64,000 nt of DNA from Bacteroidota bacterium (GTDB taxonomy: Bacteria > Bacteroidota > Bacteroidia > Flavobacteriales > Flavobacteriaceae): assembly GCA_018335575.1 (NCBI GenBank), contig JAGXRT010000065.1:62001-126000 (forward strand). Direction: 5' to 3'. Position numbers and translations under genes: made by a program. The notes below the pieces were generated by a model. The model had not been told where the DNA came from and ran no database searches. It worked only from the letters and a program-made list of their open reading frames with translations. Shown here one piece after another: positions 1 to 64,000 of this stretch (the first letter of the stretch is position 1; each line of letters opens with the position of its first letter).

Positions 1-560
1 GAGGTAAAACAAATTATTGGAATCTAAGACCATATTTACCTCGAGAAACCGCCAATTATGTTCCTGCTTTTTATGCAACACTTTACATCATGGAATTTTC
101 AAAAGAACATAATTTGCAAATTAATAAAGTGCAGACCAATTTTTTTGAAACTGATACGGTTCATGTTAAAAGGCAAATTACGTTTGAACAAATAAATAAA
201 ATGCTGGATGTTGATGTTGAACTTCTACAGTTTTTAAATCCACAATACAAACTAGATATAGTGCCTTTTATTGCCGGTGAGAATAATTTTATAACCTTAC
301 CAACAGCTACTGCTGCCCGATTTGTTGGAAATGAAGAGATTATTTATGCCTATGCTGCCGAAGAAGAAAAAAAACGCGAAAAACCTCTTCCTCAAAACAC
401 TGTGGCCAATGATCGTGTGCGGTATAAAGTAAGAAGTGGTGATAGTTTGGGTAAAATTGCTAATAAATACGGAGTAAATGTTAATCAAATAAAGCGATGG
501 AATAATTTGCGTGGCAACCTGATAAAACCTGGACAATATTTAACCATTTATAAATCGTAA
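1..560 (+). CDS. MltD-like lytic transglycosylase, C-terminal part with LysM domain (5' end outside window)
   Basis: The reading frame is open from base 3, upstream of the first internal ATG at 90, so this is the 3' part of a longer gene. The first visible residues (NYWNLRPYLPRETANYVPA) match the end of the SLT/GEWL-type lytic transglycosylase domain of MltD-like enzymes. These cleave the glycan strands of peptidoglycan in the periplasm. After a linker rich in Lys and Glu, the last 45 residues (RYKVRSGDSLGKIANKYG onward) form a LysM peptidoglycan-binding domain ending in a typical GQYLTIY. The catalytic Glu and any signal peptide lie outside the window. It is followed 60 bases later by the DUF4837 lipoprotein gene on the same strand. 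Family assignment is firm; the exact paralogue is not. Confidence 0.85.
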   Translation, partial: GKTNYWNLRPYLPRETANYVPAFYATLYIMEFSKEHNLQINKVQTNFFETDTVHVKRQITFEQINKMLDVDVELLQFLNPQYKLDIVPFIAGENNFITLPTATAARFVGNEEIIYAYAAEEEKKREKPLPQNTVANDRVRYKVRSGDSLGKIANKYGVNVNQIKRWNNLRGNLIKPGQYLTIYKS

Positions 561-620
561 GTTTTAAGAATTTTAAAATGGCATAATTGATGTTGCTGTT
601 TAGAAATTAAAGATAAACCA

Positions 621-1592
621 ATGAAGAAATTAAGTATACTAATTCTGGCTGTAATTCTTTTCGTTAACTGTTCGGAAAAGAAAAATGAATTGATTTTAGC
701 CGAATCAACCGGAAAAATAAACCACTTACTAATAGTTATTAAAAACACACAATGGCAAGGAGAAGTAGGTGATGAAATTAGAAAAATTTTAGGTTCACCC
801 GTTTTAGGATTACCACAACCCGAGACGCAGTTTAACATCTCACAAGTTGCACCCGAGTATTTTGGACCGATGTTTAAAACTAGTAGAAGTATTTTATACA
901 TTACTAATGGAAAAGAAAACAAGTTTACTATAAGTAAAGACACTTATTCAAAACCACAACGAATTATTCAAATAGTGGGCACAAATAATTTGGAAATAGC
1001 AAAATTAATAGATCAACATCAAGAAGAATTAATCAACGTATTTAAAAATAATGACTTATACAGTACTCAAAAAGTACTAAATAAAGATTTATGGCCAAAA
1101 GATAAATTTAAAACATTTAAATCATTAGGATTTGAATTAAATATTCCAAAAAAATACCGATTGGTTGATGATAACGGTCAGTTTTTATGGGTTAGAAATC
1201 CTATATCAAGCGGTAGTATGAACATTATTGCTTATACAGTTCCTGTTACTTCTGAAGACGATTTAAAAGGGATGAATATTGTAGCCATGCGTGATTCAAT
1301 AGGAAAGAAATTCATTCCTGGTGGTCCGGAAGGTTCATATATGATTACCGAAGCCGCCTATTCACCACATATTTTCGACATTCAATTAATTGGGAAAAAA
1401 GCCTTTGAAGTTCGTGGAAAATGGGAAGTTTTCGGCGATTTTATGGCTGGACCATTTTTAAATTACACTGTTTATGATGAAAAAAACAATCGGTTTATTG
1501 TAGTAGAAGGATTTACCTATGCTCCTGCAGTTGATAAACGCGACTATATGTTTGAACTGGAAGCAATACTTAAAACATTAAAAATTAATTAA
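621..1592 (+). CDS. DUF4837 family lipoprotein
   Basis: 323 residues. The N-terminus is a lipoprotein signal: a short basic start, a hydrophobic stretch, then LFVNC with Cys17 as the lipidation site. The body resembles DUF4837, a Bacteroidota family of unknown function; recognisable stretches are the early LLIVIKNTQWQGEVGDEIR and the later FLWVRNP region. It has no catalytic motif I can name. It lies on the same strand after the lytic transglycosylase, and the two may be co-transcribed, since I see no terminator between them. A role in the cell envelope is an inference from the lipid anchor and the neighbour only. Confidence 0.8.
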   Translation: MKKLSILILAVILFVNCSEKKNELILAESTGKINHLLIVIKNTQWQGEVGDEIRKILGSPVLGLPQPETQFNISQVAPEYFGPMFKTSRSILYITNGKENKFTISKDTYSKPQRIIQIVGTNNLEIAKLIDQHQEELINVFKNNDLYSTQKVLNKDLWPKDKFKTFKSLGFELNIPKKYRLVDDNGQFLWVRNPISSGSMNIIAYTVPVTSEDDLKGMNIVAMRDSIGKKFIPGGPEGSYMITEAAYSPHIFDIQLIGKKAFEVRGKWEVFGDFMAGPFLNYTVYDEKNNRFIVVEGFTYAPAVDKRDYMFELEAILKTLKIN

Positions 1593-1654
1593 AATTCCAT
1601 TCGATTTAATATTTTTCGTAAAATTGTGTTTATAAACATTTAAAAATCAATTAT

Positions 1655-2185
1655 ATGAAAAGACTTATTTTATTTTTTGCGTTATTTATTTGCTACGGCA
1701 ATGGTTTTGCACAATTAGATGTTATTAAAAAACATAGTGGAGAAACAGTTGAAGGAAAGATAGTAAGAGTTGAGGAATATACAATTACTTTTAAGTATGA
1801 TGGTGAAGATGCTGAAAATACCCTAGGAAAATATGCAATTGAAAAAATTGTTTATGGTAAAAGCGGTAGAGTTGAGCAAGTAACGGATAAAATTGAGATA
1901 AACAGCGAAGATGATTGGGAAAAAGTAGTAATTCTTGAAGAGAAATCATACATTGCTGGGTTAAAAAAAGAAGGAGAAATAAAAGGGAAAACCGGATTTG
2001 TAAGTTTTCATACCGGGAATACAGCTAACAGAAAAGCTGAAATGAAATTAAAACAAGATGCTGCAAAATTAGGATGTGCCTTTATATTGCTAACTTCAGA
2101 TAAAGATATTAATCAATCTGGTGCTCAAGGCCCCACCTTAGGCGCTGTTCAAAGTATTAAAAAAGGTATAGCTTATAAATATTAA
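1655..2185 (+). CDS. exported protein of unknown function
   Basis: 176 residues with a clear signal peptide (MKRLILFFALFICYGNGFAQ, likely cleaved after the AQ). I do not recognise a named family. The first half of the mature protein (KKHSGETVEGKIVRVEEYTI) looks like the small beta-rich units seen in Bacteroidota exported proteins, where a 'value to be stored' motif is followed by GKI/V repeats. The second half (KAEMKLKQDAAKLGCAFILL) has the helix-then-strand look of small YbjQ/DUF4156-like domains, but this is only a resemblance. It ends at a strong bidirectional terminator. Expression and export are well supported by codon structure and signal peptide; function is unknown. Confidence 0.7.
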   Translation: MKRLILFFALFICYGNGFAQLDVIKKHSGETVEGKIVRVEEYTITFKYDGEDAENTLGKYAIEKIVYGKSGRVEQVTDKIEINSEDDWEKVVILEEKSYIAGLKKEGEIKGKTGFVSFHTGNTANRKAEMKLKQDAAKLGCAFILLTSDKDINQSGAQGPTLGAVQSIKKGIAYKY

Positions 2186-2186
2186 T

Positions 2187-2214
2187 AAAAATTCCCGATT
2201 TGTCGGGAATTTTT
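2187..2214. terminator. bidirectional intrinsic terminator
   Basis: A perfect 12-bp stem (2187-2198 with 2203-2214) and a 4-base loop. It starts with an A-run and ends with a T-run, so it works on both strands. It sits between the convergent genes ending at 2185 (+) and 2217 (-). Confidence 0.9.
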
Positions 2215-2216
2215 AT

Positions 2217-2435
2217 TTAGAATCTAACAAGTATATAACCTCTACGCACTTTTCGATAGTGGTTATTGTTCCAGTGGTAATATTTTTTCCCTTTGATATG
2301 CACTACTTTATAATGAGCTGGGCGATGTTTTATTACCACAACATCGGTTCCTGGTGTGTGCACATGTACTATTCCGCAAGAAGATACTGTGAAAAGGAAA
2401 AATGCAAAAGCAATGGTAGTAATAAAAGTTTTCAT
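2217..2435 (-). CDS. small exported lipoprotein, unknown function
   Basis: 72 residues. The signal peptide ends in a good lipobox (TVSSCG, Cys20). The short mature part is rich in His, Tyr, Lys and Arg (for example KGKKYYHWNNNHYRKVRRGY) and would be strongly basic. This is typical of small Bacteroidota surface or periplasmic lipoproteins of no known role. Its stop lies next to a bidirectional terminator, which supports it as a real gene. An ORF on the opposite strand over the same bases has no export signal and is a shadow. Confidence 0.6.
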   Translation of the reverse strand: MKTFITTIAFAFFLFTVSSCGIVHVHTPGTDVVVIKHRPAHYKVVHIKGKKYYHWNNNHYRKVRRGYILVRF

Positions 2436-2481
2436 ATGCTGATGTTTTTAATATAGACCATAGAAATTTAAAATAGTTTAA

Positions 2482-4167
2482 TTATTCTTTAGCACTTATT
2501 TTTGCCCAAGTATCTTTTAAGGTAACAGTTCGGTTAAAAATAAGTGAATCTTTTGACGAGTCTTTGTCGAGGCAAAAATACCCTAAGCGTTGAAATTGAA
2601 AACGATCTCCAATTGCGGCTAATTTTACACTGGGCTCTATAAAACCTGTTACAATTTTTAAGGAATCAGGATTTATAAATTCTTTAAAATCTTTATCTTT
2701 TTGGCTATCTGGTGCTTCGTGGTTAAATAGCCTATCGTATAATCGTATTTCTGATTTTACAGCATGTTTTACAGAAACCCAATGCAGGGTACCTTTAACT
2801 TTTCGTTTGCTTGCTTCAGTTCCGCTACCGCTTAAACTATCAGTATCATACGTACAATGAATTTCAGCAATTAATCCATAGGTATCTTTAACAACATGCG
2901 TGGCCTTAATTATATAGGCATTTTTTAGACGAACTTCAATACCAATTGATAAACGGAAAAATTTCTTATGCGCCTCTTCTTTAAAATCTTCACGCTCTAT
3001 ATACAATTCTTTTGAAAAAGGCACTTTTCTATATCCTGCATTTTCATCTTCCTGATTATTTTCTGCATCAAGCCACTCTTCAGCATCAGCAGGATAATTG
3101 GTTATAACCAATTTTACAGGATCAATAACCCCCATTATTCTAGGAGCTGTTTTATTTAAATCATCTTTAATGCAGTACTCAAGCAAGGCAACATCAGTTA
3201 CGTTATCGCGTTTAGCAATACCTGCTATTTCACTAAATTTAATAATTGATTGAGGCGTATATCCTCTTCTGCGCAACCCTGAAATAGTTGGCATTCTAGG
3301 ATCGTCCCAACCGGCAACGTGTTTTTCTTCTACTAATTTGAGGAGTTTACGTTTACTCATAACGGTATAACTCAAATTACGGCGCGCAAACTCACGTTGC
3401 TTAGGTCTAATAGTATTTTCAGCATAAACCTGATCTAAATACCAATCATATAACTCGCGATGACTTTTAAACTCTAACGTACAAATAGAGTGCGAAATTT
3501 GTTCTAAATAATCCGATTCTCCATGTGCCCAATCATACATTGGATAAATTTTCCAAGAGGTTCCGGTACGGTGATGTGATGCGTTAATAATTCGATACAT
3601 AATTGGATCGCGCATGTGCATATTGGGCGATGTCATATCAATTTTTGCCCTTAAAACATAAGAACCTTCAGGAAAATCGCCGTTTTTCATTTTTAAAAAA
3701 AGATCCATGTTTTCAGCAATACTTCGATCTCTAAACGGGCTGTTAGTTCCTGCTTGGGTAGGAGTTCCCTTTTGTTTAGCAATATCTTCAGAAGATTGAT
3801 TATCTACATAAGCCTTACCTTCTTGAATCATTACAATGGCCCAATCATATAATTGTTGAAAATAATCAGAAGAATACAGCTCTTTGTCCCATTTAAATCC
3901 TAGCCACTGAATGTCATTTTTAATAGCATCTACATATTCTTGCTCTTCTGCGGCTGGATTTGTATCGTCAAAACGTAAATTCACAGGCGCGTTATATTTT
4001 AGACCTAACCCAAAATTTAAGCAAATAGACGCTGCGTGTCCAATGTGTAAATAGCCATTAGGTTCTGGCGGAAAACGAAAACGTAACTTAGATTGTGGCA
4101 ATCCACTGGCTAAATCATCTTCTATAATTTGTTCTAAAAAATTCAATGATTTTGTGTTTTCTTCCAT
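2482..4167 (-). CDS. glnS: glutamine--tRNA ligase
   Basis: 561 residues, the usual length for bacterial GlnRS. A class I synthetase that charges tRNA-Gln with glutamine in the cytoplasm. The HIGH signature is present early (PPEPNGYLHIGHA), the KMSKS-type loop is MSKRKLLKL, and the C-terminal anticodon-binding beta-barrels (KVPFSKELYIEREDF, LHWVSVKHA) are complete. The presence of a full GlnRS means glutaminylation is direct, rather than only by the Glu-tRNA amidotransferase route. Divergent from folB. Confidence 0.97.
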   Translation of the reverse strand: MEENTKSLNFLEQIIEDDLASGLPQSKLRFRFPPEPNGYLHIGHAASICLNFGLGLKYNAPVNLRFDDTNPAAEEQEYVDAIKNDIQWLGFKWDKELYSSDYFQQLYDWAIVMIQEGKAYVDNQSSEDIAKQKGTPTQAGTNSPFRDRSIAENMDLFLKMKNGDFPEGSYVLRAKIDMTSPNMHMRDPIMYRIINASHHRTGTSWKIYPMYDWAHGESDYLEQISHSICTLEFKSHRELYDWYLDQVYAENTIRPKQREFARRNLSYTVMSKRKLLKLVEEKHVAGWDDPRMPTISGLRRRGYTPQSIIKFSEIAGIAKRDNVTDVALLEYCIKDDLNKTAPRIMGVIDPVKLVITNYPADAEEWLDAENNQEDENAGYRKVPFSKELYIEREDFKEEAHKKFFRLSIGIEVRLKNAYIIKATHVVKDTYGLIAEIHCTYDTDSLSGSGTEASKRKVKGTLHWVSVKHAVKSEIRLYDRLFNHEAPDSQKDKDFKEFINPDSLKIVTGFIEPSVKLAAIGDRFQFQRLGYFCLDKDSSKDSLIFNRTVTLKDTWAKISAKE

Positions 4168-4268
4168 ACTACTTTATTTTTGCTTTCAAAAATTGATTTC
4201 GATAATTAATACAATCAACAAAATTATTGTTTTTTTTGCTGAAAAGCTTAATACAGCAATTGATTATT

Positions 4269-4276
4269 TATTTTTG
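4269..4276 (+). promoter_or_regulatory. -7 promoter element for folB
   Basis: TATTTTTG matches the Bacteroidota -7 consensus TAnnTTTG, 16 bases before the folB ATG at 4293. Because it lies downstream of an in-frame start at 4227, it argues that the longer reading frame is not used. Confidence 0.55.
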
Positions 4277-4292
4277 TTGTAAAATAGACACC

Positions 4293-4652
4293 ATGGGAAA
4301 AATAAAAGTTGAGCAAATAGCGGTGTATGCACATCACGGATGCATGATAGAAGAAGCTAAAATAGGTTCGGATTATTTAGTTGATGTTGAAGTTAAAGCC
4401 GATATATCAAAATCATCAGTATCAGATTCCTTGCTTGATACGGTAGATTATGTACACCTAACAAAAATTGTGCAGCAAGAAATGGCAGTGCGTTCAGAAC
4501 TATTAGAGCATGTTGGAAAACGAATTATAGATAGAATTTTAGGCGAGTTAGAGTTGGTGAAAAAAACTACCGTTTGGATTTCAAAAATAAATCCCCCCAT
4601 AGGAGGAAATGTTGCCAAAGTAACGGTTGAAATGACAAAAAAAAGGAAATAA
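4293..4652 (+). CDS. folB: dihydroneopterin aldolase
   Basis: 119 residues from the ATG at 4293, the normal FolB length. The enzyme converts 7,8-dihydroneopterin to 6-hydroxymethyl-dihydropterin in folate synthesis. The start MGKIKVEQIAVYAHHGCMIEE is the typical FolB N-terminus with the conserved Tyr and HHG region. The C-terminal INPPIGGNVAKVTVE segment is the conserved pterin-site strand. An upstream in-frame start (4227) would add 22 hydrophobic residues absent from the family and would overlap the predicted promoter, so I prefer 4293. Divergent from glnS; followed by tRNA-Cys. Confidence 0.92.
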   Translation: MGKIKVEQIAVYAHHGCMIEEAKIGSDYLVDVEVKADISKSSVSDSLLDTVDYVHLTKIVQQEMAVRSELLEHVGKRIIDRILGELELVKKTTVWISKINPPIGGNVAKVTVEMTKKRK

Positions 4653-4662
4653 AAAAAAGTTC

Positions 4663-4692
4663 TTGTTAAGCAAGCAAAAATATGTAAATTTG
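4663..4692 (+). promoter_or_regulatory. promoter of tRNA-Cys
   Basis: A TTG (-33 region, 4663-4665) is separated by 19 bases from TAAATTTG (4685-4692), a match to the Bacteroidota TTG/TAnnTTTG promoter. The tRNA begins 12 bases later. Confidence 0.75.
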
Positions 4693-4704
4693 CACTCCTT
4701 ACAA

Positions 4705-4775
4705 GGCGTCATGGCCGAGTGGCTAGGCAGAGGTCTGCAAAACCTTGTACAGCGGTTCGAATCCGCTTGACGCCT
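4705..4775 (+). tRNA. tRNA-Cys (anticodon GCA)
   Basis: A 71-base cloverleaf. The acceptor stem of 7 bp pairs 4705-4711 with 4768-4774, with a U discriminator at 4775 as expected for tRNA-Cys. A 5-bp anticodon stem encloses CTGCAAA with anticodon GCA at 4737-4739. The T arm contains GGTTCGAATCC. CCA is not encoded. It has its own promoter and terminator. Confidence 0.97.
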
Positions 4776-4779
4776 CTAA

Positions 4780-4808
4780 ACCGTTCCAATTCACAGGAGC
4801 GGTTTTTT
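4780..4808 (+). terminator. tRNA-Cys terminator
   Basis: An 8-bp stem (4780-4787 with 4796-4803, one G-U pair) and an 8-base loop, followed by a run of T. Lies 5 bases after the tRNA. Confidence 0.85.
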
Positions 4809-4913
4809 GTTTTATTTAACATAAAATAATCATATTTTATGCATATTTGTAGCACAAATCAACTTTTTCAAACAAACTTTTTAATAATAAGACTTTATTA
4901 AAATAAGCTATCA

Positions 4914-5774
4914 ATGAAAATATACTCAATAGAAACCGTCAAATTTAAATTAGACGGTGGCGCTATGTTTGGCGTTGTACCTAAATCAATTTGGCAAAAA
5001 ACAAATCCGGCTGACAGCAATAATTTAATCGATATGAGCATACGCTGTATGTTAATCGAAGACAACAACCGATTAATACTTATTGATACCGGCTTAGGGA
5101 ATAAACAATCAGAAAAATTTTACAGCCATTATTTCTTGCATGGCGATTTTTCTTTAGATAAATCATTAAAAAAAGCAGGATTTCACAGAGATGATATTAC
5201 CGATGTGTTTTTAACACACCTGCATTTTGATCATTGCGGGGGAAGCATTCAGTTTAATAAAGATAAAATCGGTTTTGAACCTGCTTTTAAAAATGCGCAT
5301 TTTTGGTCTAATCAAAATCATTGGAAATGGGCTACTGAACCAAACAAAAGAGAAAGGGCATCATTTTTGAAAGAGAATATAAATCCAATTCAAGAAAGTG
5401 GACAATTAAAATTTGTTGATATTCCAACATCGGATATGCTTAAAAAATCAGCGTTAGGATTTGATATTTTATTTGTAGATGGACATACTGAAAAACAAAT
5501 GATACCACATATTCAATATCAGGATAAAACCATTGTTTATGCAGCTGATTTGTTGCCTACAGTGGGGCATATTCCGTTACCGTACGTAATGGGATATGAT
5601 ACCAGACCACTGTTAACCTTAGACGAAAAGGAAAAATTTATGAACTTGGCAGCAGAAAATGAGTATTACATTTTCTTTGAACACGACCCTGTAAACGAAT
5701 TGTGTACCGTAGAAAAAACAGAAAAAGGAGTACGATTAAAACAAATATATACCTTAAACGAAGTATTTAATTAA
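4914..5774 (+). CDS. MBL-fold metallo-hydrolase
   Basis: 286 residues. The metallo-beta-lactamase signature HLHFDHCGG gives zinc ligands His102, His104, Asp106 and His107. Further ligands are likely the His in FVDGHTE, the Asp in VYAADLLPT and the His near the C-terminus in FFEHDP. The protein has no signal peptide, so it should act in the cytoplasm. The layout (long N-terminal strand pair, IRCMLIEDNNRLILIDTG) resembles the quorum-quenching-lactonase/alkyl-hydrolase-like branch, but the substrate cannot be read from sequence. Twelve bases separate it from the S8 peptidase gene, so the two probably share a transcript. Confidence 0.88.
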   Translation: MKIYSIETVKFKLDGGAMFGVVPKSIWQKTNPADSNNLIDMSIRCMLIEDNNRLILIDTGLGNKQSEKFYSHYFLHGDFSLDKSLKKAGFHRDDITDVFLTHLHFDHCGGSIQFNKDKIGFEPAFKNAHFWSNQNHWKWATEPNKRERASFLKENINPIQESGQLKFVDIPTSDMLKKSALGFDILFVDGHTEKQMIPHIQYQDKTIVYAADLLPTVGHIPLPYVMGYDTRPLLTLDEKEKFMNLAAENEYYIFFEHDPVNELCTVEKTEKGVRLKQIYTLNEVFN

Positions 5775-5786
5775 AAATTCTAAACT

Positions 5787-7469
5787 ATGAAAAAATCAAA
5801 ATTCTTGTCAATACTAACAATATCGTTTTTATTTTCAATTAGTTCAATAGCACAATCAAAACCAGCAGTTAAGAAAAATTTGAACATAAATACCAAAACA
5901 ACAAATGTAGTTGCTAAAAAAGGCAATATGTCTGAGTTAGAAATTCAATCATGGCCCCACATGGATATATATACCGATTCTGTACCCGGCATGAGTCTTA
6001 AAAAAGCCTATGAGTTTATTGCCGATAAAAAAGGTGAAACAGTAATTTTAGCGGTGATTGATTCTGGAATTGATATTGAACATGAAGATTTAAAAGGCTT
6101 AGTTTGGGTTAACACTAAAGAAATTCCAAACAATGGTATTGACGACGATAAAAACGGTTATGTTGATGATATACACGGTTGGAATTTTTTGGGAAGCAAA
6201 AAAGGTAATGCCTATCCAGAGCAGTTAGAAATGACTCGTATTGTAAAAAAATTAAAACCAAGATTTGAAGGGAAAACAGCTGTTCAAATTTCAGACGCTG
6301 ATAAAAAAGATTTTGAATTGTACACCAAACTTTCAAATGAAATCAAAAACAGAAGAGAAAAAGCGTATGAAAATAAAGTCCATTATGAGTCCTATAAATA
6401 TTCATTAAAAGAAGCACATCAATCTATTGTTGATATTTTAAAAAAGGAAGTGTACTCAATAGAAGAGCTAGATTCACTTGGAACTGTACATGAAGATTTG
6501 CAACCCCAGTTGTACAATTTAATGCGAATTATTGATGGTGAAGGCTCAATTGAGCAAGCTTTTGCATATTTAGATGAAGGAATAGCGTATTTTAAAGAGC
6601 AATATGATACACCTAATTACGATATAAATTTTGATGGCAGAGCCATTGTTGGAGATAATCCGGATGATTTTAACGATAGAAATTACGGTAATAACGATGT
6701 AATCGGTTTTAAAGACAAAGAAAGTCATGGTACACATGTAACAGGAATTGCTGCTGCACTACGAAATAATGGAATTGGCATGAATGGCATTACAAACAAT
6801 GTTAAAATTATGGCCATAAGAGCCGTTCCTGATGGTGATGAGTACGATAAAGACGTTGCTTTAGCAATACGTTATGCTGTTGATAATGGAGCAAAAGTGG
6901 TGAACATGAGTTTTGGGAAATCGTATTCAACACAAAAAGAATGGGTTTTTGAAGCTATAAAGTATGCCGCAAGTAAAGATGTTTTATTGGTTCATGCTGC
7001 AGGTAATGATGCAAAAAATATCGACAATGAAGATAATTATCCAAACGATTCTGAAGATAAAATTTTAGAATTTGCCGATAATATAATTACGGTTGGCGCA
7101 TCTACCAGAAACTTTAATGAAGATTTAGTAGCTCGTTTTTCGAATTACGGAAAAAAGAATGTAGATGTTTTTGCGCCAGGTTTAGAGATTTACTCAACGT
7201 TTCCAAATAACACCTACGAAATAAGTCAGGGAACCTCAATGGCTTCTCCACAAGTAGCAGGTTTGGCAGTCTTAATTCGCTCATATTATCCAAAATTAAA
7301 AGCATCAGAAGTTAAAAAGATTATTATGGATTCGGGTATTGAAGTTCCATTTAGTGTTTATTTACCCGGATCAAATTCAGAAAAAGTTTCATTCAGCAAC
7401 CTTTCAGTTTCTGGTAAAGTTGTTAATGCCTATAACGCATTGTTATTAGCACAGCAAAAAACAAAATAA
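5787..7469 (+). CDS. exported subtilisin-like serine peptidase (S8 family)
   Basis: 560 residues with a signal peptide (hydrophobic stretch ending in SSIAQ). The catalytic triad is Asp92 (VIDSGID), His314 (SHGTHVTGI) and Ser484 (GTSMASP). The spacing between Asp92 and His314 is about 220 residues, far more than the roughly 30 of classical subtilisin. The extra segment is charged and helical-looking (many Lys/Glu, residues about 140-270) and ends near a second Asp-rich region before the His. The same layout is known in other Flavobacteriia S8 enzymes. It likely acts in the periplasm or outside the cell; I see no type IX C-terminal signal. It is followed by a terminator. Confidence 0.93.
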   Translation: MKKSKFLSILTISFLFSISSIAQSKPAVKKNLNINTKTTNVVAKKGNMSELEIQSWPHMDIYTDSVPGMSLKKAYEFIADKKGETVILAVIDSGIDIEHEDLKGLVWVNTKEIPNNGIDDDKNGYVDDIHGWNFLGSKKGNAYPEQLEMTRIVKKLKPRFEGKTAVQISDADKKDFELYTKLSNEIKNRREKAYENKVHYESYKYSLKEAHQSIVDILKKEVYSIEELDSLGTVHEDLQPQLYNLMRIIDGEGSIEQAFAYLDEGIAYFKEQYDTPNYDINFDGRAIVGDNPDDFNDRNYGNNDVIGFKDKESHGTHVTGIAAALRNNGIGMNGITNNVKIMAIRAVPDGDEYDKDVALAIRYAVDNGAKVVNMSFGKSYSTQKEWVFEAIKYAASKDVLLVHAAGNDAKNIDNEDNYPNDSEDKILEFADNIITVGASTRNFNEDLVARFSNYGKKNVDVFAPGLEIYSTFPNNTYEISQGTSMASPQVAGLAVLIRSYYPKLKASEVKKIIMDSGIEVPFSVYLPGSNSEKVSFSNLSVSGKVVNAYNALLLAQQKTK

Positions 7470-7486
7470 TTAAAACAAGATTTATT

Positions 7487-7521
7487 GAAGGATAAAATCG
7501 GCTGATTTTATCCTTCTTTTT
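7487..7521 (+). terminator. intrinsic terminator after the S8 peptidase gene
   Basis: A perfect 13-bp stem (7487-7499 with 7504-7516), a 4-base loop, then a run of T. It ends only 16 bases before the ATG of the M1 peptidase. Confidence 0.85.
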
Positions 7522-7536
7522 ATAAAAAATGTATCG

Positions 7537-9354
7537 ATGAAAAAATCCTTTTATGTATTTCTAGTAGTTTTTGTAACTGTAATTCAGTTGTATTCACAAA
7601 CATCAAATTTTGGTCGTTCAGGATATTGGCAGCAAAAAGTTGATTATACCATGGAAATTGATATGGATGTAAAAAGCTATAAGTATACAGGAAAAATAAA
7701 ATTAGTGTATACAAACAATTCTCCCGACGAACTTAATAAAGTTTACTTTCATTTGTACAACAATGCTTTTCAACCGAATTCAGAAATGGATGTTAAGTCA
7801 AGAACCATCGAAGATCCAGACAAAAGGGTTAGAGATAGAATTTTACATTTAAAGCCCAATGAAATTGGTTATACCAATGTTACCTTAATTAAACAAAATG
7901 AAGTACAACTTAAGACTAAAGCCAGTGGAACCATATTAGAAGTATTTTTAGATAAACCGATAAAAGCAGGAGAACAAACAAAATTTGATTTGCATTTTGA
8001 AGCACAAGTACCTGTCCAAATTCGACGATCTGGAAGAAATAATAGAGAAGGAGTTGCTTTATCTATGGCACAATGGTATCCAAAATTAGCCGAATACGAT
8101 GAAGAAGGCTGGCACACTGATCCTTATTTGGGAAGAGAGTTTTACGGTGTTTGGGGCGATTTTGATGTTACCATCAACATTGATAAAAAATACACCATAG
8201 GCGGAACGGGTTATTTACAAAACCCACAAGAAGTTGGACACGGTTATGAAGATGTATCTAAACCATTAAATTTACCTAAAGGATCAAAACTTAAATGGCA
8301 CTTTAAAGCACCTAATGTACACGATTTTACTTGGGCTGCAGATCCTGATTATGTGCATGATATATTTAAAACAAGTAATGGTGTTACCTTACATTTTCTG
8401 TATAAAAACAAAATAGACATTAAAGACAATTGGAAAACGTTGCAGCCTATTGCAGCAAAATCAATGGAGTTTTTAAGCAATATTGTTGGTCAGTATCCGT
8501 ATGAACAATACTCAATAATTCAAGGAGGAGATGGAGGTATGGAATATGGCATGTGTACATTAATTAGTGGAAATGGTTCTTTAGACGGGTTAGTTGGAGT
8601 TACTATACACGAAATGGCCCATTCATGGTTTCAATTCGTTCTAGCCAACAACGAGCTAAAATATTCTTGGATGGACGAAGGATTTACTTCTTTTATTGAA
8701 AATATTACTTCCAATGCTGTTTATAAAAAAAATGACGATTTTCTCTTTGAACGAGAATACGAAATTTATTTTAGGATGGTAGATTCTGGCAGAGAAGGAG
8801 CCTTATCAACACATGCAGATCATTTTAAAATCAACTCAGCGTTTACTGTTGCTAGTTACTATAAAGGACTTATCTTTTTATCACAATTAGGGTATATTAT
8901 AGGTGAAGATACCTTAATAAAAGTGTTGCAAGTATATTATGATGAGTGGAAGTTTAAACACCCCAATCCTCAAGATTTTATAAGAGTAGCAGAAAAAATT
9001 TCAGGTATACAGCTCGATTGGTATCTTTATCAATGGATACAAACAACTAATACTATCGATTATGGTATAAAAGAGGTTACAGAAAATAAAATAATATTAG
9101 AACGAAAAGGCATTATTCCCATGCCTGTTGATTTAGTAGTTGAATATGAAGATGGAAGTATTGAGCAATTGTATATCCCACTAACCTTAATGAGAGGACA
9201 AAAAGAAACAGTTGCTAAAGTTTTGAATGCATGGACAGGAACGCATCAAACCTATGAGATAAATACAGCCAAAAAAGTTAAAAGCGTCATAATTGACCCT
9301 TCTATGTTAATGGCTGATGTTAACAGAGCAGACAATTATTATCCCTATTATTAA
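7537..9354 (+). CDS. exported M1-family zinc aminopeptidase
   Basis: 605 residues with a signal peptide (ends near QLYSQ). The gluzincin motif HEMAHSWF gives zinc ligands His358 and His362 with catalytic Glu359. The third ligand is Glu381 in WMDEGFTSF. The exopeptidase motif upstream is GGMEYG, in place of the classical GAMEN. The N-terminal beta-saddle domain is present; the C-terminal part is shorter than in PepN (about 870 residues), as is usual for this Bacteroidota branch. It should trim peptides in the periplasm, perhaps produced by the neighbouring S8 protease. Its stop codon overlaps that of the convergent LysE-type gene. Confidence 0.93.
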   Translation: MKKSFYVFLVVFVTVIQLYSQTSNFGRSGYWQQKVDYTMEIDMDVKSYKYTGKIKLVYTNNSPDELNKVYFHLYNNAFQPNSEMDVKSRTIEDPDKRVRDRILHLKPNEIGYTNVTLIKQNEVQLKTKASGTILEVFLDKPIKAGEQTKFDLHFEAQVPVQIRRSGRNNREGVALSMAQWYPKLAEYDEEGWHTDPYLGREFYGVWGDFDVTINIDKKYTIGGTGYLQNPQEVGHGYEDVSKPLNLPKGSKLKWHFKAPNVHDFTWAADPDYVHDIFKTSNGVTLHFLYKNKIDIKDNWKTLQPIAAKSMEFLSNIVGQYPYEQYSIIQGGDGGMEYGMCTLISGNGSLDGLVGVTIHEMAHSWFQFVLANNELKYSWMDEGFTSFIENITSNAVYKKNDDFLFEREYEIYFRMVDSGREGALSTHADHFKINSAFTVASYYKGLIFLSQLGYIIGEDTLIKVLQVYYDEWKFKHPNPQDFIRVAEKISGIQLDWYLYQWIQTTNTIDYGIKEVTENKIILERKGIIPMPVDLVVEYEDGSIEQLYIPLTLMRGQKETVAKVLNAWTGTHQTYEINTAKKVKSVIIDPSMLMADVNRADNYYPYY

Positions 9355-10025
9355 GTTATTGAAAAGTAGTTTAACAAGGCATCAACATCAAAAAAATCTT
9401 TTGGCAACAATCCTTTAGAAATCATTAATAAGCCAAAAAACATCAATAAAAGCCCCATACCTTTCTTTATTTTATAAATGATGGTTGGGGTAAGTTTTTT
9501 TTGCAATTGTTTTGCTAAAATAATTTTACCTAAATCAACAATAAAATAGGTTATTAGAATTGCTAGGAAAAAGTTGAAAATTCTACGCTCTTCCATTTCG
9601 AGGTTGGAGCCAAATCCTACCAACAACAATAACCAAAACGCCAAAACGCCAATATTGATAAAGTTTAGCAAGAAACCTTTAATAAACAAACGGAAATAAT
9701 TAGTTGATTCTGGAATTACTAAATCTTCATCTTGTACAATAATCGTTGCTTTTTTAATGTACATGGTTAAGCCGTAGACAAACAAAATCATACCGCCCAG
9801 CAAAAATAAATTAGGATCATCTTTTAGCCTTTCCAACAATTGATGACTGCCAAAGTAGGCCATTAGTATAAAAACAATATCACCAAAAACAACCCCTAAA
9901 TTAAAAACTATAGCGGCTCTTATACCTTTAACGATACTGGTATGCAGTAAAACAAAAAACACTGGCCCAATCATAAATGCCAAGCTGATACCAATTGGAA
10001 TTGCTTTTAATATGTCGTTTATCAT
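9351..10025 (-). CDS. LysE-family amino-acid exporter
   Basis: 224 residues with about six hydrophobic segments and the family start (IPIGISLAFMIGPVFFVLL). LysE/RhtB proteins export amino acids or similar small metabolites through the inner membrane. A loop of charged residues (about 95-110) separates the two halves, as usual. The substrate is unknown. Convergent with the M1 peptidase gene, with a 4-base stop overlap. Confidence 0.85.
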   Translation of the reverse strand: MINDILKAIPIGISLAFMIGPVFFVLLHTSIVKGIRAAIVFNLGVVFGDIVFILMAYFGSHQLLERLKDDPNLFLLGGMILFVYGLTMYIKKATIIVQDEDLVIPESTNYFRLFIKGFLLNFINIGVLAFWLLLLVGFGSNLEMEERRIFNFFLAILITYFIVDLGKIILAKQLQKKLTPTIIYKIKKGMGLLLMFFGLLMISKGLLPKDFFDVDALLNYFSIT

Positions 10026-10126
10026 AATACGTAAATGCTCGGTAAAGTTACATTTTTTGTTGAGTTTTAGCTTATAATAAATTATATCATTTGTTATGCA
10101 TGCATATTAAATTGATTATATTTGGG

Positions 10127-10134
10127 AGACTAAA
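10127..10134 (+). promoter_or_regulatory. -7 promoter element for the nitronate-monooxygenase-like gene
   Basis: TATATTTG matches TAnnTTTG and lies 10 bases before the ATG at 10145. It falls inside the longer reading frame that begins at 10091, which supports the shorter start. No clear -33 element. Confidence 0.5.
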
Positions 10135-10144
10135 ATTTTTTAAA

Positions 10145-11098
10145 ATGGATTCTAAAAAAACTGCATTAACCGAAATGCTATCAATTAAACACCCTATTAT
10201 TATGGCGCCTATGTTTTTGGTGTCTAATGTAAAAATGAGTATAGCAGGCATGAATAGCGGTGTTGCGGCCTGTATTCCAGCTTTAAATTATAGAAATACT
10301 GATTTGTTGAAAGAGGCTATAATAGAGCTAAAAGCAGCAAAACCCGAAGGAGGTTCATTCGGATTTAATTTAATTGTAAACAAATCAAACATTAAATATA
10401 AAGAACAGCTCGATGTTATTTGTGAGTATGGCGCTGATTTTATTATTACCTCTTTGGGAAGCCCCGAAGAAACTATAAAAAAAGCAAAAGCCAAAGGAAT
10501 AAAGGTTTTTTGTGATGTAGTAAATCTTGAATTTGCTCAAAAAGTAGAATCGTTAGGGTGTGATGCGGTCATTGCCGTAAACAATCAAGCAGGAGGACAT
10601 AGAGGAAATTTATCGCCAGAAGAATTAATTCCGTTGTTGGTGAAAAATTGTAGCATTCCTGTAATTTCTGCTGGAGGTGTTGGCAATAAAAATGATTTAG
10701 AGAAAATGCTGAAATTGGGCGCTATAGGCGTTTCGGTTGGAAGTCCTTTTATTGCATCCACAGAAGCCGATATATCTGAAGAATACAAAAATGCCTGTGT
10801 TAGTTATGGTGAAGATGATATAGTAATGACCGAAAAAATTTCTGGTACTCCATGTACCGTAATCAATACCGATTATGTTAAGAAAATAGGGACTAAACAA
10901 ACGTGGTTAGAGACGGTTTTAAACAAAAACAAATCACTTAAAAAATGGGTTAAAATGCTGCGATTTATGATTGGTACCTCGGCAGTAACCAATGCAGCTA
11001 CCAAAGCAACTTACAAAACAGTTTGGGTTGCAGGACCCTCTATAGAACATACCAAAAAAATTGAATCGGTATCTGAAATTGTTAAAAGGTTTATTTAA
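10145..11098 (+). CDS. nitronate monooxygenase / 2-nitropropane dioxygenase-like flavoprotein
   Basis: 317 residues from the ATG at 10145. A TIM-barrel FMN enzyme of the NPD family. The N-terminal HPIIMAPMFLVSN is the typical first strand. The NNQAGGHRG motif is the FMN/active-site loop with the conserved His. VISAGGVGN and GVSVGSPFIAS form the phosphate-binding end of the barrel. NPD enzymes oxidise alkyl nitronates; related ones (FabK) reduce enoyl-ACP, so the substrate is not certain. The upstream start at 10091 would add 18 residues not seen in the family. Confidence 0.88.
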   Translation: MDSKKTALTEMLSIKHPIIMAPMFLVSNVKMSIAGMNSGVAACIPALNYRNTDLLKEAIIELKAAKPEGGSFGFNLIVNKSNIKYKEQLDVICEYGADFIITSLGSPEETIKKAKAKGIKVFCDVVNLEFAQKVESLGCDAVIAVNNQAGGHRGNLSPEELIPLLVKNCSIPVISAGGVGNKNDLEKMLKLGAIGVSVGSPFIASTEADISEEYKNACVSYGEDDIVMTEKISGTPCTVINTDYVKKIGTKQTWLETVLNKNKSLKKWVKMLRFMIGTSAVTNAATKATYKTVWVAGPSIEHTKKIESVSEIVKRFI

Positions 11099-11210
11099 AA
11101 TGTAATTAGAAGTAAAAAGTAGCAGTTGTTTTTAAGCTAATTTCGTATTTTTACGAACCTTACACAATCTTTCATCAAGATTGCGTTAAGTATATATAAA
11201 TCAATAGGCT

Positions 11211-13346
11211 TTGAAAATAACAATCAAAATTGCATTACCATTTGTTGGTTTACTTTTATTAATAGGTTGTTCGACCAAAAAAAACACCTTTGTTAACAGA
11301 ACATACCACGCTACTACAACAAAGTTTAATGTATTGTACAACGGACAAATTGCTTTTGAAAAGGGCTTAAAACAATTAAACGATAATTATGCCGATAATT
11401 ATTGGGAGTTATTGCCTATTGAACCATTAAAGGTTGATCAGCTCGCATTGCCCGGGATGATGGCTTCCGAGGACGAATCAAACGATTTATTTGCCAAAGC
11501 TGAAGAAAAAGCTGTAAAAGCGATTCAAAAACACTCGATGCGGTTTTATAACAAAGAAAAAAATCCGCAAATAGATAATGCGTATTTATTGCTTGGTAAA
11601 TCGCGTTATTATTCGCAACGCTTTGTACCGGCATTGGAAGCATTTAATTATGTGATAAAAAATTATCCGGATGCCGATTTGATTAATGAAACCAAAGTTT
11701 GGCACGCAAAAACAAACCTCCGTTTACAAAACGAAGAAACATCGATTGCTTCGCTTAAAGCCTTATTAAAAAACAAAAACTTAAACGAAAACGACAAATT
11801 TGATGCACATACTGCAATGGCAATGTCGTATTTGCAATTAGACAGCATCAAACAAACCATTTATCATTTAAAAAAGGCCGTTATTGTTGATGAAACCAAA
11901 GAACAATCGGCCCGAAACACCTTTATTTTAGGGCAATTATTCCGACAACAAAAGCAATTGGATTCATCCAACTATGCGTTTACCAAAATTGTTAATAATA
12001 AAAAATCGCCGTTTAAATACAAGATAAATGCCTCCATTGAGTTGGCAAAAAATGTCGAATCGACCGAAAATGTTAAATTGATGGTTGAAAAACTGGAAGA
12101 TTTAATTAAAAACAGGGATAACCGCGCTTATTTAGATAAACTGTATTACCATTTGGGGGATGTCTATTTAAAAAACAATGAAATTGATAAAGCTGAACAG
12201 CAATTCAAAAAATCGGTTACTGCTAAAAACGGCGAACGTTTTCAAAAAGTGTTATCGTATGAAGCCTTAGGCAATATTCATTTTAACAAAGGAAACTATA
12301 TGGCTGCCGGAAATTATTACGACAGCGTTTTAAATACTTCAACCGATTTTAATACCAAACGCTACATCCGAATTAAACGCATCCGAAAAAGTTTAGACGA
12401 TGTTATTTTTAATGAAAATATTGTTGCTACCAACGACAGTATTTTAAAATTCGCTTTAATGAATGATACTGAACGAACCAATGCAATAGGCGAAATTATA
12501 AGCAAATTAAAGGCAACTGAAGCTAAAAACAGCGCCCAAAGTACTGCGAAAAAATCAATCGAAAAATCAAAAAACAATTCTGGTAAATGGTATTTTTATA
12601 ATCCTGAAGTTGTTAAATCGGGGATGATTGAATTTCAGAAAAAATGGGGAGCCAAATCGCATTCAGACAATTGGAAATTTAATAAATACGAATCGTCTTT
12701 TGTAGCTGACGAAAAAGCAGAAGCTGTTAAACCCGAAATAACACAAGAATATTACCTAGCCAATATTCCTACAAAACAATCAGAAATTGACAGTATTGCT
12801 GCTTTGCGCAATGAGGCCTATTACAAATTGGGAATTATATACAAAGAGCAATTTTTAAGAAACGATTTAGCCATTGAACGTTTTAACAAGGTACTAGAGT
12901 TTGGTGCTAAAAGTGCATTTTATTTGCCGGCAACCTACCATTTATATCGCATTCATACAGAGACTAAAAATACCAAAGCTCAGGAGTATAAAAACGAAAT
13001 TATTGCAAAATATCCACAGTCAATATACGCATCATTGGTTCAGAATTCGGAGAACATGACTGAAATATCAGATAACGATGCGTCCGAAAAAGCGTATAAA
13101 AAACTGTATTTATTGTATGAAAAAGAAGAATATCAATCGGTATTAACATTGTTAGATGACGATTTGAAACAGTTTGGTCAATCTGCTTTAATGCCAAAAT
13201 TTGAATTGCTTAAAGCGTATACTTTGGGTAAACTTCAAGGCATTGATTCTTTCAAAAAAGCCTTGGAATACGTTTCAATTACGTATCCAAATACCGAAGA
13301 AGGGAAAAAGGCCCTAGAACTTGTAAATACAATTAATAAAAAATAA
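11211..13346 (+). CDS. porW: type IX secretion system lipoprotein, PorW/SprE family (TTG start)
   Basis: 711 residues. It starts at a TTG; no in-frame ATG gives the export signal. The lipobox is LLIGC (Cys20). The opening NTFVNRTYHATTTKFNVLYN is the hallmark of SprE/PorW, followed by many TPR-like helical repeats (for example YYHLGDVYLKNNEIDKAEQQ, about residues 310-400). In Flavobacterium johnsoniae SprE is needed for gliding and for type IX secretion; PorW links the motor to the outer-membrane parts in Porphyromonas. The protein is shorter than F. johnsoniae SprE (about 870 residues from memory). Bactofilin and the ATP synthase genes follow at once on the same strand. Confidence 0.9.
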   Translation: MKITIKIALPFVGLLLLIGCSTKKNTFVNRTYHATTTKFNVLYNGQIAFEKGLKQLNDNYADNYWELLPIEPLKVDQLALPGMMASEDESNDLFAKAEEKAVKAIQKHSMRFYNKEKNPQIDNAYLLLGKSRYYSQRFVPALEAFNYVIKNYPDADLINETKVWHAKTNLRLQNEETSIASLKALLKNKNLNENDKFDAHTAMAMSYLQLDSIKQTIYHLKKAVIVDETKEQSARNTFILGQLFRQQKQLDSSNYAFTKIVNNKKSPFKYKINASIELAKNVESTENVKLMVEKLEDLIKNRDNRAYLDKLYYHLGDVYLKNNEIDKAEQQFKKSVTAKNGERFQKVLSYEALGNIHFNKGNYMAAGNYYDSVLNTSTDFNTKRYIRIKRIRKSLDDVIFNENIVATNDSILKFALMNDTERTNAIGEIISKLKATEAKNSAQSTAKKSIEKSKNNSGKWYFYNPEVVKSGMIEFQKKWGAKSHSDNWKFNKYESSFVADEKAEAVKPEITQEYYLANIPTKQSEIDSIAALRNEAYYKLGIIYKEQFLRNDLAIERFNKVLEFGAKSAFYLPATYHLYRIHTETKNTKAQEYKNEIIAKYPQSIYASLVQNSENMTEISDNDASEKAYKKLYLLYEKEEYQSVLTLLDDDLKQFGQSALMPKFELLKAYTLGKLQGIDSFKKALEYVSITYPNTEEGKKALELVNTINKK

Positions 13347-13356
13347 GTGCAAAACT

Positions 13357-13755
13357 ATGTTTTCAGATAAAAAACCCAAGCCCGAAATCCAGATTTTAGA
13401 ACGCAATGTAATTGGTAAAAACACTTCATTGGTTGGTAATTTAATTTCTGAAGGCGATTTTAGAATTGATGGCAATGTAGAAGGAACAATTAATATTAAA
13501 GGCAAAGTAGTAGTTGGAAAAGACAGTATTATTAAAGGCACCATTATTTGTGGCGATGCCGATATCGAAGGCGTTTTTACCGGAAAATTATTTGTAAACA
13601 ACACCCTTTCTTTAAAATCAAATGCAGTTATCAATGGCGAAGTGAATATTGCAAAATTAGCGGTAGAGCCGGGTGCTACTTTTAATGCGTCGTGCAACAT
13701 GAAAGGCGTTAATTACGCTGCTAAATCAACTCATGAAGCTTCCGGACAAGAATAA
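13357..13755 (+). CDS. bactofilin (polymer-forming cytoskeletal protein)
   Basis: 132 residues. The central part is a beta-helix of short repeats typical of bactofilins (DFRIDGNVEGTINIKGKVVV, then GTIICGDADIEGVFTGKLFV). These polymerise into filaments at the inner membrane and place cell-wall or polar proteins. Both termini are short and disordered, as usual. It starts 10 bases after the PorW/SprE stop. The last 23 bases overlap the start of the AtpI-like gene in another frame, so the two are translationally linked. Confidence 0.93.
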   Translation: MFSDKKPKPEIQILERNVIGKNTSLVGNLISEGDFRIDGNVEGTINIKGKVVVGKDSIIKGTIICGDADIEGVFTGKLFVNNTLSLKSNAVINGEVNIAKLAVEPGATFNASCNMKGVNYAAKSTHEASGQE

Positions 13756-13960
13756 TTTTAATAAGTACATTCAGTTAACGGGCGTTGCCTTTCAAATGGG
13801 CATTACTATTTATTTGGGTGTTTTCGTGGGTAAAAAAATAGACGCCTCGCTTGGTAACAACAACAAACTTTTTACAATAATTGGCACCTTACTGGCATTG
13901 GTATTGTCAATTTATAGTTTGATAAATCAGTTAAAGAGAATAAATGACAAGTATGATTAA
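13733..13960 (+). CDS. AtpI/AtpZ-like small membrane protein
   Basis: 75 residues with two hydrophobic segments (GVAFQMGITIYLGVFVGKKI and the TIIGTLLALVLSIYSLI helix), the double-helix layout of AtpZ/AtpI proteins. These sit just upstream of the Fo genes in many bacteria and help in assembly of the c-ring. The start overlaps bactofilin by 23 bases and the end overlaps the next gene by 17, so the three are surely expressed together. Confidence 0.82.
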   Translation: MKLPDKNNFNKYIQLTGVAFQMGITIYLGVFVGKKIDASLGNNNKLFTIIGTLLALVLSIYSLINQLKRINDKYD

Positions 13961-14339
13961 ATCAGTTCAAAGGTATATATTAACGCTTTTAATTGGAGCA
14001 GGAATTACGTTTGTTTTCCATGCAGTTTTCCTAAAAAATCTTCAAATAAACACAGAAGAAGTTTATCTAATACCATCATATGTCATCAATATATTGTTGG
14101 CTTTTTTAATTCTGATACTCATCAATTTTTTACAAAAACGATTTTTTGATTACCTCGGATTCGTTTTCATTGCAGGCAGTTTACTAAAATTTGGAGCGTA
14201 CTTTATTTTTATTCACCCTAAATTTAAAATTGATGATCATATAACAACAATTGAAGCATCTTCTTTTTTAGTGCCTTATTTTGTTTGTTTAGCAATAGAA
14301 GTATATTTTGTAAGTGAAATCCTCAATAATAAAAGTTAA
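13944..14339 (+). CDS. small membrane protein between atpI and atpB (DUF6168-like)
   Basis: 131 residues with four predicted transmembrane helices (about 8-28, 45-65, 70-92, 108-125). I recall proteins in this position in Flavobacteriia as DUF6168, but cannot verify it. The gene overlaps the AtpI-like gene by 17 bases. An ATG three codons in (13953) is a possible alternative start. Position and fixed neighbours suggest a role in Fo assembly, or ion supply to it; this is inference. A promoter lies between it and atpB. Confidence 0.65.
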   Translation: MTSMIKSVQRYILTLLIGAGITFVFHAVFLKNLQINTEEVYLIPSYVINILLAFLILILINFLQKRFFDYLGFVFIAGSLLKFGAYFIFIHPKFKIDDHITTIEASSFLVPYFVCLAIEVYFVSEILNNKS

Positions 14340-14388
14340 ACTGATATTTTTTAGCCAATTAGTATTTAGAATCGTTAAAAATAATTTT

Positions 14389-14417
14389 TTGGATTCTATC
14401 AGAAAACTGTACATTTG
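14389..14417 (+). promoter_or_regulatory. promoter of the atpBEFHAG operon
   Basis: TTG at 14389-14391 (inside a T-run) and TACATTTG at 14410-14417 with an 18-base spacer, a good match to the Bacteroidota TTG-N(17-21)-TAnnTTTG promoter. It is 35 bases before the atpB ATG. The upstream bactofilin-atpI-DUF6168 set may therefore be a separate unit that reads through. Confidence 0.75.
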
Positions 14418-14452
14418 CAAAACATTTTTAGAAAACACTATTTTTAGGTGAT

Positions 14453-15547
14453 ATGAATAACATAAAATTGATAAAACTAAGTGCCATTTTACTGTTGATG
14501 TTTAACGTTTCTTTAAACGCTAAAGAAGTTGAAACCAACCAAAAAGAAGAACACGCAGCATCAGGCGATCTTAAAACCGAAATCAAAGAATATATCAATC
14601 ATCACTTGTTAGATTCGCACGATTTTAGCTTGTATTCTTATACAACAGATTCGGGTGAACATAAATATGTAGGGGCGCCGCTTCCTGTAATTTTATGGGA
14701 TAATGGTTTAGTTGTTTTTTCATCATCAAAATTGCATCACGGAGAAAGTGTTGCAGAAGTTAACGGGAATTTCTATAAGTTATATCACGGTAAAATATAT
14801 AAAACTGATGCTGCTGGCACTATTAATTACGATGATAAACATCATACAATTAATGAAAAACCTTTTGACATTTCTATCACTAAAAACGTGGTATTTATTA
14901 TTTTAGTAAGCTTGTTAATGATTGTAGTTTTTGGCAGAATGGCCAAATCATACAATAGCAATCAAGCCCCTAAAGGAATTAGTAAGTTTTTAGAACCAAT
15001 CATATTATATATCAGAGATGATATAGCCATTCCAAACATAGGTAAAAAACATTATCAGAAATATATGAGTTATTTACTCTCTATATTTTTCTTTATATGG
15101 ATAATTAATTTACTTGGGTTAACACCACTTGGAGTAAATGTAACAAACAATATTGCCGTAACGTTTGCTTTAGCGTTATTAACATATTTAATAACATTTT
15201 TCTCTGGCACAAAAGATTATTGGAAACATATATTTTGGATGCCAGGAGTACCAACTCCAATGAAAGTAATATTAGCCCCAATCGAATTGTTAGGAACCTT
15301 TATCAAACCCTTTTCATTAATGATACGTTTGTATGCAAATATTACAGCAGGACATATTGTGTTAATGAGTATTATTGGGTTAATGTTTGTATTTAAAAGC
15401 TGGATAGGAAGTTCGCTTTCATTTGGTTTAGCGTTTGCATTAGCATTATTAGAATTATTAGTAGCAGCATTACAAGCGTATATTTTTACCATGTTATCAG
15501 CCTTATATTTTGGTATGGCTGTAGAAGAACATGATGAGCACCATTAA
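14453..15547 (+). CDS. atpB: ATP synthase Fo subunit a
   Basis: 364 residues. The N-terminus carries a signal-like helix and a long hydrophilic region (about 20-135), the periplasmic extension typical of Bacteroidota subunit a. The membrane half contains the essential Arg in PFSLMIRLYANITAGH, which faces the c-ring and completes the half-channels. The C-terminal helix is rich in Ala/Leu (LLVAALQAYIFTMLSALYFG). Encoded first in the operon, 34 bases before atpE. Confidence 0.97.
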   Translation: MNNIKLIKLSAILLLMFNVSLNAKEVETNQKEEHAASGDLKTEIKEYINHHLLDSHDFSLYSYTTDSGEHKYVGAPLPVILWDNGLVVFSSSKLHHGESVAEVNGNFYKLYHGKIYKTDAAGTINYDDKHHTINEKPFDISITKNVVFIILVSLLMIVVFGRMAKSYNSNQAPKGISKFLEPIILYIRDDIAIPNIGKKHYQKYMSYLLSIFFFIWIINLLGLTPLGVNVTNNIAVTFALALLTYLITFFSGTKDYWKHIFWMPGVPTPMKVILAPIELLGTFIKPFSLMIRLYANITAGHIVLMSIIGLMFVFKSWIGSSLSFGLAFALALLELLVAALQAYIFTMLSALYFGMAVEEHDEHH

Positions 15548-15580
15548 AAATTGAATGTTTAATTAATAAATATATATATC

Positions 15581-15772
15581 ATGACAATTCCAAACATTAT
15601 AGGAGCAGGTTTAATCGTAATCGGTGCCGGTTTAGGTATCGGTAAAATTGGTAGTTCAGCAATGGACGCTATTGCACGTCAACCAGAAGCTTCTGGAAAA
15701 ATTCAAACAGCGATGCTAATTGCAGCGGCGCTTATTGAAGGTATTGGATTTGCTGCTTTATTTGCAGCATAA
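15581..15772 (+). CDS. atpE: ATP synthase Fo subunit c
   Basis: 63 residues, two helices joined by the polar ARQPE loop. The ion-binding carboxylate is the Glu of ALIEGIGF. The residue after it is Gly, and the Na+-ligand Gln of helix 1 (as in Ilyobacter) is Ile here. The ring should therefore be proton-driven rather than sodium-driven. It forms the rotor ring in the inner membrane. A strong hairpin follows the stop. Confidence 0.97.
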   Translation: MTIPNIIGAGLIVIGAGLGIGKIGSSAMDAIARQPEASGKIQTAMLIAAALIEGIGFAALFAA

Positions 15773-15778
15773 CAACAC

Positions 15779-15813
15779 ATCAGCAGCAGTAACGGTTGGT
15801 TACTGCTGCTGAT
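15779..15813 (+). promoter_or_regulatory. perfect 15-bp hairpin between atpE and atpF
   Basis: Arms 15779-15793 and 15799-15813 pair perfectly with a 5-base loop. The arms contain CAG repeats and the tail is only TTTTAA, so it is a weak terminator at best. Placed right after the c-subunit stop, it likely protects the upstream mRNA end or attenuates downstream reading. That would suit the high copy of c relative to the other subunits (inference). Confidence 0.8.
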
Positions 15814-15850
15814 TTTAATGAGATTTAATTAAAAGACATAATATAATATC

Positions 15851-16351
15851 ATGGAAAAATTAATAGAACAGTTTTCATTTGGATTGTTTTTTTGGCAGTT
15901 ACTGCTTTTCGGTATCTTAGTTTACTTTCTTAAAAAGTTTGCTTGGAAACCAATTTTAACAGCAGTACAAGAACGAGAAGATTCTATTAACAACGCATTG
16001 TTATCTGCAGAAAAAGCGCGTATAGAAATGCAAAATTTACAAGCAGATAATGAAAGAATTTTAAAAGAGGCACGTTCAGAGCGCGATGCGATGTTGAAAG
16101 AAGCACGTGAAATTAAAGACAAAATGATTTCAGACAGCAAGGAAGAAGCTCAAAAACAAGCCTCCAAACTAATTGAACAAGCTAAGCACACCATTGAAAA
16201 TGAAAAGCAAGCAGCAATTGTTGAGCTTAAAAATCAAGTAGCAGAATTGTCAATTAACATTGCTGAAAAAGTGTTAAAAGACGAATTATCATCAAAAGAA
16301 AAACAACTAAAAGTTATTGATGATATGTTAAAAGATATGAAGTTAAACTAA
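15851..16351 (+). CDS. atpF: ATP synthase Fo subunit b
   Basis: 166 residues. One N-terminal membrane helix (FGLFFWQLLLFGILVYFL) followed by a long amphipathic, charged helix (about 35-160). Dimerised b forms the outer stalk, linking a in the membrane to delta and alpha in F1. Normal length. Lies 4 bases before atpH. Confidence 0.96.
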   Translation: MEKLIEQFSFGLFFWQLLLFGILVYFLKKFAWKPILTAVQEREDSINNALLSAEKARIEMQNLQADNERILKEARSERDAMLKEAREIKDKMISDSKEEAQKQASKLIEQAKHTIENEKQAAIVELKNQVAELSINIAEKVLKDELSSKEKQLKVIDDMLKDMKLN

Positions 16352-16355
16352 ATCC

Positions 16356-16913
16356 ATGAAAGGAACTAGAGCAGCATTACGATACGCTAAAGCACTTTTA
16401 AATCTTGCTAAAGAAAACGGGTTGCATGAAGAAGTAAATGAAAATATGCTTTTCATTGCTTCTACCATAAACCAAAGCAAAGAATTACAAGTGATGCTAA
16501 AAAGTCCTATCATTAAGTCTGAAGTTAAAAAGAAAGCATTAGGTGAAATTTTTAACACACAAATAAACGACTTATCAAGAGGACTTATCGATTTATTAAT
16601 AGAGAACAAACGTATTGAACTTTTATTGTTAACAGCAAACCAGTATACCATTATTTTTGATTACTTAATGGGATATGAAGTTGCAACTGTAACAACTGCC
16701 ATACCGTTAACTCCAGAAATGGAAAAAACCGTATTATCAAAAGTTGCTTCACTAACAACAAAAGAAGTTAGTATTAAAAATATTGTAAATCCTGAAATTA
16801 TTGGAGGATTTATATTACGATTAGGCGATGTACAATACGACGCTAGTATCATACGTAAATTCAAATCATTAAAAAGAGAATTTGATAAAAATTTATATTT
16901 ACCAAATTATTAA
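16356..16913 (+). CDS. atpH: ATP synthase F1 subunit delta
   Basis: 185 residues. The N-terminal helical bundle (RAALRYAKALLNLAKENG) and the C-terminal strand (NPEIIGGFILRLGDVQYDAS) are the two conserved ends of delta/OSCP. Sits on top of F1 and holds the b stalk. Very tight spacing to atpF (4 bases). Confidence 0.96.
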   Translation: MKGTRAALRYAKALLNLAKENGLHEEVNENMLFIASTINQSKELQVMLKSPIIKSEVKKKALGEIFNTQINDLSRGLIDLLIENKRIELLLLTANQYTIIFDYLMGYEVATVTTAIPLTPEMEKTVLSKVASLTTKEVSIKNIVNPEIIGGFILRLGDVQYDASIIRKFKSLKREFDKNLYLPNY

Positions 16914-16946
16914 AAAATAGTATCTCAACAGATAAAATTATAAAAA

Positions 16947-18527
16947 ATGGCATCAGTAAAACCAGCTGAAGTATCAGCAATTTTAAAGCAAGAATTAACA
17001 GGTTTCCAAGGAAATGCTACACTTGATGAAGTAGGAACAGTATTGCAAGTAGGAGACGGTATTGCACGTGTATACGGACTAGAAAAAGTTCAGTACGGAG
17101 AGTTAGTACAGTTTGAAAATGGACTTGAAGGTATTGTACTTAACTTAGAAGAAGATAATGTAGGAGTTGTATTACTTGGTCCATCAACAATGATTAAAGA
17201 AGGAGCAACTGTAAAACGTACCCAACGTATTGCCTCTATAAAAGTAGGTGAAGGTATTGTTGGAAGAGTTGTTGATACCTTAGGAAATCCAATAGACGGT
17301 AAAGGTCCAATTGAAGGAGAAACATTTGAAATGCCTTTAGAGCGTAAGGCTCCAGGAGTAATTTTTCGTCAACCGGTAAACGAACCCTTACAAACAGGTA
17401 TTAAAGCAGTTGATGCCATGATTCCAATCGGGAGAGGACAACGTGAGTTAATTATTGGAGACCGTCAAACTGGTAAATCTACCGTTGCACTGGATACTAT
17501 CTTAAATCAGAAAGAATTTTTTGATGCAGGAGTACCTGTATATTGTATTTATGTTGCTGTTGGACAAAAAGGATCAACAGTAGCTGCTATTGCTAAAATG
17601 CTAGAAGAACGCGGAGCTTTAGCGTACACAACTATTGTTGCTGCAAATGCATCAGATCCTGCACCAATGCAGGTATATGCGCCTTTTGCAGGAGCTGCTA
17701 TTGGTGAGTATTTTAGAGATACCGGTCGTCCGGCTTTAATTGTTTACGATGATTTATCTAAACAAGCAGTTGCTTACCGCGAAGTTTCGTTACTTTTAAG
17801 AAGACCACCAGGACGTGAGGCATATCCTGGAGACGTATTCTACCTTCACTCAAGATTGTTAGAAAGAGCTGCAAAAGTTATCAATAACGATACTATTGCA
17901 CAACAGATGAATGATGTGCCAGATTCATTAAAAGGTAAAGTAAAAGGAGGAGGTTCATTAACTGCCTTGCCAATTATCGAAACGCAAGCAGGAGACGTTT
18001 CTGCATATATTCCAACAAACGTAATTTCAATTACAGACGGTCAGATTTTCTTGGAGTCAGACTTATTTAACTCAGGTGTTCGTCCAGCTATTAACGTAGG
18101 TATTTCAGTTTCGCGCGTAGGAGGTTCTGCTCAAATAAAATCGATGAAAAAAGTTGCCGGAACTTTAAAACTTGACCAAGCACAATATAGAGAATTAGAA
18201 GCGTTTGCAAAGTTTGGTTCTGATTTAGATTCGGCTACCTTAAATGTAATTAATAAGGGTCGTAAAAACGTTGAAATTTTAAAGCAAGCACAAAACGATC
18301 CATACACGGTAGAAGATCAAACGGCAATTATTTACGCAGGAACAAATAACTTGTTAAGAGATGTTCCGGTAGAAAAAGTTAAGGAGTTTGAAAAAGATTA
18401 CTTAGTGTATTTAAATGCAAAACACAAAAATGTGTTAAACGATTTAAAAGCAGGTAAACTTACCGACGAAATTACTGATACCTTAAAAGTGGTAGCAAAA
18501 GAAATTTCAGCAAAATATTTAAACTAA
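16947..18527 (+). CDS. atpA: ATP synthase F1 subunit alpha
   Basis: 526 residues. Walker A is GDRQTGKS, with the nucleotide-site strand [20 protein letters not shown] and the arginine-finger region ([17 protein letters not shown]). Non-catalytic nucleotide-binding subunit of the F1 head. Complete. Confidence 0.98.
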
Positions 18528-18534
18528 AACAAAT

Positions 18535-18568
18535 AAATCGAGCAGAGGCATAAACCACTGCTCGATTT
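18535..18568 (+). promoter_or_regulatory. 11-bp hairpin between atpA and atpG
   Basis: Arms 18535-18545 and 18558-18568 pair perfectly, with a further 2-bp GG/CC extension inside the loop after one mismatch. No T-run follows, so it is not a standard terminator. It sits in a 63-base gap in an otherwise tight operon and could stabilise the atpA mRNA end. Confidence 0.7.
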
Positions 18569-18590
18569 AAAAGTTAATTCTACATAAAGA

Positions 18591-19451
18591 ATGGCAAACT
18601 TAAAAGAAATTAGAAATAGGATTGCATCGGTTTCATCAACAATGCAGATTACCAGTGCTATGAAAATGGTGTCGGCAGCTAAGTTGAAAAAAGCTCAGGA
18701 TGCCATCGTTCAAATGAGACCTTATTCCAGAAAGTTAACAGAGTTATTGCAAAGTTTAAGCAGTACTTTAGAAAGCGAAACAGGAGGGGTTTATGCAGAT
18801 CAACGCGAAATTTCAAATGTCTTATTAGTTGTAGTTACATCAAACAGGGGATTGTGTGGCGCCTTTAACAGTCAGATTATTAAAATGACTCACAGTCATA
18901 TTGAATCTAATTACAAAAATAAAAATGTTACCATTTTAGCAATAGGTAAAAAAGGAAATGATTCTTTTGCTAAAACCCATCAAGTAATTCAAAATCACAG
19001 TGCAATTTTTGACGATTTAACGTTTGAAAACAGTGCAAAAATAGCCGATTACCTGATGGATAGTTTTGCTAATAAAACATATGATCGAATTGATTTGCTT
19101 TATAATGTGTTTAAAAACGCAGCGAATCAAATTCCTACCTTAGAACAATTTTTACCTATTGTTCCTGCTCAATCAAAAGAAACCACTAGTTTAGATTATA
19201 TATTTGAACCATCGAAGGAAGAGATTGTGCTGGAATTAATACCTAAATCATTAAAAATGCAGCTCTATAAGTCAATTAGAGACTCTTTCGCTGCAGAACA
19301 CGGCGCTCGTATGACTGCTATGCACAAAGCAACAGATAATGCGAATGAGCTTAAAAACGAACTTAAACTTACGTATAACAAAGCACGTCAGGCCGCAATT
19401 ACCAACGAAATTTTGGAAATTGTGGGAGGAGCGGAAGCGCTTAACAATTAA
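18591..19451 (+). CDS. atpG: ATP synthase F1 subunit gamma
   Basis: 286 residues. Starts with ANLKEIRNRIASVSSTMQIT, the conserved N-terminal helix of the central shaft, and ends with AITNEILEIVGGAEALNN, the C-terminal helix. Rotates within the alpha3beta3 head. It is the last gene of this operon; atpD and atpC are not in the window, which is the usual split arrangement in Bacteroidota. Confidence 0.98.
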   Translation: MANLKEIRNRIASVSSTMQITSAMKMVSAAKLKKAQDAIVQMRPYSRKLTELLQSLSSTLESETGGVYADQREISNVLLVVVTSNRGLCGAFNSQIIKMTHSHIESNYKNKNVTILAIGKKGNDSFAKTHQVIQNHSAIFDDLTFENSAKIADYLMDSFANKTYDRIDLLYNVFKNAANQIPTLEQFLPIVPAQSKETTSLDYIFEPSKEEIVLELIPKSLKMQLYKSIRDSFAAEHGARMTAMHKATDNANELKNELKLTYNKARQAAITNEILEIVGGAEALNN

Positions 19452-19466
19452 AAAATAGTTTATCAT

Positions 19467-19497
19467 AAAAAAAAAGAGCTCATCGAGCTCTTTTTTT
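19467..19497. terminator. bidirectional terminator after atpG
   Basis: A long A-run, a 7-bp core around GAGCTC with a 3-5-base loop, then a long T-run. It lies between convergent atpG (+) and the outer-membrane protein gene (-) and serves both. Confidence 0.92.
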
Positions 19498-19505
19498 ATT
19501 TAACA

Positions 19506-19919
19506 TCAGAAGGAAAAACTAACTCCAATGGTTCCTGTGTTTCCAAATTCGAGATATACATCCATATTTTGGGTAAGTGAATAGGCTATTCCTAGCTGTG
19601 GATCAAAATTTAAAAAATCAATTCCAATTACGCCTAGTTCAACACCGGCAAAAACTCCCAAATTGTCGGGTAAAGTAACTACAGAACCCAAATGAAAATC
19701 GCCTCGCACAAAGGCATAGGAATCATTAAAAGTGTATACTCCTGCACCTACCGTGAACATTTCATTTATACCGTAGTTATAGGCAAGTTTTAAGTTGTTG
19801 TCATTTCCAAAGAAATTGGCTCCAATACGCAAACTTTGAGATCCGCCATAATTTTCAACTTGTGAAAAAGCCGAAGAGGCAAAGCACGTGAACATCAAAA
19901 CAAAAAAATATTTTTTCAT
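19506..19919 (-). CDS. small outer-membrane beta-barrel-like protein
   Basis: 137 residues from the ATG at 19919 (MKKYFFVLMFTCFASSAFSQ, signal peptide). The mature part is a set of alternating hydrophobic/polar strands (LGVFAGVELGVIGIDFLNFD) ending in Phe (GVSFSF), as in small outer-membrane barrels. An upstream in-frame codon at 19937 would only add six residues before the signal and is less likely. No named family recognised. A 217-base intergenic region with no other gene I can see lies upstream, up to 20136. Confidence 0.7.
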   Translation of the reverse strand: MKKYFFVLMFTCFASSAFSQVENYGGSQSLRIGANFFGNDNNLKLAYNYGINEMFTVGAGVYTFNDSYAFVRGDFHLGSVVTLPDNLGVFAGVELGVIGIDFLNFDPQLGIAYSLTQNMDVYLEFGNTGTIGVSFSF

Positions 19920-20104
19920 AATATTAAATTTTGGCACAATAATTGATTTATTTTTTAAGTTGATATTTTTAGAAAGGTTTTAGCAATTGATTATAATGGG
20001 TAAATATCATAAAAAGTTCTTAGTTGAGCAATAGCATAGAAATATTTAGTTAAAAATAAAGTTTGGTTAGTTGATTTTTAATTGGTTAGTAATAGCCAAT
20101 TACG

Positions 20105-20132
20105 AAAAAGTCCTGAGAAATCAGGACTTTTT
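20105..20132. terminator. bidirectional terminator after the DUF4382 gene
   Basis: A perfect 12-bp stem (20105-20116 with 20121-20132), GAAA loop, and T-runs on both strands. Five bases after the DUF4382 stop on the minus strand. Confidence 0.9.
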
Positions 20133-20136
20133 GTTT

Positions 20137-20919
20137 TTATTCAAAGTTAACTGTTCCAACATCAGTAACATTTCCGAGTGTCACTACAACATTTTCGAGT
20201 TCCTTAGGTTCAAAACCAGATAAAGTGTCTGGAGTAATTTTAAGTTTGTAGGTTCCAGGATACACACCTTTTAAGAAAAACTTACCAAGACTATCGGTTT
20301 GAGTTGAAATAGAGTCAGTTTCATTATATGCCGAAACACTTGCTAAATACTCAAATGGATTTATTTTTCCAGTAATAGCGCCGGTAGTAGCTTCGGTGGT
20401 AACCCGAATTACCGGTTTTAAATTGTATTTACCAGAATTTCCTGCTTTTACAACTGATTTATCGGCATCAAAATCAAGAATAAAGGTGTATAAAATTCCA
20501 TCAGTCAAAGTGGTATTTAATTGAAGTTTTAAACCCGATTGCTGTGCGCTAGGAGTATCTAATTTTTTAACTTCACCATCAATTTTAACCGTGTTATTAT
20601 CACCTAACAACAATCTGATTTGTTTTATGTCGCCGGATGGTAATTCTGTATCTGCCAATAAAGCTTCGGCTCCTCCAGTAAATTCTAATAAGTTATAAAC
20701 TCCTTGTTGAACATTTCCGATACTCTCCCAACCGTTTTCCTCTCCGGTTCGGTTAATTAAAATATCTTTTATATCGATATTAACTTCATCGTAATCGCCA
20801 GGTGCATCAACCAAGAGTACCTGAACACGTGCTGTGTTGGTGGATTCATTGCTACAATTATAAAAAAATAAGGATGCAACAAATACCAACATCATTAATA
20901 AAAAACGTTGTTGCTTCAT
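20137..20919 (-). CDS. DUF4382 lipoprotein with carboxypeptidase-regulatory-like tail
   Basis: 260 residues. Lipobox LFFYNCS (Cys22). Residues about 30-175 match DUF4382 (VQVLLVDAPGDYDEVNIDIK is its usual first strand). The last 80 residues (GAITGKINPFEYLASVSAYN) look like a carboxypeptidase-regulatory/SdrD-B-type beta-sandwich. Both are common in Bacteroidota surface lipoproteins; ligand unknown. It has its own promoter-like element upstream. Confidence 0.88.
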   Translation of the reverse strand: MKQQRFLLMMLVFVASLFFYNCSNESTNTARVQVLLVDAPGDYDEVNIDIKDILINRTGEENGWESIGNVQQGVYNLLEFTGGAEALLADTELPSGDIKQIRLLLGDNNTVKIDGEVKKLDTPSAQQSGLKLQLNTTLTDGILYTFILDFDADKSVVKAGNSGKYNLKPVIRVTTEATTGAITGKINPFEYLASVSAYNETDSISTQTDSLGKFFLKGVYPGTYKLKITPDTLSGFEPKELENVVVTLGNVTDVGTVNFE

Positions 20920-20963
20920 AATAAAAGTGGTTTAAATTAAATTCTAAATTTGGGAGTTGACCT

Positions 20964-20971
20964 CAAATATA
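20964..20971 (-). promoter_or_regulatory. -7 promoter element for the DUF4382 gene
   Basis: TATATTTG on the minus strand (consensus TAnnTTTG), 44 bases before the ATG. No clear -33 element. Confidence 0.5.
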
Positions 20972-20992
20972 CAAAAATTTATAATTAAATTA

Positions 20993-22546
20993 CTAAAAAT
21001 CAAATTTAATTCCCTGAGCTAAAGGTAATTCGGTTGTATAGTTAATAGTATTGGTTTGTCTGCGCATATAAACTTTCCAAGCATCAGACCCGCTTTCTCT
21101 ACCACCTCCGGTTTCTTTTTCACCTCCAAATGCTCCACCTATTTCGGCACCTGATGTGCCAATGTTAACGTTGGCAATTCCACAATCAGAGCCCGCATGC
21201 GATAAAAACAATTCGGCTTCGCGCATGTTAGTAGTCATAATTGCAGAAGAAAGTCCTTGAACAACGCCATTTTGAAGTGCTATGGCATTTTCAACCGACC
21301 CACTATATTTAATCAGAAAAAGCAGTGGAGCAAACGTTTCGTGCTGTACTATTTCGAAATGATTTTCTACTTCGGCTATTGACGGACTTACATAACAACC
21401 ACTTTCAAATCCGTTTCCTTGTAATTGCGATCCTTCAACCAATAGTTTTCCGCCTTCTTCCTTAACTTTTTTAATAGCATTTAAATAGGTTTTTACAGCA
21501 TCATTATCAATTAAAGGCCCCATATGAAACTTTGAATCCAAAGGATTGCCAATTCTGATTTGCTTGTATGCTTTTATCAGTTTTTCTTTTACTTCATCAT
21601 AAACAGCTTCATGAATAATGAGTCTTCTGGTAGAAGTACAACGCTGTCCGGCGGTACCCACAGCTCCGAATAAGGCTCCAATAATCGTCATTTCCAAATC
21701 GGCATTAGGTGTAATAATGATGGCGTTGTTCCCACCCAATTCTAGCAAGCTTTTTCCTAATCGTTCAGCTACTTTTTGTGCTACAATTTTCCCCATTCTA
21801 ATGGAACCAGTTGCTGATATTAATGGGATATTTTTGTCGGATGTCATCAGTTCTCCTACTTTGTAATCGCCATTAATTAAGCATGAAATTCCTTCAGGAA
21901 GATTGTTGTTTTTTAAAACTTCTGCAATAATATTTTGACAAGCGATACCACATAATGGTGTTTTTTCGGATGGTTTCCAAACACATACATCTCCGGAGAC
22001 CCACGCTAGAGCAGTATTCCATGCCCAAACGGCTACAGGGAAATTGAAGGCTGAAATGATTCCAACTATACCCAGTGGATGGTATTGCTCATACATTCTG
22101 TGTCCAGGACGTTCTGAATGCATGGTAAATCCGTGTAATTGACGCGATAAACCAACCGCAAAATCGCAGATATCAATCATTTCTTGAACTTCGCCAAGAC
22201 CTTCTTGCAATGATTTTCCCATTTCATAAGAAACCAATTCGCCTAAAGGTTGTTTTAATTCACGCAGTTTATCACCAAACTGACGCACGAGTTCACCTCT
22301 TTTTGGAGCAGGGATTAATCTAAATTCTAAAAATGCATTTTGAGCAGTTGTTATAACTTTTTTATAATCATCGGCTGTGGTTGTTGAAACTTTTCCTATC
22401 AGGGCTCCATCAACCGGAGAATACGATTCAATCAAGCTTCCATTTCCAAAATAATTACTTCCTGTTGAAGTTCCTTGGTTAACAGCTTGAATTCCTAATT
22501 TTGATAAAGCACTGGCTATTACGGGTTGTATTGTAGAAGTTGACAT
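20993..22546 (-). CDS. amaB: aldehyde dehydrogenase, ALDH7 (antiquitin-like) type
   Basis: 517 residues. The NAD-site and active-site regions are intact: SATGSIRMGKIVAQ (Rossmann), ELGGNNAIII (catalytic Glu), GTAGQRCTSTRRL (catalytic Cys), and the C-terminal GAFGGEKETGGGRESG. The motif GQRCTSTRR is the ALDH7 form. Family members oxidise L-2-aminoadipate semialdehyde in lysine degradation. I see no other lysine-degradation gene nearby, so the substrate is from homology alone. Cytoplasmic, no signal peptide. Confidence 0.88.
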   Translation of the reverse strand: MSTSTIQPVIASALSKLGIQAVNQGTSTGSNYFGNGSLIESYSPVDGALIGKVSTTTADDYKKVITTAQNAFLEFRLIPAPKRGELVRQFGDKLRELKQPLGELVSYEMGKSLQEGLGEVQEMIDICDFAVGLSRQLHGFTMHSERPGHRMYEQYHPLGIVGIISAFNFPVAVWAWNTALAWVSGDVCVWKPSEKTPLCGIACQNIIAEVLKNNNLPEGISCLINGDYKVGELMTSDKNIPLISATGSIRMGKIVAQKVAERLGKSLLELGGNNAIIITPNADLEMTIIGALFGAVGTAGQRCTSTRRLIIHEAVYDEVKEKLIKAYKQIRIGNPLDSKFHMGPLIDNDAVKTYLNAIKKVKEEGGKLLVEGSQLQGNGFESGCYVSPSIAEVENHFEIVQHETFAPLLFLIKYSGSVENAIALQNGVVQGLSSAIMTTNMREAELFLSHAGSDCGIANVNIGTSGAEIGGAFGGEKETGGGRESGSDAWKVYMRRQTNTINYTTELPLAQGIKFDF

Positions 22547-22565
22547 AATATATTTTTAAGATGCT

Positions 22566-22573
22566 CAAAAATA
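22566..22573 (-). promoter_or_regulatory. -7 promoter element for the ALDH gene
   Basis: TATTTTTG on the minus strand (consensus TAnnTTTG), about 20 bases before the ATG. No clear -33 element. Confidence 0.45.
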
Positions 22574-22670
22574 CAAATTTTTTATGGCTTCATTTAAATT
22601 AAAATACCTAAAAATGCTGCAATTGCTGATGTGCAAAACAATTTTGTAACTTTACCACTTATTTCAATTT

Positions 22671-23648
22671 ATGTTTGGTAACCGGATATTTTCAATTTCT
22701 ACTGATGAGGAATTTAACTCATTGGCACTTGACCTTTTTCGTTATCAAGCAGATGAATGTGAAGTATATAAGAACTATCTGAATCATTTAAAAGTAACTC
22801 CATCCTGCGTAAAAAACATTACGGATATTCCATTTTTTCCCATCGAATTTTTTAAACGCTTTGAAATTATTAGCGGCACTAAAAAACCAACACATGTATT
22901 TTGGAGCAGTGGCACCACCGGAATGCAACAAAGCAAACATGCAGTTACAGACATATCGGTTTATGAGCAAAGTTATTTAAAAGGCTTTGAACATTTTTAC
23001 GGCGATATTAAAGAATATACTGTACTTGCTTTATTACCATCGTATCTTGAACGTGAAGGTTCATCATTGATTTACATGGTTGCCGATTTAATTCAAAAAT
23101 CAAACAATCATAACAGTGGGTTTTATTTAAATAATATGGATGATTTAATTTCAAAGTTAGTTGAACTTAATAATAACGAAACCAAGGTGTTATTGATTGG
23201 TGTAACCTATGCCTTACTCGATTTAATTGAACAACATCAGTTTACTCTAAAAAATACTATTATCATGGAAACCGGAGGGATGAAAGGCAGACGCAAAGAG
23301 TTGATACGTGTAGAATTACACAGTATTTTGTGTCAAGGATTTGGAGTTGATGTTATACACTCTGAATATGGAATGACCGAACTTTTGAGTCAAGCCTATT
23401 CTCGCGGAAATGGAATTTTTAAAACACCTCCTTGGATGAAGGTTATGATTAGAGATACCGAAGATGCCACTTCTTTTATTCCAAATTTAAAAAGTGGCGG
23501 AATTAATGTTATTGATTTAGCCAATTACAATTCATGTGCTTTTATTGCTACACAGGATTTGGGAAAAAAGTTTTCAGACACAACTTTTGAAGTATTAGGT
23601 AGGTTTGACCACTCCGATATACGCGGTTGTAACTTGTTAATAGGATAA
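22671..23648 (+). CDS. LuxE/PaaK-like acyl-protein synthetase
   Basis: 325 residues. The ANL-type nucleotide motif is FWSSGTTGMQQSKHA (about 78-92). Later stretches VIHSEYGMTELLSQAYS and FEVLGRFDHSDIRGCNLL are the adenylation-domain A5 and hinge regions. LuxE-type proteins activate fatty acids on an internal Cys and pass them to LuxC reductase. No luxC partner is in the window, so the acyl acceptor is unknown. Divergent from the ALDH gene. A perfect-family match by layout, slightly short at the C-terminus. Confidence 0.82.
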   Translation: MFGNRIFSISTDEEFNSLALDLFRYQADECEVYKNYLNHLKVTPSCVKNITDIPFFPIEFFKRFEIISGTKKPTHVFWSSGTTGMQQSKHAVTDISVYEQSYLKGFEHFYGDIKEYTVLALLPSYLEREGSSLIYMVADLIQKSNNHNSGFYLNNMDDLISKLVELNNNETKVLLIGVTYALLDLIEQHQFTLKNTIIMETGGMKGRRKELIRVELHSILCQGFGVDVIHSEYGMTELLSQAYSRGNGIFKTPPWMKVMIRDTEDATSFIPNLKSGGINVIDLANYNSCAFIATQDLGKKFSDTTFEVLGRFDHSDIRGCNLLIG

Positions 23649-23678
23649 AAAAAGGAAGCTAATTGCTCCCTTTTTTTA
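23648..23678. terminator. bidirectional terminator between the LuxE-like gene and tyrS
   Basis: A 13-bp stem with one A-C mismatch (23648-23660 with 23666-23678), 5-base loop, A-run on one side and T-run on the other. It overlaps the first bases of the tyrS stop region. Confidence 0.8.
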
Positions 23679-24965
23679 TATTACGTTAAGAATAAAATAG
23701 CTTTTCTTACCTCGTTGTAACAGCACATATTTGCCTGAAATTAAATCAGTAGCGGTTATTAGATACCCTTCGCTCACTTTTTCTTTGTTAACTGAAATGG
23801 AGTTTTCACTTAAAGCTCGTCGCACTTCAGAATTTGATTTTAAAAATCCGGTATCGGAAAAAGCGGCAACAATATCCATTCCGACTTTAATTTGATCGGC
23901 AGCAATATTGGCCTGCGGAACTCCGTCAAATACATCTAAAAAGGTTTGTTCATCCAACGATCTTAAATCAGAAGCAGTTGAGTTTCCAAACAAGATTGAT
24001 GAGGCTTTTACAGCATTTTCATAGGCCTCAAGTCCGTGAGTCATTACGGTTACTTCTTCACCAATTTTCTTTTGAAGCAAACGCAGATGTGGAGCATTTT
24101 TATGTTCGTTAATAAGCGTGTCAATCGTTTCTTTAGTTAGAAAAGTGAAGATTTTGATATAACTTTCGGCATCATCATCCGAGGTATTTAACCAGTATTG
24201 ATAAAATTTATAAGGCGATGTTCTGTTGGCATCTAACCAAACGTTTCCTTCGGCGGTTTTCCCAAATTTACTTCCATCGGCTTTGGTAATAAGCGGACAC
24301 GTAATGGCGTATGCTTTTCCTTGAACTTTTCTTCTGATTAATTCTGTTCCGGTAGTAATATTTCCCCATTGATCTGATCCTCCCATTTGCAATTTGCAGT
24401 CTTTGGTTTGATACAAATGCAAGAAATCATATCCTTGAAATAATTGATAAGTAAACTCAGTAAACGACATGCCTTCGCTGTTTTCAGATTCCAATCGTTT
24501 TTTGACAGAATCTTTGGCCATCATGTAATTAACCGTTAAATGTTTTCCAATATCGCGCACAAAATCAATTAAGGAGATATCTTTCATCCAATCGTAATTG
24601 TTAACCAACTCGGCTGCATTATCGTCTTTAGTATTAAAATCTAAAAAACGGGCAAGCTGATTTTTTACTCCTTCTATATTTTTTAATAATGTAGCTTCAT
24701 CCAACAAATTTCGTTCGGTAGATTTACCAGAAGGATCGCCTACCATACCTGTGGCACCTCCTACCAAAGCAATGGGTTTATGCCCCGCATTTTGAAAATG
24801 TTTTAACAATAAAATAGGCACCAAACTTCCAATATGCAATGAATCGGCGGTTGGGTCAAAACCAATATATCCGGTAGTTTTATTTTTTAGTAAGTATTCT
24901 TCGGTTTCAGGAATGAGATCGCTTAATAAACCTCTCCAGCGTAATTCTTCAACAAAATTTTCCAT
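23676..24965 (-). CDS. tyrS: tyrosine--tRNA ligase
   Basis: 429 residues from the ATG at 24965 (a TTG one codon upstream is also in frame but unlikely). Class I synthetase. [17 protein letters not shown] carries the HIGH-type motif (HIGS), [15 protein letters not shown] the tyrosine pocket, and KFGKT the KMSKS-type loop. The C-terminal S4-like RNA-binding domain ([18 protein letters not shown]) is complete. Ends at a bidirectional terminator. Confidence 0.97.
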
Positions 24966-24980
24966 CAATTTAAATTTTCA

Positions 24981-24988
24981 CAAAGATA
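24981..24988 (-). promoter_or_regulatory. -7 promoter element for tyrS
   Basis: TATCTTTG on the minus strand (consensus TAnnTTTG), 15 bases before the tyrS ATG. The -33 element is not clear. Confidence 0.5.
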
Positions 24989-25029
24989 AAAATCAATGCA
25001 GAATATGAAGTGATTATTGAATATTTCTT

Positions 25030-25037
25030 TACTTTAG
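25030..25037 (+). promoter_or_regulatory. -7-like element four bases before the epimerase start
   Basis: TACTTTAG, one mismatch to TAnnTTTG, ends exactly four bases before the ATG at 25042. The same spacing as for panD, dxs, tadA and the DUF3109 gene, which suggests a leaderless mRNA, but the mismatch makes this the weakest of the set. Confidence 0.35.
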
Positions 25038-25041
25038 CCGT

Positions 25042-26055
25042 ATGATTTTAGTTACAGGAGGCACAGGTTTAGTAGGTTCGCATTTATTGTTTTGGCTTTC
25101 AAAAGAACACAAAACTATAAGGGCCATATACAGAGATTTATCGGGAATTGATGCTGTTAAAAAAGTTTTTGGGTATTATACGGATGATATTAAGCCGCTT
25201 TTTTCTAAAATCGAATGGATTCAGACCGATATTTTAAATGTTGTTGCCTTAGAACAGGCCTTTGTGGGAGTAAGTGAGGTTTATCACGCTGCTGCAATGG
25301 TTTCTTTTAACCCAGATGATTATTATGCCATGCGTAAAAGTAATATTGAGGGAACAGCCAACATCGTAAATTTATGCATTGATAACCAGATAAAGAAGTT
25401 ATGTTATGTAAGTTCAATTGCCACTCTTGAAAAATCAGCTAAAAGCAATTTAATAACAGAGCATAATGAATGGAACCCAGAATCTAATAACTATGGATAT
25501 GCCATTACTAAATACGGCGCAGAAATGGAAGTTTGGCGCGCATCACAAGAAGGGTTAAAGGTTGTGATAGTAAATCCGGGGGTAATTTTAGGGCCTGGAT
25601 TTTGGAAAAAAGGCACCGGTGAATTGTTTGTTAAAACCAATAAAAAATTTCCGTTTTATACAGAAGGTGTAACCGGATTTGTAGGTGTGAACGATGTAGC
25701 CAAAGCAATGATTCACTTGATGGAATCTGAAATTTCAAACGAACGATATGTACTGGTTTCCGAAAACAAATCTTTCAAAGAGATTTTATTTTCAGTGGCA
25801 GACGCCTTTAATATCAAAAGACCTTATATAAAAGTGAATACATTTTTGGCCGAATTAGCTTGGATAGCTGATTTTGTGCGTTCTAAATTAACTGGAAAAG
25901 CGATAGTTTTTTCTAAACAATCAGCTAGGGCATCACTTAACAGGTATGAATATTCATCAGAAAAAATTAAAAAAGAGCTCAACTTTGAATTTGAACCAAT
26001 CAATAAAGTAATTACAGCAACGTGTAGTTGTTATTTAAAAGACATGGCTAATTAA
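25042..26055 (+). CDS. NAD-dependent epimerase/dehydratase family protein
   Basis: 337 residues. The Rossmann motif GGTGLVGSHL lies at the very N-terminus. The SDR catalytic Tyr and Lys are in NYGYAITKYGAEME, and the Ser is in LCYVSSIATL. An extended SDR enzyme that could act on a nucleotide sugar or, as in the dihydroflavonol-reductase-like branch, on a small carbonyl; the substrate is not clear. Stop overlaps that of the convergent DUF4296 gene. Confidence 0.88.
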   Translation: MILVTGGTGLVGSHLLFWLSKEHKTIRAIYRDLSGIDAVKKVFGYYTDDIKPLFSKIEWIQTDILNVVALEQAFVGVSEVYHAAAMVSFNPDDYYAMRKSNIEGTANIVNLCIDNQIKKLCYVSSIATLEKSAKSNLITEHNEWNPESNNYGYAITKYGAEMEVWRASQEGLKVVIVNPGVILGPGFWKKGTGELFVKTNKKFPFYTEGVTGFVGVNDVAKAMIHLMESEISNERYVLVSENKSFKEILFSVADAFNIKRPYIKVNTFLAELAWIADFVRSKLTGKAIVFSKQSARASLNRYEYSSEKIKKELNFEFEPINKVITATCSCYLKDMAN

Positions 26056-26495
26056 AAGTCTTCTTCCTCTTCAGGATAAATTCTTTTTGGGTCATTACTA
26101 TCTTTTGGAAGTCTTTTCCTGTATAATTTACTTCGATTAATAGAATCTGCTTTTTTAATAATAGTGTCGTATTTGGTGTGGAGATTTTTTAATCGTTGAT
26201 CAACCATTTTGTAAATAGCCTCGTAATCATCAATTCGAGTGTTGTAATAAAAATTACTTTCAGCAAATTGAACGCTGTCAATTTGGTGCTTTTCATACAC
26301 CAAAGGCATGTAATCTACTAATCGTTCTAGATTTTTATTGTTAACAGATCGGGCTCCTTCTGCAATATACATATCCGTTAGAATGTCTGCCATTTTATTT
26401 TTTGACAGCAAGTTTTTTGGTTTTTCATATATCGTATTGCTGGTACATGAAACCATTAAAAAAAGAACAATTAATAAGTTGCTTAAAATTTTCAT
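26052..26495 (-). CDS. DUF4296 lipoprotein
   Basis: 147 residues with lipobox LFLMVSC (Cys17) and the DUF4296 core (KMADILTDMYIAEGARS, then YMPLVYEKHQID). It is all-helical and has no catalytic motif. Bacteroidota-specific. The start ATG overlaps the dihydroorotase stop by 4 bases (ATGA), so the two are translated together; this pairing is one I recall from other Flavobacteriia. Confidence 0.87.
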   Translation of the reverse strand: MKILSNLLIVLFLMVSCTSNTIYEKPKNLLSKNKMADILTDMYIAEGARSVNNKNLERLVDYMPLVYEKHQIDSVQFAESNFYYNTRIDDYEAIYKMVDQRLKNLHTKYDTIIKKADSINRSKLYRKRLPKDSNDPKRIYPEEEEDF

Positions 26496-27835
26496 GACCG
26501 ATTAAATTCCAATCTTTTACCTTTTAATTCATTGAAAAATTTACCCCTTTGGTATACTAAATTTCCGTTTACAAAGGTATGAGTTATTTTTGATTGAAAA
26601 ACAGTACCATCAAATGGCGACCAACCGCATTGATACAAGATGTTTTCTTTATTTACAGTCCACGAATCGTTAAGATTTACCAAAACCAAATCGGCATAAA
26701 AACCCTCTTTTATAAATCCGCGTTTGTTGATTTGAAACAGAATTGCCGGATTGTGACACATTTTTTCAACTATTTTTTCTAAACTAATTTTATGCTGATG
26801 TACCAACTCCAGCATAGCTGGTAAAGCATGCTGTACTAATGGTCCACCGCTTGGTGCTTTAGTGTAAACCTGACTTTTTTCATCCAGTGTATGTGGAGCA
26901 TGGTCAGTGGCGATAACATCAATTTTATCATTGAGTAAGGCGGCTAGCAATCCTTCTTGGTCTTTTTTAGTTTTTATAGCCGGATTCCATTTTATCAAAC
27001 TTCCTTTTTCTTGATAGTTAGAATCGTTAAACCATAAATGATGAATACAAACTTCAGATGTTATTTTTTTATCTTTTAGTGGAATTTTATTGGTAAACAG
27101 TTCAGTTTCCTTGGCTGTGGATAAATGAAAAACATGTAAACGCGCTCCGGTTTTTTGAGCTAATGCAACTGCTTTGGATGATGATAAATAACACGCTTCT
27201 TCGCTTCTGATAATTGGGTGATATACCATTGGGATTTCATCGCCAAATTTTTCTGAATAATGTTTTAAATTATTTTTGATGGATTGCTCATCTTCGCAAT
27301 GAACAGCGATTAACATATCGGTTGAAGAAAAAAGATTTTCTAAAAACTCCTCATCATCTACCAACATATTTCCAGTTGAAGAACCTAAAAAGAGTTTTAT
27401 TCCGGCAACCATCTTGGGATTTGTTTTTAGCAATTCGTCTAAATTGAAATTGGTTCCTCCAATCATAAACGAATAATTGGCCCACGATGTTTTGGCTGCA
27501 ATTTCAAACTTATCTTCCAGTAATTCTTGAGTTATGCACGGTGGATTAGTATTGGGCATTTCAATAAACGATGTTATTCCGCCAGCTACAGCCGCTTTAG
27601 ATTCTGAAGCAATAGAAGCTTTGTGTGTTAAACCGGGTTCTCTAAAATGTACCTGGTCGTCAATTACTCCTGGTATTAAGTAAAGCCCAGTTGCATCGAT
27701 TATTTGTATAGATTCATCAGCATCAATATGGGTGTCAATTTTAGATATCAGTTCATTTTCAAGTAATAAATCGCTAACAAAAATTTGACCTTCATTAACT
27801 AAAGTAGCGTTTTTTATGAGTGTTTTTTGATGCAT
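26492..27835 (-). CDS. pyrC: dihydroorotase
   Basis: 447 residues. Third step of pyrimidine synthesis, closing carbamoyl-aspartate to dihydroorotate. Visible sites: VIDDQVHFREPG (metal/substrate loop), AGIKLFLGSS (Lys for the bridging carbamate), AVHCEDE, HVFHLSTA, and DVIATDHAPHT (metal Asp and His). The first metal motif is normally HxH; here it is Gln61-Val-His. I believe this is usual in the Bacteroidota branch but cannot check. Sits in an operon with the DUF4296 gene and the glycosyltransferase (5-base gap). Confidence 0.93.
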   Translation of the reverse strand: MHQKTLIKNATLVNEGQIFVSDLLLENELISKIDTHIDADESIQIIDATGLYLIPGVIDDQVHFREPGLTHKASIASESKAAVAGGITSFIEMPNTNPPCITQELLEDKFEIAAKTSWANYSFMIGGTNFNLDELLKTNPKMVAGIKLFLGSSTGNMLVDDEEFLENLFSSTDMLIAVHCEDEQSIKNNLKHYSEKFGDEIPMVYHPIIRSEEACYLSSSKAVALAQKTGARLHVFHLSTAKETELFTNKIPLKDKKITSEVCIHHLWFNDSNYQEKGSLIKWNPAIKTKKDQEGLLAALLNDKIDVIATDHAPHTLDEKSQVYTKAPSGGPLVQHALPAMLELVHQHKISLEKIVEKMCHNPAILFQINKRGFIKEGFYADLVLVNLNDSWTVNKENILYQCGWSPFDGTVFQSKITHTFVNGNLVYQRGKFFNELKGKRLEFNRS

Positions 27836-27840
27836 GTTTG

Positions 27841-28560
27841 TTATTTTGGCAATCCTTTTAATCGTAGTTTAAGAACACCAAAGGCAGCTTCAGATATAAT
27901 AGAGCCATTCATTTTAGAGGTACCTTTGGTTCTGTCGGTAAAAATAACGGAGACTTCCTTAATTTTGAATCCGTGTTTCCATGCTTTAAATTTCATTTCA
28001 ATTTGAAAGGCGTATCCAATAAATTGAATTTTATTAAGTTTTATGGTTTCTAACACCTTTCGTTTATAACAAACAAATCCGGCTGTCGTATCGCAAACAG
28101 GGATATTAGTTATAAATCGCACATATTTTGAGGCGAAATATGACATTAAAACCCGTTTCATGGGCCAGTTTACTACATTAACTCCTACCGAATAACGCGA
28201 ACCGACAGAAACATCAGCGCCCTCAACAGCACAGGCATTGTAAAGTTTAATTAAATCGGCCGGATTGTGCGAAAAATCAGCATCCATTTCAATTATATAT
28301 TCATATTTCTTTGCCAAAGCCCATTTAAAACCATGAATATATGCAGCCCCTAATCCGGTTTTTTTTTGTCTAACTTCGAGGTGTAATTTCTCGGGGAATT
28401 TAACCATTAAATTTTTAACAATCCCTGCAGTTCCATCGGGTGAATTATCATCAACTACTAAAATATCAAATGTTTTTTCCTGAGAAAAAACGGCTTTAAT
28501 TATTGCTTCAATATTTTCCTTCTCATTGTAAGTAGGAATTATGACTATAGTATCAGACAT
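27841..28560 (-). CDS. polyprenol-phosphate mannosyltransferase-like glycosyltransferase (GT2)
   Basis: 239 residues from the ATG at 28560; the ORF's 21-residue extension lies upstream of a good promoter element (28575-28582), so I reject it. GT2 motifs are VDDNSPDGTA (nucleotide) and EMDADFSHNP (DxD). The layout is that of dolichol-phosphate mannose synthase, with no C-terminal membrane helices, so it should be a soluble or peripheral enzyme making a polyprenol-linked sugar for glycan assembly. First gene of the operon with dihydroorotase and DUF4296. Confidence 0.9.
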   Translation of the reverse strand: MSDTIVIIPTYNEKENIEAIIKAVFSQEKTFDILVVDDNSPDGTAGIVKNLMVKFPEKLHLEVRQKKTGLGAAYIHGFKWALAKKYEYIIEMDADFSHNPADLIKLYNACAVEGADVSVGSRYSVGVNVVNWPMKRVLMSYFASKYVRFITNIPVCDTTAGFVCYKRKVLETIKLNKIQFIGYAFQIEMKFKAWKHGFKIKEVSVIFTDRTKGTSKMNGSIISEAAFGVLKLRLKGLPK

Positions 28561-28574
28561 ATTAAAAATTTTAG

Positions 28575-28582
28575 CAAAGTTA
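28575..28582 (-). promoter_or_regulatory. -7 promoter element for the GT2-pyrC-DUF4296 operon
   Basis: TAACTTTG on the minus strand (consensus TAnnTTTG), 14 bases before the ATG at 28560. Confidence 0.55.
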
Positions 28583-28596
28583 AGGTTTTTTATTTC

Positions 28597-28604
28597 TAAT
28601 TTTG
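28597..28604 (+). promoter_or_regulatory. -7 promoter element for the DUF4271-hemD operon
   Basis: TAATTTTG (consensus TAnnTTTG), 44 bases before the ATG at 28649. Divergent with the element on the other strand. Confidence 0.45.
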
Positions 28605-28648
28605 TGTTAATAATACATCGCATCTTTTTGAAAAATAAGACCTAAAAA

Positions 28649-29308
28649 ATGCTTGAATTTACCATCAGAAATTTTAATGATAACGATTGGATAACAGCTG
28701 TAATGTTATTAATTATTTCGATGTTAATTTTTGCAAAGATGCAGCATCAAGATAAGTTTAACAAAACGTTGCAATTGTTTTATAACAATAGATACTTTTT
28801 AAACTACAGTAAAGAAAGTAATAGAACTTTTAATTCATTTAATATTACATTTCAGATAATTCAGCTGCTTTCTTTTTCATTACTTGGATTTGTGCTATTG
28901 GAAAAGTGGAGTGTATTTAAGAATCAGGAATTTTCAATTTCATTTTGGAATTTCTTTTTCTTTATAGCTATTTTTTTTATCGGAAAACTAATTTCAATAA
29001 AAGTTATTGGAGCTATTTTTCGTTTTCAGAAACTACAAAACGACCTGATATTTTTTAAAATCAGCTACTTAAATTTAATTGCTATATACCTCTTGCCTTT
29101 AACAGCATTTCTAGTATATGGAAAATTTATTAACAATTACATTGTTAATATCTCATTAGTTTATACTTTATTTTTATTTTTCTATACATATGGCCTTATT
29201 TTGGTTAATAACAAAAAAATAATTTATAACAATATTTTCTATTTTATTTTGTACATTTGCACGCTTGAAATAGCTCCCTTTTTGATTATACTGAAGTTAG
29301 TGTTTTAA
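28649..29308 (+). CDS. DUF4271 membrane protein
   Basis: 219 residues with about six hydrophobic helices (about 15-32, 60-85, 95-118, 135-155, 165-185, 195-215), rich in Phe, Ile and Lys. Matches DUF4271 by size, layout and position directly before hemD, a pairing I recall from other Flavobacteriia. The function is unknown. Separated from hemD by 15 bases, so co-transcribed. Confidence 0.82.
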   Translation: MLEFTIRNFNDNDWITAVMLLIISMLIFAKMQHQDKFNKTLQLFYNNRYFLNYSKESNRTFNSFNITFQIIQLLSFSLLGFVLLEKWSVFKNQEFSISFWNFFFFIAIFFIGKLISIKVIGAIFRFQKLQNDLIFFKISYLNLIAIYLLPLTAFLVYGKFINNYIVNISLVYTLFLFFYTYGLILVNNKKIIYNNIFYFILYICTLEIAPFLIILKLVF

Positions 29309-29323
29309 TAAAAAAGAAAAAGA

Positions 29324-30100
29324 ATGAAAGTAAAGACGATATTGGTTTCTCAACCAGCACCAACCACAGAAAACAATCCGTATTTCGAATTAGCAGATAA
29401 ACTAAAAGTTAAAATAGATTTTAGGTCTTTTATTCATGTTGAAGAAGTTGATGCCAAAGAAATTAGAGCTCATAAAATTGATTTAAAAAATTATACTGCC
29501 GTAATATTAACCAGCAGAAATGCAGTAGACAATTTCTTTAGAATTGCAGATGAAATGCGTTTTAAAGTACCACAAGACATGAAATATTTCTGTTTATCAG
29601 AAGCTGTGGCTTTTTATTTACAGCGATATATTGTTTACAGAAAAAGAAAAATTTATGTAGGCGAGAAGAACTTCTGCGATTTGATGAAAATTATCAAAAA
29701 GCATAAAGACGAGAGGTACTTATTACCATCTACAGATAAGTTACAGTCTAACATACCAGATGATTTAAATGAAAGCGGTGTAAAATGGGACAACGCAGTG
29801 ATGTACAGAACTGTAATTAGTGATTTGTCTGATTTAGAAAATGTATTCTACGATATTTTAGTGTTTTTTAGTCCTTCAGGAATTGATTCATTGTATCATA
29901 ACTTCCCTGGATTTAAGCAAAATAATACTCGAATAGCGGTTTTTGGAAACACTACTCAAGAAGCTGCACTGGCTCGCGGATTGGTTTGTAATATAGTTGC
30001 TCCAACACCGGAAACGCCTTCAATGACAATGGCTTTGGAGAAATATATTACAGAAGTCAATAAAAGTTCATCAAAAGAAATATTAGAAAAAACCGGATAA
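29324..30100 (+). CDS. hemD: uroporphyrinogen-III synthase
   Basis: 258 residues, two-domain HemD fold. The N-terminal VSQPAPTTENNPYFELADK and the central AVILTSRNAVDNFF and LVFFSPSGIDSL segments are the conserved hinge and substrate edges. It cyclises hydroxymethylbilane with ring-D inversion, giving the branch point for haem, sirohaem and cobalamin. Its stop codon lies inside the left arm of the terminator that follows. Confidence 0.88.
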   Translation: MKVKTILVSQPAPTTENNPYFELADKLKVKIDFRSFIHVEEVDAKEIRAHKIDLKNYTAVILTSRNAVDNFFRIADEMRFKVPQDMKYFCLSEAVAFYLQRYIVYRKRKIYVGEKNFCDLMKIIKKHKDERYLLPSTDKLQSNIPDDLNESGVKWDNAVMYRTVISDLSDLENVFYDILVFFSPSGIDSLYHNFPGFKQNNTRIAVFGNTTQEAALARGLVCNIVAPTPETPSMTMALEKYITEVNKSSSKEILEKTG

Positions 30101-30115
30101 CAATCCGGTTTTTTT
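30087..30115. terminator. bidirectional terminator embedded in the ends of hemD and radA
   Basis: A perfect 12-bp stem (30087-30098 with 30103-30114), 4-base loop and T-runs on both strands. The left arm contains the last hemD codons and part of the stop; the right arm touches the radA stop. The intergenic region is 13 bases, so the stem is built from coding bases. Confidence 0.9.
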
Positions 30116-31472
30116 ATGCAAATAGGTTTTTAAAAATTTCTTCTATTTTAGAAACTCCAATAACTTGTATAGTTGTATTAAGCTTGCTTATTTTATTGTA
30201 CTTAGAAACAAAAATCTTTTGATATCCCAATTTCGCTGCTTCTTTAATGCGATTATCAATTCTGTTTACAGGTCTAATTTCACCTGCTAAGCCAACTTCT
30301 GCAGCGAAACAGTAATTTTGCGGAATACTTTCGTCTTCATTCGAAGATAAAACAGCTGCAATAACTGCCAAATCAATAGATGGATCTTCTACAGTTATAC
30401 CTCCAGTGATATTTAAAAAAACATCTTTAATACCCAGTTTAAAACCTGCTCTTTTTTCTAAAACAGCCAACAACATATTTAATCGCTTTAAATTATACCC
30501 TGTTGATGAACGTTGTGGAGTTCCATAAACAGCAGTGCTTACCAATGCTTGCACTTCTATCATTAATGGCCTTGCTCCTTCAATTATAGAAGCAATAGCG
30601 ATGCCGCTTAAATCATCTTCTTTTTGAGAAATTAATATTTCTGACGGATTCAATACTTCTCGTAATCCGTCTGATTGCATTTCAAAAATTCCCAATTCAG
30701 CAGCAGAACCGTACCTGTTTTTATGGACTCTTAAAATTCTATAGATATGATTTCTATCGCCTTCAAATTGCAACACAACATCTACCATGTGTTCAAGAAT
30801 TTTTGGTCCGGCCAGTTGTCCATCTTTTGTTATATGTCCAACTAAGATAACCGGGGTAGCAGTTTCTTTAGCAAATTTGATTAGTTCAGCAGCAGTTTCT
30901 CTTATTTGCGAAATGGTACCTGGAGTAGCATCAATAGTGTCAGTGAATAATGTTTGTATTGAGTCTACAATTAAAAGTTCTGGACGAAGTTCTTCTACAG
31001 ATCTAAAGATTTGCTGTGTGTTGGTTTCGGTTAAAATAAAGCAATTTGGATTGTGTTTTTTTAAGCGTTCAGAGCGCATTTTAATTTGCGTTAAACTCTC
31101 TTCTCCTGAAACATATAAAATTTTATGTTTTGCCAACATGGCAATTTGAAGCAGCAAGGTTGATTTTCCTACACCCGGTTCGCCTCCAAGTAAAACTACC
31201 GATCCGTTTACCAATCCACCGCCTAAAACCCTGTTTAATTCATCGCTATTGGTTGATATTCTGTCTTGTTCACTTAATTTTATTTCAGTTATTAGCTGAG
31301 GTTTTGATGCTTTTTTAGTTTGATTATTGCTAGTCCACTCACGTTTTTGTTCTTTCTGAATTACTTCTTCTACAATAGTATTCCACTCATGACAAGCCGT
31401 ACATTGTCCTAACCATTTTGTAAATTGAGTGCCGCAACTCTGACAGAAAAAAGTAGTTTTAGTTTTTGCCAT
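30114..31472 (-). CDS. radA: DNA repair protein RadA
   Basis: 452 residues. Zinc finger with Cys10, Cys13, Cys24 and Cys27. Walker A GGEPGVGKST (about 95-104). The RadA motif, usually KNRFG, is KNRYG here. The C-terminal Lon-protease-like domain (FLNITGGITVEDPSIDLAV) is complete but without a protease active site, as in all RadA. A helicase for branch migration during recombination. Six bases after the exported gene upstream on the same strand. Confidence 0.96.
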   Translation of the reverse strand: MAKTKTTFFCQSCGTQFTKWLGQCTACHEWNTIVEEVIQKEQKREWTSNNQTKKASKPQLITEIKLSEQDRISTNSDELNRVLGGGLVNGSVVLLGGEPGVGKSTLLLQIAMLAKHKILYVSGEESLTQIKMRSERLKKHNPNCFILTETNTQQIFRSVEELRPELLIVDSIQTLFTDTIDATPGTISQIRETAAELIKFAKETATPVILVGHITKDGQLAGPKILEHMVDVVLQFEGDRNHIYRILRVHKNRYGSAAELGIFEMQSDGLREVLNPSEILISQKEDDLSGIAIASIIEGARPLMIEVQALVSTAVYGTPQRSSTGYNLKRLNMLLAVLEKRAGFKLGIKDVFLNITGGITVEDPSIDLAVIAAVLSSNEDESIPQNYCFAAEVGLAGEIRPVNRIDNRIKEAAKLGYQKIFVSKYNKISKLNTTIQVIGVSKIEEIFKNLFA

Positions 31473-31478
31473 TACTTA

Positions 31479-32045
31479 TTAGTTTATATTCCAACCCCAT
31501 GGATCGGCAGGTGTTTCAGTAGGTTTTGTAATATCAAAACTAACAGAAAATAAGCGGTCTGTTCCTATGCGTCTTAAATTATAAGTAAATGAAGTGTCAT
31601 TTAAAGTTATCCACCACACATTGGTAGATGCGTATCCAATTAAATTAGCAGTTTCTTGATCGGCAGGAAAAAATTGAATTTCTGCTAAACCAGAATTTGA
31701 TGAGGTGCCACCATACATGGTTACATTATCGGGCGATCCATCTTCATGCCGATGATCATGTTTTAGTTGAATTCTTTCATTTTGATAAGTCAAAACCCAA
31801 GTTCTTGACCTATCATTACCTACAAAAAAAGGGATTTTAATTATATTTTCACTACACTGTTTTACATGCATGATGAGTTTTTGACCTCTAAAACTGTCGT
31901 TTTCCGGAGCTTCAATTACTTCACCTTCAAATGACTTGCCACAATGTTTTTTAAGATTTGTCCAGAATTCTTGAGCGCCATTTTTTACTTGAGCGCTACT
32001 TGATATCGATAATATAAAAAAAATAGATAGTATTAATTGTTTCAT
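31479..32045 (-). CDS. exported protein of unknown function
   Basis: 188 residues from the ATG at 32045 (MKQLILSIFFILSISSSAQ, signal peptide); the 17-residue upstream extension is not a signal sequence. I do not recognise a Pfam name. Two conserved-looking Cys (KKHCGKSFEGEVIEAP and HVKQCSEN) could form a disulphide. A His/Asp-rich motif HDHRHEDGSPDNVTMYGG suggests a metal or sugar site. It ends with a short Pro/Trp tail. Sits between the flippase-like gene and radA in one operon. Confidence 0.6.
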   Translation of the reverse strand: MKQLILSIFFILSISSSAQVKNGAQEFWTNLKKHCGKSFEGEVIEAPENDSFRGQKLIMHVKQCSENIIKIPFFVGNDRSRTWVLTYQNERIQLKHDHRHEDGSPDNVTMYGGTSSNSGLAEIQFFPADQETANLIGYASTNVWWITLNDTSFTYNLRRIGTDRLFSVSFDITKPTETPADPWGWNIN

Positions 32046-32103
32046 TTCTAAAATTTTCAGAAAGATACAAATTTTAGAATGTAAATATAAATGCAATTAT
32101 ATG

Positions 32104-33072
32104 CTATTTTGATTTATTAACAATCGGAAGTAAGAAAAAAGAAAAAGCGCCAAAGAGTATGATGCCAATTGTTTGGCTTGTCCAGTTAATCCACCCAAAA
32201 GTTAATGCCGGCAAGGCTGAAATACCATACAACATTAAGGCTTGTTGAACTCCTAAAGGATATGTTCCAATACCGCCATTGGTTGCGGCAATACTTAAAG
32301 AGCCCACTATAAATCCGGTAAAAAGCGCTTCGATACTTAAATTAGAAGTTTCTGGCAGTGCAAAAGATGCAAAATAAAAAGTCAACACGTACAAAATCCA
32401 AATAAATAGTGTATGTGCGATAAAATATACCTTATGTTTCATTTTTAAAATACTCAAGCCACCTTCAATCAATCCACGGGCAAAATTTTTAATTTTAATA
32501 AATAATGATGGACTGATTTTTTTTAAAACAGCATAGCACAAAAGTAATACTAACATTAAAACAATAAAGTATTGAACTATTTTAAATGGATTTTTAGGAA
32601 GTTTAGCAGTAATTAAATTCCATATCAAATCAAATTGGAAAATAAGTGCAAGTAAAATAACCAATATAAGCATAAAAATATCGGCAATTCTTTCTGCGAC
32701 TATAGTTCCAAAAGCTTTTTCAAATGGTATATTTTCATATTTGGCTATACTTGCAGCACGGGTAATTTCTCCGGCTCTTGGAATGCCAAAGTTTACTAAA
32801 TACCCTGCAAAAACAGCCAATAAACTATTAATAAATGATAGTTTATAACCCAATGGTTGTAATAAATATTTCCACCGATAGGCTCTGGAAGCATGACTTA
32901 AAAAGCCTAAAAACAAAGCCAAAAGTATCCAATAGTAATTAGCGTTTTTAAAAGCGTTTTTTATAGTTACAAAATCGGATGAGCTAAGTTTTGATAAGGG
33001 TAACCAAATTAAAAAAACTCCCAAGGCAATTGGAAGTAAAGTAAAAATAATTTTTTTATAATTTTTTCTCAA
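32104..33072 (-). CDS. lysylphosphatidylglycerol-synthase-like flippase/membrane protein (TTG start)
   Basis: 322 residues with about eight transmembrane helices, matching the N-terminal flippase half of MprF/UPF0104 proteins (PRAGEITRAASIAKYENIPF is the typical conserved loop; NGGIGTYPLGVQQALML another). It lacks the aminoacyl-transfer half, so it may only move a lipid across the membrane. The start codon is TTG at 33072, three bases after the panD stop, and no in-frame ATG is near. Substrate unknown. Confidence 0.88.
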   Translation of the reverse strand: MRKNYKKIIFTLLPIALGVFLIWLPLSKLSSSDFVTIKNAFKNANYYWILLALFLGFLSHASRAYRWKYLLQPLGYKLSFINSLLAVFAGYLVNFGIPRAGEITRAASIAKYENIPFEKAFGTIVAERIADIFMLILVILLALIFQFDLIWNLITAKLPKNPFKIVQYFIVLMLVLLLCYAVLKKISPSLFIKIKNFARGLIEGGLSILKMKHKVYFIAHTLFIWILYVLTFYFASFALPETSNLSIEALFTGFIVGSLSIAATNGGIGTYPLGVQQALMLYGISALPALTFGWINWTSQTIGIILFGAFSFFLLPIVNKSK

Positions 33073-33075
33073 GAT

Positions 33076-33426
33076 TTATCTTAGAGAATTGGTTTTTTCG
33101 TTAGGGAAAACAAGAGTAGGTTTGAAAACTTTAGCCTTTTCAAAATCCATGGAAGCATATGAAATTATAATGATGATATCTCCTTTGGCTACTTTTCTAG
33201 CAGCAGGCCCGTTAAGATTAATTTCACCGCTGTTTCTAGCACCGGGTATCACATAAGTTGTAAGTCGTTCTCCGTTATTAACGTTTACAATATGGACTTT
33301 TTCACCTTCAATAATATTGGCGGCATCCATTAAATCCTGATCAATGGTAATGCTACCAATGTAGTTTAAATCAGCTCCTGTGACTGAAACTCTATGAATT
33401 TTAGATTTTACTACTTCAATTTGCAT
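33076..33426 (-). CDS. panD: aspartate 1-decarboxylase
   Basis: 116 residues. Makes beta-alanine from aspartate for pantothenate. The self-cleavage site is Gly24-Ser25 (NYIGSITID); the new Ser becomes the pyruvoyl group. The C-terminal [18 protein letters not shown] region is typical. Follows panC and starts exactly four bases after a TAnnTTTG element, so it may also have its own leaderless mRNA. Confidence 0.96.
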
Positions 33427-33430
33427 GGCG

Positions 33431-33438
33431 CAAAATTA
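33431..33438 (-). promoter_or_regulatory. -7 element four bases before the panD start
   Basis: TAATTTTG on the minus strand (full match to TAnnTTTG) ends four bases before the panD ATG. It lies in the 23-base gap after panC. If active, the mRNA would begin at or next to the ATG. Confidence 0.45.
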
Positions 33439-33449
33439 GTGATTTTGTG

Positions 33450-34295
33450 TTAATTACCTAAACTTATGTTGTCAATTAAACGAATATCATCAGCATAAAC
33501 AGCTATAAAAGCCCTAAATGGCTCATTTTCTTGACAAACTTCATAAGGTTTTAAACTTTGTTCGCTAGCTATTTCAAAATACTCTAATGTAAGAAAAGGG
33601 TGGTTAGCAAACTGTGTATCAACCCATTGTTTTAACTTATCAACACTAATTGTGCCAAATTTTTCTTTGGCAGAGGTTAAGGTTTTATATATCAAAGGTG
33701 CTGCTTGGCGTTGATTTTTATTAAGCCTCATGTTTCTTGAACTCATAGCCAGGCCGTCTTCTTCTCTGTAAATTGCACAAGGAACAATTTTTATAGGTAG
33801 TTTGAGTGTTTCAACAAGTTTTTTAACAATTTGTAGTTGCTGAAAATCTTTTTCTCCAAAATAGGCATTGCAAGGTTTAATAATTTCAAATAGTTTTTTA
33901 ACGATTGTTCCTACACCGTCAAAATGTCCGACTCTGTACTTGCCTTCCATTTCATATTCAATTCCATCAAAATCAAAGTGAATTTTTTGTTCGTTTGGTT
34001 GATACATTTCCGAAACAGTAGGCGTAAATACAATATCACAATTAACCTTATTTAACAGCTCTAAATCAGTGTCTAAGGTTCTTGGATAGTTGTCTAAATC
34101 AGCTAAATTATCAAACTGAGTTGGGTTAACAAAAATGCTAACAACAACAATATCGTTTGCTTTTTGAGCTTGATTAATAAGTGATAAGTGACCTTGGTGC
34201 AGTGCTCCCATTGTAGGCACAAATCCTATTTTAAAATCGGAATGCAATTTAGCTAGGTGTTCTTGTATTGATTTTATATCAGAAAAAACATGCAT
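33450..34295 (-). CDS. panC: pantothenate synthetase
   Basis: 281 residues. Joins pantoate and beta-alanine using ATP. The HIGH-type motif is PTMGALHQGHLSLI, the pantoate site is VVSIFVNPTQF, and the KMSKS-like loop is MSSRNMRL. Followed by panD 23 bases on, giving a two-gene pantothenate module. Divergent from the glycogen-synthase-like gene. Confidence 0.97.
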   Translation of the reverse strand: MHVFSDIKSIQEHLAKLHSDFKIGFVPTMGALHQGHLSLINQAQKANDIVVVSIFVNPTQFDNLADLDNYPRTLDTDLELLNKVNCDIVFTPTVSEMYQPNEQKIHFDFDGIEYEMEGKYRVGHFDGVGTIVKKLFEIIKPCNAYFGEKDFQQLQIVKKLVETLKLPIKIVPCAIYREEDGLAMSSRNMRLNKNQRQAAPLIYKTLTSAKEKFGTISVDKLKQWVDTQFANHPFLTLEYFEIASEQSLKPYEVCQENEPFRAFIAVYADDIRLIDNISLGN

Positions 34296-34325
34296 AATAA
34301 ACTGTTAATTACTGTTAAAAGGGTG

Positions 34326-34333
34326 CAAACTTA
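34326..34333 (-). promoter_or_regulatory. -7 promoter element for panC
   Basis: TAAGTTTG on the minus strand (consensus TAnnTTTG), 30 bases before the panC ATG. Divergent from the element at 34368. Confidence 0.5.
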
Positions 34334-34367
34334 CACTTTTTAATACCGAAATCTACACAAATTTTCG

Positions 34368-34375
34368 TAATTTTG
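34368..34375 (+). promoter_or_regulatory. -7 promoter element for the glycogen-synthase-like gene
   Basis: TAATTTTG (consensus TAnnTTTG), 25 bases before the ATG at 34401. Confidence 0.5.
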
Positions 34376-34400
34376 CATATTCTATAACTAATTGTATTCT

Positions 34401-35210
34401 ATGAAAGATAAGCGAATACTGTATGTATCGTCTGAATTAGTACCATATTTACCAGAGACGGAAATGTCTGTAGCTTCGTTTGAAGTTGCGAGAACAGTAC
34501 ACAATTTGGGAGGCCAAACCAGAATATTCATGCCAAGATTTGGATTAATTAATGAAAGAAGGCATCAGCTGCATGAAGTTATTCGGCTATCGGGGATGAA
34601 TATCATAGTAGATGATATGGACATGCCATTAATTATTAAAGTAGCTTCTATTCCAAAAGAACGCATGCAAGTTTACTTTATAGACAATGATGAGTATTTT
34701 AAGCGTAAAGCAATTTTTACTGATGAAGATGATAAGCTGTTTGACGATAATGCCGAGCGTACAATTTTCTTTGCTAAGGGCGTTGTTGAAACAGTAAAAA
34801 AATTAAACTGGGAGCCTGATATTATCCATATTCATGGTTGGATGGCTTCTATATTGCCACTGTATTTAAAAGCCTATTTTAAAGACGAGCCGCTATTTAA
34901 CGAAAGTAAAATTGTTACCTCTGTATATGAAAATGGATTTGAAGGATCGTTGATAGCTGGAATGATCGACAAAATCAAATTCGACATTCAAGAAGAAGAT
35001 TTAATTTCAATTTTAAAAGAACCTACCCACTTAAACCTTCAGAAATTGGCTATCCAAAACTCTGATGCTGTGATGTTTGGAAGTGATTCAATACCGTCTG
35101 AATTAGAAGAATTTATTAAAAGTTTGAATAAAAAAGTTTTAAAGTTTGTGCCAATTGAAGAAATGGAAGAGCCTTTAACTGATTTTTATTTAAATCAAGT
35201 CTTACAATAA
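34401..35210 (+). CDS. short glycogen/starch-synthase-like protein (GT5 N-terminal domain only)
   Basis: 269 residues from the ATG at 34401 (an in-frame TTG at 34392 is possible). It matches only the N-terminal half of GlgA: KRILYVSSELVPYL, then GGQTRIFMPRFG and PDIIHIHGWMASILPLYLK. The ADP-glucose motif KTGG near the N-terminus is not present (here ETEMSVASFEVAR), and the C-terminal GT-B half, with its nucleotide-sugar site, is missing (normal GlgA is about 470 residues). It is unlikely to make glycogen alone. Conserved position next to panC, DUF4270 and glmS suggests a role in wall precursors, by inference. Confidence 0.82.
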   Translation: MKDKRILYVSSELVPYLPETEMSVASFEVARTVHNLGGQTRIFMPRFGLINERRHQLHEVIRLSGMNIIVDDMDMPLIIKVASIPKERMQVYFIDNDEYFKRKAIFTDEDDKLFDDNAERTIFFAKGVVETVKKLNWEPDIIHIHGWMASILPLYLKAYFKDEPLFNESKIVTSVYENGFEGSLIAGMIDKIKFDIQEEDLISILKEPTHLNLQKLAIQNSDAVMFGSDSIPSELEEFIKSLNKKVLKFVPIEEMEEPLTDFYLNQVLQ

Positions 35211-35225
35211 AACATAACCCTTTTT

Positions 35226-36773
35226 ATGACTATAAATAAGTATTTAAAACAATTACCCGTATACTTGTTGTTGACCCTAGGCTTAATTTCGTGTGAAAAA
35301 GAACTTGAAAATATTGGGAGCAACCTCGTTAATGAAGATAAATTCAATACAAATAAACATATCGTTGAAGTTGTTGCCTATAACCAAAACATTGAAAGAA
35401 ATAGAGCCAATGCACTTGGTCAATATTTATTAGGTGTTTATAGCGATACTGATTTTGGAAAGATAAATGCTTCAGTAATAGCACAATTAACGTTACCAGG
35501 TGAGGCAACTATAGATTTTGGAAAAAATGCCCATATTGAAATGGTAGTTTTAGACATTCCTTACCATGCTACTCGTGACGGTAATAAAACCGTTTCGGTT
35601 GCCGGTAAAGATGTAAAAGTTCCAAATTTTAAACTTGACTCTATCATTGGTGATAAAGATGTTGAATTTCAGTTTAAAGTTTACGAGTTAGGAACTTTTT
35701 TAAACCTTTTAGATCCTAATAATCCAGCGCAAAATAATATTTATTATACCGATAAAGTTTATCAAAAAATTACCCCAGAATTACATACTAGTAATTTTAA
35801 ACCAAACGAAAATGATACGGTTTTATACGTAGATAGATTAAAACCATTAGTAGCTGGAGGATTTGAAACGTACACACGTGATACCATCAAAAAGACAGAT
35901 AAAAAACCGTCAATTAAATTGATGTTAAATCCAGCAATTATTAAACAAAAAATACAAGATAAAGCTGGGAGCACAGAACTTTCAACTCAAGAAAATTTTA
36001 GTAAGTATTTTAGAGGTTTATATATAGAAGCAAATGTTTTAAGCAATCCGGCCAGTTCGTTAATGTCCTTAAATATGGGTGATGCATCCGTAACAATTTA
36101 TTATTCAAATGATGTTGAAACTACAACCAATAATGTAACAACCACAACACGAACAAAGCAATCGTATAAATTATCATTAGGTAGTATTATTGCCAATAAA
36201 ATTAGTAGAGATTATTCTGGATCCAATATTCAACCCTTAATTTCCAATCCTAACACCATTAATGGAGAATCAAGACTCTATGTACAAGGTGCTGCCGGCT
36301 CTAATGCAGTTTTTAAATTAGATAATCAAATTAAAAATTTAAGAATTAATAATTGGTTGGTAAATGATGCCAGCTTGTTGTTGTATATAGATAAAAATGC
36401 AAGTTCAAAGAATTACCCATCACGCTTGTATTTGTATAATTATGACGCAAACGAACAAATTAAAGACGTATTTACAGAAGGTCATAGCGTTTTATCAGGC
36501 TTTTTAGAAAAAGATAAAGATTCTGTTCCGTACCGTTATCGCTTTAAAATAACCGATTATATTTCAGACATTCTGAAAAAAGAGAATAATGATGAATTAT
36601 TTAAATTTGGTATTAAAGTTTATAATTCATCAGATTTACCTCAATCTACATTAGATACTAAAATAAAAGATTTTAGCTGGACTCCAAAAGGAGTAGTATT
36701 GCACGGAAATCAAACATCAGATGTCGATAAAAGAATTCGATTAGAGATAAATTACACCCAATTAAATAATTAA
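35226..36773 (+). CDS. DUF4270 lipoprotein
   Basis: 515 residues with lipobox GLISC (Cys23). Long beta-rich body of the DUF4270 family; conserved early segment LGQYLLGVYSDTDFGKINAS. A large surface or periplasmic protein of unknown role. Fifteen bases after the GlgA-like gene and 15 bases before glmS, so the three are likely one transcript. Confidence 0.87.
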   Translation: MTINKYLKQLPVYLLLTLGLISCEKELENIGSNLVNEDKFNTNKHIVEVVAYNQNIERNRANALGQYLLGVYSDTDFGKINASVIAQLTLPGEATIDFGKNAHIEMVVLDIPYHATRDGNKTVSVAGKDVKVPNFKLDSIIGDKDVEFQFKVYELGTFLNLLDPNNPAQNNIYYTDKVYQKITPELHTSNFKPNENDTVLYVDRLKPLVAGGFETYTRDTIKKTDKKPSIKLMLNPAIIKQKIQDKAGSTELSTQENFSKYFRGLYIEANVLSNPASSLMSLNMGDASVTIYYSNDVETTTNNVTTTTRTKQSYKLSLGSIIANKISRDYSGSNIQPLISNPNTINGESRLYVQGAAGSNAVFKLDNQIKNLRINNWLVNDASLLLYIDKNASSKNYPSRLYLYNYDANEQIKDVFTEGHSVLSGFLEKDKDSVPYRYRFKITDYISDILKKENNDELFKFGIKVYNSSDLPQSTLDTKIKDFSWTPKGVVLHGNQTSDVDKRIRLEINYTQLNN

Positions 36774-36788
36774 TATAAAGAGAAAACT

Positions 36789-38642
36789 ATGTGTGGTATT
36801 GCTGGTTATATAGGATATAGAAATGCTTACCCAATTATCTTAAACGGTTTATACCGTTTAGAGTACCGAGGTTATGACAGCGCCGGAATTGTATTGTTTG
36901 ATGGAGATACAATTAATGTATTAAAAACAAAAGGAAAAGTTTCAGAGCTTGAAGCTCTTTTTGAAGCAGATAACGCACAGAAAGGTAAAATTGGATTTGG
37001 TCATACCCGATGGGCAACCCATGGAGTACCTAATCATGTCAATTCGCATCCGCATGTTTCGCAATCTGGAGAATTAGTAATCGTTCATAACGGAATTATT
37101 GAAAATTACGACACTATTAAAAAAGAGTTAACTAAAAGAGGTTACGAATTTCATAGCGATACCGATACAGAAGTGCTAATCAACCTGATTGAAGAAATCA
37201 AACGTAAAGAAAAATGCAAGCTTGGAAAAGCTGTTCAATTAGCTTTAAATGAGGTTGTTGGTGCTTATGCTATTGCTGTTTTTGATAAAACAAAACCCGA
37301 CGAATTGGTAGTAGCCCGTTTAGGAAGTCCGTTAGCAGTAGGTGTAGGTAAAGATAATAAGGAATTTTTTATAGCATCAGATGCTTCTCCATTTATAGAA
37401 TATACCAAAGATGCAATCTATTTAGAGGATGATCATATGGCTATTATAAAAGTAGGCAGAGATATTAATATTAGAAAACTTACCGATGATACCTTAGTTG
37501 AGGCTTCTATTCAAGAACTAAAGTTAAATTTAGAGCAAATAGAAAAAGGTGGGTATGAGCATTTTATGCTAAAAGAAATCCACGAACAACCCAATGCCAT
37601 AACCGATACGTTTAGAGGTCGTTTATTAGCAAATGAAGGTCTAGTGCGTGTATCTGGAATAGATGATCATATAGAGCGTTTTTTAAATGCAAATCGCATT
37701 ATTATGATTGGTTGTGGAACTTCATGGCATGCTGGTTTAGTTGGTGAATATCTTTTTGAAGAATTGGCAAGAGTACCGGTAGAAGTAGAATACGGATCTG
37801 AATTTAGATACAGAAACCCAATAATTACCGAAAAAGATGTAGTTATAGCTATTTCTCAATCGGGCGAAACGGCAGATACCTTAGCTGCCATTAAATTAGC
37901 GAAATCTAAAGGAGCATTTGTTTATGGAATATGCAATGTTGTTGGATCATCAATAGCTAGAGAAACACACTCGGGTTCATATACACATGCCGGGCCAGAA
38001 ATCGGTGTAGCTTCTACTAAAGCGTTTACTACTCAAATTACAATGCTAACCTTAATAGCATTGAGACTTGGTAAAGCAAACGGTTCTATTTCTAATTCAG
38101 ATTTTAATAAATTCCTTCATCAAATTGAAGTAATTCCAGAAAAAGTAAATTCATTATTAAAATTGGATGAGCAAATAAAGAAGATTTCAACTATCTATAA
38201 AGATGCAACAAACTTCCTATATTTAGGTAGAGGATTTAATTTCCCTGTGGCTTTAGAAGGAGCTCTTAAACTAAAAGAGATATCATACATTCATGCCGAG
38301 GGTTATCCGGCTGCCGAAATGAAACACGGTCCAATTGCTTTGATCGATGAAAACATGCCAATAGTTGTAATTGCTACAAACAATGGACATTACGATAAAA
38401 TTGTGAGCAATATCCAAGAAATTAAAGCTAGAAAAGGTAAAATTATAGCTGTTGTAACCGAAGGAGATGAAATAGTTAAAGAATTAGCAGATCATATTAT
38501 TGAAATCCCTGCAACAGAAGAAGCGTTAACACCATTATTAACTACTATACCTTTACAATTGTTATCGTATCACATTGCGGTGATGAGAGGATGTAATGTA
38601 GACCAACCACGAAATTTGGCTAAGTCGGTTACGGTAGAATAA
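36789..38642 (+). CDS. glmS: glutamine--fructose-6-phosphate aminotransferase (isomerizing)
   Basis: 617 residues. Class II amidotransferase domain with catalytic Cys2 (MCGIAGYIG) and two SIS domains (GCGTSWHAGLVGEYL; LGRGFNFPVALEGALKLKE). The C-terminal DQPRNLAKSVTVE is the normal end. It makes glucosamine-6-P for peptidoglycan and LPS. No glmS ribozyme is visible upstream; the gap to the DUF4270 gene is 15 bases. Confidence 0.98.
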   Translation: MCGIAGYIGYRNAYPIILNGLYRLEYRGYDSAGIVLFDGDTINVLKTKGKVSELEALFEADNAQKGKIGFGHTRWATHGVPNHVNSHPHVSQSGELVIVHNGIIENYDTIKKELTKRGYEFHSDTDTEVLINLIEEIKRKEKCKLGKAVQLALNEVVGAYAIAVFDKTKPDELVVARLGSPLAVGVGKDNKEFFIASDASPFIEYTKDAIYLEDDHMAIIKVGRDINIRKLTDDTLVEASIQELKLNLEQIEKGGYEHFMLKEIHEQPNAITDTFRGRLLANEGLVRVSGIDDHIERFLNANRIIMIGCGTSWHAGLVGEYLFEELARVPVEVEYGSEFRYRNPIITEKDVVIAISQSGETADTLAAIKLAKSKGAFVYGICNVVGSSIARETHSGSYTHAGPEIGVASTKAFTTQITMLTLIALRLGKANGSISNSDFNKFLHQIEVIPEKVNSLLKLDEQIKKISTIYKDATNFLYLGRGFNFPVALEGALKLKEISYIHAEGYPAAEMKHGPIALIDENMPIVVIATNNGHYDKIVSNIQEIKARKGKIIAVVTEGDEIVKELADHIIEIPATEEALTPLLTTIPLQLLSYHIAVMRGCNVDQPRNLAKSVTVE

Positions 38643-38663
38643 GTTAAGATTTACAATAATTTT

Positions 38664-38688
38664 AAAACCACGCTTTAAGCGTGGTTTT
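38664..38688. terminator. bidirectional terminator after glmS
   Basis: Palindrome with arms 38664-38675 and 38677-38688 (inner bases form the loop), A-run before and T-run after. Between convergent glmS and marC. Confidence 0.85.
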
Positions 38689-38693
38689 GTATT

Positions 38694-39278
38694 TTAAGAC
38701 ATTATAAAAAGACCTTGAATATTAGCGGCAAATAACTTAACAGCAATCGCCAATAAAACAACTCCAAATATTTTTCTTATTACCCCAAGACCTCCTTTTC
38801 CTAAGAATTTTTCAATTTTTTTAGATGATTTTAAAACAAGGTATACAAAAATTGAGTTGATTAAAATAGCTGTTACAATATTAATAGTTTCGTATTCAGC
38901 TCTAATAGCTAACAAAGTTGTTAAGGTTCCTGCTCCTGCAATTAAAGGAAATGCTAACGGAACTATACTTGCAGTATCCGGACTTTCGTCTTTATACAAC
39001 TGAATACCCAATATCATTTCTAATGCTAAAAAGAAAATCACCAATGAACCTGCTACCGCAAATGAATTAACATCAATTCCAATCAAAGATAGTATTCGTT
39101 CTCCAACAAAAAGAAACGCTATCATTATAACAGCCGAAACAATTGATGCTTTTTCTGATTGAATATGACCTACTTTTGCTCTTAATTCTATAATAATAGG
39201 AATGGTTCCAACTATATCAATAACCGCAAAGAGAATCATACTTGCTGTAATAATTTCTTTAAAATCCAAAGCGCTCAT
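38694..39278 (-). CDS. MarC-family membrane protein (UPF0056)
   Basis: 194 residues with six hydrophobic helices. MarC layout: first helix ASMILFAVIDIVGTIPIII, internal repeat in the second half (VPLAFPLIAGAGTLTTLLAI). An inner-membrane protein family of uncertain function. The promoter lies divergent to the DUF3109 gene. Confidence 0.88.
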   Translation of the reverse strand: MSALDFKEIITASMILFAVIDIVGTIPIIIELRAKVGHIQSEKASIVSAVIMIAFLFVGERILSLIGIDVNSFAVAGSLVIFFLALEMILGIQLYKDESPDTASIVPLAFPLIAGAGTLTTLLAIRAEYETINIVTAILINSIFVYLVLKSSKKIEKFLGKGGLGVIRKIFGVVLLAIAVKLFAANIQGLFIMS

Positions 39279-39297
39279 AAGCTAAAATTTTACACTG

Positions 39298-39305
39298 CAA
39301 AAGTA
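39298..39305 (-). promoter_or_regulatory. -7 promoter element for marC
   Basis: TACTTTTG on the minus strand (consensus TAnnTTTG), 19 bases before the ATG. Confidence 0.5.
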
Positions 39306-39357
39306 ATTAAATCAATTCAATCAATGCAAAAAATAAAGAACATCAAAAAAGAAACTG

Positions 39358-39365
39358 TATTTTTG
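39358..39365 (+). promoter_or_regulatory. -7 element four bases before the DUF3109 start
   Basis: TATTTTTG (full TAnnTTTG match) ends exactly four bases before the ATG at 39370. Suggests a leaderless mRNA. Confidence 0.5.
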
Positions 39366-39369
39366 AAGC

Positions 39370-39936
39370 ATGATACAAATAGGAAAAGCCATCGTTTCTG
39401 AAGAAATAATTGATGAACAATTCGTTTGCGATTTGAAAAAATGCAAAGGAGCTTGCTGTGTAGACGGCGATGCTGGAGCACCTTTAAATAAAGAAGAACT
39501 TGCAATTCTAGAAACAATATACCCTAAAATAAAACATCTTTTGCTACCCAAAGGCGTTGAGGCTATAACTGAACAAGGATTATATACAATTAATGATAAA
39601 GGCGATATTGAAACTACATTAATTGATGAGAAAGATTGCGCTTACGTTATTTTTGATGATAAAAATACCGCCAAATGCGGTATTGAAGAAGCCTATAATC
39701 AAGGATTAATTGATTGGAAAAAACCAATTTCCTGTCATTTATATCCGGTTCGTGTATTAGAATTTTCAACCTTTACAACCGTAAACTATCACCATTGGAA
39801 AATTTGTGATGACGCTTGTGCTTTAGGCAAAGAATTAAAAGTACCTGTTTATAAATTTGTTAAAGAAGCATTAATCATAAAATTTGGTGAAAAGTGGTAT
39901 GCAGAACTAGAAAAAGAAGCAATTACCAAAAGATAA
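39370..39936 (+). CDS. DUF3109 protein (Cys-rich, possible metal-binding)
   Basis: 188 residues with a set of conserved Cys: FVCDLKKCKGACCVDGD near the N-terminus, AKCGIE and ISCHLYPVRV in the middle, and KICDDACALG. The pattern resembles the YkgJ/zinc- or iron-site Cys clusters (CxxxCxxCC). The protein is cytoplasmic, of unknown substrate. The start is supported by a promoter element four bases upstream. Confidence 0.87.
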   Translation: MIQIGKAIVSEEIIDEQFVCDLKKCKGACCVDGDAGAPLNKEELAILETIYPKIKHLLLPKGVEAITEQGLYTINDKGDIETTLIDEKDCAYVIFDDKNTAKCGIEEAYNQGLIDWKKPISCHLYPVRVLEFSTFTTVNYHHWKICDDACALGKELKVPVYKFVKEALIIKFGEKWYAELEKEAITKR

Positions 39937-39984
39937 TTTCCTTGTTTTTATCGCAAAAATGTATCTTGCAGTAAAATTTATAGC

Positions 39985-41325
39985 ATGAACTGGCTGCAAT
40001 TATTATCGCTAAAAAGGTTTGGAGACACTGATATTCGTTATCGCAATAAACAAGATGAATCTCGGCTTGGGTTTGAAGTAGACAATGATCGAATCCTTTT
40101 TTCGGATTCATTTAGAAGCTTACAAGATAAGACTCAGGTAATTCCGCTTTCTCAAACAGATTTTGTGCACACCCGTCTAACCCATAGTTTAGAAGTTGCA
40201 GTTGTGGCTCGATCTATTGGACGTATTGTTGGCGAGCATTTGATTGCTAAATATCCGGAAATTGCACATGCCGGATATTTAAAAACCGATTTTGGCACCA
40301 TCACAGCAGCTGCAGCCCTAGCACATGATATTGGCAATCCACCGTTTGGACACAGCGGGGAAAAGGCTATTGGCGAATTTTTTAATTCAGGACAAGGAAA
40401 AGAATTTAAACAATTTTTAACCGATAAACAATGGCAAGATTTAATTGATTTTGAAGGTAATGCCAATGGATTTAGAATTTTAACTGATAACAGTAGCGGG
40501 GCTGGCAGCGGATTGCGTTTATCGTACGCAACCTTAGGGGCATTTATAAAATACCCAAAAGAATCGTTGCCAAAAAAACCGACGAATCAAATAGCGGATA
40601 AGAAATACGGAATTTTTCAGGCTGATTTACCCTATTTTGAAGACCTGGTTAAAGAATTGGGAATGCTTAAATCTCGAAGTGATCAACATATCGCATTTTA
40701 TCGCCATCCCTTGGCATTTATTGTTGAAGCAGCCGATGATATTTGTTATACCATAATTGATTTTGAAGATGGTATCAATTTAGGATTGATAGAAGAAGAG
40801 CACATGCTGGAGTATTTTATTAAACTGGTAAAAGATACTATTGATACCAAAAAATATTACACCCTTAAAAATAAGCAAGAGCGCATTAAATACCTTAGAG
40901 CGTTGTCTATTAATGTGTTAATTAATGAGGCGGCAGAACAGTTTATAAAAAATGAACATCTTATTTTATCAGGTGAATTTCATTCAAGTTTAATGAATCG
41001 ATGTGCGTATGAAGCACAAATGAAAGATATTATTAAGTTAAGTACAGAGAAAATATATCAAAGTAAAGAGGTAATCGAAAAGGAAATTGCTGGGTATAAA
41101 ATAATTGGCGATTTGTTGGAAGTATTTAGCAAGGCTGTTATCAACGATTTGAATAATCAGCAAACAAGTTATGACAAACTTATATTTAACTTGTTACCGC
41201 AGAAACTTCAAGAATTACCTCAGAATCATTACGAACGGTTACTTGCTGTAGCATCATTTATAGCAAGTATGTCTGATAGTTACGCGATTTTATTACATCG
41301 AAAAATTAGTGGGAACAGCTTTTAA
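39985..41325 (+). CDS. dgt: dGTP triphosphohydrolase
   Basis: 446 residues. HD-domain phosphohydrolase: DFVHTRLTHSLEVAVVARSI and AALAHDIGNPPFGHSGEKAI carry the H...HD...D metal residues. It hydrolyses dGTP to deoxyguanosine and PPPi, keeping dNTP pools balanced. Full length. The stop overlaps that of dxs in a shared TTAA. Confidence 0.95.
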   Translation: MNWLQLLSLKRFGDTDIRYRNKQDESRLGFEVDNDRILFSDSFRSLQDKTQVIPLSQTDFVHTRLTHSLEVAVVARSIGRIVGEHLIAKYPEIAHAGYLKTDFGTITAAAALAHDIGNPPFGHSGEKAIGEFFNSGQGKEFKQFLTDKQWQDLIDFEGNANGFRILTDNSSGAGSGLRLSYATLGAFIKYPKESLPKKPTNQIADKKYGIFQADLPYFEDLVKELGMLKSRSDQHIAFYRHPLAFIVEAADDICYTIIDFEDGINLGLIEEEHMLEYFIKLVKDTIDTKKYYTLKNKQERIKYLRALSINVLINEAAEQFIKNEHLILSGEFHSSLMNRCAYEAQMKDIIKLSTEKIYQSKEVIEKEIAGYKIIGDLLEVFSKAVINDLNNQQTSYDKLIFNLLPQKLQELPQNHYERLLAVASFIASMSDSYAILLHRKISGNSF

Positions 41326-43097
41326 GAAAGTGTTTTTAAAATAACATCTTTAATTTGATTTGTTGACAATTGAATACTGGAGAACAATTCTTCTGTTGCT
41401 CCATGTTCTATAAACTCATCAGGAATTCCTAATATTTTAATTGATGTTTTGGTATAATTATGCTCATTGGCAAACTCAAGTACAGCACTGCCAAAACCAC
41501 CTTTAACACAACCATCTTCCAGCGTGATTACGTTTTTATAAGTTGAAAAAACTTGGTGTAATAAAGCTTCATCCAATGGTTTTACAAAACGCATGTCATA
41601 GTGGGCAACTTTTCCCACAGGAAATTCATCATGAAGTTCAATTATTGTATTTCCAATACTTCCAATTGTTAGTACCGCCAACTCAGAGCCATTTTGAATA
41701 CAGAGTCCTTTACCCATTTCAACGGCTTTAAACGGAAGTTTCCAGTTTTGTTTTACACCTTTTCCGCGAGGATATCGAATTGCAATTGGGGAATTAATTC
41801 CCAATTGAACGGTATACAACATATTACGCAAATCTATTTCATTTAGGGGGGCAAAAACAATCATATTGGGAATAATTCGCAAAAAAGCCAAATCAAAAAC
41901 ACCGTGATGCGTGGCGCCATCTTCACCAACTATCCCAGCTCTATCTAAACAAAAAATGACTGGTAAGTTTTGCAAGGCTACGTCGTGAATAATTTGATCA
42001 TAAGCGCGTTGCGCAAAAGTTGAATAAATAGCACAATACGGTTTAAAACCTTGGGTTGCAAAACCCGCTGCTAGTGTTACAGCATGCTGTTCGGCAATTC
42101 CCACATCAAAAGCCCTGTTTGGGAAAGCATTAATCATATATTTCATTGAACTTCCGGTGGGCATAGCTGGCGTAATTCCTATTATTTTATCATTTTTCTC
42201 GGCAAGCTCAACTAAGGTAAGTCCAAAAACATCTTGATATTTTGAGGGACCATTTTCTTCTTTTTTTTCATAAACCAAACCTGTTACTTTGTCAAATTTT
42301 CCAGGGGCATGATATTTTACCTGATCTTTTTCGGCACTTTCTAAGCCTTTACCTTTAGTTGTAATTACATGCAAAAATTGTGGACCTTTACAAGATTTTA
42401 ATCGCTGTAATTCATTGATTAATATAGGCAAATTATGACCGTCAATTGGACCTGAATAGGTGAAATTTAGAGCTTCAAATAAATTTTGATGGGTTAACTT
42501 TTCGCCTTTTTTTACGGATGTTAAGTAATTTTTTAAGGCTCCAACATTGGGGTCAATCCCCATTTCATTATCATTTAATATTACCAGTAAATTAGCTTCA
42601 GAAACACCGGCATGATTTAAGCCTTCAAAAGCCATTCCGGCTGCTATGGAAGCATCACCAATAACTGCAATATGATTTTTATTTGAATCGCCTTTAAGTT
42701 TTGATGCCATTGCCATGCCCAAAATTGCAGATATGGAAGTTGAAGCATGACCCACTCCAAAAACATCGTATTCACTTTCTAATCGATTAGGAAATCCGGC
42801 AATACCTCCAAATTGGCGATTGGTGTGAAATTCTGATTTTCTTCCGGTTAAAATTTTATGGCCATATGCCTGATGTCCAACGTCCCAAACCAATAAATCA
42901 GAAGGCGTATCAAATACATAATGCAGTGCGATGGTAAGTTCTACAACGCCTAAACTAGCACCAAGATGACCTTCTTTAGTTGAAACAATATCAATAATAA
43001 AATCCCTAAGCTCTTGAGCTAATTTCGGCAACTGATTGGGAGTTAATTTCTTTAAATCAGCCGGATAATTGATGTCTTGTAGTAAGGATTGTTTCAC
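41322..43097 (-). CDS. dxs: 1-deoxy-D-xylulose-5-phosphate synthase (GTG start proposed)
   Basis: 591 residues from GTG at 43097. Thiamine-diphosphate enzyme that joins pyruvate and glyceraldehyde-3-P. Motifs: GHQAYGHKILTGR, IGDASIAAGMAFEGLNHAG (ThDP/Mg), and in the C-terminal half DRAGIVGEDGATHHGVFDLA. An ATG five codons upstream (43112) opens the longest frame, but a perfect TACTTTTG promoter element lies inside those five codons and ends four bases before the GTG. This argues for the GTG and for a leaderless mRNA. Product feeds isoprenoids, thiamine and pyridoxal; see the HMG-CoA synthase entry. Confidence 0.93.
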   Translation of the reverse strand: MKQSLLQDINYPADLKKLTPNQLPKLAQELRDFIIDIVSTKEGHLGASLGVVELTIALHYVFDTPSDLLVWDVGHQAYGHKILTGRKSEFHTNRQFGGIAGFPNRLESEYDVFGVGHASTSISAILGMAMASKLKGDSNKNHIAVIGDASIAAGMAFEGLNHAGVSEANLLVILNDNEMGIDPNVGALKNYLTSVKKGEKLTHQNLFEALNFTYSGPIDGHNLPILINELQRLKSCKGPQFLHVITTKGKGLESAEKDQVKYHAPGKFDKVTGLVYEKKEENGPSKYQDVFGLTLVELAEKNDKIIGITPAMPTGSSMKYMINAFPNRAFDVGIAEQHAVTLAAGFATQGFKPYCAIYSTFAQRAYDQIIHDVALQNLPVIFCLDRAGIVGEDGATHHGVFDLAFLRIIPNMIVFAPLNEIDLRNMLYTVQLGINSPIAIRYPRGKGVKQNWKLPFKAVEMGKGLCIQNGSELAVLTIGSIGNTIIELHDEFPVGKVAHYDMRFVKPLDEALLHQVFSTYKNVITLEDGCVKGGFGSAVLEFANEHNYTKTSIKILGIPDEFIEHGATEELFSSIQLSTNQIKDVILKTLS

Positions 43098-43101
43098 ATG
43101 G

Positions 43102-43109
43102 CAAAAGTA
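43102..43109 (-). promoter_or_regulatory. -7 element four bases before the dxs GTG start
   Basis: TACTTTTG on the minus strand (full TAnnTTTG match). It lies inside the first codons of the longer dxs frame and decides the start. Confidence 0.55.
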
Positions 43110-43135
43110 CATCTTTTTAAAACTATTTCAGAGCA

Positions 43136-43165
43136 TTTGATTGTATTTAAGAAATTATAACTTTG
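43136..43165 (+). promoter_or_regulatory. promoter of tadA, four bases before the start
   Basis: TTTG at 43136-43139, 18-base spacer, TAACTTTG at 43158-43165: a complete Bacteroidota promoter. The tadA ATG is four bases downstream, so the mRNA should be leaderless or nearly so. Confidence 0.75.
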
Positions 43166-43169
43166 CAAT

Positions 43170-43619
43170 ATGGAAAATCTTTTTGATGATTATTATTTTA
43201 TGAAACGTGCTTTAGCCGAAGCAGAAATAGCATTTTCTAAAGGCGAAGTACCGGTAGGTGCTGTAGTGGTTTTAAACAATCAGATAATTGCACGGGCTCA
43301 TAATTTAACAGAAGCCCTAAATGATGTTACAGCACATGCCGAGATGCAGGCGTTTACCGCAGCTGCAGATTATTTGGGAGGAAAATACCTGAATGAATGT
43401 GTTTTGTATGTAACGCTCGAACCGTGTCAAATGTGTGCCGGTGCTAGTTATTGGGCACAAATTGGCAAACTTGTGTATGGCGCCCGTGATGAGCGTCGCG
43501 GTTTTTTGCACTTTAAAACACAATTACACCCCAAAACTCAAGTAATTGGCGGAGTTTTAGAAGAGGAGTGTGGGAAATTGATAAAAAGGTTCTTTATTGA
43601 AAAACGAAATTTAAACTAA
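43170..43619 (+). CDS. tadA: tRNA-specific adenosine deaminase
   Basis: 149 residues. CDA-fold zinc deaminase: HAEMQAF (His ligand and catalytic Glu) and PCQMC (two Cys ligands). It converts A34 to inosine in tRNA-Arg(ACG), and is usually essential. Complete, with the C-terminal helix (EEECGKLIKRFFIEKR). Divergent from dxs. Confidence 0.94.
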   Translation: MENLFDDYYFMKRALAEAEIAFSKGEVPVGAVVVLNNQIIARAHNLTEALNDVTAHAEMQAFTAAADYLGGKYLNECVLYVTLEPCQMCAGASYWAQIGKLVYGARDERRGFLHFKTQLHPKTQVIGGVLEEECGKLIKRFFIEKRNLN

Positions 43620-43620
43620 T

Positions 43621-43650
43621 AAAAAAAGCCACATTAATGTGGCTTTTTTA
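43621..43650. terminator. bidirectional terminator after tadA
   Basis: Palindromic 13-bp stem around a tiny loop (43622-43649), A-run before and T-run after, between convergent tadA and the cold-shock gene. Confidence 0.9.
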
Positions 43651-43680
43651 AGTACTCAGTATAATATATCTTTTGAAATT

Positions 43681-43878
43681 TTATCTGACAACTTTAACGT
43701 CAATAGCCATAAGACCTTTTTTTCCGTCTGCTTCTTCATATGTCACTTGGTCTCCTTCGGCAAGAACTGTGCCTTTGGCTAATCCTGTAATGTGCACAAA
43801 AACATCTTTTTTTGTGTCATCGTTTGTAATGAATCCGAATCCTTTTGATTCATTAAAAAATTTAACTGTTCCGTTCAT
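43681..43878 (-). CDS. cspA: cold-shock protein (CspA family)
   Basis: 65 residues from the ATG at 43878. MNGTVKFFNESKGFGFI contains RNP1 (KGFGFI) and KDVFVHITGL contains RNP2 (VFVH). An OB-fold that binds single-stranded RNA/DNA as an RNA chaperone. The 13-residue upstream extension in the longest frame is hydrophobic and not part of the family. A promoter 37 bases upstream gives a short leader, not the long regulatory leader of E. coli cspA. Confidence 0.96.
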   Translation of the reverse strand: MNGTVKFFNESKGFGFITNDDTKKDVFVHITGLAKGTVLAEGDQVTYEEADGKKGLMAIDVKVVR

Positions 43879-43914
43879 TTTAAAAATGGGTATAATAATT
43901 ATTTTAATAGATGC

Positions 43915-43922
43915 CAAATATA
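43915..43922 (-). promoter_or_regulatory. -7 promoter element for the cold-shock gene
   Basis: TATATTTG on the minus strand, 37 bases before the ATG. A TTG on that strand (43946-43944) is 21 bases further upstream. Confidence 0.55.
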
Positions 43923-43950
43923 AGTTTTTATTTGGTTTATTTACAATAAA

Positions 43951-44178
43951 TTAAGAATTTTCTTCTTCTTTTTGATTTTGATTCAATCTAAATTTTGATA
44001 AATCCTTGTCTTTATATCGTAGATAAATAAATAAAGGCATCAAAATAAATGCAAAGAGTAATACGCCAATTCCTATAATTTTTTCTCCATCTGCGGGTGA
44101 ATTTCCTTTGATATAATATCCTGCTGATATAGTTGTTACCACAACAAAAAATACGATATAAACGATGGTTTTTAGCAT
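43951..44178 (-). CDS. small membrane protein, unknown function
   Basis: 75 residues with two hydrophobic helices (TIVYIVFFVVVTTISAGYYI and GIGVLLFAFILMPLFIYL) and a charged C-terminal tail (LSKFRLNQNQKEEENS). It starts 10 bases after the ClC gene stop on the same strand, so it is probably co-expressed. No family recognised. Confidence 0.65.
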   Translation of the reverse strand: MLKTIVYIVFFVVVTTISAGYYIKGNSPADGEKIIGIGVLLFAFILMPLFIYLRYKDKDLSKFRLNQNQKEEENS

Positions 44179-44188
44179 AAGTTCATGA

Positions 44189-45976
44189 TTAAGAAGTTAC
44201 TTCAACTAATTTTCTTCGATAGGCGGTTAATAATTTAGATTTGGAGATAAATCCGTAATACTTACCGTTTTTAATTACGGGTAAATTCCATGCTCCACTG
44301 GTTTTAAACTTTTCCATAACCCGCTGCATCGAATCGACATTATAATAAATAATCTCTGGTGGATTTTGCATAAAATTTTCTACCAAATGTTTTTTACAAG
44401 TTTTTTTATCAAACATTATTTCGCGTACATCATCAAGCAACATTATTCCAAGAAACATATCATCTTCGTCAACAACTGGGAAAATGTTTCGGGTTGATTT
44501 GGTAACCACATTTTTAAGCATTTTATTCAATTTCATGTCTGGATTCACACGTATAAAATTAGTTTCAATAATTTTATCCAAATCCATCAAAATAAGAACA
44601 TTTTCATCCTTATTATGGGTAAGCAATTCGCCTTTTTCTGCTAATTCCAAGGTGTATATCGAATTTGACACGAAGTAACGAGTAAGAATAAATGAAATGG
44701 CTGCTACCAACATCAATGGTACAAAGAGTTCGTAACCACCGGTAATTTCAGCAATCAAAAAGATAGCCGTTAAGGGCGCATGAAGCACACCTGCAATCAA
44801 TCCAGCCATACCTATTAACGTGAAATTAGATTCTGAAACATGAAAATCTAAGCCAACATTGTTGATAATTTTAGCAAACGCATTGCCCATAGCGCTACCC
44901 ATTACGAGCGTTGGGATAAAAATTCCTCCAACACCACCCGCTGCAAAAGTAGTTGTCATGGCAATTGCTTTTAAAACGGTAATCCCAATCAGCAGTAAAA
45001 TAACCAACCAAATATTTTCTAAATAGGCATTTAAAGGAGTTATACCGATGGCTGCTATCACATTATCGTGTAATAAATTATTGATTAATCCGTATCCTTC
45101 ACCATATAATGACGGGAAATAGTACAATAACACTCCGATAAATACACCCCCAATCAACAAGCGTTGCATCGGACTTTTAAATTGTTCAAAAAAACGGGTA
45201 ATCCAAAAATATATCTTGGAAAAATAAACGGAAGCCAATCCAGTTCCGATTCCTAAAATGATGTAAAACCCAATGTCTTTAATTTGAAAAACATCCTGAA
45301 TTCTATATGAAAACAATACATCGGTTCCCAAGAAAAAGTATGATGTTATAACAGCTGATAAGGAAGCTAATAACAAGGGTAAAAGCGAAGCAAAAGCAAT
45401 ATCCAAGCTAAAAATTTCCATCGCAAAAATAATGGCTGCGATGGGTGCTTTAAACATAGCCGCCATAGCACCCGCAGCAGCGCATCCGATGAGCAACATC
45501 CGATTTTTCATGTTTAAATGAAAAAGCTGTGCAATATTAGAACCAACTGCAGCACCAGTACTAACTGCCGGACCTTGAAGCCCAACAGAGCCTCCAAAAC
45601 CTGCGGTAATTGGGGCCGTTATTAAGGCGGCATACATCTTATAGCGCTCTATTATTCCGTTTTCTTTGGAGATTGATAACAAAGTTGAAGGAATTCCATG
45701 CGGAATGTCACGTTTTAAAATTCGTTTCTTGATAAGATAAACAATACACAAACCTATAATCGGAAAAATAAAGTAAAAGGCATTGTGATAATCGCGGATA
45801 ATCTTTCCTTCGAGTAACGATTGGATAAAATGGGTCGCATTTTTTAAGACTACCGATCCCAATCCGGCTAAAAAGCCAACCAATATACTAATGGTATAAA
45901 TAAATTGTTGTTCAGAAATATGTTTATATCGCCAAATAAGAATTCTGGTTAGTATGGTTGCCGGTTTTTTAGGCAT
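44189..45976 (-). CDS. ClC-family chloride channel/transporter with CBS pair
   Basis: 595 residues. Membrane part of about 11 helices with ClC selectivity motifs (HGIPSTLL; GFGGSVGLQGPAVSTG; NAFAK and GMAGLIAGVLHAPLTA), then two CBS domains (about 450-590). The external gating glutamate (E148 in E. coli ClcA, GREGP) is Gln134 here (CAA codon), and the internal proton Glu (E203) aligns with Ile. Both changes argue against tight Cl-/H+ exchange. The CBS pair may sense adenine nucleotides. Promoter not clear. Confidence 0.92.
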   Translation of the reverse strand: MPKKPATILTRILIWRYKHISEQQFIYTISILVGFLAGLGSVVLKNATHFIQSLLEGKIIRDYHNAFYFIFPIIGLCIVYLIKKRILKRDIPHGIPSTLLSISKENGIIERYKMYAALITAPITAGFGGSVGLQGPAVSTGAAVGSNIAQLFHLNMKNRMLLIGCAAAGAMAAMFKAPIAAIIFAMEIFSLDIAFASLLPLLLASLSAVITSYFFLGTDVLFSYRIQDVFQIKDIGFYIILGIGTGLASVYFSKIYFWITRFFEQFKSPMQRLLIGGVFIGVLLYYFPSLYGEGYGLINNLLHDNVIAAIGITPLNAYLENIWLVILLLIGITVLKAIAMTTTFAAGGVGGIFIPTLVMGSAMGNAFAKIINNVGLDFHVSESNFTLIGMAGLIAGVLHAPLTAIFLIAEITGGYELFVPLMLVAAISFILTRYFVSNSIYTLELAEKGELLTHNKDENVLILMDLDKIIETNFIRVNPDMKLNKMLKNVVTKSTRNIFPVVDEDDMFLGIMLLDDVREIMFDKKTCKKHLVENFMQNPPEIIYYNVDSMQRVMEKFKTSGAWNLPVIKNGKYYGFISKSKLLTAYRRKLVEVTS

Positions 45977-45992
45977 TAAGATTTATGTCATT

Positions 45993-47750
45993 TTAAAAAT
46001 TAAGTAAATCTAATTTTATGTTTAATTCTTTAAGCTGAACATTGTCTAATGCTGCCGGAGCATCAATCATCACATCCCGTCCTGAGTTGTTTTTAGGGAA
46101 TGCAATAAAATCGCGAATGGTTTCTTGCCCACCCAAAATGGCCACTAATCGATCCAATCCAAAGGCAATACCTCCGTGTGGCGGAGCGCCAAATTCAAAG
46201 GCATTCATTAAAAACCCAAACTGATTTTCAGCTTCCTTTTCTGTAAACCCTAAATAATCAAACATCATCTTTTGGGTTGCTTTATCGTGAATACGAATAG
46301 ATCCGCCACCAATTTCATTGCCATTTAACACCAAATCGTAAGCATTGGCTCGCACTTTGGCCGGATTTGTTTTAAGCAAATCCAAATCTTCTTTTTTAGG
46401 AGAGGTAAACGGATGGTGCATGGCGTGGAATCGTTTGGTTTCTTCATCCCATTCCAACAACGGAAAATCAACCACCCAAAGCGGTGCAAATTCATCAGCT
46501 TTTCGCAGACCTAAATTTTTAGCTAGTTCCATTCGAAGCATACTGAGTTGTGTTCTGGTTTTAGTTGTCTCGCCCGCCAACACCAACAATAAGTCACCGG
46601 CTTTAGCTTGTAAGCGTTCAGCCCAAAGTTTTAAGTCTTCTTCGGTGTAAAATTTATCGACTGATGATTTATACGTACCATCTTCATTGCATTTAACCCA
46701 AATTAAGCCCGATGCTCCCACTTGAGGTCGTTTTACAAATTCGATTAAAGCATCTAGCTCTTTTCTTGAGTATTGTGCACAATTAGGCGCAGCAATACCT
46801 ACCACTAATTCTGCAGCATCAAAAATGGCAAATCCTTTATTTTGAACAAGATCGTTTAATTCGCCAAATTGCATTCCAAACCGAATATCTGGTTTGTCGT
46901 TACCATAGGTTTTCATGGCATAATCGTAGGTCATTCGTGGAAATTCAGCCACTTCAACCCCTTTTATCGCTTTAAGCAAATGCCGGGTTAAGCCTTCAAA
47001 AGTGTTTAATACATCTTCTTGCTCTACAAATGCCATTTCGCAGTCTATTTGTGTAAATTCTGGTTGGCGATCGGCCCTTAAATCTTCATCTCTGAAACAT
47101 TTTACAATTTGAAAATATTTATCCATGCCGCCTACCATTAATAACTGTTTAAATGTTTGAGGAGATTGTGGTAAGGCATAAAACTGTCCTTCATTCATGC
47201 GCGATGGCACTACAAAATCGCGGGCACCTTCGGGAGTTGATTTAATTAAATACGGAGTTTCAACTTCTATAAACCCTTGATTCGACATATAATTGCGCAC
47301 TTCAATGGCTACTTTATGTCGGAAAATTAAATTATCTCTCACCGGATTTCTTCTGATATCCAAGTAACGGTACTTCATGCGCAATTCATCGCCGCCATCC
47401 GTTTCATCTTCAATAGTAAAAGGAGGTAATTTTGCCGTGTTCAAAATTTGAATATCCGTAGCCAAAATTTCAATTTCGCCGGTTGGGATATGGTTATTTT
47501 TTGCTTCGCGCTCAATAACTGTCCCCTTCACTTGTATTACAAATTCACGTCCCAACGATTTTGCCAATTCAAATAAAGCTTTATCAGTACGGGCTTCATC
47601 CAAAATAATTTGGGTAATACCATAACGGTCGCGGAGGTCAATCCACATCATAAATCCTTTATCGCGCACTCGTTGTACCCATCCGGCAAGCGTAACTTCT
47701 TCATTCACATTCACAAGGCGTAAATCGCCACAAGTTGTTGTTCTGTACAT
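45993..47750 (-). CDS. aspS: aspartate--tRNA ligase
   Basis: 585 residues, bacterial type. N-terminal OB fold for the anticodon ([20 protein letters not shown]), class II motif 2 ([20 protein letters not shown]), the bacterial GAD insert, and motif 3 ([15 protein letters not shown]). Complete. Divergent from rsmI. Confidence 0.97.
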
Positions 47751-47769
47751 TGTAATTGAAATTAAACAG

Positions 47770-47801
47770 CAAATTTAAACAAATTGAATGGAGTACATCA
47801 A
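47770..47801 (-). promoter_or_regulatory. promoter of aspS
   Basis: TAAATTTG on the minus strand (47777-47770) with TTG at 47801-47799, 21 bases further upstream. 19 bases before the ATG. Confidence 0.6.
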
Positions 47802-47811
47802 TTTTTTTTTT

Positions 47812-47896
47812 GGCGTTCCCATAGCCTTGCTATGGCCAGTCTGTCCGCTGTATCTTTTTAGCATGCTAAAAAGGATGCCGCTTCCATCCTTAACGC
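47812..47896 (+). repeat. folded intergenic element with terminal inverted repeat GCGTT/AACGC
   Basis: About 85 bases in the aspS-rsmI divergent gap. Terminal 5-bp inverted repeat (47813-47817 with 47892-47896). Inside: hairpin 1 (47819-47824 with 47830-47835, 6 bp), hairpin 2 (47855-47863 with 47864-47872, 9 bp) and hairpin 3 (47871-47877 with 47885-47891, 7 bp). A run of T precedes it. No ORF. I recall very similar GCGTT...AACGC elements with TCCGCTxTATC and CCGCT...ATCC segments as dispersed repeats in other Flavobacteriia; only one copy is here, so strand and function are undecided. Confidence 0.6.
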
Positions 47897-47913
47897 AAAC
47901 AGTAAATTGTTTG

Positions 47914-47921
47914 TACATTTG
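47914..47921 (+). promoter_or_regulatory. -7 promoter element for rsmI
   Basis: TACATTTG (consensus TAnnTTTG), 23 bases before the ATG, just outside the folded element. Confidence 0.5.
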
Positions 47922-47944
47922 TTTTTGATTCTAAACGTGAAACC

Positions 47945-48640
47945 ATGTCTAAACTTTATTTAGTTCCTACTCCTATTGGCAATCTTGAAGATATCACCTT
48001 ACGAGCCATCAGAATTTTAAAAGAGAGTGATTTAATTTTAGCAGAAGACACCCGCACATCGGGTAAACTTTTAAAACACTTTGAGATTGCTACCAATATG
48101 ATGGCTTTTCATATGCACAACGAACACCAACAGTTGGAAAACGTTATTGGGAAATTAAAAAACGGATTGCAAATTGCTGTTATTACTGATGCCGGAACTC
48201 CCGGAATTTCCGATCCCGGATTTTTATTGACACGCGCTTGTTTGCAACACCAGATAGAAGTAGAATGTTTACCAGGCGCCACGGCTTTAATTCCTGCGCT
48301 TGTTAATTCGGGTTTCCCGTCAGACCGATTTGTTTTCGAAGGATTTATCCCCATAAAAAAAGGCCGGCAAACACGTTTTTTGCAGTTAGCTGAAGAAACA
48401 CGCACCCTAATTTTTTACGAATCGCCACACAAATTGCTAAAGACCTTGAGTGATTTCGGAACCTATTTTGGCGAAGAAAGAGAAATTTCAGTTTCCCGTG
48501 AATTGACAAAATTATATGAAGAAACAGTAAGAGGAACAGTTTCAGAAGTGTTGAATCATTTTAAAAAGAAGGCACCTAAAGGTGAGTTTGTGTTGGTTGT
48601 GAAAGGGAAATTGGGTAATGAAAAGATAGAATTGGATTAA
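47945..48640 (+). CDS. rsmI: 16S rRNA (cytidine-1402) 2'-O-methyltransferase
   Basis: 231 residues, tetrapyrrole-methylase fold. VPTPIGNLEDITLRA is the conserved N-terminus. AEDTRTSGKLL and DAGTPGISDPG form the SAM/RNA loop, and FEGFIPIKKG the middle. It methylates C1402 in the decoding centre. Complete. Followed 79 bases later by OsmC with its own promoter element. Confidence 0.96.
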   Translation: MSKLYLVPTPIGNLEDITLRAIRILKESDLILAEDTRTSGKLLKHFEIATNMMAFHMHNEHQQLENVIGKLKNGLQIAVITDAGTPGISDPGFLLTRACLQHQIEVECLPGATALIPALVNSGFPSDRFVFEGFIPIKKGRQTRFLQLAEETRTLIFYESPHKLLKTLSDFGTYFGEEREISVSRELTKLYEETVRGTVSEVLNHFKKKAPKGEFVLVVKGKLGNEKIELD

Positions 48641-48690
48641 AAACATTTTGAAAGCAAACAATGTTACAAAATATTATAAGCCAAATACAA

Positions 48691-48698
48691 TACATTTG
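48691..48698 (+). promoter_or_regulatory. -7 promoter element for the OsmC-like gene
   Basis: TACATTTG (consensus TAnnTTTG), 21 bases before the ATG. No clear -33 element. Confidence 0.5.
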
Positions 48699-48719
48699 TT
48701 AATAATAAAAACCTAAAAA

Positions 48720-49139
48720 ATGAATCATAAAATAGAAAATAAGTGGATAGCCGACATGCATTTTAACATCACGCAAACCGGTGGTGAAATTTCGATTGAT
48801 GCTGATGAAGCTTTTGGAGGACAGGGCTTAGGGGTGCTCCCTAAACCAATGATGTTAAGTGCACTAGCCGGTTGTACCAGTATGGATGTGGTATCAATGC
48901 TGAAAAAAATGCGCGCTGAAGTTGCTGGTTTTGAAGTACATGTAACAGGAGAATTATCAGATGAACATCCTAAAGTGTACACAAAAGTTTTGGTAGAATA
49001 TTTATTTTATGGAACAGATTTTCAAAAAGATAAAATTGAAAAAGCCGTAGATTTATCTGCTACCCGCTACTGTGGTGTTATGGAAATGTTCAGAAAATTT
49101 GCTGAAGTTTCTATTGAAATAAAATACATCGAACAATAA
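48720..49139 (+). CDS. OsmC/Ohr-family protein
   Basis: 139 residues. The two redox Cys of the family are present: ALAGCTSMD and ATRYCGVM. These act on organic hydroperoxides with the Cys pair at the dimer interface, in the cytoplasm. Thirty-six bases before recJ. Confidence 0.92.
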   Translation: MNHKIENKWIADMHFNITQTGGEISIDADEAFGGQGLGVLPKPMMLSALAGCTSMDVVSMLKKMRAEVAGFEVHVTGELSDEHPKVYTKVLVEYLFYGTDFQKDKIEKAVDLSATRYCGVMEMFRKFAEVSIEIKYIEQ

Positions 49140-49175
49140 TCGGTTTAAAATAGTATTTTAGAGAAAAAAATTGGC

Positions 49176-50864
49176 ATGCGCTGGACTCTAAAACCAACAC
49201 CGGAAATAGCTAAAGTAAATCAGCTTTCACAAGAACTAAATATTGATACCATTTTAGCAAGTTTGTTAATACAACGTGGTATTGAAAATTACGAACAAGC
49301 CAAACAGTTTTTCAGACCCAGTTTAACAGAATTGCACAATCCATTTCTTATGAAAGACATGGAAAAAGCGGTTGCACGAGTTGAACTGGCATTAAAAAAT
49401 AATGAGAAAATTTTGGTTTATGGCGATTATGATGTAGATGGAACATCGGCGGTTTCACTAATGTATTCGTATTTATTGTCGCTTAATGCCCTTGTAACTA
49501 CCTACATTCCGGATCGATATACGGAAGGATACGGCATTTCGTATGAAGGGATTGACTTTGCAGCTGATAACGAAATCAATTTAATTATAGCCCTTGATTG
49601 CGGAATTAAAGAAGCAAAAAAAGTTGCTTATGCAACAGAGAAAAATATTGATTTTATAATTTGTGATCATCATCTTCCCGGTGATGAAATTCCAAAAGCG
49701 GTGGCGGTTTTGAATCCTAAACAAAAATCGTGCAACTATCCGTATAAAGAATTATGTGGGTGTGGTGTTGGATTTAAATTAGTTCAAGCAATAGCATCTA
49801 ATAGAAATCAAACAATTGAACAATTGACTCCATACCTCGATTTGGTAGCTTCGGCCATTGCAGCAGATATCGTTCCCATTGATGGTGAAAATCGCATTTT
49901 AACTTATTATGGCTTAATTCAAATAAATCAAAATCCAAGAGCAGGAATAAAAGCACTCATTCATCAGCTTAAGAAAGAAATTACCATTACTGATGTGGTG
50001 TTTCAAATTGCTCCCAGAATAAATGCTGCAGGACGTATGAAACATGGTCAACATGCTGTTGAGCTCATGATTGAGACTAATTTTGAACAAGCCTTGCTTT
50101 TTGCTGAAGAAATTGAAAAATTTAATACCGAACGTAAAGAACTCGACAAAGAAATTACCCAGCAAGCCCTTCAACAAATTGTTGACAATAACGAAGAACA
50201 AAGCAGTGCAACGGTAGTATATAACGAAAAATGGTTAAAAGGTGTTATTGGTATAGTGGCTTCAAGGTTAATTGAAACCTACCATAGACCAACCATTGTT
50301 TTTACCAAAAGCGATGATTTTTACGTGGCTTCTGCGCGTTCCGTAAATGGATTTGATTTATACGAAGCTTTGGTTCAGTGCGAAGAATTTATAGAGCAAT
50401 TTGGAGGACATAAACATGCCGCAGGAATTACCATAAAATCTGAAAATTACGTATTGTTTAAAAACAAATTTGAAGAAGTTGTAAAAAACACCAAAACTGA
50501 AACCTCCAATATTCCTGAAATGGAAGTTGATTTAGAGTTGGAACTCAGCGATATTTCGCCTAAATTTTTCCGTATTTTAAAACAATTTGCCCCTTTTGGA
50601 CCTGCAAATATGAAGCCCGTATTTTTAAGTACCGGACTTCGCGATAATGGGTATGGTAAACCGGTTGGTGCCGATGGAAATCATATAAAACTTAACATCA
50701 TAAACGGTGTTGATCCCAAAACATATCCAGCTATTGGTTTTGGCTTGGCATCTACTTATGAAGAAATAAGCGGAAGTTTTAATGCAATTTATACACTGGA
50801 GGAAAATGTTTGGAATGGAAATTCTACGATTCAGTTAATGTTAAAAGATATCAAACCTGAATAA
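49176..50864 (+). CDS. recJ: single-stranded-DNA-specific exonuclease RecJ
   Basis: 562 residues. DHH phosphoesterase: VYGDYDVDGTSAVSL (motif I), ALDCGI (II), CDHHLPG (DHH), and AAGRMKHGQHAVELM (DHHA1). A 5'-3' exonuclease in recombination and mismatch repair. The C-terminal OB domain (KQFAPFGPANMKPVFLS) is complete. Ends at a terminator. Confidence 0.96.
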   Translation: MRWTLKPTPEIAKVNQLSQELNIDTILASLLIQRGIENYEQAKQFFRPSLTELHNPFLMKDMEKAVARVELALKNNEKILVYGDYDVDGTSAVSLMYSYLLSLNALVTTYIPDRYTEGYGISYEGIDFAADNEINLIIALDCGIKEAKKVAYATEKNIDFIICDHHLPGDEIPKAVAVLNPKQKSCNYPYKELCGCGVGFKLVQAIASNRNQTIEQLTPYLDLVASAIAADIVPIDGENRILTYYGLIQINQNPRAGIKALIHQLKKEITITDVVFQIAPRINAAGRMKHGQHAVELMIETNFEQALLFAEEIEKFNTERKELDKEITQQALQQIVDNNEEQSSATVVYNEKWLKGVIGIVASRLIETYHRPTIVFTKSDDFYVASARSVNGFDLYEALVQCEEFIEQFGGHKHAAGITIKSENYVLFKNKFEEVVKNTKTETSNIPEMEVDLELELSDISPKFFRILKQFAPFGPANMKPVFLSTGLRDNGYGKPVGADGNHIKLNIINGVDPKTYPAIGFGLASTYEEISGSFNAIYTLEENVWNGNSTIQLMLKDIKPE

Positions 50865-50892
50865 AAAAATCCTGAAGCTATTCAGGATTTTT
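50865..50892. terminator. bidirectional terminator after recJ
   Basis: A perfect 12-bp stem (50865-50876 with 50881-50892), 4-base loop, A-run before and T-run after. Between convergent recJ and the exonuclease/phosphatase-family gene. Confidence 0.9.
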
Positions 50893-50913
50893 AGATTTTA
50901 TGCATTTAGAATT

Positions 50914-51981
50914 TTATTTCAGTTCTCTAATTAAATGGATATACACCGAAAAGTGATCGCTGTATCCACCTGCATACGTGCTAAACGAATAACTTCTATA
51001 TGGATAACCCTTGTATTGTCCTTCTTTATTAATAACATAACTTGGGTTGTAAATTCCGGCTTTGTAAAAGCGATACGTTGAATAGTCATTAGTGGAAGTT
51101 AATAATGGAGAGGTGAAAAATATCTGATCAAATAAATTGATATTATCTCGGTACCCTAATGTATTTAATCCGCGTTGAAACATTTCTTCAAAAGGATTGT
51201 AAATTCCACCATCTTTTACTTTTTTACGCTCATCTTCTGTTTTTAAAATCTTTTTTAAACTCGAGTTTATAGGATCATCGTTTAAATCGCCCATCGAAAT
51301 TATTTTAGCTTTAGGGTCTGTTCTTCGGATATCTTCTATGATTTGAACATTGAGTGCTGCGGCTTTTTCACGACTTGGTCTGCTGGCAGCTTCGCCACCA
51401 CGTCTACTTGGCCAGTGATTTACAATAAAATGCATCAACTCGCCGTCTAAATAACCTGTGACTAGCAATTGATCTCGGGTATAATATCTTTTTCCTTCTT
51501 CATAAAGTGGTAATTCGTAGGTTTTATGATTAACGGGTTTAAAATATTTTTCTTGATACAACAGCGCCACATCAATACCTCTTGAGTCTTGTGAGTCGTA
51601 GTGCACAATACCCCAACGCTTGTCTTTTAACGGACCGGTTTTTACCAAATCTTCCAACACACTTCGGTTTTCAATTTCGCAAACTCCAATTACAACCGGA
51701 CTGTTTTTAGATAAATCAGCTCCAATTTCAGATATAACACGGGCTAATTTTTCTAATTTATCTTTATAAACTGCTGATGTGTAACTATTTGTTCCTTTTG
51801 GTGTAAATTCATCATCATTTTTTTTTGGATCATCTATGGTGTCAAATAGATTTTCTAAATTATAAAAAGCGATTGTGCGAATTTGAAGGTCTTTTTTTTC
51901 TGTATTTTTTTGCCCTAAAACAGTAGTCGTTGAAACTGCTGAAAGTGCTAAAAATAATACGATATACTTAAGTTTTTTCAT
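50914..51981 (-). CDS. exported endonuclease/exonuclease/phosphatase-family protein
   Basis: 355 residues from the ATG at 51981, which starts a clean signal peptide (MKKLKYIVLFLALSAVSTT). A longer frame start at 52002 overlaps the promoter element and is unlikely. EEP motifs: TIAFYNLENLFD (Asn), VIGVCEIEN (metal Glu), GIDVALLY, VNHWPSRRGGE (His), SMGDLNDDP (Asp/Asn) and SDHF (catalytic His). It could degrade DNA, RNA or phosphate esters outside the inner membrane. Divergent from a TonB receptor gene. Confidence 0.9.
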   Translation of the reverse strand: MKKLKYIVLFLALSAVSTTTVLGQKNTEKKDLQIRTIAFYNLENLFDTIDDPKKNDDEFTPKGTNSYTSAVYKDKLEKLARVISEIGADLSKNSPVVIGVCEIENRSVLEDLVKTGPLKDKRWGIVHYDSQDSRGIDVALLYQEKYFKPVNHKTYELPLYEEGKRYYTRDQLLVTGYLDGELMHFIVNHWPSRRGGEAASRPSREKAAALNVQIIEDIRRTDPKAKIISMGDLNDDPINSSLKKILKTEDERKKVKDGGIYNPFEEMFQRGLNTLGYRDNINLFDQIFFTSPLLTSTNDYSTYRFYKAGIYNPSYVINKEGQYKGYPYRSYSFSTYAGGYSDHFSVYIHLIRELK

Positions 51982-51999
51982 ATTAATATAATTGGAAAG

Positions 52000-52007
52000 C
52001 AAAGCTA
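52000..52007 (-). promoter_or_regulatory. -7 promoter element for the EEP-family gene
   Basis: TAGCTTTG on the minus strand (consensus TAnnTTTG), 18 bases before the ATG at 51981. It overlaps the longer frame's start at 52002 and so decides the start. Confidence 0.55.
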
Positions 52008-52123
52008 CTAAGAATTGTTGTTAAACAAATCTTAAATAACTTAAAATTATGACAATATGCTAAATTAGTTGTAAATTAGCACACTTTTTTTGCAGAAAAA
52101 AAGCTAATCTAACTTATTATTTT

Positions 52124-54874
52124 ATGAGAAAAACTTTTATTTTTTTGTTTCTCTTACTTTTTACATTTAGCGTACAACTAAGTTATGCTCAACAAAAGGT
52201 TAAAGGAACAGTAACCGATTCTGCAACGGAAAAACAACTACAAGGTGTAAAAGTATCTATTCAAGGTACAGAAATTGAGCAGCTTACAGGCATTTATGGT
52301 GAATTTGTTTTAAACAACGTTCCCGTAGGAGCCCAAGTAGTTCAGTTAAGCTTTGAAGGGTTTGAAACACTTTATTTTCCGATTGCTATAGAAAAAGCAA
52401 AAGACCTAGATATGGGAATTTTGTCTATGAATACTGTTTTTAAAACAGAATTTGACGCAAGTATTATTTCGCTTTCTGAAGATGAATTGTCTGAAGATGA
52501 AAAAGGAGGATCTGAAAACGTATCAGGACTATTACAATCATCTAAAGATATTTTCTTAAGAACAGCTGCTTTTAACTTTGGCCAAGCCCGATTTAGAGTT
52601 CGGGGTTATGATTCAAGTAACGGTCAGGTTTTAATGAATGGTATTTCAATGAATAAAGTGAGCGACGGCAGACCACAATGGAGCAACTGGGGAGGTTTAA
52701 ACGACGCCACTCGTAATCAAGAATTTTCAAACGGATTAGCGCTATCAGATCTTACATTTGGCGGAATTTTAGGAACAACCAACATTAATACAAGAGCGTC
52801 TAATTACAGACCAGGCACAAGTGTTTCGTATGCAACTACCAATTCAAATTATACCGGTAGAGTTATGGCAACACACGCAACTGGTTTGTCTGCAGACGGA
52901 TGGGCTTTTACAGTTTCAGGATCACGCAGATATGCAACCGATGGTTATTTTGAAGGCACTACCTACAATGCCTGGAGTGGATTTTTAGCAGCCGAAAAAA
53001 GATTTAATGACAATCACAGTTTAAATTTAACAGCAATATACACACCAGTACGTAGAGCTAAATCATCTGCAAATACTCAGGAAGTATACGATTTAGCCGG
53101 ATTGAAATACAACTCATACTGGGGATATCAAAATGGAGAAAAACGCAATTCTAGAATTAAAGAAATCGAGGAGCCAGTTGTAGTTTTAAGCCATTATTGG
53201 AAATTGAACGATCAAACTAATTTAAACACAAATGTAGCGTATCAGTTCGGACACATTGGTGACAGCAGATTAAATTATGCCAACGCATCAAATCCAGATC
53301 CAACCTATTACAGAAATTTACCAAGTTATTTTATCAGATTTGCTGATAATTTAGATTATGCCAGTGCCTATTTGGCTGGTGAAGCATTTAAAAACGACCC
53401 GAATTATAAACAAATAAATTGGGAAAATTTATACAGAACCAACATTGAAAACGGATCAACAAACTATTACTTATACGAAGACAGAGTTGATGATAAAACA
53501 TTAACTGCCAATACCATTTTAAAATCGTATTTAACAGATCGTATTACCTTAAACGCAGGATTTAATTTTAAAAACCTAAAATCTAATAATTACGCAAAAA
53601 TGCTAGATATGTTAGGTGGTGTAGGTTATATGGATTTAGATTATTTTGCTACAGGCGATGCGCAACAAAACGATTTAAACAATCCAAACAGAATTGTTAA
53701 AGAAGGCGATAAGTTTTTGTATCACTACGATATTACTTCTAATGAAATTACATCCTTTTTACAATTTGAGTTTAAATTAAACAAATTTGACTTTTACGTA
53801 GCTTCTAATTTTACTTCTAAAGATTACCAAAGAGAAGGTTTTTATAAAAACGGAACCTATGCAGCAAACTCATTTGGAAAAAGTAAAAAAGAACTATTTT
53901 CTGATGTAAGCTATAAAGGAGGGGTAACTTATAAAATATCAGGTCGTCATTTAATTGATGTTAACGCAGGTTATATAAATCAAGCCCCTACTATTAGAAA
54001 CGCATTTGCTAACTCAAGAGTAAATAATGATTTTACCCCTAATTTAACTTCAGAAAAAATTCTTACCGGTGATGCTAGTTATATTTTCAGAGCACCTGGA
54101 ATACAAGCAAGATTAACCGGATATTATACCAAATTTGAAGATGTAACCGAAACTTCATTCTACTTCGCAGAAGGATTACGAGGCGATGAAGCAGATTTTG
54201 TTGCTGAAATTTTAACTGGTGCAGAAAAGTTACATTTCGGTGGAGAATTTGGAATTGAAGTACAAGTTATTCCAACGTTAAAATTGATTGGAGCAGCAGC
54301 CGTAGGTCAATATACCTATAATAACAATCCAAATCTATACATTCAATCAGATACATTTACAGATATCAGAAGTGATTTTGGAACAGCATACATTAAAGAC
54401 AATAAATTATCTGGAACTCCACAAAGAGCGTATTCTTTTGGATTTGAATACAGAGACCCTAAATACTGGTGGATAAGTGCAAATGCCAATTTAATGTCGC
54501 ATAACTATTTAGACATATCACCATTATTAAGAACAGATAATTTCTATTTAGACAAAGACGGATTGCCTTTTGCTGAAGCAACTCAACAAGAAATAGATGC
54601 TTTATTAAAACAAGAGCGCTTTGATGATGCTTTCTTAGTAAATGTAGTAGGAGGTAAATCATGGAGGTTAAAAAACAATTATTATTTAGGATTCTTTGCC
54701 AGCATTAACAACGTTTTAGGCGAAGTATTTAAATCTGGAGGGTATGAGCAGTCTAGGAATGCTAATTTTAGAGAATTAAAGCAAGATAAAGAATTGCAGT
54801 ATCCAACATTTGGTCCTAAGTATTATTATGGAAATGATACTTCATATTACCTAAATGTATACCTAAGGTTTTAA
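52124..54874 (+). CDS. TonB-dependent receptor with carboxypeptidase-regulatory-like domain
   Basis: 916 residues. Signal peptide, then a carboxypeptidase-regulatory-like domain (about 25-105, KGTVTDSATEKQLQGVKVSI), the plug (RFRVRGYDSSNGQVLMNGIS, about 160-220), and a large 22-strand barrel. The C-terminal strand ends in Phe (YYLNVYLRF), as needed for the outer-membrane machinery. Ligand unknown; the adjacent DUF5689 lipoprotein and the divergent phosphoesterase suggest a nucleic-acid- or phosphate-linked substrate. A weak -7-like element (TAAATTAG) lies upstream. Confidence 0.93.
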   Translation: MRKTFIFLFLLLFTFSVQLSYAQQKVKGTVTDSATEKQLQGVKVSIQGTEIEQLTGIYGEFVLNNVPVGAQVVQLSFEGFETLYFPIAIEKAKDLDMGILSMNTVFKTEFDASIISLSEDELSEDEKGGSENVSGLLQSSKDIFLRTAAFNFGQARFRVRGYDSSNGQVLMNGISMNKVSDGRPQWSNWGGLNDATRNQEFSNGLALSDLTFGGILGTTNINTRASNYRPGTSVSYATTNSNYTGRVMATHATGLSADGWAFTVSGSRRYATDGYFEGTTYNAWSGFLAAEKRFNDNHSLNLTAIYTPVRRAKSSANTQEVYDLAGLKYNSYWGYQNGEKRNSRIKEIEEPVVVLSHYWKLNDQTNLNTNVAYQFGHIGDSRLNYANASNPDPTYYRNLPSYFIRFADNLDYASAYLAGEAFKNDPNYKQINWENLYRTNIENGSTNYYLYEDRVDDKTLTANTILKSYLTDRITLNAGFNFKNLKSNNYAKMLDMLGGVGYMDLDYFATGDAQQNDLNNPNRIVKEGDKFLYHYDITSNEITSFLQFEFKLNKFDFYVASNFTSKDYQREGFYKNGTYAANSFGKSKKELFSDVSYKGGVTYKISGRHLIDVNAGYINQAPTIRNAFANSRVNNDFTPNLTSEKILTGDASYIFRAPGIQARLTGYYTKFEDVTETSFYFAEGLRGDEADFVAEILTGAEKLHFGGEFGIEVQVIPTLKLIGAAAVGQYTYNNNPNLYIQSDTFTDIRSDFGTAYIKDNKLSGTPQRAYSFGFEYRDPKYWWISANANLMSHNYLDISPLLRTDNFYLDKDGLPFAEATQQEIDALLKQERFDDAFLVNVVGGKSWRLKNNYYLGFFASINNVLGEVFKSGGYEQSRNANFRELKQDKELQYPTFGPKYYYGNDTSYYLNVYLRF

Positions 54875-54899
54875 TTAATTAACAGAAAATATTTAAAAA

Positions 54900-56249
54900 A
54901 TGAAAACAATAAAATCATTCAAGTTCCTAATCGGATTAGCGTTGCTAATAGGAACTTTAACTTCATGTGTTGAAGATTCAGAATATGAGACACCCGTAAT
55001 AAGTTGCCAAGATCCGGGACTTGTTGCTACAAATACCATTACTCAAGTTAAAGCAATGTACACTACAACTATGGTTCAGTTTACCGAAGATATTATTATT
55101 GAGGGATATGTGGTTTCGAGTGATAAATCTGGAAATATTTATAAAACAATATCCATTCAAGATAAACCGGAAAACCCAACTGCCGGTATCAGAATTGCAA
55201 TTGATGAAACTGACACCTATCTAAAATACAATGTTGGTCGTAAAATTCACTTAAAGTTAAAAGGATTAGGTATCTCTAAAAACGCAGGAGTTTTCGAAAT
55301 TGGATTACCACAAGGAACAACCTTAGCCAGAATTCCTTCACCAAATGTAAGCAAGCATATTTTCCGCTCATGCGAAACCGCTACTATTGTACCTAAAGTA
55401 ATTACACTTGCTCAAATGAGTGATAATTTCCTTGATATGTTAGTACAATTAGATGATATGCAATTTAGAACCGGAGATTTTGGACAAGCGTATGCCAATT
55501 TAACCGATACATTTTCTGTAAACAGATATATTGTAAGCTACGATAACAATTGTACACAGTTAGGTGAAATCATCATGCGAAACAGTGGTTTTGCTGATTT
55601 TAAAAACTTCTCATTACCTACAGGTAAAGGAAGTGTAGTTGCAGTATTTAGCAAATATAACAACGATTATCAGTTGTTTATTAGAGATACTAATGATGTT
55701 AAATTAACCGGAGCTGCTTGTATTCCTTTATTTGAAGAAACCTTTACAACCGTTTTAGGCACCAATCCACTTCAACTTACAGGTTGGACTAATTTCAATC
55801 AAGCAGGGGTCAATAAATTCTGGAGAACAGCAACCGTGAGCGGTAATCAGGTAGCTGAATTCAATCCATATGATAGCAATACTGCCTTTAGAGACCAAAG
55901 TAATATTGCATGGTTAATTACACCTCAGTTTGATATGGATAAACAAACAGAAGAGATGCTAAGCTTTAGAGCAGAAAAAGATTTTGCTGTAACGGGGCAA
56001 CCAGATTTAGAAGTGTTTTACTCGTCTAATTGGAACGGAACCACTGCCGGAATTACTACTGCAAACTGGGTAAAATTACCGGCTATTTTGCCAACAGCAA
56101 CCCGTGTTTATTCCACCGTATCGGTTGATTTAAAAGCGATTACCGGAAAAATACACATTGCCTTTAAATATACTGGAGGATATCAGTTTAGTCCAGCTCA
56201 TACCACTAGGTGGAGAATTGATGACATTAAAATATCAGCAAAAAAATAA
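54900..56249 (+). CDS. DUF5689 lipoprotein with choice-of-anchor-J-like C-terminal domain
   Basis: 449 residues. Lipobox GTLTSC (Cys23). Residues about 30-280 match DUF5689, thought to have OB-like folds (VQFTEDIIIEGYVVSSDKSG). The rest (LFEETFTTVLGTNPLQLTGW ... RWRIDDIKIS) is a choice-of-anchor-J-type beta-sandwich domain, used for surface binding of polymers. Twenty-five bases after the TonB receptor gene, so one transcript. It probably presents substrate to the receptor. Confidence 0.87.
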   Translation: MKTIKSFKFLIGLALLIGTLTSCVEDSEYETPVISCQDPGLVATNTITQVKAMYTTTMVQFTEDIIIEGYVVSSDKSGNIYKTISIQDKPENPTAGIRIAIDETDTYLKYNVGRKIHLKLKGLGISKNAGVFEIGLPQGTTLARIPSPNVSKHIFRSCETATIVPKVITLAQMSDNFLDMLVQLDDMQFRTGDFGQAYANLTDTFSVNRYIVSYDNNCTQLGEIIMRNSGFADFKNFSLPTGKGSVVAVFSKYNNDYQLFIRDTNDVKLTGAACIPLFEETFTTVLGTNPLQLTGWTNFNQAGVNKFWRTATVSGNQVAEFNPYDSNTAFRDQSNIAWLITPQFDMDKQTEEMLSFRAEKDFAVTGQPDLEVFYSSNWNGTTAGITTANWVKLPAILPTATRVYSTVSVDLKAITGKIHIAFKYTGGYQFSPAHTTRWRIDDIKISAKK

Positions 56250-56267
56250 ATTTTTTATTACTTTTTT

Positions 56268-56297
56268 AAACCCTCAATTAAAAATTGAGGGTTTTTT
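56268..56297 (+). terminator. terminator after the DUF5689 gene
   Basis: A 12-bp stem (56268-56279 with 56283-56294) with a 3-base loop and a T-run. Closes the TonB receptor operon. Confidence 0.88.
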
Positions 56298-56339
56298 ATT
56301 TGCACCATTTCATAAGAATTTTAAATTGTTATTTTGTTG

Positions 56340-56347
56340 TAAATTTG
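56340..56347 (+). promoter_or_regulatory. -7 promoter element for hflX
   Basis: TAAATTTG (consensus TAnnTTTG), 20 bases before the ATG. A good -33 element is not visible. Confidence 0.5.
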
Positions 56348-56367
56348 CAACTTGATGATTTTAAAGC

Positions 56368-57579
56368 ATGATTGAAAAAAAAGAAACAGTTTATGAAAAA
56401 GTAGTGTTGATTGGTTTAATTACCAGTCAGCAAACAGAACAACAGGCTGATGAATATTTGGATGAATTAGAATTTCTTACACTTACGGCAGGGGGTGAAG
56501 TGGTTAAAAGATTTGTTCAACGATTAGATGTGCCAAATCCAAAAACTTTTTTAGGAACGGGAAAACTAGAAGAAGTTAAAAATTACATAACCGATAATTC
56601 AATTGGTACCGCCATTTTTGATGATGAGTTATCGCCTTCGCAATTAAAAAATATTGAAAAGGTACTCAATATTAAAGTGTTAGATAGAACTAATTTGATA
56701 CTCGATATTTTTGCGCAACGCGCCCAAACAAGTTATGCCAGAACTCAGGTAGAGTTAGCACAGTGTCAATACTTACTTCCTCGTTTAACACGCATGTGGA
56801 CCCACTTAGAGCGACAAAAAGGAGGTATCGGATTGAGAGGCCCAGGAGAAACAGAGATTGAAACAGACCGCCGAATTATTCGCGATAAGATTTCATTATT
56901 AAAAGAGAAATTAAAAGTCATCGATAAACAAATGGCCATTCAACGTAAAAATCGCGGTAAAATGGTTCGCGTGGCTTTAGTTGGATATACCAATGTTGGG
57001 AAATCAACTTTGATGAATGTTATCAGTAAAAGTGATGTTTTTGCAGAAAACAAATTGTTTGCAACCTTAGATACTACTGTTAGAAAAGTGGTTATTAGAA
57101 ATATTCCTTTTTTATTAACAGACACCGTTGGATTTATCAGAAAACTTCCAACGCAATTGGTAGAATCATTCAAATCTACTTTAGACGAGGTTCGAGAAGC
57201 AGATTTATTGCTTCATGTTGTTGATATATCTCACCCTAATTTTGAAGAGCACATTACTTCGGTAGAAACTACATTAGCTGAAATTAAAAGTAATGACAAA
57301 CCTGCTGTAATGGTTTTTAACAAAATAGATAATTATACGCATGAAACTATTGCAGCAGATGATTTGGTTACTCAGAAATCAAAAGAGCATTATACGTTGG
57401 AAGATTGGGAAAAAACTTGGATGAATAAAATGCAAAATAATTGTGTGTTTATCTCTGCAATCAACAAAGAAAATATAGAAGCATTTAAAGAAAAAGTGTT
57501 TGATGAAGTAAAGAAAATTCACATAACGCGTTTCCCTTACAATGACTTTTTGTATCAGGAATTTGATGAAGAATCATAA
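56368..57579 (+). CDS. hflX: GTPase HflX
   Basis: 403 residues. N-terminal HflX domain with FLGTGKLEEVKNYI and GIGLRGPGETEIETDRR. P-loop GYTNVGKST (about 205-213), DTVGFIRKLP (G3) and NKID (G4). It splits stalled 70S ribosomes under heat or antibiotic stress. Complete. Confidence 0.96.
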   Translation: MIEKKETVYEKVVLIGLITSQQTEQQADEYLDELEFLTLTAGGEVVKRFVQRLDVPNPKTFLGTGKLEEVKNYITDNSIGTAIFDDELSPSQLKNIEKVLNIKVLDRTNLILDIFAQRAQTSYARTQVELAQCQYLLPRLTRMWTHLERQKGGIGLRGPGETEIETDRRIIRDKISLLKEKLKVIDKQMAIQRKNRGKMVRVALVGYTNVGKSTLMNVISKSDVFAENKLFATLDTTVRKVVIRNIPFLLTDTVGFIRKLPTQLVESFKSTLDEVREADLLLHVVDISHPNFEEHITSVETTLAEIKSNDKPAVMVFNKIDNYTHETIAADDLVTQKSKEHYTLEDWEKTWMNKMQNNCVFISAINKENIEAFKEKVFDEVKKIHITRFPYNDFLYQEFDEES

Positions 57580-57603
57580 AAAATGGCGAGGTATCTCGCC
57601 ATT
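57578..57603 (-). terminator. terminator for the DUF3078 gene
   Basis: A perfect 9-bp stem (57582-57590 with 57595-57603), 4-base loop. Only the minus strand has a T-run after it, so it mainly ends transcription from the DUF3078 side. It begins right at the hflX stop. Confidence 0.75.
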
Positions 57604-57609
57604 GTCATT

Positions 57610-58470
57610 CTAAAAAGTAAAATTTAATCCTACTCCTAATACTTCTTTAAATTGTGGTTTTTTTGAAGTATTGTCATCTATAATGGTATGAAATTGAATG
57701 TTAGTTGACAGGTATTTATTAACCTGTAAAACTATATTGAGTTGATGATTTACATCAACATTTTTAAATTCTTCTAAATAATTAGCATACAAATTAAGAA
57801 TATTTTCCATTGATACGTTTACCATAATATCTTTTTTATGATAAAGAGCGGCATTAAATCCTAACTCATACCTGCTTTTATCGCCTGGATCAACGCCATA
57901 AGCACCAATTGCAGATAAAGCATCATCAGATACAATTATTATTTTTGAAGTGGCTGGAGCTATATTAATTTTAAACTGATCATCTTTTTTATACAGCAAA
58001 CCAGGCCCAAATGATAAATATGCTGGCGCAAAAAACTTAGAAACGGGTGTGTCTGCATTAGGATCAGTTTTATAATCATAGCCGTTGGTAAACTGCGTTT
58101 GGAAGTTTAAAAAACCTGAGTAAAACCAAAATTTTGTTGCTTTTTTACCTACTACTGAACTATATTCTAATCGGTCGTCTGTTTTACGGCTACCATTAGT
58201 TTTAGTACGCGTCATACCATAAGCTGTAATAATTTTGTTATCCCATCTCCAATCTCCTTTTCGGTAATTAAAATCATAATTAATAAATGCATTGGCAGCT
58301 AAACTATTTTCTCCGCCTGCAACCCAATTAGAGAATGATGATTGATTAAACATAATAGCTACTTTACCACCTTTTTTCCAATTAGAGTTTTCGTCTTGAT
58401 TGGTTTCGACTTGAGCGTAAGATAAATTGATGCCGCTTAAAAGCAATAATATTAATATAAAAGTCCTCAT
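57610..58470 (-). CDS. DUF3078 exported protein
   Basis: 286 residues with a signal peptide (LLLLSGINLSYAQ). DUF3078 family: KVAIMFNQSSFSNWVAGGEN is its hallmark, followed by strands typical of an outer-membrane barrel, ending in Phe. Bacteroidota-specific, unknown ligand. Fifty bases downstream of the DUF2480 gene. Confidence 0.9.
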   Translation of the reverse strand: MRTFILILLLLSGINLSYAQVETNQDENSNWKKGGKVAIMFNQSSFSNWVAGGENSLAANAFINYDFNYRKGDWRWDNKIITAYGMTRTKTNGSRKTDDRLEYSSVVGKKATKFWFYSGFLNFQTQFTNGYDYKTDPNADTPVSKFFAPAYLSFGPGLLYKKDDQFKINIAPATSKIIIVSDDALSAIGAYGVDPGDKSRYELGFNAALYHKKDIMVNVSMENILNLYANYLEEFKNVDVNHQLNIVLQVNKYLSTNIQFHTIIDDNTSKKPQFKEVLGVGLNFTF

Positions 58471-58519
58471 AAAGTTTTAATTTAGATTTGAAATAGAAGT
58501 AAACTAAGATACAAAAAAA

Positions 58520-59029
58520 TTACTTTTTTTGCTTATATAATGGCACATTTGAGCAGGCTTCGCCAAACATTAACGAGCTTACAATTGGTTGTAATTTTTG
58601 AATTATTAATCCATAAGCATTGTTTGAAATGCTAAATTTTGAACAACCTTTGATGATTATTTTTTTATTCTTATAAACAGAAAAATCTGTTTTTTCTAGA
58701 GCTTCAATTAATAAACTGTCTTCCATTTCTTGGACAGTTCCAATAGTAATCCTTTTTGCAATGGAAGTTAAATTAACGGTAAGTAATAAGTAAGCCCAAC
58801 TTGGCACTATAGCATCGGTAGTTGTATGAATGGCAACATAGGCATCTTTATATTGAGCCCAATTATGGGAAGAAATTTTTTCTCTAAATAATGCTTCTTT
58901 TAGAATTAATCCTTCATAAAGCCAATCAGTAATAAAAATAGATTTACGATCTCCTTTTGGGACAAAATCGGCTAAATCAATGGTTATTAATGGGCTGTTT
59001 GCTACTCTATTTATTATTTCGTCTGTCAT
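58520..59029 (-). CDS. DUF2480 protein
   Basis: 169 residues. Matches DUF2480 (ITIDLADFVPKGDRKSIFIT; SSLMFGEACSNVPLYK). Its genes often lie with Fe-S assembly genes, as here, so it may be an Fe-S or acyl-linked accessory protein, by inference. One-base overlap with the HMG-CoA synthase stop (TAATG), so the two are coupled. Confidence 0.88.
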   Translation of the reverse strand: MTDEIINRVANSPLITIDLADFVPKGDRKSIFITDWLYEGLILKEALFREKISSHNWAQYKDAYVAIHTTTDAIVPSWAYLLLTVNLTSIAKRITIGTVQEMEDSLLIEALEKTDFSVYKNKKIIIKGCSKFSISNNAYGLIIQKLQPIVSSLMFGEACSNVPLYKQKK

Positions 59030-60459
59030 TATTTATTGTAATTATACCTTCTATACCCTAAACTGTTAATTTCAGAATCTTTATGGATTAATCTAGTATT
59101 TTTATTAGTAATTGGTTTTTCTAATTCATTTTTATGAATTTTCTCATAATCTGAAATGCTAATTTCTATTCTATTGTTTAAATAGTGAAACAATGAGACG
59201 TCTTTAATTTTAGATTTCCAATTTTCTTGTATAATTCCTTCAAAGACTTTAGCCTTTGAGCCGCTTCCATATGCTATAAATCCAATGTTTTGCTTAACAA
59301 TATCAGTATCATTTTCAAAATGTACTGATAATGTACTTAACAAAGACATAAAAATAGAAGCTGTATACATATTACCAATTGTTGTAGATGCTTTTTCCCC
59401 AGCAGCAATTTTAGTTTCAATAAATTTACTATACATTTTTGATTTCGCAGCTTTTTTAGTCCATGTATCTATATCATCTTCTATTTTACCAATTTCATCA
59501 ATAAGCATATCTAATTTATTATTTTCTTTTACCCAATTATACCATGAGTTAAATAGTATTCTTCTGCCATGGAAAGCATATGGTAAATGAAATATTAGAT
59601 GATTCCAATCATTTAAAAAATTTATAGTTGTTTGTGATTTAAAATGATCAAGCGCTTCCTCCATTCGTTGGGCATAACAGGCATTTGAGTATTGACCATC
59701 AAAAATCGGTTCTTCTTTATATACTTCAATTAATTCATTAGCGTTATTCCAAAAATTTGATTCGGATAGAAGATCAGAGGTCGATTCTTTATCGAGATTC
59801 GGGTTAAATAAATTGATTAATTCATCTATTAATACACTTTTTTTATATGATCTTCTTGGTTTAAAGAAATCATTTTCACTTTTAGTTGCTACACCCCAAA
59901 CATTATTTATTGCTAATATTGAAGGGTTTTTTGAAATTAGCAAAGCTACTGCTCCAGCACCTTGGGTATATTCTCCGGTTGAATTTAGTTCGTATTTTGA
60001 AACGTCTGAAGCAACTACTATAGCTCTTCTGTTATCTCCACAATTAACCCAATCAATACTGTTTTGGAAAGCATCTACAGCCCCAATACAAGCAAATGTC
60101 ATATCTAAAACGTCACAATTTCTTAATGAGCGTTCTCCGTATTTTATAGCCAATTCTTTTTCTAAAACTTCAACGGCATAAGTTGCTGTAGGTTTAGATG
60201 AGTCCACTGCACTTTCAGTTCCTAAATAAATTCTACCAATGTCTTTAGGATTAAGGTTGTTGTTTTTAAAAAGTGCTATTAATGCATTTGCACAAAAAGT
60301 TGCGGCATCTTCGTTAATATCTGCCATAGCCATTTTCTCTAATCCTAAACCTGCATTTAATTTATCGTAAATAATACCTCTTTTTTCTGCTAAAGATTTG
60401 ATAGGTAAAAAAATCTCAGGAACATAAAATGAGATTGCATCTATACCAACATTGCTCAT
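59029..60459 (-). CDS. hydroxymethylglutaryl-CoA synthase family protein
   Basis: 476 residues. Thiolase-fold condensing enzyme. IYLGTESAVDSSKP carries the acid Glu, DMTFACIGAVDAFQ the catalytic Cys and HLPYAFHGRR the His. It joins acetyl-CoA and acetoacetyl-CoA, the entry to the mevalonate route. It sits between SufT and DUF2480. With dxs at 41322, the genome holds entry enzymes of both isoprenoid routes. More AT-rich codon use than neighbours is possible but not measured. Confidence 0.92.
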   Translation of the reverse strand: MSNVGIDAISFYVPEIFLPIKSLAEKRGIIYDKLNAGLGLEKMAMADINEDAATFCANALIALFKNNNLNPKDIGRIYLGTESAVDSSKPTATYAVEVLEKELAIKYGERSLRNCDVLDMTFACIGAVDAFQNSIDWVNCGDNRRAIVVASDVSKYELNSTGEYTQGAGAVALLISKNPSILAINNVWGVATKSENDFFKPRRSYKKSVLIDELINLFNPNLDKESTSDLLSESNFWNNANELIEVYKEEPIFDGQYSNACYAQRMEEALDHFKSQTTINFLNDWNHLIFHLPYAFHGRRILFNSWYNWVKENNKLDMLIDEIGKIEDDIDTWTKKAAKSKMYSKFIETKIAAGEKASTTIGNMYTASIFMSLLSTLSVHFENDTDIVKQNIGFIAYGSGSKAKVFEGIIQENWKSKIKDVSLFHYLNNRIEISISDYEKIHKNELEKPITNKNTRLIHKDSEINSLGYRRYNYNK

Positions 60460-60468
60460 AACATTGTA

Positions 60469-60789
60469 TTATAAAAAACCGAGTTCTAATTTTGCTTCAT
60501 CGCTCATTAAACTATGATTCCAAGGAGGGTCAAAGGTTATTTCTACTTCACACGTATCAACATCTTTCAATGTTTTTACTTTTTCTTCAACATCTCTGGG
60601 CAAAGTTTCAGCAACAGGACAATTAGGTGTGGTAAGTGTCATGATAATTTTAACGCCCTTTTGATCGTTTACAAAAACGTCGTAAATTAAACCTAATTCA
60701 TAAATATCTACTGGGATTTCTGGGTCATAAATTGTTTTAAGCACTTCAATTATTTTTGTTCCAAGTGCTCTTTTTTCTGCTTCCGTCAT
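60469..60789 (-). CDS. sufT: SufT-like Fe-S assembly factor (DUF59/MIP18)
   Basis: 106 residues. DUF59 motif: IYDPEIPVDIYELGLIYDV and LTTPNCPVAETLP (conserved Cys), then VEITFDPPWNHSLMS. It helps mature [4Fe-4S] proteins. Ten bases before HMG-CoA synthase and co-transcribed. Confidence 0.93.
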   Translation of the reverse strand: MTEAEKRALGTKIIEVLKTIYDPEIPVDIYELGLIYDVFVNDQKGVKIIMTLTTPNCPVAETLPRDVEEKVKTLKDVDTCEVEITFDPPWNHSLMSDEAKLELGFL

Positions 60790-60826
60790 TTATCGTATGT
60801 AATTTAAATTCATTCTAAATAAGAAC

Positions 60827-60834
60827 AAATATAC
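60827..60834 (-). promoter_or_regulatory. -7 promoter element for sufT
   Basis: TATATTTG on the minus strand (consensus TAnnTTTG), 37 bases before the sufT ATG. No good -33 element. Confidence 0.5.
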
Positions 60835-60845
60835 AAATTATTGTA

Positions 60846-61268
60846 TTATGTGTGTTTTGTTTTAAAAGCTAATGCAAATAATTTAATTTGTTTAATCATG
60901 GAAACCAATCCGTTTGCGCGTGTTGGTGATAAATGTTCTTTTAGTCCAATTTCATCCACAAAGAACGGATCGGTATCCAGAATTGTTGATGGACTTTGGT
61001 TAGAATAAACACGTAACAATAATGCAACTATTCCTTTAGTTAAAATAGCATCACTGTCGGCTGTAAAAACAATTTTTCCATCGGCAAAATTGGCATGTAA
61101 CCATACTTTTGATTGACATCCTTTTATTAAGTTTTCATCAACTTTATGCGATTCTTCAATTTGAGGTAATGATTTTCCAAGTTCGATAAGATGTTCATAG
61201 CGTTCCATCCAATCATTAAAAAATGAAAATTCATCAATAATTTCTTCTTGTAATTCTTTAATATTCAT
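60846..61268 (-). CDS. sufE: SufE-family sulfur-transfer protein
   Basis: 140 residues. The sulfur-accepting Cys is in LIKGCQSKVWL. It passes sulfur from the cysteine desulfurase SufS to the SufBCD scaffold; those genes are not in the window. The C-terminal SPTRANGLVSMIKQIK is normal. It has its own promoter element. Confidence 0.95.
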   Translation of the reverse strand: MNIKELQEEIIDEFSFFNDWMERYEHLIELGKSLPQIEESHKVDENLIKGCQSKVWLHANFADGKIVFTADSDAILTKGIVALLLRVYSNQSPSTILDTDPFFVDEIGLKEHLSPTRANGLVSMIKQIKLFALAFKTKHT

Positions 61269-61284
61269 GATAAAAATATTTTTA

Positions 61285-61292
61285 CAAAGGTA
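61285..61292 (-). promoter_or_regulatory. -7 promoter element for sufE
   Basis: TACCTTTG on the minus strand (consensus TAnnTTTG), 16 bases before the sufE ATG. Confidence 0.5.
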
Positions 61293-61373
61293 AAAGTTTG
61301 ATTTCTTTAATCGATAAAAATTGTAAAAAACCTACTTTTTTGGTATAAGTAAGCTAACTAAAAAATGAAGCTG

Positions 61374-61381
61374 TATATTTG
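61374..61381 (+). promoter_or_regulatory. -7 promoter element for the PfkB kinase gene
   Basis: TATATTTG (consensus TAnnTTTG), 23 bases before the ATG. A TTG at 61350-61352 lies 21 bases upstream. Confidence 0.55.
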
Positions 61382-61404
61382 CAAAAAAATATTGAATCTC
61401 AACT

Positions 61405-62328
61405 ATGAGTAAATTGTTAATTGTTGGTACGGTTGCTTTTGATGCTATTGAAACACCGTTTGGAAAAACGGACAAAATCTTAGGTGGAGCAGCAACTTTT
61501 ATAGGCTTATCTGCTTCTCAGTTTGATGTAGATGCCGCAATAGTTTCTGTTGTAGGTGGCGATTTTCCTAAAGAGTACATCAAAATGCTGGAAGATAGAA
61601 ATATAAATACAGATGGAATTGAAGTAATTGAAAACGGAAAAACGTTTTTTTGGAGCGGCAGATACCACAATGATTTAAACACTAGAGATACTTTAATTAC
61701 CGATTTAAACGTATTGGCCGATTTCGACCCTAAAGTCCCTACAGATTATTTAGATGCCGATTTTTTGATTTTAGGAAATTTGCATCCGGCAGTACAAATG
61801 GCAGTAATTAAGCAAATACCGGTTAGACCAAAATTAGTAGTATTAGACACCATGAACTTTTGGATGGACAATACTTGGGATTTACTTATTGAGGTAATTA
61901 AAAAAGTTGATGTAATTACCATAAACGATGCCGAAGCACGGCAACTTTCTGGTGAATATTCGCTTGCCAGAGCAGCTAAAAAAATACAAGAGCTGGGACC
62001 CAAATATGTGGTGATTAAAAAAGGCGAACATGGTGCTTTGTTATTTAATGACGATCGAGTATTTTTCGCACCTGCTTTACCATTAGAAGTTGTTTTTGAT
62101 CCTACCGGTGCTGGCGATACTTTTGCTGGTGCTTTTATAGGATATTTAGCAAAAACTAAAGACATCTCATTTGAAAATATGAGAACAGCTATCATGTACG
62201 GTTCAAACTTAGCTTCTTTTTGTGTAGAAAAGTTTGGAACCGAACGTATGATAGATTTATCGTATGATGAAATTTCAAATCGTATGTTTTTATTTAAGCA
62301 ACTTACTCACTTTGACATCGACTTATAA
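61405..62328 (+). CDS. PfkB-family carbohydrate kinase
   Basis: 307 residues. Ribokinase fold: N-terminal ILGGAATFIGLSAS, the C-terminal anion hole and base DPTGAGDTFAGAFIG (catalytic Asp). Substrate not clear; adenosine, ribose or a sugar phosphate are possible. It precedes an amidophosphoribosyltransferase gene, which suggests a link to ribose or nucleoside metabolism (inference). Confidence 0.92.
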   Translation: MSKLLIVGTVAFDAIETPFGKTDKILGGAATFIGLSASQFDVDAAIVSVVGGDFPKEYIKMLEDRNINTDGIEVIENGKTFFWSGRYHNDLNTRDTLITDLNVLADFDPKVPTDYLDADFLILGNLHPAVQMAVIKQIPVRPKLVVLDTMNFWMDNTWDLLIEVIKKVDVITINDAEARQLSGEYSLARAAKKIQELGPKYVVIKKGEHGALLFNDDRVFFAPALPLEVVFDPTGAGDTFAGAFIGYLAKTKDISFENMRTAIMYGSNLASFCVEKFGTERMIDLSYDEISNRMFLFKQLTHFDIDL

Positions 62329-62333
62329 AATAG

Positions 62334-62360
62334 AATTCCGCCAAAAAAGCGGAATTTTTT
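62334..62360 (+). terminator. terminator after the PfkB kinase gene
   Basis: An 8-bp stem (62334-62341 with 62349-62356), 7-base loop and T-run. The purF-like gene therefore probably has its own promoter. Confidence 0.85.
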
Positions 62361-62387
62361 GTTTAAATTAAACCCAAATTATTGCTC

Positions 62388-64000
62388 ATGAGCGACTTTA
62401 TTAAACACGAATGCGGAATTGCCCTGGTTAGGTTGTTAAAGCCATTATCGTATTACAAAGAAAAATACGGAACCTATTTTTATGGCATAGACAAAATGTA
62501 TTTGTTGATGGAAAAACAACACAATAGAGGACAAGACGGTGCCGGAATTGCAAGTGTTAAAATTGGTATTAAACCCGGTACACGCTATATTGATCGCGCC
62601 CGCTCCAACGCACATCAGTCTATACAAGATGTTTTTAATCAGGTACACCAGCAAATAAATGCCAGTTTTGGCAGTAATGAATTTACTTCTGTTGATGAAA
62701 TTCATCATGAAGTACCCTTTATTGGAAATTTATTTTTAGGTCATGTTAGATACGGTACTTATGGTAGTAACAGTATTGAAAGCGTACATCCATTTATCAA
62801 GCAAAGCAATTGGATGCATAAAAATTTGATTGTTGCCGGAAATTTTAACCTTACGAATACCAAACAATTGTTTAATGATTTGGTTGAAATTGGCCAACAT
62901 CCCAAAGAAATGACAGATACCGTTACAGTAATGGAGAAAATTGGACATTTTTTGGATGATGAAGTGGCGGAATTATATCAGAAACTTAAAGTTCAGGGTA
63001 TTACAAAAAAAGCGGCGTCACCAATAATTGAAAAGGAGTTAAACATTCAAAATATTTTACAACGTGCCGCTAAAAACTGGGACGGGGGTTATGCTATGGC
63101 CGGTTTATTAGGTCACGGAGATGCATTTGTTTTTCGAGATCCGGCCGGAATCAGACCGGCATTCTTTTATCAAGACGATGAAGTTGTGGTTGTTGCGTCT
63201 GAACGTCCGGTTATTCAAACCGTATTTAATGTAAAGACAATTGATGTTAAAGAATTAGAACACGGTAGCGCATTGATTATTAAAAAAGACGGAAGGGTTA
63301 GTGTTGAAAATATACTTGAACAATTACCTAAAAAATCATGTTCCTTTGAGCGCATTTATTTCTCACGCGGTAGCGATGAGTCTATTTATAAAGAAAGAAA
63401 ATCGTTAGGGAAACACCTCTTTCCACAAATTTTGAAAAACATTGATTATGACATCCAGAACACTGTGTTTTCATATATTCCCAACACTGCCGAAATTTCT
63501 TTTTACGGGATAATTGAGGCTGCAGATGAATATTTAAATAAATACAAAATTGATGAAATCATAAAGCAAGGTCGAAAAATAAGAGAAGAAAAATTGCAAG
63601 AAATTCTCTCCTTAAGACCTCGAATCGAAAAAATAGCCATCAAAGACGCTAAACTAAGAACGTTTATAACCTCCGATTCGAGTCGGGATGATTTGGTAGC
63701 GCATGTTTATGATGTAACCTACGGAGTTGTTCAACCAACTGATAATTTGGTAATTATTGACGACAGTATCGTGCGAGGAACCACTTTAAAAAAGAGTATT
63801 TTAAAAATTTTAGATCGCTTAAATCCAAAAAAAATAATTGTAGTTTCATCGGCACCACAAATTCGATATCCGGATTGTTACGGAATTGATATGGCAAAAC
63901 TAGGCGATTTTATTGCGTTTAGAGCGGTGCTGGCATTGTTAAAGGACGCCAACAAAATGCATTTGCTGGATGAAGTGTATGACTTGTGTAAAAATCAAAT
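62388..64000 (+). CDS. purF: amidophosphoribosyltransferase-like protein (3' end outside window)
   Basis: Open from the ATG at 62388 to the window edge (537 codons seen). Class II amidotransferase with the catalytic Cys9 (HECGIALVR), so eight residues must be removed to free it. Conserved parts: QHNRGQDGAGIAS, LGHVRYGTYGSNS, NWDGGYAMAGLLGHGD, FRDPAGIRPAFFY, and the PRPP motif VIIDDSIVRGTT. It makes 5-phosphoribosylamine, the first step of purine synthesis. The Bacteroidota form is longer (about 630 residues) than E. coli PurF (505), so about 90 residues are missing here. Confidence 0.95.
   Translation, partial: MSDFIKHECGIALVRLLKPLSYYKEKYGTYFYGIDKMYLLMEKQHNRGQDGAGIASVKIGIKPGTRYIDRARSNAHQSIQDVFNQVHQQINASFGSNEFTSVDEIHHEVPFIGNLFLGHVRYGTYGSNSIESVHPFIKQSNWMHKNLIVAGNFNLTNTKQLFNDLVEIGQHPKEMTDTVTVMEKIGHFLDDEVAELYQKLKVQGITKKAASPIIEKELNIQNILQRAAKNWDGGYAMAGLLGHGDAFVFRDPAGIRPAFFYQDDEVVVVASERPVIQTVFNVKTIDVKELEHGSALIIKKDGRVSVENILEQLPKKSCSFERIYFSRGSDESIYKERKSLGKHLFPQILKNIDYDIQNTVFSYIPNTAEISFYGIIEAADEYLNKYKIDEIIKQGRKIREEKLQEILSLRPRIEKIAIKDAKLRTFITSDSSRDDLVAHVYDVTYGVVQPTDNLVIIDDSIVRGTTLKKSILKILDRLNPKKIIVVSSAPQIRYPDCYGIDMAKLGDFIAFRAVLALLKDANKMHLLDEVYDLCKNQ

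Follow-up and report, generated by a model that had tools for sequence, protein, structure and literature searches.

The 85-base element at positions 47812-47896 of the window (the whole stretch of 64,000 nucleotides that was analysed), between the divergent genes aspS and rsmI, is with near certainty a copy of Flavo-1 (RF01705). The copy is real and the family is already catalogued; its many relatives suggest a scattered folded repeat acting at the DNA level, with exchangeable parts, and not an ordinary RNA gene. Flavo-1 RNA was tabulated with the marks 'y, n, n' and no function (Weinberg et al., 2010; PMC2864571), has been in Rfam since 2010 as a small RNA (sRNA) without an assigned function and appears in a list of the most abundant families of sRNA (PMC9029176). 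The window copy itself is an ordinary, slightly degraded family member, and is of interest for what it tells about the family as a whole. New here are an outer stem and a side hairpin (H1), two exchangeable shells, a further core (core 2) and covariation that is almost purely Watson-Crick.

Identity and site of the element

The family was named by an Rfam scan of the relatives, and the Rfam strand is opposite to the one on which the element was first read (Table 1). A routine Rfam scan misses the window copy because its 41.0 bits fall short of the cut-off of 42; the siblings that two congeners carry between aspS and rsmI reach 53.7 and 53.3 bits. The exact core pattern was found at 60 loci, and all 60 titles name Bacteroidota groups, which bears out the earlier note where it likened the element to dispersed elements of Flavobacteriia sharing its ends and its TCCGCT and ATCC segments. 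Model R1, built from 24 copies with the outer stem and H1 included, gives 79.8 bits (E = 1.5e-19) for the window copy, which is among its training rows, and 73.0 bits for the sibling L004, which lies outside the training set; this homology to relatives excludes chance. All core pairs of the window copy are Watson-Crick except T47840.C47888, a mismatch at the third position of the inner stem (i45), where 77 of 77 other copies have G-C, and its loop letters match the consensus. Three species of its own genus carry the element at the aspS/rsmI site, and a variant core is present there in a second genus. Another genome of the same genus (G001, listed as 97% complete) was left out of this site comparison because it has no close RsmI orthologue (best match 29% identity).

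The gap between the two genes contains no long ORF and a run of ten T directly precedes the element, both as described before. T-richness of the left flank is family-wide: in the 12 bases flanking on the left, T makes up 79-88% at positions 9-11 in copies with the type A shell and 77-86% in those with type B. Putative TAnnTTTG promoter motifs flank the element on its outer sides, so that on this motif reading neither predicted transcript would contain it. The aspS word recurs in L003, L004 and L258, and the rsmI motif reads TACATTTG in L003 and TACCTTTG in L004. Lying between two divergent promoters and outside both predicted transcripts, the window element is unlikely, as judged from these motifs, to have an RNA role at this site.

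Table 1. Features of the aspS/rsmI intergenic region in window coordinates.
Feature	Position	Strand	Basis or remark
aspS	45993-47750	-	
Putative aspS promoter -7 motif TAAATTTG (TAnnTTTG)	47770-47777	-	downstream of element for aspS
T-run, 10 T, directly left of element	47802-47811	+	sequence
Whole element: type A shell with Flavo-1 core 1	47812-47896	+	R1 model, 79.8 bits; relatives
Outer stem 5' arm GCGTT, outside Rfam model	47813-47817	+	covariation
H1 side hairpin CCATAGC-CTT-GCTATGG, 7 bp	47819-47835	+	pairing kept among species, letters wholly replaced
Rfam RF01705 Flavo-1 match	47830-47901	-	41.0 bits, E 1.1e-7, full length 1-76, cut-off 42
Inner stem 5' arm AGT	47838-47840	+	covariation counts
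Core 1 left half TGTCCGCTGTATC	47842-47854	+	pair counts in relatives
Core 1 left-half pairs	47842-47886, 47843-47885, 47847-47881, 47848-47880, 47852-47876, 47853-47875, 47854-47874		
H2 apical stem TTTTTAGC-AT-GCTAAAAA, perfect	47855-47872	+	tip varies among relatives
Core 1 right half GGATGCCGCTTCCAT; bulged G at 47873	47873-47887	+	pair counts in relatives
Inner stem 3' arm CCT	47888-47890	+	covariation counts
Outer stem 3' arm AACGC	47892-47896	+	covariation
Putative rsmI promoter -7 motif TACATTTG	47914-47921	+	downstream of element for rsmI
rsmI	47945-48640	+	

Fold and covariation

The central structure was derived from 144 distinct copies and is numbered here by alignment column. It is a single extended hairpin, with two 3 x 3 internal loops and a variable tip, in which columns 43-45 pair with 106-108, 47-48 with 103-104, 52-53 with 98-99 and 57-59 with 92-94, in addition to a stem between a T-tract and an A-tract. 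Three hairpins had been claimed for the window copy. The first (CCATAGC/GCTATGG) and the perfect TTTTTAGC/GCTAAAAA stem stand; the third, GGATG...CATCC, is given by minimum-energy folding of the window copy but is contradicted by covariation in the relatives. C stands in column 103 (47885) in just 8 of the 77 copies and in column 107 (47889) in just 19, while the would-be partner stays G in each case; the two columns covary instead with 48 and 44, respectively. The 5 bp terminal inverted repeat of the earlier note exists as the pair GCGTT/AACGC, but fits better as an outer stem of the fold, because it covaries, unlike a fixed transposon end: GCGTT/AACGC, GTGTT/AACAC, GCATT/AATGC and GCGCT/AGCGC were seen, and the covariation is borne out by copies selected through the core 2 right half, without reference to the outer stem. 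In the congeners H1 has another sequence with its pairing kept (CCATAGC..., CCACGC... and CCCGAT...), and among type A copies its length is very variable.

Within the core the pairing is conserved and the letters are free. Among 77 copies, pair P48 is AT in 34, TA in 34 and GC in 8, and pair i44 is CG in 32, TA in 24 and GC in 19. A plain binding site in duplex DNA is ruled out, since paired letters change together while their identity is free. RNA helices usually evolve by way of G.U. The wobble test was limited to the 77 other copies because copies found with the strict pattern are partly Watson-Crick by construction; their five variable core pairs comprise 382 Watson-Crick pairs, one G.T, one A.C and one other, compared with 27 G.T and 554 Watson-Crick pairs in 34 tRNAs of the same family (Fisher p = 1.5e-5), in a sample that consists of high-scoring copies and under an Rfam model that may itself disfavour G.U. 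That G.U is nearly missing whichever strand is read suggests that the pairing is maintained at the DNA level, or that the arms are rewritten in pairs. Compared with shuffled sequences, the window copy folds with z-scores of -1.6 and -2.6 as RNA (two strands) and of -2.75 and -2.24 as DNA; the better-than-shuffled folding is clearest as single-stranded DNA.

Exchangeable shells and cores

Two shells occur. Type A consists of the outer stem and the side hairpin H1 around the core; type B has the ends AGCT...GGGCTA and lacks H1. At the aspS/rsmI site of G050, which belongs to another genus, the shell is kept (T-run, GGGCG, H1 and AGG...CCTTAACGC) and the core reads TTTCGGCTCTCGC...GGAGCTCAAACAAAAGCCTTAATC, here called core 2. 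Core 2 was found in 29 of 149 genomes, the reversed-pattern control giving 0 matches, and lies inside both shells; it also occupies the sites between sufD and sufS and between phoH and purC, which carry core 1 in other genera. It scores 20.6-22.7 bits against Rfam Flavo-1, below the cut-off, keeps the inner stem and has covarying pairs of its own (GGCA/TGCC, GGCC/GGCC and GGCT/AGCC). Core 2, exemplified by L258:2308-2408 (minus strand), L293 and L317-L346, is apparently an uncatalogued sister class of Flavo-1. Additional divergent cores within the same shell, such as TCCGTTGTAATC...GATTTCCACTTCTATC, were observed in L295, some 90 bases upstream of sufS, and in L131/L244 (G130); by their sequences, these suggest more than two core classes. 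Also upstream of sufS, L292 (G037) has an apparent loss footprint, TTTGAACC directly followed by TATG, and L290 has the whole element between CTAT repeats.

A broader proposal, which we consider improbable, is a modular superfamily of folded DNA elements in which shells A and B and cores 1 and 2, perhaps with more, would recombine in place at fixed sites through a postulated flavobacterial recombinase acting on folded single-stranded DNA, the arms being rewritten in pairs. If true, this in-place recombination of shells and cores would be a structural cassette exchange without a known counterpart.

Dispersal and genomic context

Flavo-1 is present at E <= 1e-4 in 121 of the 199 family genomes sampled, and full scoring of six genomes gave 127 (G130), 46, 42, 25, 25 and 12 copies. 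The description of the element as dispersed is therefore right for the family, with up to 127 copies, but not for its own genome, where one copy is detectable in an assembly that is about 89% complete; matches of 19.9 and 14.3 bits in that genome were rejected as second copies, as R1 recognizes neither. The earlier note would have been refuted by the joint lack of a second copy and of paired substitutions in relatives: the second copy is indeed missing from the genome itself, but paired substitutions are abundant.

Copies within one genome are no more alike than copies from different genomes (mean distance 5.8 within and 5.2 between genomes, the wrong direction for homogenization), and thus nothing points to a recent burst. 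Orientation relative to replication shows no bias, about 18 of 32 copies having one sense when compared by eye with the sampled GC skew of G074 and G171. Single copies were also seen in particular settings: a Winogradskyella copy (L031:1665-1739) lies about 100 bases from a tmRNA gene (1844-2237), two copies of opposite orientation stand about 260 bases apart in G195:C4:556600-557027, and type A copies occur on viral-classed contigs of IMG/VR (L254:3740-3821, L257:48-129 and L256:2789-2860). The last gave no gene context, and the six L254 ORFs have no Pfam match.

Folded DNA element or RNA

We favour, with modest confidence, the view that the Flavo-1 family works as a folded DNA element of the REP-like kind. 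Indifferent strand placement, the published RNA-seq data and the near-pure Watson-Crick covariation together favour this over an sRNA. The element would act at the DNA level: an exposed single strand, or a cruciform extruded from the duplex, would form a branched hairpin, whose shape and internal-loop letters would be recognized by a trans-acting protein, as in REP-type elements. This postulated recognizer might be a recombinase or a nucleoid factor. Such recognition would explain the spread over as many as about 127 intergenic sites, the bias towards positions right of T-runs, the indifference to transcription and the exchange of cores and tips inside fixed shells. Counting against it are the failure to find an enzyme, the lack of any sign of a recent burst, of a target-site duplication and of a clean insertion footprint in what was sampled, and the sense placement of type B copies in operons.

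This sense placement, at conserved operon sites, would be explained equally well by an RNA role. A cis-acting RNA, i.e. a module for mRNA processing, stability or translation lying sense in the mRNA, is the main rival and a possible, though unlikely, reading, with its best case in type B. There copies favour the 3' side of a sense gene, the left gene is on the + strand in 40 of 51 cases and many copies lie 17-30 nt past a stop codon; the sites are syntenic across many genera and sense within operons (sufD-sufS, phoH-purC, hmgA-hppd and a metal ABC operon, the gene names being our own reading of the translations), orthologous copies show compensatory changes (L088 versus L287/L094), and some 5' transcribed regions of Flavobacterium psychrophilum contain Flavo-1 matches (PMC9723704). 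The sense bias is, however, seen in type B alone: type A copies are mixed relative to their neighbours (++ 16, -- 12, -+ 11, +- 7). On the Rfam strand, type B copies read antisense to their operons, the window element sits between both putative -7 motifs and G.U is almost absent. In the F. psychrophilum transcriptome, moreover, Flavo-1 matches are sense or antisense to transcribed regions alike, and many lie in none (PMC9723704).

The reading as an inert remnant of some ancient mobile element, preserved by slow intergenic turnover and with its arms held identical by DNA palindrome correction, is improbable to a still greater degree. The window copy has a stem mismatch at i45 that is found in 0 of 77 others and is the single copy of its genome, one-sided changes are nearly absent, as templated arm correction would have it, and the footprint at sufD-sufS in G037 (L292) looks like a loss. 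Nevertheless, conservation of the core and loop letters extends over genera and outside the family, to Daejeonella (L070), which arm correction alone would not bring about. Least probable is the free-standing sRNA of the Rfam typing, which has that annotation and the covariation in its favour, but whose 3' side on the Rfam strand meets an A-run and not a U-run terminator, whose copies number up to 127 with different tips, for which the transcriptome shows no strand-specific transcription (PMC9723704) and to which the original table assigns no function (PMC2864571).

If Flavo-1 is indeed a repeat acting at the DNA level, many Bacteroidota annotations as 'sRNA gene' would be misleading, and a protein system that recognizes folded DNA would remain to be found. 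Core 2, the shells and the Watson-Crick covariation provide handles for this: new covariance models, a strand-neutral probe and pairs of copies with different cores at the same locus.

Comparison with known systems

A cis-regulatory RNA or riboswitch would take a consistent sense position upstream of related genes; here orientations are mixed and neighbours unrelated. Neither the RAYT nor the integron tests described below yielded a mobilizing enzyme.

Flavo-1 resembles MITEs in being small and non-coding with short inverted ends, and differs in that the ends covary rather than being fixed and that those of type B are different. No target-site duplication was recognized in the sampled flanks, and the one exact absence, in L292, resembles the footprint of a deletion.

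An integron attC site is an imperfect hairpin with an unpaired central spacer, an extrahelical base and a variable terminal structure. Flavo-1 is alike in its imperfect hairpin with spacer, its extrahelical base and its variable tip. It differs in having GTT/AAC ends in the reverse order and in occurring as single dispersed copies, not cassette arrays; the outer boxes RYYYAAC...GTTRRRY are absent, the ends being GGGCGTT...(C/T)TAACGC or AGCT...GGGCTA. As none of 198 genomes has an integron integrase (TIGR02249) over the curated cut-off of 265 bits and the ends differ, identity with attC is unsupported.

The REP-like role named in the earlier note holds as the best mechanistic analogy, but the nearby RAYT/TnpA-like transposase suggested there as a check was not borne out. 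Like REP and REPIN elements, Flavo-1 is short, dispersed, intergenic, hairpin-forming and non-coding, often near gene ends and T-runs; it is larger, has internal loops and exchangeable cores, and keeps its positions across genera. Association with a RAYT, which defines REP families, was found neither by presence nor by flanking. A RAYT domain (Y1_Tnp, PF01797) occurs in 18 of the 41 genomes with at least ten copies and is absent from 23 (Fisher p = 0.28 against the rest); comparing genomes with any copy against those with none gives p = 1.5e-4, a contrast that genome size may confound. No copy flanks a RAYT-sized gene in the 11 loci of 8-14 kb examined, the nearest lying a few kb off (L145), and no RAYT gene consistently accompanies the element. 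A literature search for a flavobacterial REP family found none.

The closest relative of the window element is RF01705 itself, with which it shares core sequence, extended hairpin and Bacteroidota range. The RF01705 model covers core 1 only, in 76 positions, without the type A outer stem and H1, and is typed as 'Gene; sRNA', whereas the evidence presented here favours action at the DNA level.
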